Positions 1 through 29,719 of a DNA stretch of 29,719 nt are shown here, one piece after another. Under the pieces are notes generated by a model. The model searched no databases. It was not told where the DNA came from and was given only the letters and a program-made list of their open reading frames with translations. This DNA is from a virus. The position numbers and the translations under genes are program-made. Numbering within the stretch: position 1 is the stretch's first letter; every line of letters begins with the position of its first letter. The DNA lies in the IMG/VR virus record IMGVR_UViG_3300017739_000067, positions 1-29,719 of that record; one strand, 5' to 3'.

Positions 1-1122
1 ACCTTCATCTAAACTTTTTATTTGTGCTCTACTTAGATTTTCAACTTTTGCAACTGCAGGTTCGGTAAAAGGAACTGAAGGCATTTCTTTAAATATATCT
101 TTTTGTTTTGTATTCTTTAAAAAGGTAGTTGCATCTTTGCCCTTTTGTATTTTACCTGTTAGCTTATCATATCTTGGTGTATCTATACCTAATTTTTTTC
201 CGATTTCAACTGCTACTGTTGCTCCTAAACCTTTAACTTTACCTAACTGAGTTACTTGACCTACTGTTTGTGTTTTAATTGCTTCAGCAATTTCAGGTTT
301 AGCAGTTTGAAAATTTGTTTTACCTGTAGCCTTAAAGTTATCTAAACTTTGTAAACCTACTGTTCCATCAAAGTTATACTGAACAGCATACTCAACATCA
401 CCTATTGTAGTTCTAGCTCCACCTAAAGCTTGAGTTTCAATATCTTCTTGTGAAGGGTCACTACTATCGCCTTGTTGTTCTCGTTTACCACCTGATTGCT
501 CTTCTTCTTCTACAGGCTTTTCTACAGGTTCTTCTTGAGGTACGAAGCCTTTTGGCACAGGATATATAGTATTACCTAGTGACCCATCAGGATTTAGTAA
601 ATGTGGAATCATACGCACTTGTTTTAGTTGTTCATTATAATATCTAACATTCTGTACTTTTGGTACATCAGGTGTAACTAGATTGCCAAAATTTCCCGGT
701 GCATATATTTCTTGTTGTCCTTCAACTACTCCACCTATATTATACTCTAAATCATCTTCAATGTCAAGGTCTGTTTCATCAAAAGGTAAATCGTCTTCAA
801 TGTCAAGGTCTGTTTCCTTAAAAGGTAAATCATCAGGCATAGTAGCTTCATCTGCATTACCCATCTGACCCATAGCTTCCATCTGTTTTAAACCTTGTTT
901 AGCTTGTTGCCTTAACATCATTAGCTTTTCAAGACCTATGTATCTAACTACATCAGCAGGAAATACAAACTCCCCTTCACTTAATTGAGCAGGTATATCA
1001 TCTCTTACTTCTTCTCGTGTAGAACCCGGGGGTACATCATTACCTGACACTTCATCAACCATACCACCTTCATCTTTGAGACCACCTTGCTCAAACATTT
1101 CCATTTGTTTACTTAATGCCAT
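1..1122 (-). CDS. Virion structural protein, C-terminus cut by window edge
   Basis: An open frame runs from the ATG at 1122 to the left edge with no stop (374 codons visible). The N-terminal 80 residues hold a region I recall from marine podophage structural genes downstream of the portal: a segment around DIPAQLSEGEFVFPADVVRY followed by a Gln/Met-rich helix (MLRQQAKQGLKQMEAMGQMG). Residues about 95-125 are a very acidic tandem repeat of 13 residues, and residues about 195-225 are rich in Glu, Pro and Gln. The start overlaps the preceding small gene by 14 nt. Its place after portal and terminase suggests a scaffold, head or tail-associated role, but nothing in the sequence fixes which. The rest of the gene lies outside the window. 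Confidence 0.85.
   Translation of the reverse strand, partial: MALSKQMEMFEQGGLKDEGGMVDEVSGNDVPPGSTREEVRDDIPAQLSEGEFVFPADVVRYIGLEKLMMLRQQAKQGLKQMEAMGQMGNADEATMPDDLPFKETDLDIEDDLPFDETDLDIEDDLEYNIGGVVEGQQEIYAPGNFGNLVTPDVPKVQNVRYYNEQLKQVRMIPHLLNPDGSLGNTIYPVPKGFVPQEEPVEKPVEEEEQSGGKREQQGDSSDPSQEDIETQALGGARTTIGDVEYAVQYNFDGTVGLQSLDNFKATGKTNFQTAKPEIAEAIKTQTVGQVTQLGKVKGLGATVAVEIGKKLGIDTPRYDKLTGKIQKGKDATTFLKNTKQKDIFKEMPSVPFTEPAVAKVENLSRAQIKSLDEG
749..826 (-). repeat. Tandem 39-bp repeat (two copies) inside structural gene
   Basis: Two adjacent 39-bp units (749-787 and 788-826) differ at only a few bases, and the first 8 bases of a third unit follow at 827-834. In frame they encode a 13-residue acidic unit of the form DDLPFxETDLDIE twice. 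A multiple of three keeps the frame, so copy number can change without breaking the gene. Confidence 0.9.
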
Positions 1123-1324
1123 TTACTTCATCCCTTAGAAATTTAAGTTTATTTAAAGTAGCTATTGATCCCTGTGATCTGTGTATAGTAGCCATATCAC
1201 TAGCTTGTTCTAATATTTTATGTTGCTTACTTATCTGTAAGTCTATATAATCATTGAAGCTGCTGATTAGCTTGAGGTTGTTCACTAGCGGCTTGATTTG
1301 CTGCAGCACCTGCTTGTCCATCAT
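1109..1324 (-). CDS. Small conserved protein between portal and structural gene
   Basis: A 71-residue protein that overlaps the portal C-terminal codons by 74 nt and the next gene by 14 nt. An AGGAA ribosome site sits directly before the ATG pair at 1324/1321. The sequence is helical and polar, ending in a segment SQGSIATLNKLKFLRDEVN. A similar pattern (QG, then leucines, then LR..VN) occurs in small proteins next to podophage portal genes, from memory and without a search. Function is unknown; a connector or packaging accessory role is a guess from position. The long overlap with the portal is unusual, and a start at an internal Met (MATIHRS) cannot be excluded. Confidence 0.65.
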   Translation of the reverse strand: MMDKQVLQQIKPLVNNLKLISSFNDYIDLQISKQHKILEQASDMATIHRSQGSIATLNKLKFLRDEVNGIK

Positions 1325-3410
1325 TTCCTGAAAATCCTTGTTCTCCCGGCACTGGAACTTGTCCTGTGCCTATATTGCCACCACCTGCTCCTGTTGGGTC
1401 TAACGGATTAGCACCTACAGGTGGTTGACCTTCTTGTTGGGGTTGTCCTTGTTGAGGTTGTTCAGGTGTGTCACCCTGCATACCTTTAAGTATTTCTGCT
1501 TGCAATGCTGCTTCATCCATGTTATTAGTAACCTTTTCAGGATCAAGTTCCATAGACTTTGCTATCTCTCTAATTATATATGGAAACTTAGCAAACGGAG
1601 CAAGAGCAGGATTGGATGCTACTTGTAGGAAACCCATAAGTCTTTGACTACGTACTTCATTAGCCATGAGACTTTCTGTTCCACGTGCAACAACTTCTAA
1701 GTCACCTTTTATATCTTTGTTAAAGTTAAACTGCATATTAAAACGGAACATACCTTCACCTAATGGTTTTAGTAAATAGTCATCTACATTTTTAATAACA
1801 GTTTTAATACTACCTGCAGCGGCATTCATAAGCATTGATATACCTGACGCAGTTCTACCTACACCTTGTACACCTGTTTGTCCATGTGCAAACGATGGAA
1901 AACCTGTGCTTTCATCTGCAAGCACTCTAGCTTTATCAAACAACTGTAAGTTTTCATTAGATACGTTAGGAAACTTAGTACCAAAGATTGCTTGACCCGG
2001 AGCACCACCTTGTCTTCTAAATACTTTGCCCGGATATACAGATAAGTCTTGACCCGGAACTAGATTTGTTTCATCTACTTCTATTAGTAAATTACCTGAT
2101 AACACAGCATTATCTACAGCCATTCTCATAAAACCATTCATAAGAGTTTGTGTATCATCCATGTTTTCTGCTAAACCAATACCAAAAAAGGAATATGGAT
2201 TGAGTTCGTAAGGAGCTGCCATGTAAGGTATAGTGGCAGGTTTGAAAGGATTAAGAACCATTCTTATTAACTTACCGTTACTAATCCATATATTTGCTTG
2301 TAGTTCGTCAAATTCTTTTAGTTCTTCTGGTATCTCTACACCATTCTCCTCAAGCATTTCAACTTCACACATACCCCAATATTCTAATACTTCAAATCTA
2401 TATATACCATGTTCAGGGGTGTAATCAGATAAATCATCTTCCCAATACTTTTTATCGTATGACTCACCTTCTTGTATAACTTCATCTATAACATTGTCAC
2501 GGAAGTAAGGTCTCTTTTTTAATGCACGTAGTTGTGTTCTTGACATCTTATGTCTTTCAATCACATACTGTGCATCATCCATGTTAGAAGCATCAGGGTC
2601 AGGATAAAAGTTCCAAACAGATACATGAGATGTAGATGGCATAGTTTTAAATGTAGGATCATAGTTACCTTCATCATCCCAATTAGGATATTCTTTATCT
2701 ACAGCAAAAGGACCTTTCATTACTCCTGTACCAAACAATGCCATTTCAAATGCTGTACTTCTTAATTGTTTACTTGCATTTGATTCTTGCAATTGATCCA
2801 TGATTTGCTTTTCCATATTCTTTGCAGCAATCATAGCAGGACTAAATGTAATAGCAGTAGGTGTTTTACCTACCCCTTCTTCCAAGTCTTCAACTTCTCC
2901 CAACTTGTCTTGTAAAGGACCCAACATTTCTTCCAATGTTTTTTCTGTAGCACCTTTAGGTAAATCTTTGCCATCACCTTTAAAACCATAAGGTGAAGAT
3001 AACGCAGTATCCCCTTTAAGCTCTTCAGGCTTTTTTGGATCAAAGTTAACATCAGCGACCACACCTTCAGGCAAGACTGTCGGCTCAACGCTAATAGGAA
3101 ATTTGTTACCTGCAAATAAAACATCAACAATTTGTCCGTAAGCTGCAAGAGTTTTGGTTTTAGTGACTTTGATAAAAACTCTCGACTTTTCTGCTTCAGT
3201 GAATTGAACATCACTACCATATAACCCCCTATAGTTTCTATAAGACCTTAACCATCGTTCTTCATCATTATATCGATAGTCTTCAGCACGTGTATATCTT
3301 TCCATAACAAAAGGAACAATACCACTTACATCTACATCACCAGTCGCTGATTCTTCTACATCTTCTAGTGCTATAGAATCTTCATCCATAATTATTTCTT
3401 CTTCTGCCAT
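1251..3410 (-). CDS. Portal (head-tail connector) protein
   Basis: A 719-residue protein directly downstream of the terminase large subunit, the usual place and size for a podovirus portal. The portal forms the dodecameric ring at the capsid vertex through which DNA is packaged and ejected. The N-terminal 30 residues are acidic. The central part has a Tyr/Arg-rich region (RYTRAEDYRYNDEERWLRSY), a hydrophobic stretch with YMAAPYELNPYSFFGIGLAE, and a Gly/Ala-rich segment around GRTASGISMLMNAAAGSIK; this GRTA-S-G-I-S-x-L pattern recurs in portals of T7-like and marine podophages. The C-terminal 80 residues are Gln/Gly/Pro-rich and probably disordered. The gene starts 9 nt after the terminase stop. 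I recognise it from context plus these segments rather than by alignment. Confidence 0.88.
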   Translation of the reverse strand: MAEEEIIMDEDSIALEDVEESATGDVDVSGIVPFVMERYTRAEDYRYNDEERWLRSYRNYRGLYGSDVQFTEAEKSRVFIKVTKTKTLAAYGQIVDVLFAGNKFPISVEPTVLPEGVVADVNFDPKKPEELKGDTALSSPYGFKGDGKDLPKGATEKTLEEMLGPLQDKLGEVEDLEEGVGKTPTAITFSPAMIAAKNMEKQIMDQLQESNASKQLRSTAFEMALFGTGVMKGPFAVDKEYPNWDDEGNYDPTFKTMPSTSHVSVWNFYPDPDASNMDDAQYVIERHKMSRTQLRALKKRPYFRDNVIDEVIQEGESYDKKYWEDDLSDYTPEHGIYRFEVLEYWGMCEVEMLEENGVEIPEELKEFDELQANIWISNGKLIRMVLNPFKPATIPYMAAPYELNPYSFFGIGLAENMDDTQTLMNGFMRMAVDNAVLSGNLLIEVDETNLVPGQDLSVYPGKVFRRQGGAPGQAIFGTKFPNVSNENLQLFDKARVLADESTGFPSFAHGQTGVQGVGRTASGISMLMNAAAGSIKTVIKNVDDYLLKPLGEGMFRFNMQFNFNKDIKGDLEVVARGTESLMANEVRSQRLMGFLQVASNPALAPFAKFPYIIREIAKSMELDPEKVTNNMDEAALQAEILKGMQGDTPEQPQQGQPQQEGQPPVGANPLDPTGAGGGNIGTGQVPVPGEQGFSGNDGQAGAAANQAASEQPQANQQLQ

Positions 3411-3419
3411 ATTATATCC

Positions 3420-4973
3420 TTAATATCCAAACGTAGAGTCTGCCATTGGCATACTGCTACTAGGTCTGCCCATAGGGTCGTAATCAAATATACTAAACCT
3501 TGGTCTTGACATTATACCATATCTTAGTGCATCATACAAGTGATCTTCTGATCTTGTGTCTACATCTTCAGGATTTCTTTTATCCAATGGTAACGCAGGT
3601 AATTGTGATATTGTATTAGTACAAGTATTAAAAAATACAAGTCTAGGTTCTTCTGTAAACTCATCTACCTGCAATCGTCTGTGTATTTCATTCTTACCTG
3701 ATACACGACTGCCTTTACTTCTATCTGAAGGTCTCCAACGACAACCTTTCATAATCATTTGTTCAGCCAAAGAAGGTCCTGTGTCTCCACGTTTATGCCA
3801 TAACGAACTATCTAAGACACCATACTTTATATTGCCATCATCAGATTCAACATCTAGTATCATATCTGCCAAATCTGTGGCAAGGACTTTAGAAGTGTAC
3901 AACTCTCTATATACAATAATCTGTTCATCTGGAGAAACAGCAAACCACAACACACCACTATAAGAGCCATAACCGTAATCACATGCCCTAAATTTAACCC
4001 AATTTCTTGGAATTGAAAAAGGCTCAACAACGTGAATATTCCTATCAAACTCAGTGAAAGCAGCACCTTCTTTAATATCCCAATCACCTTCAAGCAACTG
4101 TTTACGTTGGTGTTCAGGTAAGGAAAGAAGCATTGCTTCATAGTCACCTTGCTCTGCGAGATAAGGGTTGTCTGATAATCTCGCAGGTATAAATCTTCTT
4201 TTAAATAACGCTTGTCCTTCTTTACTGTGTCCTTTTGGATAGGCAAGAACATTACCTGACTCAATATCTGTGGCATCAAAACTTCTTCCGTATGGTGCAG
4301 GGTCAATAAACATTTTCTTAACCCACTGATGACCCGGACCTCCCGGGTTTGTTGTTGCTCTCATATACACAGGTAAATCATGTGCAGTAGAACGCAAACG
4401 TGAACGCATATAGTTCCAAGCATACGGAGTAGACCATTGGGTTAACTCGTCAAACCCTATCCAACTAAATGCCAAACCTTGATAACGAAGTACATCATCG
4501 TCACGGTCTAAGTATGACATCCATAACCTTGCACCTGATGGTGCTTCCCATTGCATCTTTCTTTCTGACCACTTAATACCCTTCCATATTTGAGGATATA
4601 TTTCCTTAGATTTAAATATAAGTTCTCTAAGTTCTTCTGTTGTATGTCTTAATAGTAATCCACTAAAGGATGGATGACCCATGTAACGTAAGGGGTCTGC
4701 TAACATGGCATATGACTTACCACCACCAGCACTTCCACCATATAAAACTTCTCTCTCACCTGCTGCAAGGAACTCTGTTTGAGGTCCTACATTAGGTTTA
4801 AATATTACATTGTGTTCTTCTACAGGTACTGCTTCTACATCTGCAACTTCCTGTATCTTAGGCTCTTGCACCTGTTCTTTCTTCTTCGATGGCTTTCGCT
4901 TTCTCGATTGCTTTCTCGGCATAAGATGCCCACTTTCGGAGAGTTCTAGCTTGGTTCTTACGTTGTTTTTCAT
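3420..4973 (-). CDS. terL: Terminase large subunit (TerL)
   Basis: The DNA-packaging motor: an N-terminal ATPase and C-terminal nuclease that translocate and cut DNA at the portal. Numbered from the first ATG, a Walker A motif GGSAGGGKS lies at about residues 79-87, a Walker B ending in DE at about 175-176 (FSWIGFDEL), and a coupling motif ATTNPGG at about 206-212. The nuclease half shows acidic positions in RACDYGYG, VLDSSLW and DHLYDALRYG. Length 517 is normal for the family. The start is uncertain: the ATG at 4973 overlaps the upstream gene by 116 nt and has GAGGA about 13 nt before it. The ATG at 4922 (MPRKQSRKR) overlaps by 65 nt but lacks a clear ribosome site. The first 50 residues are very basic either way. 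Confidence 0.95.
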   Translation of the reverse strand: MKNNVRTKLELSESGHLMPRKQSRKRKPSKKKEQVQEPKIQEVADVEAVPVEEHNVIFKPNVGPQTEFLAAGEREVLYGGSAGGGKSYAMLADPLRYMGHPSFSGLLLRHTTEELRELIFKSKEIYPQIWKGIKWSERKMQWEAPSGARLWMSYLDRDDDVLRYQGLAFSWIGFDELTQWSTPYAWNYMRSRLRSTAHDLPVYMRATTNPGGPGHQWVKKMFIDPAPYGRSFDATDIESGNVLAYPKGHSKEGQALFKRRFIPARLSDNPYLAEQGDYEAMLLSLPEHQRKQLLEGDWDIKEGAAFTEFDRNIHVVEPFSIPRNWVKFRACDYGYGSYSGVLWFAVSPDEQIIVYRELYTSKVLATDLADMILDVESDDGNIKYGVLDSSLWHKRGDTGPSLAEQMIMKGCRWRPSDRSKGSRVSGKNEIHRRLQVDEFTEEPRLVFFNTCTNTISQLPALPLDKRNPEDVDTRSEDHLYDALRYGIMSRPRFSIFDYDPMGRPSSSMPMADSTFGY

Positions 4974-5262
4974 GTATCAATCTTTTCCTCAACCCCACAT
5001 GCGATATTATTCTATCTGTTTTTGTTGTAAGCCAATTAGCTACTTCACGATAAGAATATTGTTTTATATACTTTCTTGCCATTTCTATGGCTTCTAGTTC
5101 AAAGGGTATAGGATCAAGTAAATTAGGGTCTTCTTCATTTAACTTATATCCAAATGGAACAGTCCTAGCTATACGTGGTATTTGTATCCATTCGTTTTGT
5201 TCTTCGTCTTTTAAGTCTGTTGGTTGTGGTAGTTTCCACTTACCTAAACTTCTATCCATCAT
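4858..5262 (-). CDS. Helix-turn-helix protein between terS and terL
   Basis: A 134-residue protein from the ATG at 5262 (a second ATG follows at 5259). The middle holds a likely recombinase-type helix-turn-helix: a helix with EAIEMARKYIKQ, then YSYREVANWLTTK, then a recognition-like helix HVGLRKRLIHEKQ. The C-terminus is a charged Ala/Lys/Glu helix. It overlaps the terminase small subunit gene by 11 nt upstream and the terL gene downstream. DNA binding during packaging, for example site recognition with TerS, is plausible from the position. The function is not established. Confidence 0.75.
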   Translation of the reverse strand: MMDRSLGKWKLPQPTDLKDEEQNEWIQIPRIARTVPFGYKLNEEDPNLLDPIPFELEAIEMARKYIKQYSYREVANWLTTKTDRIISHVGLRKRLIHEKQRKNQARTLRKWASYAEKAIEKAKAIEEERTGARA

Positions 5263-5614
5263 TCTTTGCAGGTAATAGCATAACACCACCAGTGCTTTCT
5301 ACTTGCATTTTTTCAGTCTTAACTAAACCTGTCCTATCTAATAATTCTTTAGCGGCTATCATTTTATCTTTTAAACCTAGTTCAGTAGGATCATATAAAC
5401 CACCCACCATAGCCATTGCAGCTTTAGGTGCATTCCTACTCATAAACAACTGTGTAGCTTCAAGTATTTCGTCTTTCATAGATTTAACTATATCTGTAGT
5501 ACTAGATGTTTCAGCATAACCTGCTAACTTCTTAGCTGCTACTACATCACCACCTGCTTCATCAAATAAAACAGATAGAAACTTTTGTTGTCTTTCGGTT
5601 AATTCTCTACTCAT
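5252..5614 (-). CDS. terS: Terminase small subunit (TerS)
   Basis: A 120-residue protein with an N-terminal region typical of phage TerS: LTERQQKFLSVLFDEAGGD, then AAKKLAGYAETSST, which reads as a helix-turn-helix. A central helical segment for oligomerisation follows, and a C-terminal part KMIAAKELLDRTGLVKTE of a kind common in podophage small terminases. TerS rings recognise the packaging site and load TerL. The gene starts 4 nt before the lysozyme stop (ATGA overlap) and is followed by the HTH gene and terL. The assignment comes from motif pattern and neighbourhood. Confidence 0.8.
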   Translation of the reverse strand: MSRELTERQQKFLSVLFDEAGGDVVAAKKLAGYAETSSTTDIVKSMKDEILEATQLFMSRNAPKAAMAMVGGLYDPTELGLKDKMIAAKELLDRTGLVKTEKMQVESTGGVMLLPAKNDG

Positions 5615-6078
5615 ATCGGTACATTCTCTCTATGATATTGTCTATCGACTATTGCTATTAAACGTTTAGCTCTGTTAGTTGTTTGCCTAAACCACCTGCT
5701 GTCTTCCATCTCATCTGCCATTTTATACCAATCTAAATCTTCTACGGCAGCAATCATATTTTTAAATTTGGACAATCTTGGTCTACCTAATTGAAAACAC
5801 ATATTCGCCAATACGTGTTGTATATCTTCAGGTAGATTATCAAATTGAGAAAACAATAGTTTACAATCTTTTATAGTTGTTTCTATATCTTTCTCAAACC
5901 ATGCATTGACTTGTTCATTGGATACAGGTGTTCCTACAGGTTTATCGTAGTAATCTTTATCCCATTCGGTAATCAGATGTCCGATTCCCCCAGTCAAATG
6001 TGATTCTGAACATAAATACAATTCGTGTTTTATTCCTTCGTCTTTCTCTAATTCACTTTGTAATTTTACTAAATTCAT
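5611..6078 (-). CDS. Endolysin, T4-type lysozyme (GH24)
   Basis: A 155-residue muramidase that should cut peptidoglycan at lysis. The GH24 catalytic region is clear: KDEG (Glu14), then Tyr21, then LTGGIGHL with Thr29, matching Glu11, Tyr18 and Thr26 of T4 lysozyme with identical spacing. The position of T4 Asp20 is Cys23 here. Later segments (LFSQFDNLP, MCFQLG, MEDSRWFRQTTNRAKR) match the conserved C-terminal lobe including the W..Q..NRA/KR motif. No signal peptide or SAR segment is visible, so export would rely on the holin encoded two genes upstream. A consensus promoter lies immediately upstream, so it can be transcribed apart from the holin/NifU genes. Confidence 0.92.
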   Translation of the reverse strand: MNLVKLQSELEKDEGIKHELYLCSESHLTGGIGHLITEWDKDYYDKPVGTPVSNEQVNAWFEKDIETTIKDCKLLFSQFDNLPEDIQHVLANMCFQLGRPRLSKFKNMIAAVEDLDWYKMADEMEDSRWFRQTTNRAKRLIAIVDRQYHRENVPI

Positions 6079-6149
6079 TTATTTTCCTTGTCTGACCTTT
6101 TCTGACTTCTTTTACATGAAGATGCCAAAAGTAATTACTTATATTATTA

Positions 6150-6178
6150 ATTATACCAAATATTTTTAAAAATGTCAA
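6150..6178 (-). promoter_or_regulatory. Consensus sigma70 promoter before lysozyme (leftward)
   Basis: On the minus strand TTGACA (6178-6173) and TATAAT (6155-6150) are separated by exactly 17 nt, a perfect match to the bacterial sigma70 consensus. Transcription would begin near 6143 and run through lysozyme, terS, the HTH gene, terL and portal. It lies in the only sizeable gap of the late arm (6079-6189). Confidence 0.85.
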
Positions 6179-6189
6179 AGCTTTAATTT

Positions 6190-6456
6190 TCATTGATAAT
6201 ATGGACTCACTGTAGAATTAGGGTCTTCTATACCTTCAACTGCTAATACTTCAGGTATATAATACTTTAACATATTCTCTATTCCCATTTTTAATGTTAA
6301 TGTAGACATTGCACAACCACTACATGCACCACTTAAAAATACTGTTACTATACCATCCTTAAAAGATTGTAACTCTACATGTCCACCATGCATTTGAACA
6401 CTAGGTAATATAGACTCTGTTATTATTTTATTAATCTTTTTTTCAACGTCAGACAT
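6190..6456 (-). CDS. NifU-like (Nfu-type) Fe-S cluster scaffold protein
   Basis: An 88-residue protein that is essentially a lone NifU C-terminal domain. It shows HGG at residues 23-25, then a GIVTVFLSGACSGCAMST core with Cys45 and Cys48 (CxxC), then TLKMGIENML and IPEVLAVEGI, which is the full family pattern. Such proteins bind a [4Fe-4S] cluster between two subunits and pass it to apo-proteins. It starts on the TAATG of the holin gene and ends just before the lysozyme promoter, so it sits inside the lysis segment. A role in supplying clusters or holding iron late in infection is inference. Phage-borne Fe-S assembly genes are known from marine viruses, but I cannot say how common this arrangement is. 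Confidence 0.9.
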   Translation of the reverse strand: MSDVEKKINKIITESILPSVQMHGGHVELQSFKDGIVTVFLSGACSGCAMSTLTLKMGIENMLKYYIPEVLAVEGIEDPNSTVSPYYQ

Positions 6457-6848
6457 TACTTCTTTTTAAACATCTTTGCTGCTTGTCCGACACCCTTAAT
6501 CCCAAATGATGCACTAATTGCGATATATAAGAGGTACTGATACCACTCTGGTAAAGTTGCCAATATACTAAATCCATGTTCCACATACTGCGTCATCCCG
6601 GGAATGAAGACCAAAATTGCAGGCGTTAGTAGGACAACTAAGGCAAATTCATCCTTCCAGCTATCGTTTGTAGCGTTAGCCATTTTGCCTTCCCACTCAA
6701 CTTCACCTGCAGCTACCTTCTCTGCTACAGTAGCTCTTGCCCTTGCTTCGGCTACTTTAGCGAGACCATCTGCCTTTGTTTTTTCTACTTTGTTTTGAAA
6801 CCACGTTCCTGCGAGATTTGCGAGTGGTCCTATTAGTGCTTGTATCAT
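6456..6848 (-). CDS. Holin, GTA/3TM-holin-like
   Basis: A 130-residue protein with an N-terminal hydrophobic segment (MIQALIGPLANLAGTWF), a charged Ala/Lys/Glu-rich helix to about residue 60, then NDSWKDEF followed by two membrane segments (about 68-86 and 103-122) and a basic tail ending KMFKKK. The order W-K-D-E, hydrophobic stretch, PEWYQYLLYIAISASFGIK matches holins of the gene-transfer-agent 3TM type. It would permeabilise the inner membrane to release the lysozyme encoded just downstream. A good AGGAGA ribosome site precedes the ATG. Confidence 0.82.
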   Translation of the reverse strand: MIQALIGPLANLAGTWFQNKVEKTKADGLAKVAEARARATVAEKVAAGEVEWEGKMANATNDSWKDEFALVVLLTPAILVFIPGMTQYVEHGFSILATLPEWYQYLLYIAISASFGIKGVGQAAKMFKKK

Positions 6849-6895
6849 TCTTGATTTTCTCCTGCATTCTTGCTAGTCTTAGTTGTTCTTTTACT

Positions 6896-7156
6896 TTAGC
6901 TGAATCTACGAAATCTTGATGTTTTTTTTGCAATCTTTTTGGACTGTTTAGATACTTGTTTACCTGCTCTAGTCGCTTTGCGTTTAGCAGCCGTAGACGC
7001 GGCATATTCACTGGGACTAAGAGCCTTAATTGCTTTTTCAGGTAAATAACGTTCACCAGTTGCTTTTGACCCTTGTGTACTAGGTTTGCCTGACTTGGTT
7101 CTCCATTTTTGTTTTGTCCACGCAACTAATGACCTTTGTCCTTTTTTAAGTGCCAT
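6896..7156 (-). CDS. Small basic conserved phage protein
   Basis: An 86-residue, strongly basic protein with a distinctive conserved core: SLVAWTKQKWRTKSGK, GERYLPEKAIKALSPSEYAA, then a Lys/Arg-rich tail. I recall close relatives in many marine podo- and myophages, always uncharacterised. It lies between the DUF1289-like gene (31-nt overlap) and the holin (47-nt gap). The composition would fit nucleic-acid binding or packaging with DNA in the virion, but no catalytic motif is visible. Confidence 0.8.
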   Translation of the reverse strand: MALKKGQRSLVAWTKQKWRTKSGKPSTQGSKATGERYLPEKAIKALSPSEYAASTAAKRKATRAGKQVSKQSKKIAKKTSRFRRFS

Positions 7157-7257
7157 GCCTGTTCAATCTCTTCCATAGTTCTCTTGCATCCTATACAAAT
7201 GTTATCTTTAAGTTTACATACACCAATACAAGGTGACTCTAAAACTTTCCCATCCAT
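7126..7257 (-). CDS. DUF1289-like small Cys4 protein (putative Fe-S/metal binding)
   Basis: A 43-residue protein beginning MDGKVLESPCIGVCKLKDN, followed by ICIGCKRTMEEIEQAW. This is the DUF1289 signature: SPCIGVC, a short charged spacer, CxGCxRTxEEI and a Trp. Four cysteines lie at positions 10, 14, 21 and 24. DUF1289 proteins are small bacterial proteins often labelled predicted Fe-S proteins; their function is not established. The gene overlaps the 3' end of the upstream coiled-coil/TM gene by 19 nt and the 5' end of the basic protein gene downstream by 31 nt, and it covers the otherwise empty stretch 7157-7238. No strong ribosome site precedes the ATG, so translational coupling is likely. 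Confidence 0.8.
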   Translation of the reverse strand: MDGKVLESPCIGVCKLKDNICIGCKRTMEEIEQAWHLKKDKGH

Positions 7258-7679
7258 TTGCCAACAATCCAAGCTAATAATCCTGCAAAGAATAATACGA
7301 ATATAAAAGCTATACTATAACCAAAATATTCCATTAACTCTGCTTGTCTTCTTTCTCTCATCTTCTCTTGATAACGTCTAGACTTTCTTGCTTCTGCTTG
7401 GAACTGTTGCCAATCTTGCCACAGTCCGGGTCTGCCTAGATAAATCATTATCTTCTTGAGTTCTTCTTCTTTTTCTCTTATCTGCTCAAGAGCCATGAAC
7501 TCTTCTAAATCTGCACCACCACCACCTGCTTTTTTCTTACTTGCTTTTTTTTCTAGTTGTTCTTTTGAGAATACAAAATCAGATATTTGTTTAGCACAAC
7601 CTGTAAGTTCTTTACCATTAGATACAAAATTTTTTATTACACTAAAGGCTGCGTTTGCTGCTGCAAGTTCTGCTAACAT
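7239..7679 (-). CDS. Conserved phage protein with coiled coil and C-terminal membrane anchor
   Basis: A 146-residue protein. The N-terminal 35 residues are Ala-rich and hydrophobic (MLAELAAANAAFSVIKNF). A Lys-rich linker and a Gly tract (AGGGG) follow, then a long charged helix DLEEFMALEQIREKEEELKK, a conserved segment IYLGRPGLWQDWQQFQAEA, an Arg/Glu helix, and a single membrane segment at about 122-141 near the C-terminus. I recall this order in uncharacterised proteins of marine phages. The architecture (charged helix plus anchor, close to holin and lysozyme) would allow a role in envelope disruption or as an inner-membrane partner. That is inference. AAGGAA precedes the start. Confidence 0.75.
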   Translation of the reverse strand: MLAELAAANAAFSVIKNFVSNGKELTGCAKQISDFVFSKEQLEKKASKKKAGGGGADLEEFMALEQIREKEEELKKIMIYLGRPGLWQDWQQFQAEARKSRRYQEKMRERRQAELMEYFGYSIAFIFVLFFAGLLAWIVGKWMGKF

Positions 7680-7684
7680 TATTT

Positions 7685-8020
7685 TTAATTCCTTTGTGGT
7701 AAATAAGACTCATCTACCCTAAAAATAACAGTCATAGCACTATTTGCACTTGCTAATCCTCGTATCTTATCTCCTTTAAAAAGCCAAAGTTTACTTTCAA
7801 GTAATAAAACGGAGTTTGCAGCTATAGATAAAGCTTCCGTAATAGTAAAAAAAGTTGTAGTTTGAGCATCATAGTAATCTAAACTAATAGTAGCACCAGA
7901 ACCACTTTCATTACATATGTGTATACTGTCTATTGCCGCTTCATGGTTTTCTGGAACAGTGTATATATCAGCATTGGCTGTTGTTAATAACTTTCCAATA
8001 GTACGATTTTTAGTTTCCAT
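7685..8020 (-). CDS. Probable small virion structural protein (beta-rich)
   Basis: A 111-residue protein with alternating hydrophobic/polar strands (AAIDSIHICNESGSGATISL, SVLLLESKLWLFKGDKIRG, AMTVIFRVDESYL). The pattern suggests a beta-sandwich such as those in head-fibre, decoration or tail-associated proteins of marine phages. An AAGGAAAAG ribosome site precedes the ATG. It lies in the late arm between small membrane-type genes. No enzyme motif is visible, and the structural role is inferred from fold-like pattern and context. Confidence 0.7.
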   Translation of the reverse strand: METKNRTIGKLLTTANADIYTVPENHEAAIDSIHICNESGSGATISLDYYDAQTTTFFTITEALSIAANSVLLLESKLWLFKGDKIRGLASANSAMTVIFRVDESYLPQRN

Positions 8021-8022
8021 GT

Positions 8023-8205
8023 TTATCTTTTCCTTCTTGGCTTACAGTATGCTGTTATTTTTAGATTGGGTCCTTCTAGTTTTGGGATTGAAGGTTGCCT
8101 ATGTAGCCTTTCGGCAAAGTATAAACATCTATCTATATCATCAAAGGTTTGTGTTTGGTCTACTACTCTTAATCCCATCATAAACACAAGCACAAATTCA
8201 ATCAT
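8023..8205 (-). CDS. Small conserved protein with N-terminal hydrophobic segment
   Basis: A 60-residue protein starting at the ATG at 8205 (AGAAAGG just upstream; a GTG one codon earlier is less likely). The first 12 residues, MIEFVLVFMMGL, are hydrophobic and could be a short membrane or signal-type segment. A conserved-looking body follows: FDDIDRCLYFAERLHRQP and then LKITAYCKPRRKR. It overlaps the stop of the Cys-rich microprotein gene by 8 nt. I recall similar short proteins in marine podophages, but function is unknown. Confidence 0.7.
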   Translation of the reverse strand: MIEFVLVFMMGLRVVDQTQTFDDIDRCLYFAERLHRQPSIPKLEGPNLKITAYCKPRRKR

Positions 8206-8311
8206 CACCTTTCTCTGCTACTTGTTCATCGTGACAGTCACAATTGCATTCATTACAATCGCAATCATAACATTCACAAGTCTCACATCTATTTTTTCTT
8301 TTTTCGTTCAT
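8198..8311 (-). CDS. Metallothionein-like Cys-rich microprotein
   Basis: A 37-residue peptide that starts MNEKRKN, then has eight cysteines in 18 residues with spacing CxxCxCxxCxCxxCxCxC followed by His, and ends in a charged tail. CxC and CxxC pairs separated mainly by Asp, Glu and Asn are the hallmark of metallothioneins and other metal-thiolate cluster peptides. An AGAAGG ribosome site lies 5 nt before the ATG. The gene overlaps its upstream neighbour by 23 nt and its downstream neighbour by 8 nt, and it fills a gap of 83 nt that neither covers. Binding of Zn, Cu, Cd or Fe is inferred from composition; I know of no named family it belongs to. A chance Cys-rich frame is possible but unlikely given the ribosome site and fit. 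Confidence 0.75.
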   Translation of the reverse strand: MNEKRKNRCETCECYDCDCNECNCDCHDEQVAEKGDD

Positions 8312-8579
8312 GTGCCTTCTTTAATTGTTCTTTTGCTTTTTTCGCAAGGGCTGCTTGCTCTTTCTTCCCAGATACCTTGGCTCGTTGTTCAAGGACTGTA
8401 AGTATCTGTATTTTCCTAGCATACGGTTTCTTAATCTTTTTAACTTTAGATATTGTAGCTTTAGCATCCGATACGGTAGCAAACTTAATGCTAACAGTGT
8501 CTTTTGGATTTTCATCAGTATATAGCCTTCTGTCTGAACCTTTAGGTTTTTTACCTGTGCCTACTTTAGGGTCTGCCAT
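8289..8579 (-). CDS. Small basic conserved phage protein
   Basis: A 96-residue, Lys-rich protein with a conserved-looking core GSDRRLYTDENPKDTVSIKF, then ATVSDAKATISKVKKI and ARKIQILTVLEQRA, ending in a long Lys/Ala helix and four lysines. I recall this pattern from uncharacterised proteins of marine phages. It starts at the stop of the DUF5872-like gene. The high positive charge fits DNA or RNA binding inside the virion or cell, but no function is known. Confidence 0.78.
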   Translation of the reverse strand: MADPKVGTGKKPKGSDRRLYTDENPKDTVSIKFATVSDAKATISKVKKIKKPYARKIQILTVLEQRAKVSGKKEQAALAKKAKEQLKKAHERKKKK

Positions 8580-8872
8580 TATCCTCGATATCCACCACCT
8601 GCAGCTTTATAAGCCTTTGCAGTCATCTGAGCTTTTCTTGCAGACCATTGTCCGGGAGCACCACCTTTGCCACCTGCTTTAATACGATTGAATATTCTTT
8701 TACGCATTTCAGGTTTAGTATAGTTACCTGCTTTATTTACTGTACTACCACCACTTTTTAGTTTAAGTGCAGATAAAGACTTAGCTTGTCCTGCATGTGC
8801 CTTACTAGCTTTCTTTAATTTACTTACTACTTTTTTTATTACTTTTTTTACTTTTGGTTTTGCTGTTCGCAT
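8579..8872 (-). CDS. DUF5872-like basic protein
   Basis: A 97-residue protein; the ATG at 8872 is chosen because GAGG sits 7 nt before it, while the in-frame ATG at 8884 has none. The N-terminal half is Lys/Ala-rich and disordered-looking. The C-terminal half carries KRIFNRIKAGGKGGAPGQWS followed by ARKAQMTAKAYKAAGGGY, a widespread phage motif that I believe is the DUF5872 domain. Its function is unknown. It overlaps the end of the preceding 236-residue protein gene by 53 nt. Confidence 0.8.
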   Translation of the reverse strand: MRTAKPKVKKVIKKVVSKLKKASKAHAGQAKSLSALKLKSGGSTVNKAGNYTKPEMRKRIFNRIKAGGKGGAPGQWSARKAQMTAKAYKAAGGGYRG

Positions 8873-9530
8873 CTCTATCCTCATATAGATTATTAAACGT
8901 AGTAAATGGGTCTAGGTAAGATTCATGTGACTCTGCTGAATGTAACCATTGTGATGGTGCAAAATCAGGAGCACCTTCTCCTGTAACCCATAGAGCAGGA
9001 CTTGTAGCTCTTACTCTGTTATTTGGCAGTGCAACAATATTGCCTGTCCATTTTCCTGCATCCAACAAATACATTACATGTGACTGTTTATGTTGTGCAG
9101 GGTCATCTGCTATGTCATGGTCTGTATAGTCAACCGTGAACATATACTTAGCTGTATAGAACTCATTAGCTATTTTACATAGCCACGGACTAGAACTAAC
9201 TCTATCCATAACTATGACACTATGATGTCTTGACTCGCAATCCCAAGGTTGACACAAATGGTCTTCCATTGGTTCTGCCCACTCATCTACAGGTATATCG
9301 GCTACTAGTGCTTGTATAGGCATTCTTGCCCACATTGCACCACCGTGTACATTTTCTTCTTCTGTACAACCTGTGAAGACTACCTGAAAACTTAATGACC
9401 TGTCAGGTATGGTGTTAACTGCGAAAGCTAGTGCGTGTAGGTATTCACCGTGATAATTCATATGATTACAAGTGAACTCCTTACGTACCCAACATTTAAA
9501 ATGTGGTACGTTACTTATAAGGTACGACAT
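8820..9530 (-). CDS. Conserved hypothetical protein, possible virion protein
   Basis: A 236-residue protein rich in Trp, His and Cys (for example HFKCWVRKEFTCNHMNYHGEY and PWDCESRHHSVIVMDRV). It has predicted beta strands through most of its length and a basic Ser/Lys tail (SKTKSKKSNKKSSK). It begins on the TAATG of the LysM gene. Similar proteins with HGGAMWARMPIQALVAD-type segments are, as I recall, found in marine phage structural regions. The function cannot be read from the sequence; the His/Cys content could mean metal sites or a globular virion protein. Confidence 0.72.
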   Translation of the reverse strand: MSYLISNVPHFKCWVRKEFTCNHMNYHGEYLHALAFAVNTIPDRSLSFQVVFTGCTEEENVHGGAMWARMPIQALVADIPVDEWAEPMEDHLCQPWDCESRHHSVIVMDRVSSSPWLCKIANEFYTAKYMFTVDYTDHDIADDPAQHKQSHVMYLLDAGKWTGNIVALPNNRVRATSPALWVTGEGAPDFAPSQWLHSAESHESYLDPFTTFNNLYEDRDANSKTKSKKSNKKSSK

Positions 9531-10159
9531 TACTTACGTCTAGCAGCTCCACCACGAGACATCATCTTAGTCTTCTTCATACCTGCACCACCTTTAGCCA
9601 TGTACTTTGTTTTCTTTTTCATACTAGCACCACCAACTTTCATTTTCATTTTCTTAGTTGGTGTACCGTATGTACCACCTTTTGCCATATACTTAGTTTT
9701 CTTTTTCATTGAAGCTCCTCCTTGGTTCATAGCCATACTAGCCATTTTCTTTTTACTCATGCCTTCGTAGACACCACCCTTACCTTTTGCAGGTATCTTA
9801 ATCATTTGTCCTACTTTAATTTTATTAGGATTTGTTATATCAGGATTAGCTGCTAGTAATGCTTTTAAAGTAATACCTTTGTCTTTTGCTATTTGTGATA
9901 ATGTATTACCTGACTTGACCTTGACAGAAGAAGCTTTCATAGGTGCTGTATCTTTCTTGACCTCTTTCTTCTTTTCTTTAGGGGGTGCAACGTCAGTACT
10001 AGCCTGTGCCTTACCTTTATTTTTTACTTTACTCTTTAAATTGGTTGCTAACATTTTAAAAAAACTAGCACCTTTTTCGTTTTTTCTTCTATCTAGTACT
10101 TTCTTTTTGCCTTTTTCTTTATCTTCTTTAACCATTTCAGCATATGTTTTTTTTGCCAT
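9530..10159 (-). CDS. LysM-domain protein with Lys/Gly-rich repeats
   Basis: A 209-residue very basic protein. One LysM domain at about residues 78-123 ([20 protein letters not shown], then [10 protein letters not shown]) should bind peptidoglycan glycan chains. The C-terminus contains two near-perfect copies of a 16-residue unit [16 protein letters not shown] at about 147-162 and 177-192 and a degenerate third ending GGAARRK. A GGAG ribosome site precedes the ATG. LysM suggests contact with the cell wall, as a virion component used at entry or an accessory to lysis. The Lys/Gly/Met repeats look made for nucleic-acid or surface binding; both points are inference. Confidence 0.85.
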
Positions 10160-10160
10160 T

Positions 10161-10421
10161 TTAAACTCTCCTTATCAGTTTTTTAGCTTTGGTTGTTCTC
10201 TTAAAAGAACGATTAGCATTCTTAGATTTAACAGCTAGGTTTCCTATTCTATTATCCCTTGGATTGCCATTTCTGTGATCGACATCTTTGCCATCACCTT
10301 TGGCTGTACCCCCAGCCTTCATTACTATTTTACGTGCTTTATTTCTACCTGCTCTATTTACTTTCTGTGTAGGTTTAGAATGGTAATTAGTATACTCTTT
10401 TTTATAATTACGTTTAGACAT
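10161..10421 (-). CDS. HNH-like small basic protein
   Basis: An 86-residue protein from the ATG at 10421. A highly basic N-terminus with [14 protein letters not shown] leads to [20 protein letters not shown] followed by [13 protein letters not shown]. The order D-H, then N, then NxxNL matches the HNH/endonuclease VII-type core, with the His at about residue 48. It could be a homing-type or packaging-associated nuclease. However, it is short, lacks the usual zinc cysteines, and resembles small phage proteins annotated only as hypothetical. It overlaps its upstream neighbour by 8 nt and starts after GGGA. Confidence 0.7.
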
Positions 10422-10794
10422 CAAATCCCATGTTTCTTACAGCAGTCTTGCCTTTAGAAGTTTTTGCTAATTCACGTAGACCCTTGTTAGGTAGATTGTC
10501 TGTCACAGAACCACCTCCGTTGTACATATGCTTCTTGCCGCCTACGCTGCCACCATATGCCATTTCAGCTTTCTTAGATTTCTTTTTAAGATTTTTAGGT
10601 CTAGGTTTTGGTGTGGCAATTATAATAGATAAAGTTGAAGGTCCTGTTAATTCAGAGTTCATAGGATTTGCAGGATCAGCATCGTGAAACTCACCTGTCT
10701 TTTCATAGTAGGCTTCAAATTGTTTTTTTGTCATCTTCTTGCGATTTTTATCAGATGCTGACTTACCACCTATCATTTTAGCTTGTTCTGCCAT
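10414..10794 (-). CDS. Uncharacterised basic Gly-rich protein
   Basis: A 126-residue protein with an N-terminal region KKMTKKQFEAYYEKTGEFHD, a middle predicted strand (TLSIIIATPKPRPKNLKKK), a Gly-rich linker with YGGSVGGKKHMYNGGGS, and a C-terminal motif GLRELAKTSKGKTAVRNMGF. The C-terminal motif and the glycine linkers resemble those of several neighbouring late proteins. I do not recognise a named family. Its place in the late arm suggests a virion protein. Confidence 0.7.
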   Translation of the reverse strand: MAEQAKMIGGKSASDKNRKKMTKKQFEAYYEKTGEFHDADPANPMNSELTGPSTLSIIIATPKPRPKNLKKKSKKAEMAYGGSVGGKKHMYNGGGSVTDNLPNKGLRELAKTSKGKTAVRNMGFDV

Positions 10795-10804
10795 AGTTAT
10801 TCCC

Positions 10805-11098
10805 CTACCATTTTACTTTATGTGACCAATACTTTGCTGATAGCTTTGTAGTTGGTTTACCTTGTGCATCGTGTCTAGCATAATAGCTTTTCTTACGTGC
10901 CTTGTCTTTAGCTGATGTAGGATTCTTACCTGCACCTTTTACACCTTGCTGTCCAAAACGTATGAATTTATACTTGTCACCTTCCTTTGCCATTACGCAA
11001 TGTGACTTAGTAGGATGATTAGGTGTTCTCTTAGGTTTATTTACACCCTTGAGACCTTCTTCCTTCATTTTGCTTTTGACTCGTTCAGGTATAGACAT
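10805..11098 (-). CDS. Small basic protein (DUF6321-like)
   Basis: A 97-residue basic protein with a strongly patterned core: KRTPNHPTKSHCVMAKEGDK, then KFIRFGQQGVKGAGKNPTSA, then KDKARKKSYYARHDAQGK and AKYWSHKVKW. This pattern is widespread in phages and I believe corresponds to DUF6321, whose function is unknown. The Arg/Lys helix and aromatic end could bind nucleic acid. It starts within 1 nt of the stop of the gene before it. Confidence 0.78.
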   Translation of the reverse strand: MSIPERVKSKMKEEGLKGVNKPKRTPNHPTKSHCVMAKEGDKYKFIRFGQQGVKGAGKNPTSAKDKARKKSYYARHDAQGKPTTKLSAKYWSHKVKW

Positions 11099-11310
11099 TA
11101 TGTTTTTATTTTACCTTTTAAATCTTCTTTTTTTGTCATACATTTATATTTAACAGCTTCATAGCCGGGCATATGTTCAGGTAGCTCTACTGCTATCTCA
11201 TAAGCTCTCTCAATACACTGTTGTTTACTTTTGTATGGTCCATACTCATCAACTAAAGTATGACATAATGGACTTCCTATGGCACATATTAGTACCCATG
11301 TCTCAAACAT
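11098..11310 (-). CDS. Small protein with hydrophobic N-terminus and four cysteines
   Basis: A 70-residue protein whose first 15 residues, FETWVLICAIGSPLC, are hydrophobic and could be an export or membrane signal. The rest is polar with cysteines at 32 and 57 in addition to 9 and 16 (KQQCIERAYEIAVELPEHMP, KYKCMTKK), which would allow disulphides if exported. The gene overlaps the stop of the upstream gene by 8 nt. I recall similar short proteins in marine phages but no function. Confidence 0.65.
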   Translation of the reverse strand: MFETWVLICAIGSPLCHTLVDEYGPYKSKQQCIERAYEIAVELPEHMPGYEAVKYKCMTKKEDLKGKIKT

Positions 11311-11512
11311 TACTTAGCATCCCTTCTGCTTTCATTGCTGTTTCTACGTGTTTCAACGTATAACGCACTCCTGTGTCGGCTTCAATGGCAGCACGAACAT
11401 AGAACACAGAACTATGGGGAATATGTAAGTTTTTTAATTTATTAGTACGGATAGCTTCATAGAAACTTTCTAATATATTCTCTGGTGCTTCTAGTTTTAC
11501 TGATTTTTTCAT
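11303..11512 (-). CDS. First gene of leftward operon, small helical protein
   Basis: A 69-residue protein beginning at the ATG at 11512 (a TTG three codons earlier is possible). It contains HIPHSSVFYVRAAIEADTGV and RYTLKHVETAMKAEGML, the second of which looks like a helix-turn-helix-like pair of helices, as found in small phage proteins with a similar ending. No Shine-Dalgarno sequence is visible before the start, unlike almost all neighbours. It is the promoter-proximal gene of the late arm, about 120 nt from the predicted start site. A regulatory role is possible but not shown. Confidence 0.65.
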   Translation of the reverse strand: MKKSVKLEAPENILESFYEAIRTNKLKNLHIPHSSVFYVRAAIEADTGVRYTLKHVETAMKAEGMLSNV

Positions 11513-11554
11513 TGTTGTCAAGAGGTAAATTTAATTTAGTACGTATTATCATTA

Positions 11555-11626
11555 CATTTAAGTGTTTCATATAAGTGTATTAATCATATTTAACTAATTA
11601 TCATTTATATGTATCATTTAAGTGTT
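11555..11626. repeat. 12-bp direct repeat in the late-operon leader
   Basis: The 12-mer CATTTAAGTGTT occurs at 11555-11566 and again at 11615-11626, exactly 60 bp apart. Both copies lie between the leftward promoter and the first late gene, so they would be in its 5' leader. They could be protein-binding sites or RNA elements; AT-rich coincidence is a weaker explanation for an exact 12-mer this close. Confidence 0.5.
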
Positions 11627-11637
11627 AGTTATACATA

Positions 11638-11666
11638 ATTATAATCGATTTCAGTAATCTTGTCAA
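11638..11666 (-). promoter_or_regulatory. Consensus sigma70 promoter for the leftward late arm
   Basis: On the minus strand TTGACA (11666-11661) is followed after 17 nt by TATAAT (11643-11638), a perfect sigma70 consensus. The start site would be near 11631, giving a leader of about 120 nt before the first late gene at 11512. It is oriented away from the right-arm promoters, defining a divergent control region. Confidence 0.85.
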
Positions 11667-12396
11667 GTACAAATATTTTTATTTATGTGTATTTCTGCTG
11701 CTGTGTGGCAAAAATGCTACATTTTACTAGTTTTACCTGTATTCAACAGTTGTATTAGTGGTTAACACTCTAATTTTCCCATCTGTGTAGTTCTCCAAGC
11801 ACGTATACGTACACCCCCCATATGACGCCTGCCTGTATACCCTTGTATTCTATCATTTTTCCTAGTTTCAAATAAAAAATACCTTCAAAGCCTTGAAAAC
11901 TCTACATTTTTTATGCTTCACTTTAGCTAAGTCATTGATTTTACTACCTTTTATATGCATTAGTAAACTGATTATCTAACAGTTACCCTTTAAACTGTAT
12001 CAAATAACTACCTAACCCCTTGTTTTTACTGCATAATATACCCCTGTGAGTATAAAACCTTTTTTTTGTATAGTATAGTATCAACTAATCAACTAAAATA
12101 ATTCAAATAAAATATCCAATAAAAACAATCACTTAACAAATTAATTCAAATTATTTCACTTTTTTTTAATTATTCGCTTTACATCTACGTTCTTTTTTGC
12201 AATACTTCAAAACATCAGAAGGGCAATAGCTTTTCAGATAGTAGCAAAAAGAAAGTTTTTAGTTTGAGAAAAGCGATCTTTTAATAAGCAAGTAAAATGT
12301 TAGTCTTATTAATCGCATCAAAACAAAAGAAAAAGTTTCTAGTTTTAAGACAACCGTTATAATAACAACCTTCTTAAAACATTTTTAAAAAACTAC
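11667..12396. other. AT-rich non-coding control region
   Basis: About 730 nt without a credible coding frame. Visible elements are a 10-bp perfect palindrome ACGTATACGT at 11801-11810 next to a C run, several homopolymer T/A tracts (12060-12070, 12160-12170), a long bulged hairpin at 12273-12316, and a repeated core AAGTTTYTAGTTT at 12253-12265 and 12333-12345, 80 bp apart. Repeats and hairpins in AT-rich DNA between divergent arms would suit a replication origin or regulator-binding sites. There is no direct evidence for either. Confidence 0.6.
12273..12316 (+). other. Bulged 12-bp hairpin upstream of the ncRNA promoter
   Basis: GCGAT (12273-12277) pairs with ATCGC (12312-12316), and TAATAAG (12282-12288) pairs with CTTATTA (12305-12311). 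A 4-nt bulge on one side and a 16-nt loop complete the structure. No long T run follows on either strand, so it is not a standard terminator. It could be a cruciform/origin element or part of a longer transcript. Confidence 0.5.
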
Positions 12397-12425
12397 TTGA
12401 CGGATAAAAAGAAATTTGCTCTAAT
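12397..12425 (+). promoter_or_regulatory. Sigma70-like promoter of the structured RNA
   Basis: TTGACG (12397-12402) and TCTAAT (12420-12425) are 17 nt apart, 10 of 12 consensus positions. The predicted start at about 12432 falls just where base composition and hairpin density change to those of the RNA-like tract. Overlapping AT-rich hexamers make the exact -10 uncertain. Confidence 0.6.
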
Positions 12426-12431
12426 GATAAT

Positions 12432-12851
12432 GCGAAAAACGAAAAGAGAAACGACAACTCTATAAAATGGTGCTGAGTGCAGACTTAAAGTAAACTAAAC
12501 CTATCAAGGGCAAATTCCCTAAATACGATAGATGCGAATGCTTACCCTAAATGTGGGCAAGACATGGGCTAACTAGGTGTGCCAAAATAGTGGTAACCTT
12601 CTAGACTAAACAAGTGCCAAGTAACAGGCTTGTGGAATATGGGAGAAGTGCGACTACAGAAATCCTAGGGTGGTCAATGGTAAGTGGGCGAGAAATTAAA
12701 AGAGACTAGTTTTGTGTGTTGTCTAGTCTGCCTTCCCTTAATAACTTGATCAAGTGGGAATCAAAGCGAAAGCAAGGAAAAATCTACACTACTAGATTAA
12801 GTGAAAAGTTAGCTATGAGTTTAAGTGAAAAACACTTGGGTTGTATAACTA
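12432..12851 (+). ncRNA. Candidate large structured non-coding RNA, about 420 nt
   Basis: The tract has no open reading frame and is distinctly more GC-rich than the flank (hand counts of 35-45% in successive 60-nt lines, against about 17% in the line from 12061). It has its own promoter. Local helices: CTATC/GATAG (12501-12505/12527-12531) enclosing AGGG/CCCT; CTG/CAG (12474-12476/12480-12482); ACAAG/CTTGT (12610-12614/12629-12633) continued by CC/GG; AGACTAG/CTAGTCT (12703-12709/12723-12729). A three-way junction is closed by CCTT/AAGG (12731-12734/12774-12777); it contains a CCC/GGG plus ACTT/AAGT arm and a GCGAAAGC tetraloop hairpin (12766-12773). Further helices are AATCTA/TAGATT (12781-12786/12793-12798) and AGTTA/TAACT (12807-12811/12846-12850) enclosing AAGTG/CACTT. 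ACCCTA (12544-12549) could pair with TAGGGT (12666-12671). Not recognised as tmRNA, RNase P RNA or group I intron. Size and setting recall large phage RNAs such as GOLLD or ROOL, but no homology is claimed. Confidence 0.7.
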
Positions 12852-12909
12852 AAATAAATACCTAATCGTATCAAGATATATACGTCACTTAATTGAATTT
12901 TATTTTAAT

Positions 12910-12937
12910 TTGACATTGTGTTATTAAAGGGTATAAT
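12910..12937 (+). promoter_or_regulatory. Consensus sigma70 promoter for the rightward early arm
   Basis: TTGACA (12910-12915), 16-nt spacer, TATAAT (12932-12937): both hexamers are perfect. The -10 box lies in the loop of an inverted repeat AAGGG/CCCTT (12927-12931/12939-12943), a possible operator or early hairpin. Transcription starting near 12944 leaves a leader of about 30 nt with AGGAGA before the first gene. Confidence 0.88.
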
Positions 12938-12974
12938 GCCCTTAACTTAACAACCATTCACAGGAGAATGCAAC

Positions 12975-13328
12975 ATGGCTATTAAAACAATCAATGCGAC
13001 TTTTTGGAAGCAATCAACAGGTTTAACAGGTCAAAATTTGACTGAGTCTAACCAAAAGAAATTTGCTAGAGTAGCTAAAAAGTATAAGCAAGTTACTGAA
13101 AGTTCATTATCTAAGACTAAGCTTTACAAGGCTAGTCGAGTAGCTTCAAGACAAATCAAAAAAGAATACGGTGCGAGAATTGGTAGCACTAGTATTGCGA
13201 CTTTTGAATTGTTATTGACTGCTATTAATAATGATTTAAATGGGGTTAAACACTCAATTGAATTTGGTGAGTTTAACGTCAAGTCTTATGTAGACTTTGC
13301 TAATGCTAATACTCGAAAGAAAGCATAG
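12975..13328 (+). CDS. First early gene, unknown basic protein
   Basis: A 117-residue basic protein preceded by an AGGAGAATGCAAC leader. It contains FWKQSTGLTGQNLTESNQKK, then a Lys/Ser-rich helix and STSIATFELLLTAINNDLNG, ending in a region with FNVKSYVDFANANTRKKA. No known motif is visible. As the promoter-proximal gene of the early arm under the strongest promoter in the window, it may act early against host functions or as a regulator; this is inference from position. A very stable hairpin follows the stop. Confidence 0.8.
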   Translation: MAIKTINATFWKQSTGLTGQNLTESNQKKFARVAKKYKQVTESSLSKTKLYKASRVASRQIKKEYGARIGSTSIATFELLLTAINNDLNGVKHSIEFGEFNVKSYVDFANANTRKKA

Positions 13329-13336
13329 CTAGTTAA

Positions 13337-13373
13337 GTACAATGTGATATATTCCCCTTGTATCGCATTGTAC
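13337..13373 (+). terminator. Strong 13-bp hairpin after the first early gene
   Basis: GTACAATGTGATA (13337-13349) pairs with TATCGCATTGTAC (13361-13373) along all 13 positions with one G-T wobble and an 11-nt loop. No U tract follows (CCCTTTAATC), so it is not a textbook Rho-independent terminator. It may slow or process transcription, or protect the short upstream mRNA so that the first gene is expressed above the rest of the operon. Confidence 0.6.
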
Positions 13374-13413
13374 CCTTTAATCACACAATTCAACCAACAT
13401 AGGAGAATACCAT

Positions 13414-13572
13414 ATGACTAGAAAACATTTCCAAGAATTAGTAGAAATTATTGTTAATAATAATCTTGACGATAAAACTATAAGTGATATTATGAGTTTA
13501 TGTAAAAGAAGTAATCGTAACTTTTGTAAGGTTATGTTTATGGATAGAGTAGAGAAACTAAGGAATCAATAG
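13414..13572 (+). CDS. Small conserved protein starting MTRKHF
   Basis: A 52-residue protein behind an AGGAGAATACC leader. It starts MTRKHFQELVEIIVNN and has SLCKRSNRNFCKVMFMDRVE in its second half. The MTRKHF start with a later N-x-N-F motif recurs in short hypothetical proteins of many unrelated phages, as I recall. Function is unknown. It ends 11 nt before the next gene, in a row of genes sharing the same ribosome-site sequence. Confidence 0.75.
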   Translation: MTRKHFQELVEIIVNNNLDDKTISDIMSLCKRSNRNFCKVMFMDRVEKLRNQ

Positions 13573-13583
13573 GAGAATACCCC

Positions 13584-14174
13584 ATGATTACAACAAAAAA
13601 TATAATAGCTGTATATAAAATGGCTACACCTGACGAAATAAAACAGGGCATAGAGTGGTATTTAAATGCTACAAGTGATTGTAAAAACATTGCTGATAAG
13701 CTTAGACTACCCTTGCATATTGTGATAGGGGTAGTTAGTGCGTTATCCCCTAACAATAAATGGGAACGTAACGTAAAAAATGCAGAAGATTTATGTACTG
13801 CCTTCATTAATGGGCAAGATATGGATAGCATTAAGGTTAGTACATATCATAAAATGAAGCAAAAGGCATGGAGTATATTACGATTAATGCCAACATATGA
13901 TGATGCAGTTACCATACTAAATGGCAAGAAGATTGTATCATTCTTTAAGAATATAAATGGCGATGAATCAGAAATTACTATTGATGGACACGCAAGGAAT
14001 ATATATTATAACGATAGGCAAGGATTGACTACACCTAACACTAACATTAAAAAGAGTGAGTATGGCGATATACAAGTGGCATATCTTAGGGCATCTAAAA
14101 AGTTAGGCATCAAGGCATATGAATTACAGGCTATAACATGGGTAGTATGGAGGAGAATACATGGCATCACATAA
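13584..14174 (+). CDS. Conserved phage protein, DUF7178-like
   Basis: A 196-residue protein with a recognisable pattern: NIIAVYKMATPDEIKQGIEW, then VVSALSPNNKWERNVKNAED, then ILNGKKIVSFFKNI and ITIDGHARNIYY, ending AITWVVWRRIH. This combination is common in phage proteins that I believe are called DUF7178. The LSPxNKWERN and TIDxHAxNI segments look like a conserved active-site or binding pocket in an all-helical fold. A helix-hairpin-helix glycosylase-like fold has occurred to me but cannot be shown here. AGGAGA precedes the start; the gene overlaps the next by 14 nt. Confidence 0.78.
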   Translation: MITTKNIIAVYKMATPDEIKQGIEWYLNATSDCKNIADKLRLPLHIVIGVVSALSPNNKWERNVKNAEDLCTAFINGQDMDSIKVSTYHKMKQKAWSILRLMPTYDDAVTILNGKKIVSFFKNINGDESEITIDGHARNIYYNDRQGLTTPNTNIKKSEYGDIQVAYLRASKKLGIKAYELQAITWVVWRRIHGIT

Positions 14175-14463
14175 AATGGAAGTATTAAATGATATATCTA
14201 TACATAGACTAGTACCCCTTTACTTAATGAGTTCATACCTATACTATGAACAAGATAAGAATGTACTAGATGATGTGGAGTTTGATTATCTATGTAAAAG
14301 ACTACTAGATAATTGGGATGATGTTAAGCATATACATAAACACCTGATAGATAAAAATAACTTGAAGGCAGGTAGTGGATATGGTATAACATATACAAAT
14401 ATGATTATGACTAGTGCTATGAGTTGGTATGAACACGATCAAAAGGAGACTAAACATGACTAA
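14161..14463 (+). CDS. Small conserved protein with ligase Ia-like helix pattern
   Basis: A 100-residue protein with GGAGGAG before the ATG. The segment PLYLMSSYLYYEQDKNVLDD followed by VEFDYLCKRLLDNWDDV resembles the YY..D.P.ISDAEYD.L...L helix pair at the start of NAD-dependent DNA ligases (domain Ia), and LKAGSGYGITY follows. No ligase catalytic domain is attached, so it is probably a free-standing relative common in phages, function unknown. It overlaps both neighbours. Confidence 0.72.
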   Translation: MASHKMEVLNDISIHRLVPLYLMSSYLYYEQDKNVLDDVEFDYLCKRLLDNWDDVKHIHKHLIDKNNLKAGSGYGITYTNMIMTSAMSWYEHDQKETKHD

Positions 14464-14701
14464 TATTAAATGGAAAACAATTAAAGGAGACGATACTATG
14501 AAAATAAAAGATATACAAGAAAATAAAAAATTAGATGAAATTATTGATACACAAGTAAAATATTTATATCAAGATATATTAACAGATATTTCTAGACATG
14601 GCAGAAGGCATCATAAATATACTGTTGGAAAACAAATTGATATGACAAAATTAATTGTAAATCATATTATACTACAGGCAAAAATGATGGAGGTAATATA
14701 A
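14456..14701 (+). CDS. Small hypothetical protein
   Basis: An 81-residue protein from the ATG at 14456, which has AAGGAG 7 nt upstream. An in-frame ATG at 14498 also has an AAGGAG site and would give a 67-residue form. The N-terminal 15 residues (MTNIKWKTIKGDDTM) are followed by a Lys/Asp-rich helical body with LDEIIDTQVKYLYQDILTDI and a basic patch RHGRRHHKYTVGK. No family is recognised. The paired start sites could give two products. Confidence 0.6.
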   Translation: MTNIKWKTIKGDDTMKIKDIQENKKLDEIIDTQVKYLYQDILTDISRHGRRHHKYTVGKQIDMTKLIVNHIILQAKMMEVI

Positions 14702-14919
14702 TGATACAAGTAACTAGACAATCTATATTGAGCAAAAAATATAACACAATGGAGTTACCTATCACGCAAGAAAATTTAGATAGGTATGACACAGTAGGTG
14801 GGTTGCATGTACAAAATGCATTCCCACACCTAGACGCAGATCAAAGAGAATTTTTAATCAATGGGGTTACACCTGACGAATGGAAACACTACATAGGAGA
14901 AGAAGAAGATGACATATAA
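14701..14919 (+). CDS. Small conserved phage protein
   Basis: A 72-residue protein beginning on the TAATG of the gene before it. MIQVTRQSILSKKYNTMELP is followed by a region HVQNAFPHLDADQREFLING and VTPDEWKHYIG with an acidic tail. The pattern VTRxSxLTGKxxTMELxxT..., then FPHLxxDxREFLxxGxTPxEW, recurs in phage hypothetical proteins from memory. Function is unknown. Confidence 0.72.
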   Translation: MIQVTRQSILSKKYNTMELPITQENLDRYDTVGGLHVQNAFPHLDADQREFLINGVTPDEWKHYIGEEEDDI

Positions 14920-15082
14920 AAATCATATCTTTACTATACATAACATTAAAAGTGGCAATACTTTTCAAGTAGAAGGCAAGGGTACTTTTATTGAATGGCT
15001 AAATAAGTATGCCACAAATACAGATTTTAAATACTTTACAACCTACAATAACTTTAAACAATGGGAGAAAAACAATGGCTAA
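14909..15082 (+). CDS. Small hypothetical protein (57 residues)
   Basis: A short frame starting at the ATG at 14909 with GGAGAAGAAG upstream, overlapping the previous stop by 11 nt and the next start by 8 nt. The product is polar and aromatic (HIFTIHNIKSGNTFQVEGKG, then FIEWLNKYA and FKYFTTYNNFKQWEK) and looks globular with strand-turn-helix order. It covers a stretch not otherwise coding (14920-15074). No family is recognised. Confidence 0.6.
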   Translation: MTYKNHIFTIHNIKSGNTFQVEGKGTFIEWLNKYATNTDFKYFTTYNNFKQWEKNNG

Positions 15083-15365
15083 AAATCAATTTGGAAAATC
15101 AAAAGATATAAACAATGCATATGCAACATATAGGGTTGACAATCCTAGTAATGGTATGTATTTTGAATGGAAGATACTTAAGACTTATCAAGTAAAAGAT
15201 AACGAAGATAAGAATCAATATGCAAGATGGTTTACTGCGTGTAAGTCACCTATGACATACGATAGTTGGGAATATGGAGATGCTTACATAAGTGAGATTA
15301 TGTCTGTAAACCCTAAGTTAATAAATGCAACACAACAATGGAGAGACACATATGACAATAACTAA
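15075..15365 (+). CDS. Conserved small hypothetical protein
   Basis: A 96-residue protein starting at the ATG at 15075 behind GGGAGAAAAACA. It contains NQFGKSKDINNAYATYRVDN, then YFEWKILKTYQVKDNEDKNQ and ARWFTACKSPMTYDSWEYGD. The aromatic pattern YFEWKILKTYQ...ARWF.A..SP.T.....E.GD looks like a conserved phage family I have seen as hypothetical. Function is unknown. Overlaps the next gene by 14 nt. Confidence 0.72.
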   Translation: MAKNQFGKSKDINNAYATYRVDNPSNGMYFEWKILKTYQVKDNEDKNQYARWFTACKSPMTYDSWEYGDAYISEIMSVNPKLINATQQWRDTYDNN

Positions 15366-15555
15366 TAAACTAATATTAATGGTATGCCTAATGATGGGAA
15401 CTGCTATGTTTATCAATGGGTTAAATCAATTAATGTATGAAGTAGGTGCAATATATATAATGACGTATACATTATCAATCGTGATGCTATGCATAGGTAT
15501 CAAGATACTAACAAAAGTAGAGGATACCACCAATGGAAGAAGAAGAACTGTATAA
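15352..15555 (+). CDS. Small membrane protein, two TM segments
   Basis: A 67-residue protein from the ATG at 15352 (GGAGA upstream). Hydrophobic segments at about 7-25 and 32-53 are separated by a short loop with a Glu, and the C-terminus is basic (NGRRRTV). This topology would suit an early inner-membrane protein. Holin-like function is possible but less likely because a holin is encoded in the late arm. Confidence 0.65.
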   Translation: MTITNKLILMVCLMMGTAMFINGLNQLMYEVGAIYIMTYTLSIVMLCIGIKILTKVEDTTNGRRRTV

Positions 15556-15640
15556 TTTATTCGAGGAAACTCTAAGAGATGACGAAGAAGATTATTTACC
15601 TAGCGAAGAAATACCAACTTTATATGGAGATTATTTATGA
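15533..15640 (+). CDS. Very acidic 35-residue microprotein
   Basis: A short frame from the ATG at 15533 to TGA at 15640, whose last four bases are ATGA shared with the next start. Fourteen of 35 residues are Asp or Glu (MEEEELYNLFEETLRDDEED and on), with a single Arg and no Lys. The overlaps on both sides support translation. A DNA-mimic or charge-masking role is conceivable from composition only. No strong ribosome site is visible, so coupling to the upstream gene is likely. Confidence 0.55.
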   Translation: MEEEELYNLFEETLRDDEEDYLPSEEIPTLYGDYL

Positions 15641-16074
15641 ACAAGGTTAGAGTGTATTGGAACTTACATAAAAAAACTTGGAGTATTCAAGACTGCAAGA
15701 GTGGTCTAGTTATTGATCACAAAGATAAAGTAGTCTTGGAAAGTGCTAAGTTTGTAGTGCGAAAAGGTGGGCAAGATAGGGTACGAAAAGAAGGCAAGAA
15801 AAATGTTCATGCCTTTGCAGTAGGCTATCTTGCTGATGATCAAGAATCAGAAATACAATTTCCAAAGTATTGGAGAATAAAATATAATCCCTATACTGAT
15901 AATTATTTCAAAGGACAAGGTTGTAGTGATAATCAGTATAAACCTAAAGAATGGGATTATGTTGACAGGGATTTCACAGGAACTATTTACATGGAATCAA
16001 CTGAAAACTATAACCCTAAAGTTTACATAGGATTATACAAGAAAAAGGAGATGACAAATGTTACCCAACAATAA
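15637..16074 (+). CDS. Conserved phage protein of unknown function
   Basis: A 145-residue protein with the pattern VRVYWNLHKKTWSIQDCKSG, VVLESAKFVVRKGGQDRVRK and EGKKNVHAFAVGYL, which I recall from many phage hypothetical proteins. The first half is beta-rich and basic; the C-terminal half is Tyr-rich and ends in a short Lys/Thr/Gln tail. The YWNLHKK and KNVHAF segments are likely the conserved binding surface. Function is unknown. The stop overlaps the start of the TM microprotein by 17 nt. Confidence 0.75.
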   Translation: MNKVRVYWNLHKKTWSIQDCKSGLVIDHKDKVVLESAKFVVRKGGQDRVRKEGKKNVHAFAVGYLADDQESEIQFPKYWRIKYNPYTDNYFKGQGCSDNQYKPKEWDYVDRDFTGTIYMESTENYNPKVYIGLYKKKEMTNVTQQ

Positions 16075-16144
16075 CGACACAATAATAATTTTAATCGTGA
16101 CAGGAATACTTGTAATATTCTTTTCGCCTTACATAGGAGTTTAA
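16058..16144 (+). CDS. Single-span membrane microprotein (28 residues)
   Basis: An ATG at 16058 with AAAAAGGAG 8 nt upstream opens a 28-residue frame. It encodes a short polar start (MLPNNND), a single hydrophobic span of about 17 residues (TIIILIVTGILVIFFSP) and a short end. The frame covers the otherwise empty gap before the methyltransferase, and its last codons include that gene's ribosome site. A good ribosome site and a complete TM span support it, but frames this short can be accidental. Confidence 0.5.
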   Translation: MLPNNNDTIIILIVTGILVIFFSPYIGV

Positions 16145-16145
16145 T

Positions 16146-17348
16146 ATGAATGTACTAAGTTTATTTGATGGTTGTAGTGGTGGTCAAGTTGCCTTGAACA
16201 AACTAGGCTATACCTTTGATGGTATATATAACAACTACTACGCAAGTGAAGTTGACCCTTCAGCTATCAAGGTTACACAGGCTAACTTTCCTAATACCTT
16301 TCAGCTAGGAGATGTCAGAGACCTAGACCCCTTTGAGTTATCATGTTGGGATATAGATTTGATGATGGGTGGTTCGCCTTGCACAGGATTTAGTTTTGCA
16401 GGGAAACAGTTAAACTTTGATGACCCCCAAAGTAAATTATTCTTTCACTTCATAGAGATATTATCTGTAGTAAAACCTAAGTATGTACTGCTAGAGAATG
16501 TACGCATGAAGAAAGAGTATCAAGATACTATATCATATCACATGGGTTTTGAACCACAGGCTAAAAACTCTAAGTGGTTGAGTGGTCAGAATAGATACAG
16601 ATTGTATTGGTTTGGTAAACTACAAGATGATGGCACATATAAGCAGATACCTATTGCTGACATGGTTGATAAAAAGATTACCATGCAAGACGTACTAGAA
16701 GATGGCTATGCTACAGATGAGATGACTAGTCAAGATGGCAAGTCTCATTGTCTTACTGCTAGGTACAATGGTGCAGTATGGTGGAATAGTATTGAACGTA
16801 AGCAACGTACTATGGTACTCAAAGATAACCCTACCATGTCTAAAGATGGATTGATTAGGGTTGGTACTGCTGACTTAAAAGGTCACGATAGTATCAAGCG
16901 AGTATACGCACAAGAAGGCAAAGCACCTACCCTTACCACCATGCAAGGTGGACATAGAGAACCAAAGGTAGCAGTAGGTAGGATTGTCAATCGTAGACTA
17001 GATGAGCATGGTACTAGGAAAGATGACCAACTTGATTTGCCCTACACAAGACAGATAGAGATACGTAATGATGAGAAGTCTAACTGTCTTACTACTGTGC
17101 AGAAAGATAATGTAGTAGTATCAAAAGATATGTGGCGAAAGCTGACACCCCTTGAGTGTGAGAGATTGCAGACATTACCTGACAACTATACTAATCATGT
17201 ATCCAATAGTCAGAGATACAAGATGATTGGTAATGGGTGGACAGTAGATGTGATTGCACATATACTCAAGGGTATAGACCAAGAAGATATACTATATAGA
17301 TTAGATGACCCCATGTGGGATAACCGTTGGAAAAAGGAGTCAGTATGA
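16146..17348 (+). CDS. DNA (cytosine-5) methyltransferase, orphan
   Basis: A 400-residue C5-cytosine methyltransferase, transferring methyl from SAM to cytosine in DNA. Motif I (SAM binding) is LFDGCSGG at 6-13, motif IV GGSPCTGFS has the catalytic Cys79, motif VI is ENV at 117-119, motif VIII QNRYRLYWFG at 148-157, and motif IX/X reads RKLTPLECERLQTLPDNYT and MIGNGWTVDVIAHI. About 170 residues between VIII and IX form the target recognition domain. Motif X has GNGW rather than the usual GNAV/GNS. No restriction endonuclease is encoded nearby, so it is an orphan enzyme, probably protecting phage DNA from host restriction or marking it. The stop overlaps the next start (ATGA). Confidence 0.95.
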   Translation: MNVLSLFDGCSGGQVALNKLGYTFDGIYNNYYASEVDPSAIKVTQANFPNTFQLGDVRDLDPFELSCWDIDLMMGGSPCTGFSFAGKQLNFDDPQSKLFFHFIEILSVVKPKYVLLENVRMKKEYQDTISYHMGFEPQAKNSKWLSGQNRYRLYWFGKLQDDGTYKQIPIADMVDKKITMQDVLEDGYATDEMTSQDGKSHCLTARYNGAVWWNSIERKQRTMVLKDNPTMSKDGLIRVGTADLKGHDSIKRVYAQEGKAPTLTTMQGGHREPKVAVGRIVNRRLDEHGTRKDDQLDLPYTRQIEIRNDEKSNCLTTVQKDNVVVSKDMWRKLTPLECERLQTLPDNYTNHVSNSQRYKMIGNGWTVDVIAHILKGIDQEDILYRLDDPMWDNRWKKESV

Positions 17349-17587
17349 CAAACGAAACACGATATAAAAAAGCATTGGTTAATATATTATATTACCAAGC
17401 AATAAATATGAGCAAGGAAGAACTTCAACCTGTGTTGTTCTTTGAAGAAGTAGCAACAGACTTTTGGACACTTGAACAATGTCGTATGCAGTATGTCAGA
17501 GACCAACTAGAATTTATTCATGGTGGTAATCTTGATGACGAGATAGAAGAAACTTGGAACACAGTATTTAAAAAGGAGATGGTATAA
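17345..17587 (+). CDS. Small hypothetical acidic helical protein
   Basis: An 80-residue protein starting at the ATG at 17345, with AAAAAGGAG upstream and an ATGA overlap with the methyltransferase stop. It is helical with KKALVNILYYQAINMSKEEL, FFEEVATDFWTLEQCRMQYV and an acidic end with LDDEIEETWNTVF. Translational coupling to the methyltransferase hints at co-expression. No motif allows a function to be assigned. Confidence 0.65.
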   Translation: MTNETRYKKALVNILYYQAINMSKEELQPVLFFEEVATDFWTLEQCRMQYVRDQLEFIHGGNLDDEIEETWNTVFKKEMV

Positions 17588-17784
17588 TGGATATGAATGA
17601 ATACTATAAACAACTAGAAGGTTTTTCTATAAACAAATATTTAGGAGAAGGAGAAGATGGCTTCCCTAAATTCTTATTGAAAGCACCTAACTATGCACCT
17701 GTTACGATTGAAGTATCAGCAGATGAAGAAGGTAACTATGGTGGGTTTTTATTTATAAGTCCTGATGAAAAGGAATCAACATGA
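17587..17784 (+). CDS. Small hypothetical protein (65 residues)
   Basis: Begins at the ATG at 17587 behind AAAAGGAGATGGTATA; a second in-frame ATG lies two codons on. The product is acidic with a beta-type centre (FPKFLLKAPNYAPVTIEVSA) and a Gly-rich turn followed by GGFLFISPDE. No known family is recognised. Overlaps the next gene by 4 nt (ATGA). Confidence 0.62.
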   Translation: MDMNEYYKQLEGFSINKYLGEGEDGFPKFLLKAPNYAPVTIEVSADEEGNYGGFLFISPDEKEST

Positions 17785-17948
17785 TGAAACCAAGTGGATT
17801 AGATGTATGGTTAGACACAGGTGTACATATAGAAGGGTATGAAGTGTTTGATGATGAAGCTAAAAAAGAAGCTAAGAAAAAAATAATTGAGATGATCAAT
17901 AAAGATGAATGTGATTTCATGTGGGAGCAATACTATGACTGTATATAA
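17781..17948 (+). CDS. Small hypothetical protein (55 residues)
   Basis: A frame from the ATG pair at 17781/17784 to TAA at 17948, filling the gap left by its neighbours (17785-17934). AAGGAATCAAC precedes the start. The product has an aromatic N-terminus (MMKPSGLDVWLDTGVHIEGY), a Lys/Glu/Ala helix, and a C-terminal segment with Cys44 and Cys54 (DECDFMWEQYYDCI). It overlaps the previous stop by 4 nt and the next start by 14 nt. No family is recognised. Confidence 0.58.
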   Translation: MMKPSGLDVWLDTGVHIEGYEVFDDEAKKEAKKKIIEMINKDECDFMWEQYYDCI

Positions 17949-18147
17949 GAAAAAAGATACAAGGCGAGATGCTTGGAACTTTGATTACTTAGGATTGAAA
18001 GCATATGGTACGACTACACCTAGGAAATATCACGATTGGGTGTACATGGCAGATGACCAAATGAATAAAGTGTTGAAGACAGTTATTGTATTGGTGTATG
18101 CCTATGGTTTCTTTGTAGCGATAACAGATATATGGGAGAATTTATAA
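17935..18147 (+). CDS. Small membrane protein, one TM segment
   Basis: A 70-residue protein from the ATG at 17935 with GGGAG upstream. A basic N-terminal half with KKKDTRRDAWNFDYLGLKAY and KYHDWVYMADDQ leads into a membrane span at about 46-65 (VLKTVIVLVYAYGFFVAITD) close to the C-terminus. This looks like a tail-anchored inner-membrane protein with its basic part in the cytoplasm. Function unknown. Confidence 0.65.
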   Translation: MTVYKKKDTRRDAWNFDYLGLKAYGTTTPRKYHDWVYMADDQMNKVLKTVIVLVYAYGFFVAITDIWENL

Positions 18148-18365
18148 TGACAATGAACTTAATAGAATTTGATAGACTTATCAAAGAGTATAAAATTTTA
18201 GATGCACTCAAAGATGGCATAGCAGATGGGTTACTTCATGGAGAACGAGATGAAAAACAATCACATCATTACTATAAGATAGGTTATGATTATGGTTGTG
18301 TTATGTTTGATATGTTAGGCACAGATGTATGCAGAACTAAAATAAATGATAAGGAGATAACATGA
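18147..18365 (+). CDS. Small helical protein A of a paralog pair
   Basis: A 72-residue protein starting on the TAATG of the preceding gene; GGGAGAA lies upstream. Its core KDGIADGLLHGERDEKQSHH continues into YYKIGYDYGCVMFD. The same frame G-I/V-x-x-G-L-x-x-x-ERD-x-K-x-SH-x-YY-x-x-GY-x-x-G occurs in the gene at 18711-18953, so the two are likely ancient duplicates. The SHxYYxxGYxxG motif may be a ligand or protein contact. Function is unknown. Confidence 0.7.
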   Translation: MTMNLIEFDRLIKEYKILDALKDGIADGLLHGERDEKQSHHYYKIGYDYGCVMFDMLGTDVCRTKINDKEIT

Positions 18366-18718
18366 CTAAGATAGTATACGACACATGGCAATCTATTATG
18401 AACCATGACCGTAACCCATTGCGTCACATACCTGATTTAAATACTAGACATATGGTCATGCAAGTGTTAGCATGGATGTGGTGCATAATATTCTCTATGT
18501 ACTTTAGTAGTATGTGGATGTTTGGTATAACTGCTACTGCTCACGTATTCCTAATAGGTGCTATAGCTATAACTGTAGCTACGTTTGAGACTGCGAAGAG
18601 AAAGCCTACCTTCTTTCTAAAGAAAGGCTATCACACACCAAGCAGAAGTAGGTATATGTATTACAAGGGCAAGAGAATTAAGTATGATGATAACGATAGA
18701 GGAGGAGAACATGAGTAG
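18362..18718 (+). CDS. Conserved two-TM membrane protein
   Basis: A 118-residue protein with AAGGAGATAAC before the start and an ATGA overlap. The N-terminus IVYDTWQSIMNHDRNPLRHI is followed by two hydrophobic spans (about 32-51 and 54-75) and a basic, Tyr-rich tail with KKGYHTPSRSRYMYYKGKRI. I recall this arrangement (HDRNP.RHIPD.TRHMVMQ.LAWMWC) from phage hypothetical proteins. It lies between the two paralogous genes. Inner-membrane location is clear; the role is unknown. Confidence 0.72.
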   Translation: MTKIVYDTWQSIMNHDRNPLRHIPDLNTRHMVMQVLAWMWCIIFSMYFSSMWMFGITATAHVFLIGAIAITVATFETAKRKPTFFLKKGYHTPSRSRYMYYKGKRIKYDDNDRGGEHE

Positions 18719-18953
18719 ATATATGAAGTGGGATTGTGTGGCATTAGATAATGCTATCAATGAGATGGGTGTTATGACAGCATTCAAACGTGGTGTATTA
18801 CATGGATTATTCTTTCAAGAAAGAGACAATAAAGAATCACATGAGTATTACAGAAAAGGATACAACTTTGGTATGGATATATATCATGGTAGTGTTGTAT
18901 ATAAAGGAGAACTTAAACCAAAAAACAGGAGAATCAATAATGAAAATACATAG
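18711..18953 (+). CDS. Small helical protein B of a paralog pair
   Basis: An 80-residue protein from the ATG at 18711 preceded by GGAGGAG. The core KRGVLHGLFFQERDNKESHE then YYRKGYNFGMDIYH aligns without gaps to the core of the 72-residue protein encoded at 18147, sharing G, GL, ERD, SH, YY, GY and G. The C-terminus is a basic Lys/Asn/Arg tail absent from the paralog. Divergence at the ends suggests that the two copies have separated in role. Function unknown. Confidence 0.7.
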   Translation: MSRYMKWDCVALDNAINEMGVMTAFKRGVLHGLFFQERDNKESHEYYRKGYNFGMDIYHGSVVYKGELKPKNRRINNENT

Positions 18954-19569
18954 AGTAGTAACAATGTTAGGTGCAACAACAAGCACAGGTAAATTAGCAA
19001 GTGATATGTATGACTTAAATGATAAGACATACTATTCAGAAGCAGAAGGCAGAGATGTACCCATATCACACATGGACTTTCAACACATGGTCAGAGCATT
19101 TGTCAAACTATGTGAGCAAGAAGAAATGCTAGATAGGTCTAAGCATATGGGTAGAATAAAAGACCAAGCTAAGTTCTACGACAATGTCGTTGAGAGCAAC
19201 GATAGGATATACAAGAAAAGGTTACAAGAACAAGAGGATAGAATACTAGAGTTGTCTGCACAGGTAGAGAATCTAAAACAAAGATGCAACTCTAAAGATA
19301 ACATCATAGAAAGTTTACATACCAAAGTAAATAATGTTGTATCCTTACAGGGGTGTGGTTATGTATTCAGCGAGATACCTAATGATACTGATGGTCAAGA
19401 GTTTGTAGACAAAATGAAAAAGCATTTCAATAACATATCCTATAAGATGCGAGTACGTGGACAACATATAAAGCCTGAACTCAAAGGTACAGGTGCTACG
19501 TATTGGGGTCAGACTAGGGATGAGTCTACTCACTTAAGAGTATACATTGATGCAAAGAGAGGACAATAA
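18940..19569 (+). CDS. Coiled-coil protein of unknown function
   Basis: A 209-residue protein; the ATG at 18940 has CAGGAGAATCAATA before it. The N-terminal part MKIHRVVTMLGATTSTGKLA and the following PISHMDFQHMVRAFVKLCEQ are followed by a long coiled coil at about 75-130 (Lys/Glu/Gln-rich with regular leucines). The last 75 residues include GQEFVDKMKKHFNNISYKMR and RGQHIKPELKGTG, a mixed globular region. No enzyme motif is seen. It could be a dimeric adaptor or DNA-binding protein; this is a guess from the architecture. Confidence 0.72.
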   Translation: MKIHRVVTMLGATTSTGKLASDMYDLNDKTYYSEAEGRDVPISHMDFQHMVRAFVKLCEQEEMLDRSKHMGRIKDQAKFYDNVVESNDRIYKKRLQEQEDRILELSAQVENLKQRCNSKDNIIESLHTKVNNVVSLQGCGYVFSEIPNDTDGQEFVDKMKKHFNNISYKMRVRGQHIKPELKGTGATYWGQTRDESTHLRVYIDAKRGQ

Positions 19570-19570
19570 T

Positions 19571-19702
19571 ATGTGGCATAGAATAATAGATTTTTTTAAT
19601 ATAGATTATCATAAAAAATATGGCGAAGGTACAAAGTTTGACCTTGACTATGGTAAGATATTAATTATAATACTATGTGTTTACATAGCACTAAACGTTT
19701 AA
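19571..19702 (+). CDS. C-terminally anchored membrane microprotein (43 residues)
   Basis: A frame from the ATG at 19571 to TAA at 19702, with GAGAGGA upstream, filling the gap between neighbours. The N-terminal 28 residues are polar (MWHRIIDFFNIDYHKKYGEG and on) and the last 14 are a short membrane-type span (ILIIILCVYIALNV). It carries the predicted promoter for the next gene inside its coding region. Small size limits confidence. Confidence 0.55.
   Translation: MWHRIIDFFNIDYHKKYGEGTKFDLDYGKILIIILCVYIALNV
19644..19671 (+). promoter_or_regulatory. Sigma70 promoter for the ADP-ribosylglycohydrolase
   Basis: TTGACT (19644-19649), 16-nt spacer, TATAAT (19666-19671), 11 of 12 consensus positions, with start expected near 19678. 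The leader of about 38 nt includes AAAGGAGAG before the ATG at 19716. It may be fortuitous because it lies inside a small coding frame, but the match is strong. Confidence 0.6.
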
Positions 19703-19715
19703 CAAAGGAGAGTGT

Positions 19716-20591
19716 ATGAATAGAGATAAAGCTATAGGTATGCTAGTAGGACTAGCTGTAGGAGATGCCCTTGGAGCATTCCTTGAATTTAAAAAGCCAC
19801 GTACCCCTAAAAATTATATAACTAGATATAAAAAAGGTGGTACGCATGATGTATCCATTGGAGAATGGACAGACGATACAAGCATGGCACTAGCTATGGC
19901 AAAGTCTCTACTAGAGAAAAATACATTTGATGCGAATGATATTATGCAAAAGTTTTGTAAGTGGTACAAGGATGGAGAGTATAGTCCAAGAGGAGAATGC
20001 TTTGACATAGGTGGTACTACTGCAGTAGCATTAAATAGTTATCTAAATGAATTAGAAGACTCTGATTATCTACAACCTTACAGAGGTAGAACTGCAGAAG
20101 ATTCATCAGGTAATGGAGCATTGATGAGACTTGCACCTACTATCATAGTTGCTAAAAACAAATATCATGCCATGCAATTAGCTACACAACAAACTTTATT
20201 AACACATGGTAGCAATACCTGTGTGGATTACTCTATAATGTTAGCTGAAGAATTATATCATGGCTATCCTATAGCTAGATATGACAGCTATAAGTTACCA
20301 CTAGACACACCTAGAGAAAAAGTCCTGTCAGGTGGATATGTAAAAGAAACTTACCAATGTGCATGGTGGGCATTTCAGACAACAAATACCTTTGAGGATT
20401 GTGTTATCAAGGCAGTCAACAGAGGATATGATGCAGATACATCAGGTGCAGTAGCAGGAATGATTGCAGGTAGATATTATGGTCATAGTAAAATACCTAC
20501 ACATTTTAAACAAGGTTTAATGTGGCATGGCGAGTTGTTTATGACTGCCTTAGATTTATGTGCAATGGAGTATAAAGATGCAGAACATTAA
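19716..20591 (+). CDS. ADP-ribosylglycohydrolase (DraG-like)
   Basis: A 291-residue protein of the ADP-ribosyl-hydrolase fold, which removes ADP-ribose from proteins or other targets using two Mg ions. Metal-site motifs are intact: GDALGAFLEF at 16-25, EWTDDTSMAL at 50-59 (Thr52, Asp53, Asp54), SGNGALMRLAP at 131-141, THG at 163-165, and NRGYDADTSGAVAGMIAG at 235-252 (Asp239, Asp241, Thr242). Length is normal for the family. It has its own promoter-like sequence and AAAGGAG site, and overlaps the recombinase gene by 14 nt. A phage copy could undo ADP-ribosylation used by host toxins or defence systems, or modify host proteins; the substrate cannot be told from the sequence. Confidence 0.92.
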   Translation: MNRDKAIGMLVGLAVGDALGAFLEFKKPRTPKNYITRYKKGGTHDVSIGEWTDDTSMALAMAKSLLEKNTFDANDIMQKFCKWYKDGEYSPRGECFDIGGTTAVALNSYLNELEDSDYLQPYRGRTAEDSSGNGALMRLAPTIIVAKNKYHAMQLATQQTLLTHGSNTCVDYSIMLAEELYHGYPIARYDSYKLPLDTPREKVLSGGYVKETYQCAWWAFQTTNTFEDCVIKAVNRGYDADTSGAVAGMIAGRYYGHSKIPTHFKQGLMWHGELFMTALDLCAMEYKDAEH

Positions 20592-21486
20592 AAACTTAAC
20601 AGACCTAGTAGATGAATATTATTTGTCTAGTGATTACAATATGTTAGCAGATAAAACTAAAGTAGATTATCAATACTTTTTAGGTGTCATGTTAGACACA
20701 TCTGTAGACAGTAAAAAATTGTCAACAAATAAATTGAAAAATTTATCAGGTGCAAAGGCAAGACGAGCATATGAAGTGTGGCTAAAACGTGGTATCTTTA
20801 TGGCTAATCATATTTGCTCTGTAGCAAGAAAGTTATTTTCATTTGCTATGGAGATGGGATATGCTGAAACGAATCCATTTGCTACTTTCAGACGAAAACC
20901 AACCCAACTTAGAAAGGTTGTGTGGACAAAAGAACAGGTATGTCAATTTCTTGACTACTCCTACAGCGATTTTAAGTACAGAAACATAGGATTAATTGTA
21001 CAAATGGCATATGAATGGTGTCAGAGAGTAGGAGATATGAGAACATTAGAGTTTTCTAGTGTAGATTTTGATAATAGTGTGTTAAATTTGCAACAGTCAA
21101 AGAGAAGAAGTGTAGTTCACTTGCCTATTTCAGTTGACTTATTAGAAATGCTTAAACAACAGAAAGATGAATATGGTTTTCAGTCTTATGTCGCACCATA
21201 CCCAACAGCGATTAGAGGTTCATACGAGCCATATTCTCTTACTAGGCTATCCAAAGTAGCAAGAAGGGTAATGAAGCTCTGTGGTCTTCCTGATGAGCTA
21301 AGAATAGCTGACTTAAGACGTACAGGTACTACAGAGATGGTCGAAGCAGGTGTGTCTATGGGTCAGATAATGTCTGTTACAGGTCATGCTAACCCCAATA
21401 GTGTGAAACCTTACATGAAAAATACGTATGCTAGTGCAGAAAATGCATTGACAACTAGAAAAAAGTATGCTATAAGCACAGGGTAA
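20578..21486 (+). CDS. int: Tyrosine recombinase / integrase
   Basis: A 302-residue tyrosine recombinase from the ATG at 20578 (GGAG 9 nt before). The N-terminal 100 residues are a SAM-like core-binding domain; the catalytic domain shows Arg150 (WCQRVGDMRTLEF), Lys175 (QQSKRRS), Arg247 (ADLRRTGTTE), His270 (VTGHANPNS) and Tyr279 (VKPYMKNT). The usual His of the HxxR box is Ala244. It should catalyse site-specific recombination between phage and host att sites or resolve genome multimers. No tRNA-like attachment site is visible nearby. Its presence suggests temperate capability, or descent from a temperate phage. Confidence 0.9.
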   Translation: MQNIKNLTDLVDEYYLSSDYNMLADKTKVDYQYFLGVMLDTSVDSKKLSTNKLKNLSGAKARRAYEVWLKRGIFMANHICSVARKLFSFAMEMGYAETNPFATFRRKPTQLRKVVWTKEQVCQFLDYSYSDFKYRNIGLIVQMAYEWCQRVGDMRTLEFSSVDFDNSVLNLQQSKRRSVVHLPISVDLLEMLKQQKDEYGFQSYVAPYPTAIRGSYEPYSLTRLSKVARRVMKLCGLPDELRIADLRRTGTTEMVEAGVSMGQIMSVTGHANPNSVKPYMKNTYASAENALTTRKKYAISTG

Positions 21487-21531
21487 GTGCCGAACAAAAG
21501 AATATTATATAACATATAAGTGAGATATACA

Positions 21532-22305
21532 ATGAATATATACAACTATGTAAATGATTTACAACTAAGTGTAGGAGAAAGTAAAAGACTTACTTGTCCT
21601 GTATGTAATGGTTATAAAACTTTTACAGCTACTAACAATATGGGTAAGTTGTTATGGAATTGTTATAAATCTACTTGTAAGATTTCAGGCTCTGCACGTG
21701 TGCATCTATCTGTAGATGATATACGTGATGCAATTACAGGTGACGTTCTAGACTTTGATAGAGAAGAATTTGTAATGCCTGAATACGTGGTGTCACATAA
21801 CCACAGGAGAGAAGTCATGGACTTTTGTGAACTGTGGGATTTAGATTGTGACAAATTGAATCTACACTACGATGTCAAGGACAAGCGAGTTGTATTTCCT
21901 GTCGAGCATGGCGATTATATTGTTGATGCAGTCGGTAGGTCAATAACTAGATTATTGCCTAAATGGAAAAGATATGGAAAAAGTAACTTGCCTTTTGTTC
22001 ATGGATGTGGTAGGGTAGCAGTTGTTGTTGAGGATTGTGTTAGTGCATCTGTGGTAGGTAGTGATGTATTAGTTGGGGTAGCTGTGTTGGGTACGTCATT
22101 GGCAGAGTCTCACAAGAAGTATCTCTCACGATTCTCAACAGCGATTATAGCACTCGATCCTGATGCCTTACCTAAGACACTATCGTTTGCAAAAGAATTA
22201 AGAGGATATGTACAAGACATTAAAATAATTAGATTGACAGATGATCTGAAATATCGTAATGAATCAGATATAGAAAAATTATTAACCCTAACCCCAAAGG
22301 AGTAA
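21532..22305 (+). CDS. DNA primase (T7 gp4-type, primase half)
   Basis: A 257-residue primase that would make RNA primers at the fork. It has a zinc-binding site with Cys22, Cys25, Cys44 and Cys49 (CPVC and NCYKSTC) and a TOPRIM fold with Glu167 (VVVEDCVSAS) and Asp209/Asp211 (ALDPDA), spaced as in the T7 primase. The helicase half is not fused but encoded by the next gene. The ATG at 21532 is preferred; a GTG at 21520 in the same frame is an alternative, and neither has a strong ribosome site. Confidence 0.9.
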   Translation: MNIYNYVNDLQLSVGESKRLTCPVCNGYKTFTATNNMGKLLWNCYKSTCKISGSARVHLSVDDIRDAITGDVLDFDREEFVMPEYVVSHNHRREVMDFCELWDLDCDKLNLHYDVKDKRVVFPVEHGDYIVDAVGRSITRLLPKWKRYGKSNLPFVHGCGRVAVVVEDCVSASVVGSDVLVGVAVLGTSLAESHKKYLSRFSTAIIALDPDALPKTLSFAKELRGYVQDIKIIRLTDDLKYRNESDIEKLLTLTPKE

Positions 22306-22309
22306 CAAC

Positions 22310-23533
22310 ATGGAATTATCATTAATACGAAGTCTTATGGATAAATCATTTTATGATGACCACAGAGGTGCTAAGTGTCCTGACAGGTTGTTTAGTAAAG
22401 ATGTTCGTAAGATTAAACAAACTCTAGATAGAGCAATAACCCTATATGAAAGAACAGTAACACCTGATGAGATACAGGCATTATTCTTGGCTAATAATCC
22501 ATCAATGACTACTGCACAGAAACAGGGATACTCTGCTCTATTTAATAATATTAAGAAGGAGCAACCACTTGGTACAGATATTGCACAAGAAGTATTGTCT
22601 AAATTGTTTCAGCAAGTCGTTGGCGAAGACATTGCCAATCTTGGCTTTGACTATGTTAATGGTACTAAATCCTCTCTTGAACCCCTTAGAAATCTTCTTG
22701 AGTTGTATGGAGACGATTTTACACCTAACCTTAACATAGAATGGGATGACATTACTATTGAGACATTACTTGCTAAGAATGACTTAGAAGCTAGATGGAC
22801 ATTCAATATACCTAGCCTGTGTCGTAAATTAGATGGTGTAAATGCAGGTCACTTGATTGAGATAGGTGCTAGACCTAATACAGGTAAGACATCTATTCAT
22901 GCATCACTTATTGCAAGTCCAAATGGTTTTGCACATCAAGGTGCTAAGTGTGTCATACTCTGTAACGAAGAAGGTTATCACAGGGTTGGCTCAAGATACC
23001 TAACTGCCGCCACAGGTATGACTGTGCATGATGTCAAGAAAAATCCTAGTGAAGCATGGAAAAGATATAAGCCTGTGTTTGATAATATAAAGATACGTGA
23101 TGCATCTGATCGTGACATGGCATGGGTCGAGAGTGTGTGTAAGGCATACAAGCCTGACATATTAGTGCTTGACATGGGAGATAAGTTTGCTAGGTCTCAA
23201 GGATTTGCTAGACAGGATGAAGCACTAAAAGCAAACGTGGTACATGCTAGACAAATAGCTAAGAGTTATGACTGTGCTGTATTTTATATGTCACAGTTAA
23301 ATGCAGAAGCAGAAGGTAAAGTTATCCTAAATCAATCTATGATGGAAGGGTCTCGTACAGGTAAAGCTGCCGAAGCTGATTTGATGATACTAATAGCTAA
23401 GAACCCACAGGTAGAAGGTCAAGACGAGGAAGATATACAAAGACATCTTAATGTAGTTAAGAATAAACTCTCAGGTTGGCATGGCACAGTCCATTGTGAA
23501 CTTGACTATTTAACAGCGAGGTATACAGCATGA
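22310..23533 (+). CDS. Replicative DNA helicase (DnaB/T7 gp4-like RecA fold)
   Basis: A 407-residue helicase with a RecA-type motor. Walker A GARPNTGKTS is at 186-195, a catalytic Glu pair at 220-221 (CNEEG), Walker B DILVLDMGD at 283-291, and a sensor-like YMSQLN at 326-331. About 150 N-terminal residues form a helical domain in place of a fused primase. AAAGGAGT precedes the start and the stop overlaps the polymerase gene by 4 nt. It should work as a hexamer with the primase encoded just upstream. Separate genes for the two functions differ from the T7 fused arrangement. Confidence 0.92.
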   Translation: MELSLIRSLMDKSFYDDHRGAKCPDRLFSKDVRKIKQTLDRAITLYERTVTPDEIQALFLANNPSMTTAQKQGYSALFNNIKKEQPLGTDIAQEVLSKLFQQVVGEDIANLGFDYVNGTKSSLEPLRNLLELYGDDFTPNLNIEWDDITIETLLAKNDLEARWTFNIPSLCRKLDGVNAGHLIEIGARPNTGKTSIHASLIASPNGFAHQGAKCVILCNEEGYHRVGSRYLTAATGMTVHDVKKNPSEAWKRYKPVFDNIKIRDASDRDMAWVESVCKAYKPDILVLDMGDKFARSQGFARQDEALKANVVHARQIAKSYDCAVFYMSQLNAEAEGKVILNQSMMEGSRTGKAAEADLMILIAKNPQVEGQDEEDIQRHLNVVKNKLSGWHGTVHCELDYLTARYTA

Positions 23534-25557
23534 AGCTAACACTAGACGTAGAGAATACAACCACGAAGAGAGATGGTAAGTTACATCTTGATCCATTCGA
23601 GACTGATAATAAATTAGTTATGGTAGGTTGCCTAGAAGATAATGGTGCAATGCACTTGTTTAACACAGATAGAGATGAAAATCATTTTGATGCTATACAA
23701 GAGTTACTAGATAGAGCAACTATTCTTATAGGACATAATATATCTTATGACTTGATGTGGCTATGGGAATCAGGATTCAAGTATGATGGTCCTATATTTT
23801 GTACAATGTTAACAGAATATATTTTACAGAGAGGTATAAAGCAACCCTTGCATTTAAAAGATTGTGCTGAACGCTATGACTTGCCAACTAAAAAGCAAGA
23901 CACGCTAAAGAATTATTTTGCTAAAGGTTATGCTACTGATGAGATACCTAGAGATGAACTGACAGAGTATCTTGTAGCAGATTTAGAAGCTACACAACAG
24001 CTAAGTCAAAGACAATACATAAGACTTAATAAATTAGATGACGCAGTATTGATGGATACTGTTATACAAACAAATAAAGTTGCAGTAGCTTTGGCAAAGA
24101 TATATCAAAGAGGATTTAAGGTTGATGTGGATACCTTAGATAAAGTTAAGATAGAGTTTCAGAATGAGAAGACTGCGATTGAGAAAAGACTAAACAAACA
24201 AGTAAAGGAATTGATGGGTGACACACCTATTAATCTCAATAGTCCTGAACAGATGTCATGGGTTATTTATAGTAGAAAGCCACATGACAAGACTATGTGG
24301 GCAAATAGTTTTACTCCGTATATGGATAACTCTGAGTACAAACATACCATACAGAAAAACTCTGACATTGTATATAAGACAAGAGCAGAGCAGTGTTTAA
24401 GTTGTGGTGGCACAGGTTTTTACAGAAAAACTAGAAAAGATGGCACACCCTTTGCTAAACCTACTAAGTGTAGTGCTTGTGATGCAGTTGGATATTTATT
24501 TTTACCTGATAAAACTATTGCAGGATTAAAGTTCAATGCTCCTAATGCAAAGTGGGTTAGTGCCAATGGATTTAGTGTAAACAAGAGTAACCTAGCTATG
24601 TTATATAGTATAGCTAAACAAAAGAATATGACAGATGCAATGAACTTTCTTACAGACTTACAGAGACTATCAGCACTTGATACATACCTTTCATCTTTCG
24701 TTGAAGGTATCAATACACATATCAAGCCTGATGGTAAGCTACATGTTAGGTTATTACAGCACAGAACTTCTACAGGAAGATTTAGTGGTGCTGATCCCAA
24801 CATGCAGAACATGCCTAGAGGTGGTACATTCCCTGTAAAGAAAGTATTTGTATCACGTTGGAAGGGTGGACATATATTAGAAGCTGACTTTGCTCAACTT
24901 GAATTTAGAGTATCAGCTTTCTTATCCCAAGATAAAACTGCAATGAAGGAGATAGAAGATGGATTTGATGTGCATAGTTATACTGCTCGTGTTATTAGTG
25001 ATGCAGGGGAAAAAACTTCTAGACAAGAAGCGAAAGCACACACGTTTGCACCCCTCTACGGAGCAACAGGATTTGGCAGGACACCTGCTCAAGCTACATA
25101 TTATAAACACTTCACAGAAAAGTACAAAGGCATCGCACTTTGGCACACCAAATTGGCTAAAGAAGTTATGAATACAGGTAAGATAAAGATACCTTCAGGT
25201 CGAGAGTTTGCATTTCCTGATGCTAAGAGATATGCAAGTGGCAAGATAACACACTTCACACAGGTTAAAAACTATCCTGTACAAAGTTTTGCTACTGCAG
25301 ATATTGTTCCTCTCATACTACTTGAAATTGATAAAAAACTAACTAACTTAAATTCATGTATTGTCAATACTGTACACGATTCTATAGTTATAGATGTACA
25401 TCCTGATGAAAAACAAGATGTTATACAACTGTTGAGTAGTATTAATAGTAGCATGAAGGATATTATTAACAATCAATTTAATATTGATTTTAATGTGCCA
25501 TTATTATTAGAAGCAAAAATAGGTAATAATTGGCTTGACACGAAAGACGTAATGTGA
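23530..25557 (+). CDS. polA: Family A DNA polymerase with DnaJ-like zinc insertion
   Basis: A 675-residue replicative polymerase. The 3'-5' exonuclease has Exo I Asp6/Glu8, Exo II GHNISYD (Asp74) and Exo III YLVAD (Asp151). The polymerase domain shows motif A EADFAQLEFR (Asp453), motif B R498..K502...F506...Y510-G511, and motif C HDS (Asp617). The position equal to Phe762 of E. coli Pol I is Phe506. Between the two domains (about 289-320) sit CLSCGGTG and CSACDAVG, two CxxC motifs like those of the DnaJ central zinc domain. That insertion is a known feature of HMO-2011-type phages and the strongest taxonomic clue here. Confidence 0.96.
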   Translation: MKLTLDVENTTTKRDGKLHLDPFETDNKLVMVGCLEDNGAMHLFNTDRDENHFDAIQELLDRATILIGHNISYDLMWLWESGFKYDGPIFCTMLTEYILQRGIKQPLHLKDCAERYDLPTKKQDTLKNYFAKGYATDEIPRDELTEYLVADLEATQQLSQRQYIRLNKLDDAVLMDTVIQTNKVAVALAKIYQRGFKVDVDTLDKVKIEFQNEKTAIEKRLNKQVKELMGDTPINLNSPEQMSWVIYSRKPHDKTMWANSFTPYMDNSEYKHTIQKNSDIVYKTRAEQCLSCGGTGFYRKTRKDGTPFAKPTKCSACDAVGYLFLPDKTIAGLKFNAPNAKWVSANGFSVNKSNLAMLYSIAKQKNMTDAMNFLTDLQRLSALDTYLSSFVEGINTHIKPDGKLHVRLLQHRTSTGRFSGADPNMQNMPRGGTFPVKKVFVSRWKGGHILEADFAQLEFRVSAFLSQDKTAMKEIEDGFDVHSYTARVISDAGEKTSRQEAKAHTFAPLYGATGFGRTPAQATYYKHFTEKYKGIALWHTKLAKEVMNTGKIKIPSGREFAFPDAKRYASGKITHFTQVKNYPVQSFATADIVPLILLEIDKKLTNLNSCIVNTVHDSIVIDVHPDEKQDVIQLLSSINSSMKDIINNQFNIDFNVPLLLEAKIGNNWLDTKDVM

Positions 25558-25563
25558 TATAAC
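25535..25563 (+). promoter_or_regulatory. Sigma70 promoter before the putative SSB gene
   Basis: TTGACA (25535-25540), exactly 17 nt, then TATAAC (25558-25563), 11 of 12 consensus positions. It straddles the end of the polymerase gene. Transcription from about 25570 would serve the next gene, which has AAAGGAGAAA before its ATG, consistent with a protein needed in large amount. Confidence 0.72.
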
Positions 25564-25594
25564 AATAAAACTTTCAACAAAGGAGAAAATATAT

Positions 25595-26497
25595 ATGAGT
25601 GATTTAGTAACAATAGATACTGCAAATTATGCTGCAATGGCTAAAGCTATGGGCATAGCAGGAGAGACTTCCTCTAGTGATAAGAAATCTAATACTCTTC
25701 CTAGATTAAAAATAAATCATTCACCTATTATGGGTGAAGCAGAAGTACAAGGCAAGTCTATGAATGTAGAAGTTGTGCAAGGTGGTACTTACAAGTTAGA
25801 TATACCTGACAGTAAAGCTATCTATGCATCTTCTGCTACGATACGACCTTTCGTACAGAGATTTATGTACAAAAGATTTGTTAAGAATATGAATGCCAAA
25901 GCAGGTGATCCTATGGGTACATATCATAAAACTCTTATGGCAGATAATCTTACCATTGATCTGAAAGATAATCAGGGTACATTTAATTGTGGTAAACCAT
26001 CAGGTTTCGTAAAGGATTTTAAGTCTCTTCCTGAGAAGACACAGGAACTTATCAAGCAGATAAAACGTGTTCGTGTTATCTTTGGTATAGTAGACTTAAT
26101 TAAACCAACTAATGAGAAGGGAGAAGCCACTGAAATAGACAGTCAACCATTTATATGGGAGATTGATAATAGAGATGCCTTCAAAATAATGGCTGTGCCA
26201 TTTACGAAGTTATCTCAAATGAAGAGACTGCCTGTTCAACATAATATTGCACTTGGTACAGAAGAAAGAAAGTTACCTAATGGTAATTGTTTCTACTTAC
26301 CTACTGCTAGTTTAGATATATCTAAGACTGTTGAGTTGTCTAATCAAGATCAAGAAACTTTTGCTAACTTCTTAGCTTGGGTAGAAAACTATAACAGCTA
26401 TATTATTAGTGAATGGGATTCTAAGGCGAATCTTCACGATGATAATGACAATGATATTGTCAGTGAATTTATAGACATCGAAGAAGAGGTAGCTTAA
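25595..26497 (+). CDS. Putative single-stranded DNA-binding protein
   Basis: A 300-residue protein between the polymerase and exonuclease genes. It has a basic, aromatic, beta-rich central region (for example IRPFVQRFMYKRFVKNMNAK and FIWEIDNRDAFKIMAVPF) and a very acidic C-terminal tail (DDNDNDIVSEFIDIEEEVA), the layout of phage SSBs such as T7 gp2.5, whose tail contacts polymerase and helicase. It has its own strong promoter and a good ribosome site, as expected for a stoichiometric protein. No OB-fold motif can be recognised by eye, so the assignment is inference; another replication accessory is possible. Confidence 0.6.
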   Translation: MSDLVTIDTANYAAMAKAMGIAGETSSSDKKSNTLPRLKINHSPIMGEAEVQGKSMNVEVVQGGTYKLDIPDSKAIYASSATIRPFVQRFMYKRFVKNMNAKAGDPMGTYHKTLMADNLTIDLKDNQGTFNCGKPSGFVKDFKSLPEKTQELIKQIKRVRVIFGIVDLIKPTNEKGEATEIDSQPFIWEIDNRDAFKIMAVPFTKLSQMKRLPVQHNIALGTEERKLPNGNCFYLPTASLDISKTVELSNQDQETFANFLAWVENYNSYIISEWDSKANLHDDNDNDIVSEFIDIEEEVA

Positions 26498-27246
26498 TGA
26501 AAAGCAATAACCCTTTCAAAGTACATGGTATAAACTATCTATCCCCTAGTAGTATCAATACGTATATTACTGATACACCTATGTGGGTAGCTAGATATTT
26601 GTTTGGCTATAAATCGCCAAGTGGTGCAAGTGCTGTTAGGGGTATTGCTACCGAGTTTGCATTAGCAAACAAATACGAGAAGAAAGCAAAAACCTTTGAC
26701 TTCAATCTTTTAGATGTAAAATTTATGTCTCTGTGTGCTGAATCAGGTGTTGATTTAGGAGATGTAAAAACAGAAAAAGAAAAGAAGTTATTAAAAGGTT
26801 TTGGTACTGTCATCGATGAAAACTTTGACTATACTAATCTTGAAGCATATCAAGAAAAAGTTGAAGTTCAAATCGATGACATGCCTATTCCAATCATGGG
26901 GTATATAGACTTCAGATTTTCTGATAAGATAGTAGACTTAAAGACAACTACACGGATGCCTAGTAAGCCTACAGAAGCACAGAAAAGACAGATGGCTTTT
27001 TACTCTATGGCATATCCTAAGAATAGTGTAGACTTATTCTTTGCTACTCCAAAAGAGTACAAGAAGTTTACACTTGACAACTTAGCATTACACAAGGCAC
27101 AACTTGTTAAAGTAGCTTTGGGTATACAAAAGTTTTTATCTATTAGTGATGATAAAAATGAGTTAGCTTCTCTTGTTTATCCTAACCTCGATTCGTGGAT
27201 GTGGTCAAGTATGAAAGATGAAGCTAGAGAAATATGGAGTGTGTAA
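26497..27246 (+). CDS. PD-(D/E)XK exonuclease (RecB/Cas4-like)
   Basis: A 249-residue nuclease. The active-site pattern is present: RGIATEFAL (Glu53), IMGYIDFRFSD (Asp138), VDLKTTTRMPS (Asp147, Lys149) and QMAFYSMAY (Gln165, Tyr169), as in RecB-family and Cas4-like exonucleases. It starts on the ATGA of the previous stop. With polymerase, SSB-like protein and resolvase it would degrade DNA ends for recombination or recycle host DNA for nucleotides. No Fe-S cysteine cluster of the Cas4 type is visible. Confidence 0.85.
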   Translation: MKSNNPFKVHGINYLSPSSINTYITDTPMWVARYLFGYKSPSGASAVRGIATEFALANKYEKKAKTFDFNLLDVKFMSLCAESGVDLGDVKTEKEKKLLKGFGTVIDENFDYTNLEAYQEKVEVQIDDMPIPIMGYIDFRFSDKIVDLKTTTRMPSKPTEAQKRQMAFYSMAYPKNSVDLFFATPKEYKKFTLDNLALHKAQLVKVALGIQKFLSISDDKNELASLVYPNLDSWMWSSMKDEAREIWSV

Positions 27247-27248
27247 CA

Positions 27249-27473
27249 ATGACAGAAAAAATAGAAGACTTACAAAAAGATATTGCGAATATGGAGAAGG
27301 AATTAGCCGAAGCTAAGAAAACTCTACGTGAAATGAGAACTAAAGGTTTGAGAGAAGCTATGGAAGCCAAGAAGATGGCAGATGAAGCTGTTAAGGAAGA
27401 GATGAAAGCTCTTGGATACTCTCAGGACTCTTATGAGTTCAATCCCTTTACAGGTTGGAGAAGACTACTCTAG
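27249..27473 (+). CDS. Small coiled-coil protein
   Basis: A 74-residue protein from the ATG at 27249. Residues 1-58 are an almost continuous Lys/Glu/Ala coiled coil (EKIEDLQKDIANMEKELAEA and on), ending in a short segment GYSQDSYEFNPFTGWRRLL with an aromatic, basic tip. It is placed between the exonuclease and the resolvase and ends on the TAGTG shared with the resolvase start. Dimer or oligomer formation is likely; the partner is unknown. Confidence 0.68.
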   Translation: MTEKIEDLQKDIANMEKELAEAKKTLREMRTKGLREAMEAKKMADEAVKEEMKALGYSQDSYEFNPFTGWRRLL

Positions 27474-27931
27474 TGTCTCCACATAAAATAAGGCGAGAAG
27501 CAATAAAGTATGGGTATAGAAGTGGTTTAGAGTTTAAGATTTCTATGGCTCTTGATACTCTAAGATATAAGTATGATTACGAAAGTATTAAGATAGAGTG
27601 GGAAGACTTAGCCTATCGCACCTATACCCCTGACTTTATACTAAACAATGGTATAATAATAGAAACAAAAGGAAGATTCCTAACAACGGACAGAAGAAAG
27701 CACTTGTGCATTAAGAAGCAACATCCGAAACTAGATATTAGATTTGTATTTACAAACAGTCGAAGTAAGCTAAGTAAAGGTGCGAAATCTACATACGCAG
27801 AGTGGTGTATTAAACATGGATTCCGATACTATGACAGGATAATACCTGAAGATTGGTTAAAAGAAAAGGGCAAAAACAAACATCCTTTATTTATAAAATT
27901 TAAAGGTAAAAAACTAAGGAAAATCAAATGA
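27473..27931 (+). CDS. T7 endonuclease I-like Holliday junction resolvase
   Basis: A 152-residue nuclease that should cut four-way junctions and branched DNA before packaging. YRSGLEFKISMAL gives Glu20, YTPDFIL gives Asp54, and IIIETKGR gives Glu64 and Lys66, the same residues and almost the same numbering as T7 endonuclease I (Glu20, Asp55, Glu65, Lys67). That numbering supports the GTG start at 27473 within a TAGTG overlap; an in-frame TTG at 27455 is the alternative. The C-terminus is highly basic. The stop overlaps the next start (ATGA). Confidence 0.9.
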   Translation: MSPHKIRREAIKYGYRSGLEFKISMALDTLRYKYDYESIKIEWEDLAYRTYTPDFILNNGIIIETKGRFLTTDRRKHLCIKKQHPKLDIRFVFTNSRSKLSKGAKSTYAEWCIKHGFRYYDRIIPEDWLKEKGKNKHPLFIKFKGKKLRKIK

Positions 27932-28272
27932 AACTTATGAATAAAGATATACGACCTGAAGATTTTATAATAGGAATAAGTCCTGATCTAGATGAGAATA
28001 ATGTTTGGACAGGTGAGATTAATATGAATATAGTGACATCTAGAGAAAACCCTATGAGTGATGATGACTACTATTCACTACTTCACTTTTGTAAAGTGAT
28101 ATGTTCATCTGTTCCTGTCATGGAATACGATTCTTATGTAAGAGAAAAGCTAACAGAAAAAGCTGATGAGTTTGAAGAACAGGTACTCCCAAAGAATAAA
28201 GGAAAAGTAGTTGACAAACATGACAATGTTGTGGTATTGTCTTTTGATGCAGACACCGATGGTAATGCTTAA
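27928..28272 (+). CDS. Conserved phage protein of unknown function
   Basis: A 114-residue acidic protein beginning on ATGA. The middle reads NMNIVTSRENPMSDDDYYSL, then HFCKVICSSVPVMEYDSYVR, a pattern (NP..DDDY...H....C..VP.ME.D..VR) I recall from hypothetical proteins in marine phages. The C-terminus is acidic and disordered. Its place between resolvase and DUF3310 genes suggests a role in DNA or nucleotide metabolism, but nothing specific is visible. Confidence 0.72.
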   Translation: MKLMNKDIRPEDFIIGISPDLDENNVWTGEINMNIVTSRENPMSDDDYYSLLHFCKVICSSVPVMEYDSYVREKLTEKADEFEEQVLPKNKGKVVDKHDNVVVLSFDADTDGNA

Positions 28273-28559
28273 TGTTAAGACATATGGAGTATATGAGAAT
28301 GAAAAGAAAACAAGCTATGGAACAATCCGATAACTTAGAATTAGAGGATATGGTCAATCATCCTGTTCATTACAATAAGGCAGGTATCGAAACTATTGAT
28401 GCCATTGGTGCTGCAACTAATGAAGGATTTAAATATTATTTACAAGGTAATATACTAAAGTATATATGGAGATACGAATATAAGAATGGTGTTGAAGACT
28501 TAGAAAAGGCACGATGGTATCTAAATAAACTTATAGAGGTCTACGATGATAAGAGTTAA
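28272..28559 (+). CDS. DUF3310 protein (T7 gp1.7-like)
   Basis: A 95-residue protein starting in the TAATG overlap. It carries the full DUF3310 pattern: VNHPVHYNKAGIETIDAI, YLQGNILKYIWRYEYKNG and VEDLEKARWYLNKLI. The family includes T7 gp1.7, reported to phosphorylate thymidine nucleotides, so a nucleotide-kinase role is possible. It lies directly before the ribonucleotide reductase region, consistent with dNTP supply. The first 25 residues are a basic extension before the domain. Confidence 0.85.
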   Translation: MLRHMEYMRMKRKQAMEQSDNLELEDMVNHPVHYNKAGIETIDAIGAATNEGFKYYLQGNILKYIWRYEYKNGVEDLEKARWYLNKLIEVYDDKS

Positions 28560-28707
28560 AATTATGATTACTCTACAGGTAGACCCTGAAGATTATCCCA
28601 TACCTTCAGATGGGGATGTTACTGAAGATTTTGAAGACTATATGAATGAATTATTTCACGATTTAGAAGGTGTTAAAGTTAAAAACATGAAAGTATTACA
28701 GGAGTAG
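28546..28707 (+). CDS. Small conserved protein before RNR
   Basis: A 53-residue protein from the ATG at 28546 (GAGG 7 nt upstream), overlapping the DUF3310 stop by 14 nt. It reads MIRVKIMITLQVDPEDYPIP, then an acidic helix and VKVKNMKVLQE, a strand-turn-helix-strand layout. The VxVDPExYPxP segment recurs in short phage proteins next to replication genes, from memory. Function is unknown. Confidence 0.68.
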   Translation: MIRVKIMITLQVDPEDYPIPSDGDVTEDFEDYMNELFHDLEGVKVKNMKVLQE

Positions 28708-28710
28708 AAA

Positions 28711-29719
28711 ATGTTAAGTAATTATTTACCAACTGATTATCAGAACTTCATAGCATTGTCTCGCTATGCAAGGTGGAAAGACGAGGAGCAACGTAGAGAA
28801 AATTGGGGAGAAACTGTAGACAGATACTTTCAGTATATGGATAATCACCTTAACAAAAACTATAATTATAGTATAACTAAGGCATTAAAAGAAAAGATGA
28901 CTAATCAGATAATCAATCTAGGTGTTATGCCTAGTATGAGAGCATTGATGACATCAGGACCTGCATTAGATAGATGCCACGTAGGTGGTTACAACTGTAG
29001 CTATATACCTGTAGATAGTCCACGTTCATTTGATGAATGTATGTATATACTTATGTGTGGCACAGGTGTTGGCTTCTCTGTAGAACGTGAGAACGTAGAC
29101 AAACTACCTGTAGTTAATGAACACTTTGAAGACAGCACTACTATCATCACTGTTGGTGACAGCAGACCCGGATGGGCAAAAGCATTGAGAGAACTTATAG
29201 CTATGTTATATGTAGGACAAGTTCCTACTTGGGATGTATCACAGGTTAGACCTGCAGGTGCTAGATTAAAAACCTTTGGTGGTAGAGCATCAGGACCTGC
29301 ACCATTAGTTGAATTATTTCATTTCTGTATACAAAAGTTCAAGGGTGCTAAAGGTAGAAGATTATTTCCTATTGAGTGCCATGATATTATGTGTAAGATA
29401 GGTGAAGTTGTAGTTGTTGGTGGTGTACGTAGGTCTGCACTTATATCGCTATCTAATTTAGGTGATGATCAAATGCGTCATGCTAAGTCAGGACAATGGT
29501 GGGAGAACGAAGGTCAGAGAGCATTAGCCAATAACTCTGTAGCATTCAAAGGTAAGCCTGAAATGGGTACGTTTATGCGAGAATGGACATCACTATACGA
29601 GTCTAAGTCAGGAGAACGTGGTATATTTAATAGACAGGCAGCTAAAGTAAAAGCATTAGAGAATGGTAAAAGAGATGCCGATTACTATTTTGGTTGTAAT
29701 CCATGTAGTGAGATTATAC
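28711..29719 (+). CDS. Class II (B12-dependent) ribonucleotide reductase, 3' end cut
   Basis: An open frame from the ATG at 28711 (AGGAGTAGAAA upstream) to the right edge, 336 codons. It reduces ribonucleotides to deoxyribonucleotides. The N-terminal half matches the monomeric adenosylcobalamin-dependent RTP-reductase type: YARWKDEEQRRENWGETVDR, the region NCSYIPVDSPRSFDECMYIL and MCGTGVGFSVER with an active-site cysteine, VRPAGARLKTFGGRASGPAP, VVVGGVRRSALISL and GCNPCSEI. No small subunit is needed for this class; it needs host or environmental cobalamin. Such enzymes are common in marine podophages. The catalytic C-terminal cysteines lie beyond the window. Confidence 0.93.
   Translation, partial: MLSNYLPTDYQNFIALSRYARWKDEEQRRENWGETVDRYFQYMDNHLNKNYNYSITKALKEKMTNQIINLGVMPSMRALMTSGPALDRCHVGGYNCSYIPVDSPRSFDECMYILMCGTGVGFSVERENVDKLPVVNEHFEDSTTIITVGDSRPGWAKALRELIAMLYVGQVPTWDVSQVRPAGARLKTFGGRASGPAPLVELFHFCIQKFKGAKGRRLFPIECHDIMCKIGEVVVVGGVRRSALISLSNLGDDQMRHAKSGQWWENEGQRALANNSVAFKGKPEMGTFMREWTSLYESKSGERGIFNRQAAKVKALENGKRDADYYFGCNPCSEII

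Follow-up and report, generated by a model that had tools for sequence, protein, structure and literature searches.

The analysis concerns a stretch of viral DNA, referred to as the window, that comprises 29,719 bases and is a virus record in IMG/VR. On its minus strand, at 8198–8311 (stop codon included), lies gene C, an open reading frame that encodes a Cys-rich microprotein of 37 aa. Translation of 8311–8198 on this strand gives MNEKRKNRCETCECYDCDCNECNCDCHDEQVAEKGDD, in which the array CxxCxCxxCxCxxCxCxC places eight Cys within 18 residues and is followed by His; Cys makes up 22% of the peptide (8 Cys in 37 aa), in CxC and CxxC arrays. The initial annotation, made from the sequence alone, had described this array and the His after it, and its coordinates, strand and peptide were all borne out. 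Pattern and alignments delimit a core, CETCECYDCDCNECNCDCH (8231–8287, minus strand), with seven fixed Cys, an optional fifth Cys and a fixed His, and the net charge of this core lies between -3 and -8 across members, most commonly at -7. The seven-Cys DNA pattern has a single occurrence in the window and was found in 0 of 100 dinucleotide shuffles. The AlphaFold2 model of C carries no confidence as a fold (pLDDT 68, pTM 0.32). C overlaps its upstream gene X by 23 nt and its downstream gene Y by 11 or 8 nt, depending on whether GTG or ATG is taken as the start, as the slight overlaps noted earlier on both sides had indicated, and the overlap with X suggests translational coupling of the two. 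Shine-Dalgarno sequences are usually 5–9 nt from the start codon. A Shine-Dalgarno-like AGAAGG is indeed present before C (8315–8320, minus strand, as read from the sequence), but it ends just 3 nt before the ATG, and the earlier description of its spacing as correct was generous.

All genes adjoining C are on the minus strand. Gene Y (8023–8208; 60–61 aa, two invariant Cys) is the constant downstream neighbour of C, and gene X (8289–8579; 96 aa, no known family) lies upstream of it here and is variable in relatives. Gene W (8579–8884; 101 aa, PHROG 17747) stands directly before C in other relatives, and in others again the gene upstream of the C-Y pair is a third one, for a phage lysozyme (PF00959; 5611–6078 in the window). 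Y has a predicted beta-beta-alpha-beta fold (pLDDT 92); a Foldseek search of this model against the PDB gave a best E of 2.0, from which no function was inferred, a search against viral models reached a small unnamed fold (best E 2.8e-3), and PHROG matches were weak (best 0.023) and gave no recognised function. The leftward operon that holds C is headed by an intergenic, perfect sigma-70 consensus promoter (TTGACA, 17 nt, TATAAT) at 11638–11666 on the minus strand, identified by consensus match only. It is one of three perfect sites of this kind in the window, all on the minus strand, against 0.01 expected by shuffling; of the other two, the one at 6150–6178 is intergenic and, again by consensus match only, would drive the lysozyme, and the one at 739–767 is inside a coding frame.

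Other features of the window were also recorded. A fourth perfect promoter pair, with 16-nt spacing, precedes the rightward operon (12910–12937, plus strand), and about 1.4 kb between the divergent operons (11571–12974) contains no ORF of 50 aa or more; this region may hold a replication origin or regulatory sites. The operon of C also encodes a DUF1289 protein (PF06945, E 1.3e-11; 7126–7272, minus strand) of 48 aa with four Cys, which is found near C-Y in several relatives too. An ADP-ribosylglycohydrolase (PF03747, E 1.3e-59; 19716–20591, plus strand) adjoins a tyrosine integrase at 20560–21486, and its possible role is the removal of ADP-ribose marks in infection or lysogeny. Scans of the window for tRNA genes and Rfam families found nothing.

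Relatives of C were collected from IMG/VR by two independent routes, namely searches with the neighbouring genes X and Y and pattern scans for the Cys motif. Merging of both routes gave at least 141 C copies with distinct local DNA, and this family size is a lower bound since the pattern scans gave at least 120 matches. The invariance seen in the motif scans is partly forced by the search pattern, and conservation was judged on the neighbour-fetched sets instead. The Y route covered the best 80 of 209 relatives, and 76 of these loci had sufficient upstream sequence; C was stop-free and in place in 73 of the 76, in which the Y genes are close to the window's own. Among 80 loci fetched with X, C was found directly after X in 17, and X ran straight into Y in two (L015 and L024). 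The Y-fetched set contained 45 distinct cores, selected by a loose Cys-array filter alone, and in all of them positions 1, 4, 6, 9, 14, 16 and 18 of the core are Cys, position 3 is Thr, position 7 is Tyr and position 19 is His. The sole varying Cys is the fifth (core position 11), which is replaced in 9 of the 45 distinct cores and, among the matches listed, in 30 of the 133 copies of the merged set with a readable end. Eleven different residues stand in for it, and at least 16 changes of state were counted on a tree of the adjacent Y gene, although this tree was built on 162 nt of a short and poorly resolved gene and may overcount changes. Since the fifth Cys is replaceable, the invariant set consists of seven Cys and one His. 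In agreement, the invariant columns of an alignment of 79 members that includes a diverged subfamily (alignment A2) are exactly C9, C12, C14, C17, C22, C24, C26 and H27. Members of the family are 29–50 aa long. Conservation of the Cys spacing in related phages had been proposed at the outset as a check on the peptide, and both spacing and frame are kept, but just seven of the eight Cys are fixed.

A comparison of dN/dS, proposed in the same place, was made on 64 distinct neighbour-fetched cores by pooling pairs that differ at 1–6 sites. It gave 0.055, which marks C as a gene under strong selection, and 0.060 on the codons that the finder left unforced. For the non-Cys codons of C the value was 0.087, versus 0.114 for gene Y by the same method, and the non-Cys codons are constrained like those of ordinary genes, beyond the need of a pure buffer. 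TGT and TGC swap freely at the Cys codons, which indicates that it is the peptide that is kept and not a string of DNA. That the reading frame is spurious, arising from low-complexity DNA or as a by-product of a gene on the other strand or in an overlapping frame, could be argued from a short imperfect 15-bp repeat inside C (score 45) and from an antisense frame that is open across it (8066–8401). Nevertheless, over 126 motif-selected cores the five other frames showed mostly non-synonymous changes or were closed in most members, and the sense frame is therefore the selected one; with its dN/dS of 0.055 and the persistence of C in the Y-fetched loci, the probability of a spurious frame is negligible. 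A chance ORF was likewise ruled out by the shuffles, these loci and the dN/dS value. C is a real, strongly preserved peptide gene of uncultured ocean phages.

The surroundings of C in relatives are constant on one side, where C nearly always overlaps Y, and variable on the other. Y directly follows C in 131 of the 137 copies with enough downstream sequence, 108 of them recognised by pattern and 23 by reading; in the latter, Y is in another frame or has a changed start, and that of L223 looks internally deleted. The six copies with no Y after them are those of L207 and L236 and four copies of the diverged subfamily. Upstream of C, W-X, W alone, V-X or lysozyme was found (141 copies). Clean absences of C do exist. 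In addition to L015 and L024, Y follows lysozyme with no C between them in three Y-fetched loci (L369, L370 and L372), and a further Y search, covering the best 80 of 449 relatives, gave six lysozyme-Y loci that lack C, three of which share contig names with those three.

Scanning with Tyr excluded from the motif yielded 22 stretches, of which four (L393, L402, L406 and L409) belong to the diverged subfamily, here termed subfamily 2, and the remainder are low-complexity or interrupted reads. The subfamily 2 peptide, MSQCEDCKCENCECxECECECHNEKTDED, is 29 aa long and is encoded directly after gene W. All eight Cys and the His are at the same positions as in the main family, and Thr and Tyr are lost; in L402 Asp and Glu stand in their place. 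Directly after the 29-aa C of L402 there is a second Cys peptide, MKKPTKTKNTFKPCAGCKTPTACRKANACLLGKKGIKHKH (ORF L402:3827–3967, with an ATG inside at 3845), and gp63 of Roseobacter phage CRP-1 (L413:1326–1493) has a similar CEGCxxxxxCxxxxxCL tail; the two possibly belong to another family of small metal-site peptides in marine phages. In L021 (6263–6406), L047, L016 and L056, C has been extended by overprinting, its C-terminal tail (HHNDRV...) being the DNA of the first part of Y read in another frame.

The terminase large subunit of the window is 81–87% identical to those of HMO-2011, CRP-1 and CRP-345 (81% to HMO-2011 over the full length; 87% to CRP-345 over 90%), and its DNA polymerase is 61–64% identical to those of the same three phages. 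Judged by these two proteins, the window phage is assigned to the HMO-2011-type marine phages. Gene W is shared with isolates of this type (HMO-2011, CRP-1, CRP-345, HTVC033P and others), and HMO-2011 has a Y-like gene as well. In HMO-2011, however, W runs directly into the Y-like gene with no Cys peptide, unlike the arrangement in the window. A profile of the A2 alignment matched none of the 15 isolate or near phage records searched, and the same profile found 4 of 4 positive controls, 10 of the 15 records having been in the same run as the controls.

In 84,980 bacterial and archaeal genomes, a scan with the motif that includes Tyr and His, which is blind to members with no Tyr or with other spacing, gave five stretches, none of which reads as a C member. 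An origin of C in bacteria or archaea was rejected on this basis, four of the five stretches reading as low-complexity Cys-rich or Arg-rich noise and the fifth (L385) showing no real ORF when read. A tblastn search of the peptide against phage records gave nothing useful, the low-complexity filter having probably masked the query, and blastn of the C DNA gave chance-level matches only. There were no matches in a PDB sequence search at E up to 10, and none by Foldseek with the poor model of C. Pfam, NCBIfam and PHROG gave no family match across the 79 members apart from isolated chance-level ones, each in 1 of 79. Among the literature matches listed, drawn mostly from the open literature, no report of a phage metallothionein was found: in the matched part of one paper the word occurs within a bacterial gene list (PMC3974807), the matched part of another does not mention cysteine, zinc or metal (PMC11323111), and no phage metallothionein is present in the term-matched passages of two more (PMC9038755, PMC12753301).

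What C does has to be read from its conserved residues. An odd number of fixed Cys together with a fixed His is the pattern of a metal site and not of disulfides, and C most likely binds metal, zinc for example. Eight invariant ligands are enough for two tetrahedral sites, of which one would be formed by C9, C12, C14 and C17 and the other by C22, C24, C26 and H27. The metal at both would most likely be Zn(II), with a Cu(I) cluster as the alternative. Cys19, the optional residue between the sites, would be dispensable because neither four-ligand site needs it, and where present it may fuse both into a larger cluster. In support of a metal site, the loss of Thr and Tyr in subfamily 2 has left its eight Cys and the His untouched. 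The best single reading of C, which we hold with about even confidence, is that of a small metal-thiolate peptide of the cytoplasm, acting in the manner of a minimal metallothionein. It would be made with the leftward operon through translational coupling to its neighbours, and would hold or buffer host zinc during infection, either supplying the zinc proteins of the phage or keeping the ion away. A zinc-ribbon-like CPVC motif was read at the start of the protein at 21520–22305, and a DnaJ-type CXXCXGXG match, below cut-off, lies inside the DNA polymerase; a phage that encodes likely zinc proteins makes a zinc-handling peptide plausible. Against the proposal, Pfam scans of 20 window proteins revealed neither a metal transporter nor a resistance gene, and AlphaFold2 gave C no confident fold; the least secure step is what the phage would gain. 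The invariant Thr and Tyr of the main subfamily, the strongly acidic core and the tight linkage to Y argue against a plain metal buffer.

These same features are what would be expected if C were a zinc-stabilised mini-domain that binds Y or some host protein as its partner, the metal having a structural role only; this is the strongest rival reading, although we consider it somewhat improbable. Contact would then be made through the acidic faces together with the invariant Thr and Tyr, a detail that we hold just as tentatively. Consistent with a partner, the non-Cys residues show the constraint of an ordinary protein, Y is nearly always retained directly after C while the upstream gene varies (X, W, V or lysozyme), Thr and Tyr are invariant in 45 unforced cores, and L402, in which they have become Asp and Glu, is the sole lineage with no Y on its contig (46 kb, searched with a Y profile). 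However, Y is highly conserved in the loci that lack C (L015, L024 and the lysozyme-Y loci), which indicates that Y does not need C, and in L207, whose 6 kb contig shows no Y, both Thr and Tyr are kept. In addition, the correlation of Thr and Tyr with Y comes from a single lineage.

A role for copper was also considered, in which C, akin to the small fungal copper metallothioneins, shields the infected cell from Cu(I) or scavenges it. Seven fixed Cys within 18 residues, plus an eighth that can be spared, would be compatible with a Cu(I)-thiolate cluster, in which the loss of a ligand is tolerated, but the invariant His and the grouping of ligands as four plus four suit Zn(II) better, and the Cys order is unlike that of the Neurospora peptide; we regard the copper reading as unlikely. 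Still less probable, to the point of being very doubtful, is the view of C as the precursor to a peptide that is either modified (RiPP-like) or disulfide-linked and is released at lysis. The very small size and Cys-richness of C are compatible with such a precursor, and one member of the 79 gives a match, at a chance-level E of 0.47, to a radical-SAM Cys-rich RiPP model; against it, the fixed Cys are odd in number, C has no hydrophobic leader and a radical SAM domain is absent among the 20 window proteins scanned.

Beyond the metal-thiolate reading of C itself, it may be speculated, with reservations that outweigh our confidence, that these peptides form a class of their own, exclusive to phages: minimal metal peptides with two sites (29–50 aa, seven Cys and one His), coupled to Y. 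With them, members of an abundant and largely uncultured group of marine phages would capture or redirect host zinc, or power a partner that depends on zinc, during infection. Such a metallothionein-like viral system would have no ancestor in cells that a motif search can detect. In the open ocean, growth is limited by trace metals, and to our knowledge viral control of host metal pools has hardly been studied. If C is a metal-site peptide, it offers a concrete, testable handle on such control, for which nature already supplies the comparisons, in variants with seven or eight Cys and in phages without C. It also illustrates that a gene of fewer than 40 codons can rank among the more constrained of a phage operon and yet be missing from Pfam, NCBIfam and PHROGs.

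Comparison with known metallothioneins gives a mixed picture. The label metallothionein-like, used in the initial annotation, is apt insofar as C is a selected Cys-rich gene with the ligand spacing typical of metal-thiolate peptides, but it finds no metallothionein match in PF02069, NCBIfam or PHROG. The roles suggested there, storage or buffering of Zn, Cu or Fe during lysis or protection against host metal stress, found no support in the data either. With PF02069, neither C of the window (at E up to 1) nor any of the 79 members gave a match, while an SmtA sequence used as positive control matched at 3.9e-21; membership of this prokaryotic metallothionein family was rejected on these grounds. 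By the broad description of metallothioneins, C is very small and rich in Cys, with CxC and CxxC arrays. Metallothioneins typically have few or no aromatic residues, and classical ones offset the thiolate charge with Lys. The core of C is acidic instead, and Tyr is invariant in its main subfamily, although subfamily 2 has none. The closest bacterial counterparts considered, SmtA and BmtA (PF02069), are small, Cys-rich cytoplasmic metal peptides that contain CxC as well as CxxC elements and one or more His, all of which we count as likenesses to C. They are about 55 aa long, versus 29–50 aa in the C family, and C differs from them in its acidic core, its invariant Tyr and its phage-only distribution in the searches made.

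The small fungal copper metallothioneins of the Neurospora type have about 25 residues and seven Cys in the order CxC-x5-CxC-x3-CxC-x2-C. The Neurospora peptide itself has no Pfam match, and Pfam is therefore silent on any relation to C. The order in C, CxxCxCxxC-x4-CxCxCH with an optional Cys in the gap, differs from that of the fungal peptide, which has no His, although the two are of about the same size and alike in carrying seven Cys in one short array.

Follow-up and report, generated by a model that had tools for sequence, protein, structure and literature searches.

The window analysed here is a 29,719-base IMG/VR virus contig. Its terminase large subunit (TerL) is 81.3% identical to the Puniceispirillum phage HMO-2011 homologue, and its DNA polymerase is 63.0% identical to the HMO-2011 counterpart, which identifies the virus as an HMO-2011-type phage. 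Phages of this type are reported to dominate, and to be widespread, in the ocean (PMC9038755); the terms noncoding, intergenic and promoter are absent from that genome paper. The window also carries head-tail adaptor/portal, DnaB-type helicase, methyltransferase and ribonucleotide reductase genes. The tract of interest sits in a 1.45-kb divergent junction between a leftward arm (terminase, portal) and a rightward early arm, with the following features.

12397 to 12425, plus strand: sigma70-like promoter of the RNA, TTGACG (12397-12402), 17 nt, TCTAAT (12420-12425); a start at about 12432 is inferred
12432 to 12897, plus strand: structured RNA of ~465 nt, its limits inferred from promoter spacing and the last conserved helix
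12910 to 12937, plus strand: separate early-gene promoter, TTGACA-16-TATAAT, 12/12 consensus
12975 to 13328, plus strand: first early gene, 117 aa, of a family that lies behind 28 of 38 RNA copies

The GC content at 12400-12800 is 0.38-0.44, versus 0.24-0.28 immediately upstream, and the cumulative GC-skew minimum of the stretch examined falls at the divergent junction. Iteron-like CATTTAAGTGT repeats (11555-11633) adjoin a perfect leftward promoter (11666-11638), and the structured RNA overlaps none of them. Similar CACTTAAGTG-like repeats are present in the HMO-2011 and CRP-345 junctions. The AT-rich segment at 12250-12396, upstream of the RNA promoter, has a consensus fold that beats column shuffles whichever strand is taken; only 3 of its pairs are double-changed.

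The 117-aa protein encoded at 12975-13328 has the family motif WKQSTGLTGQNL, reaches the cut-off of no PHROG or Pfam family, and has a distant relative in HMO-2011. AlphaFold predicts a helix bundle for it (pLDDT 74), which matches no PDB structure significantly and has no recognisable fold. It had been considered as an RNA-binding partner, and was dropped for want of a Pfam family at cut-off or a significant PDB match. The -10 element of the early promoter lies inside a dyad, AAGGGTATAATGCCCTT (12927-12943), whose arms change together in homologues (ATGGG...CCCAT in L259, TAGGCAT...ATGCCTA in L257). The dyad might be an operator-like site with changing specificity, although this is inferred from sequence alone.

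No open reading frame of 50 or more amino acids is found between 11521 and 12975, and none is consistently open across 41 homologues. ARAGORN detects neither a tmRNA nor a tRNA in the window. At the gathering score the window matches no Rfam 15 family, and the only three matches at E up to 10 are on the minus strand, irrelevant and at chance level. Similarly, no match is found among the homologues at the gathering level, and Rfam covariance models give no relevant match to three diverse members at E up to 10. Several claims of an initial annotation of the locus held: the tract lacks a coding frame, with no conserved coding potential across homologues; it is richer in GC than its upstream flank; and it matches no known family in Rfam 15.

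Folding of the single sequence gives no support on either strand. On the plus strand, the minimum free energy does not beat dinucleotide shuffles (z = -0.13), and the minus strand has z = -1.56. The RNA is not unusually stable. Because the single-sequence fold is at shuffle level, helices read off one sequence are no evidence, and homologues were needed.

A search with the neighbouring gene at 12975-13328 as query yielded 11 viral contigs, and the tract aligns in all 11. Further homologues came from iterated profile searches over loci from two more neighbour genes and from the P9 loop motif, whose pattern UUUUGUNNRUUGU occurs in 36 IMG/VR stretches. The collection comprises 41 distinct homologous sequences, counted as 44 IMG/VR contigs besides the window (45 copies in all). 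All homologues occupy the same early-gene junction in the same orientation, just upstream of the early operon, and the distance from the RNA to the first early gene is short (tens to about 190 nt). They split into group A, which resembles the window, and more distant groups (B and others) with a common core and swapped modules. Peripheral insertions (in L009, L011, L170/L176 and L112) and module swaps occur among copies in which the core is kept. Two homologues have a tRNA gene ~1.1-1.5 kb downstream of the RNA (L200:4737-4807 and L204:4736-4806).

Several candidates were rejected. L108 is a weak match (11 bits) in which none of the motifs of the family was seen, and the viral match L055 is at chance level. 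The 15-mer TGCGACTACAGAAAT as a search probe, and AGGGTGGTCAATGGTAA in bacterial genomes, returned chance matches only. No earlier description of the RNA was found in the literature searched. Large virus-wide RNA predictions exist, and those outside that search may list fragments.

A structure of 88 pairs was written from the window and the group-A alignment. The elements of the RNA are given below; A2 denotes 13 group-A sequences aligned by sequence only, and the swap test asks whether a sequence's own 3' arm fits its 5' arm better than does the 3' arm of another sequence.

12445 to 12461, plus strand: P0, 5' hairpin AGAG/CUCU; 100% of cells paired in A2, two-sided changes in 3/4 pairs
12474 to 12487, plus strand: P1, hairpin UGAGU-GCAG-ACUUA; swap test 0/5000
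12501 to 12531, plus strand: P2, CUAUC/GAUAG with inner GGG/CCC; 100% paired in A2, with two-sided changes
12540-12545/12680-12685, plus strand: P3, long-range helix GCUUAC/GUAAGU that closes the core domain; 100% paired, 5/6 pairs double-changed, swap test 0/2000
12551 to 12565, plus strand: P4, hairpin AUGU/ACAU; 95.9% of cells paired in 37 sequences, 4/4 pairs double-changed
12556 to 12583, plus strand: PK1, pseudoknot of P4 loop GGCA (12556-12559) with UGCC (12580-12583); swap test 0/5000
12611 to 12632, plus strand: P6, hairpin CAAGU/GCUUG with conserved CCAAG loop; 80.5% paired in 37 sequences, 5/5 pairs double-changed, swap test 0/5000
12652 to 12675, plus strand: PK2b, possible helix GACU (12652-12655)/GGUC (12672-12675); swap test 146/5000, weak
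12662 to 12684, plus strand: most conserved core stretch, AUCCUAGGGUGGUCAAUGGUAAG, whose 3' end is the P3 3' strand; invariant over the A1 sequences
12704 to 12728, plus strand: P9, hairpin GACUAG/CUAGUC with near-invariant 13-nt loop UUUUGUNNRUUGU; 99.1% paired in 37 sequences, compensatory changes
12731 to 12777, plus strand: P10 module, CCUU/AAGG, CCC/GGG, ACUU/AAGU and GC-GAAA-GC; covaries where present (A2)
12796-12804/12885-12893, plus strand: P11, 9-bp helix AUUAAGUGA/UCACUUAAU that closes the 3' domain; 4 pairs double-changed in A2, swap test 0/5000
12818 to 12842, plus strand: P12, hairpin with conserved CUUGG; 85% of cells paired in A2
12867 to 12884, plus strand: P13, hairpin CGUAU/AUACG with loop CAAGAUAU; 95.4% of cells paired in A2, 3/5 pairs double-changed

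In A2, 94.2% of cells hold standard pairs, and 26 pairs show two-sided changes. Neither value is reached in any of 500 shuffles, and slid structures are 34-41% paired with 1-4 double-changed pairs. Among 37 sequences that include the divergent groups, 69.5% of cells are paired versus 34-39% for slid structures, and 344 cells carry two-sided changes versus 153 in shuffles. Because the structure was derived from group A and is hence favoured there, 14 group-B sequences were folded without the window. Unprompted, RNAalifold recovered P0, P3, P4, P6, P9, P11 and P13 from these sequences; 38 of the 80 consensus pairs are double-changed, and column-shuffled alignments reach at most 7. The swap tests gave 0/2000 for P3 and P9, and 0/5000 for PK1, P6, P1 and P11. 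A coding control alignment from the same phages showed no excess (6 double changes versus a shuffle maximum of 6). Kinship among the sequences makes covariation counts optimistic, but the effect lies far outside every control.

G-U cells outnumber A-C cells by 99 to 22, an excess that shows the structured RNA to be on the plus strand. The tract is therefore very likely a conserved structured non-coding RNA, and the proposal that it is a new large structured RNA held, with strong covariation among homologues and plus-strand polarity. Because the fold is kept by matched mutations in at least 44 related contigs, the element can with high confidence be expected to work as RNA, although its function and transcription are inferred.

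The core domain is closed by P3, which encloses P4, PK1 and P6 and can be extended by C12546-G12679. Its pair 12540-12685 is the strongest covarying pair overall. The PK1 pseudoknot is invariant within group A and covaries between groups (GACAG/CUGUC, GAUAG/CUAUC, AAUUC/GAAUU, ACUUC/GAAGU). P1 varies among homologues as AAGU/ACUU, GAGU/ACUC, AGCC/GGCU and GUGU/ACAC, and a 5-bp hairpin at the P0 position covaries in group B (A6 columns 17-43). P11, which encloses P12 and P13, takes the forms CUCAAU/AUUGAG and CCCGA/UCGGG in group B. PK2a (12640-12644/12663-12667), which overlaps PK2b, was dropped after a swap test of 1530/5000.

The P10 arm is absent in L002, L003, L004 and L005 and replaced in group B, and is thus a peripheral, replaceable module. 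L198 and L199 (L198:2760-3325) present a natural module swap, in which an unrelated stem, CUACAG/CUGUAG, and another loop stand in for the otherwise near-invariant P9 hairpin. An extra covarying hairpin, P15, follows P11 in group B, close to the early promoter (about 3235-3295 in L204, and equivalents). It has an asymmetric internal-loop motif, GCGCUAGUC...GACAGUUAAGC, and covarying stems, occurs in most divergent members, and is missing from the window and its nearest relatives. The exact form of the P15 motif is found only on RNA-bearing contigs.

The initial annotation fared unevenly on anatomy. The local helices it reported are real, but they were under- and mis-described, and the comparative data were decisive. 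The hairpin of its GAAA three-way junction exists (12766-12773); its loop is longer in L010 and L176, and the whole P10 arm is missing from L002-L005. Its tetraloop receptor failed, since both CCCTAAAT copies and the TATGG are present in the window but are not conserved in homologues. Its 3' limit of 12851 was too short, since P11 reaches 12893 and the RNA extends to about 12897.

Both promoters it proposed, at 12397-12425 and at 12910, are present. TTGAC occurs upstream of the RNA in 34 of 39 homologues. For 25 of the 39, the -35 hexamer is followed after exactly 17 nt by a T....T hexamer (shuffles average 0.23, maximum 2), and for 21 by TA...T at this spacing. The conserved -35 element and spacing are good evidence that the RNA has an independent sigma70 promoter; transcription itself is inferred, without transcript data behind it. 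The stretch from the RNA to the early promoter holds no predicted intrinsic terminator, so the 3' end could arise by processing, Rho or read-through, and a discrete end is unproven.

The RNA was not found in the cultured phages searched. Searches of 50,697 GenBank phages with three diverse members gave no relevant match. Covariance-model searches did not find it in five complete genomes (HMO-2011, CRP-345, CRP-9, CRP-1 and Vibrio phage D274) or in five further junctions (CRP-603, CRP-207, CRP-2, CRP-13 and ctYwJ313), and neither an unfiltered covariance search nor nhmmer revealed a divergent copy in the cultured phages searched. Because model R1 detects known members strongly (118-176 bits at full length), this empty result is informative. 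The absence of the RNA from HMO-2011 and the cultured relatives searched implies that it is not essential to the phage group. The junctions of cultured HMO-2011-type phages (L243, L245, L246, L276, L277, L278, L281) are 0.9-1.5 kb long, mostly unannotated and noncoding, with other content. Common to them is a conserved block of another kind (around GTGTATATACGTATAACG...ACCCC...GGCCC), which may be a further RNA or the origin.

The first genes behind 38 RNA copies belong to six unrelated families, and therefore the RNA is not tied to one gene. The commonest of these families has a distant relative in HMO-2011, where the RNA was not found.

With a covarying multi-helix fold, a pseudoknot and no coding capacity, the RNA has the structural and noncoding hallmarks of a large structured phage noncoding RNA. 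GOLLD is a large pseudoknotted phage noncoding RNA of unknown function, with marine members and with conserved and less conserved regions (PMC12286853, Nature 2025); GOLLD and ROOL, both large phage RNAs of unknown function, form RNA-only cages (PMC12286853). The new RNA is like GOLLD in being a large phage noncoding RNA with a pseudoknot, but neither the window RNA nor its homologues match the Rfam 15 GOLLD covariance model. Many GOLLD members exceed 800 nt, versus about 465 nt here. GOLLD lies near tRNA genes, whereas the new RNA sits at the early/late junction of HMO-2011-type phages and the window has no tRNA, although L200 and L204 have one 1.1-1.5 kb downstream. ROOL is likewise a large structured RNA with pseudoknots from phages and prophages, but its Rfam 15 covariance model is unmatched, its length and motifs differ, and the window has no tRNA island. 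The RNA is best regarded as a new family of large structured phage RNAs, GOLLD/ROOL-like in style but unrelated; for a discrete abundant transcript, the conserved promoter is the only sign.

Homology, conserved fold, strand, conserved promoter, lack of a coding frame and fixed genomic place are shown. The role is inferred, and we favour, with moderate confidence, an early, independently transcribed, trans-acting accessory RNA, of which the transcription, 3' end, trans action and partner all remain inferences. Early in infection, host sigma70 RNA polymerase would initiate at about 12432, from the promoter that belongs to the RNA. The product would fold to give a domain of 5' hairpins, a pseudoknotted core bounded by P3, the P9 hairpin and a 3' domain bounded by P11. 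Once folded, it may act in trans, either as the scaffold of an RNP or as a complex of RNA alone, serving as an accessory early factor through its conserved loops CGAA, UUUUGUNNRUUGU and AAUCUAC.

That the folded RNA acts as such is suggested by its conserved single-stranded motifs, pseudoknot, variable periphery and own promoter. Trans action is favoured because the first genes are so diverse and because the commonest of their families occurs in HMO-2011, where the RNA was not found. Against this reading, the constant position and orientation ahead of the early operon would fit a cis leader as well, the early promoter is not preceded by a terminator, and no partner protein has been identified. 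A bolder possibility is that this is the first family of a whole class of early-expressed phage RNA machines, forming a pseudoknotted RNA-only or RNP particle. Such a machine, conceivably catalytic or involved in counter-defence, would stand apart from every Rfam family and from GOLLD, ROOL and OLE, and it might be an accessory module of some HMO-2011-type marine phages.

The main rival, which remains possible, is a cis-acting early-operon leader. Polymerase from 12397 would read through the RNA into the early genes, and the RNA might, with the same standing, modify that polymerase (put/EAR-like antitermination) or sense a signal. The fixed position and orientation close ahead of the first early gene and the missing terminator support a leader, as do the many homologues that add covarying P15 near the early promoter, with the exact motif confined to RNA-bearing contigs. 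However, with the perfect separate promoter at 12910-12937 downstream of the RNA, most early transcripts would lack it. In addition, the following gene differs among six families, and the fixed position may reflect common descent only. The put (HK022) and EAR elements are likewise folded RNAs between a promoter and a downstream operon, and put elements are far smaller than a ~465-nt RNA with a pseudoknot. The new RNA is much larger, has a second strong promoter between it and the operon, and matches no Rfam antitermination family.

A replication-origin transcript, which would prime or license replication at the divergent junction in the manner of RNA II, is unlikely and only weakly supported. 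The junction is the cumulative GC-skew minimum of the stretch examined, and the iteron-like CATTTAAGTGT repeats are nearby (11555-11633). However, the skew switch also tracks gene orientation, the junctions of HMO-2011-type isolates are long yet lack the RNA, and the RNA overlaps none of the repeats.

It is very unlikely that the RNA belongs, in highly diverged form, to one of the established classes (RNase P RNA, tmRNA, group I intron, GOLLD or ROOL). The likeness to RNase P segments is limited to short by-eye similarities in the core (AGUGCGAC..GAAA, GGUAAG..GCGAGAAA), and RNase P RNA has conserved P4 elements, which were not seen. No covariance-model match was found at the gathering level, and none relevant, including RNase P, at E up to 10 with three diverse members; the RNase P identity was dropped after these scans. 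ARAGORN finds no tmRNA, with its tRNA-like domain and tag reading frame, and no Rfam match or interrupted gene points to a group I intron. Finally, a DNA-level or chance structure, suggested only by the single-sequence fold being no better than shuffles, is all but excluded by the covariation, the G-U bias to one strand and the positioned promoter.

Very few large structured phage RNAs are known and their functions are open; the RNA described here adds an unrelated family whose promoter and fold, including a supported pseudoknot, are defined and which has dozens of diverse homologues. Its placement at the early-gene junction makes its function, as a trans factor or a cis leader, testable, and alignment quality suffices for structure probing, for cryo-EM and for searches of metatranscriptomes. 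The unannotated noncoding junctions of HMO-2011-type phages can thus hold real genes.
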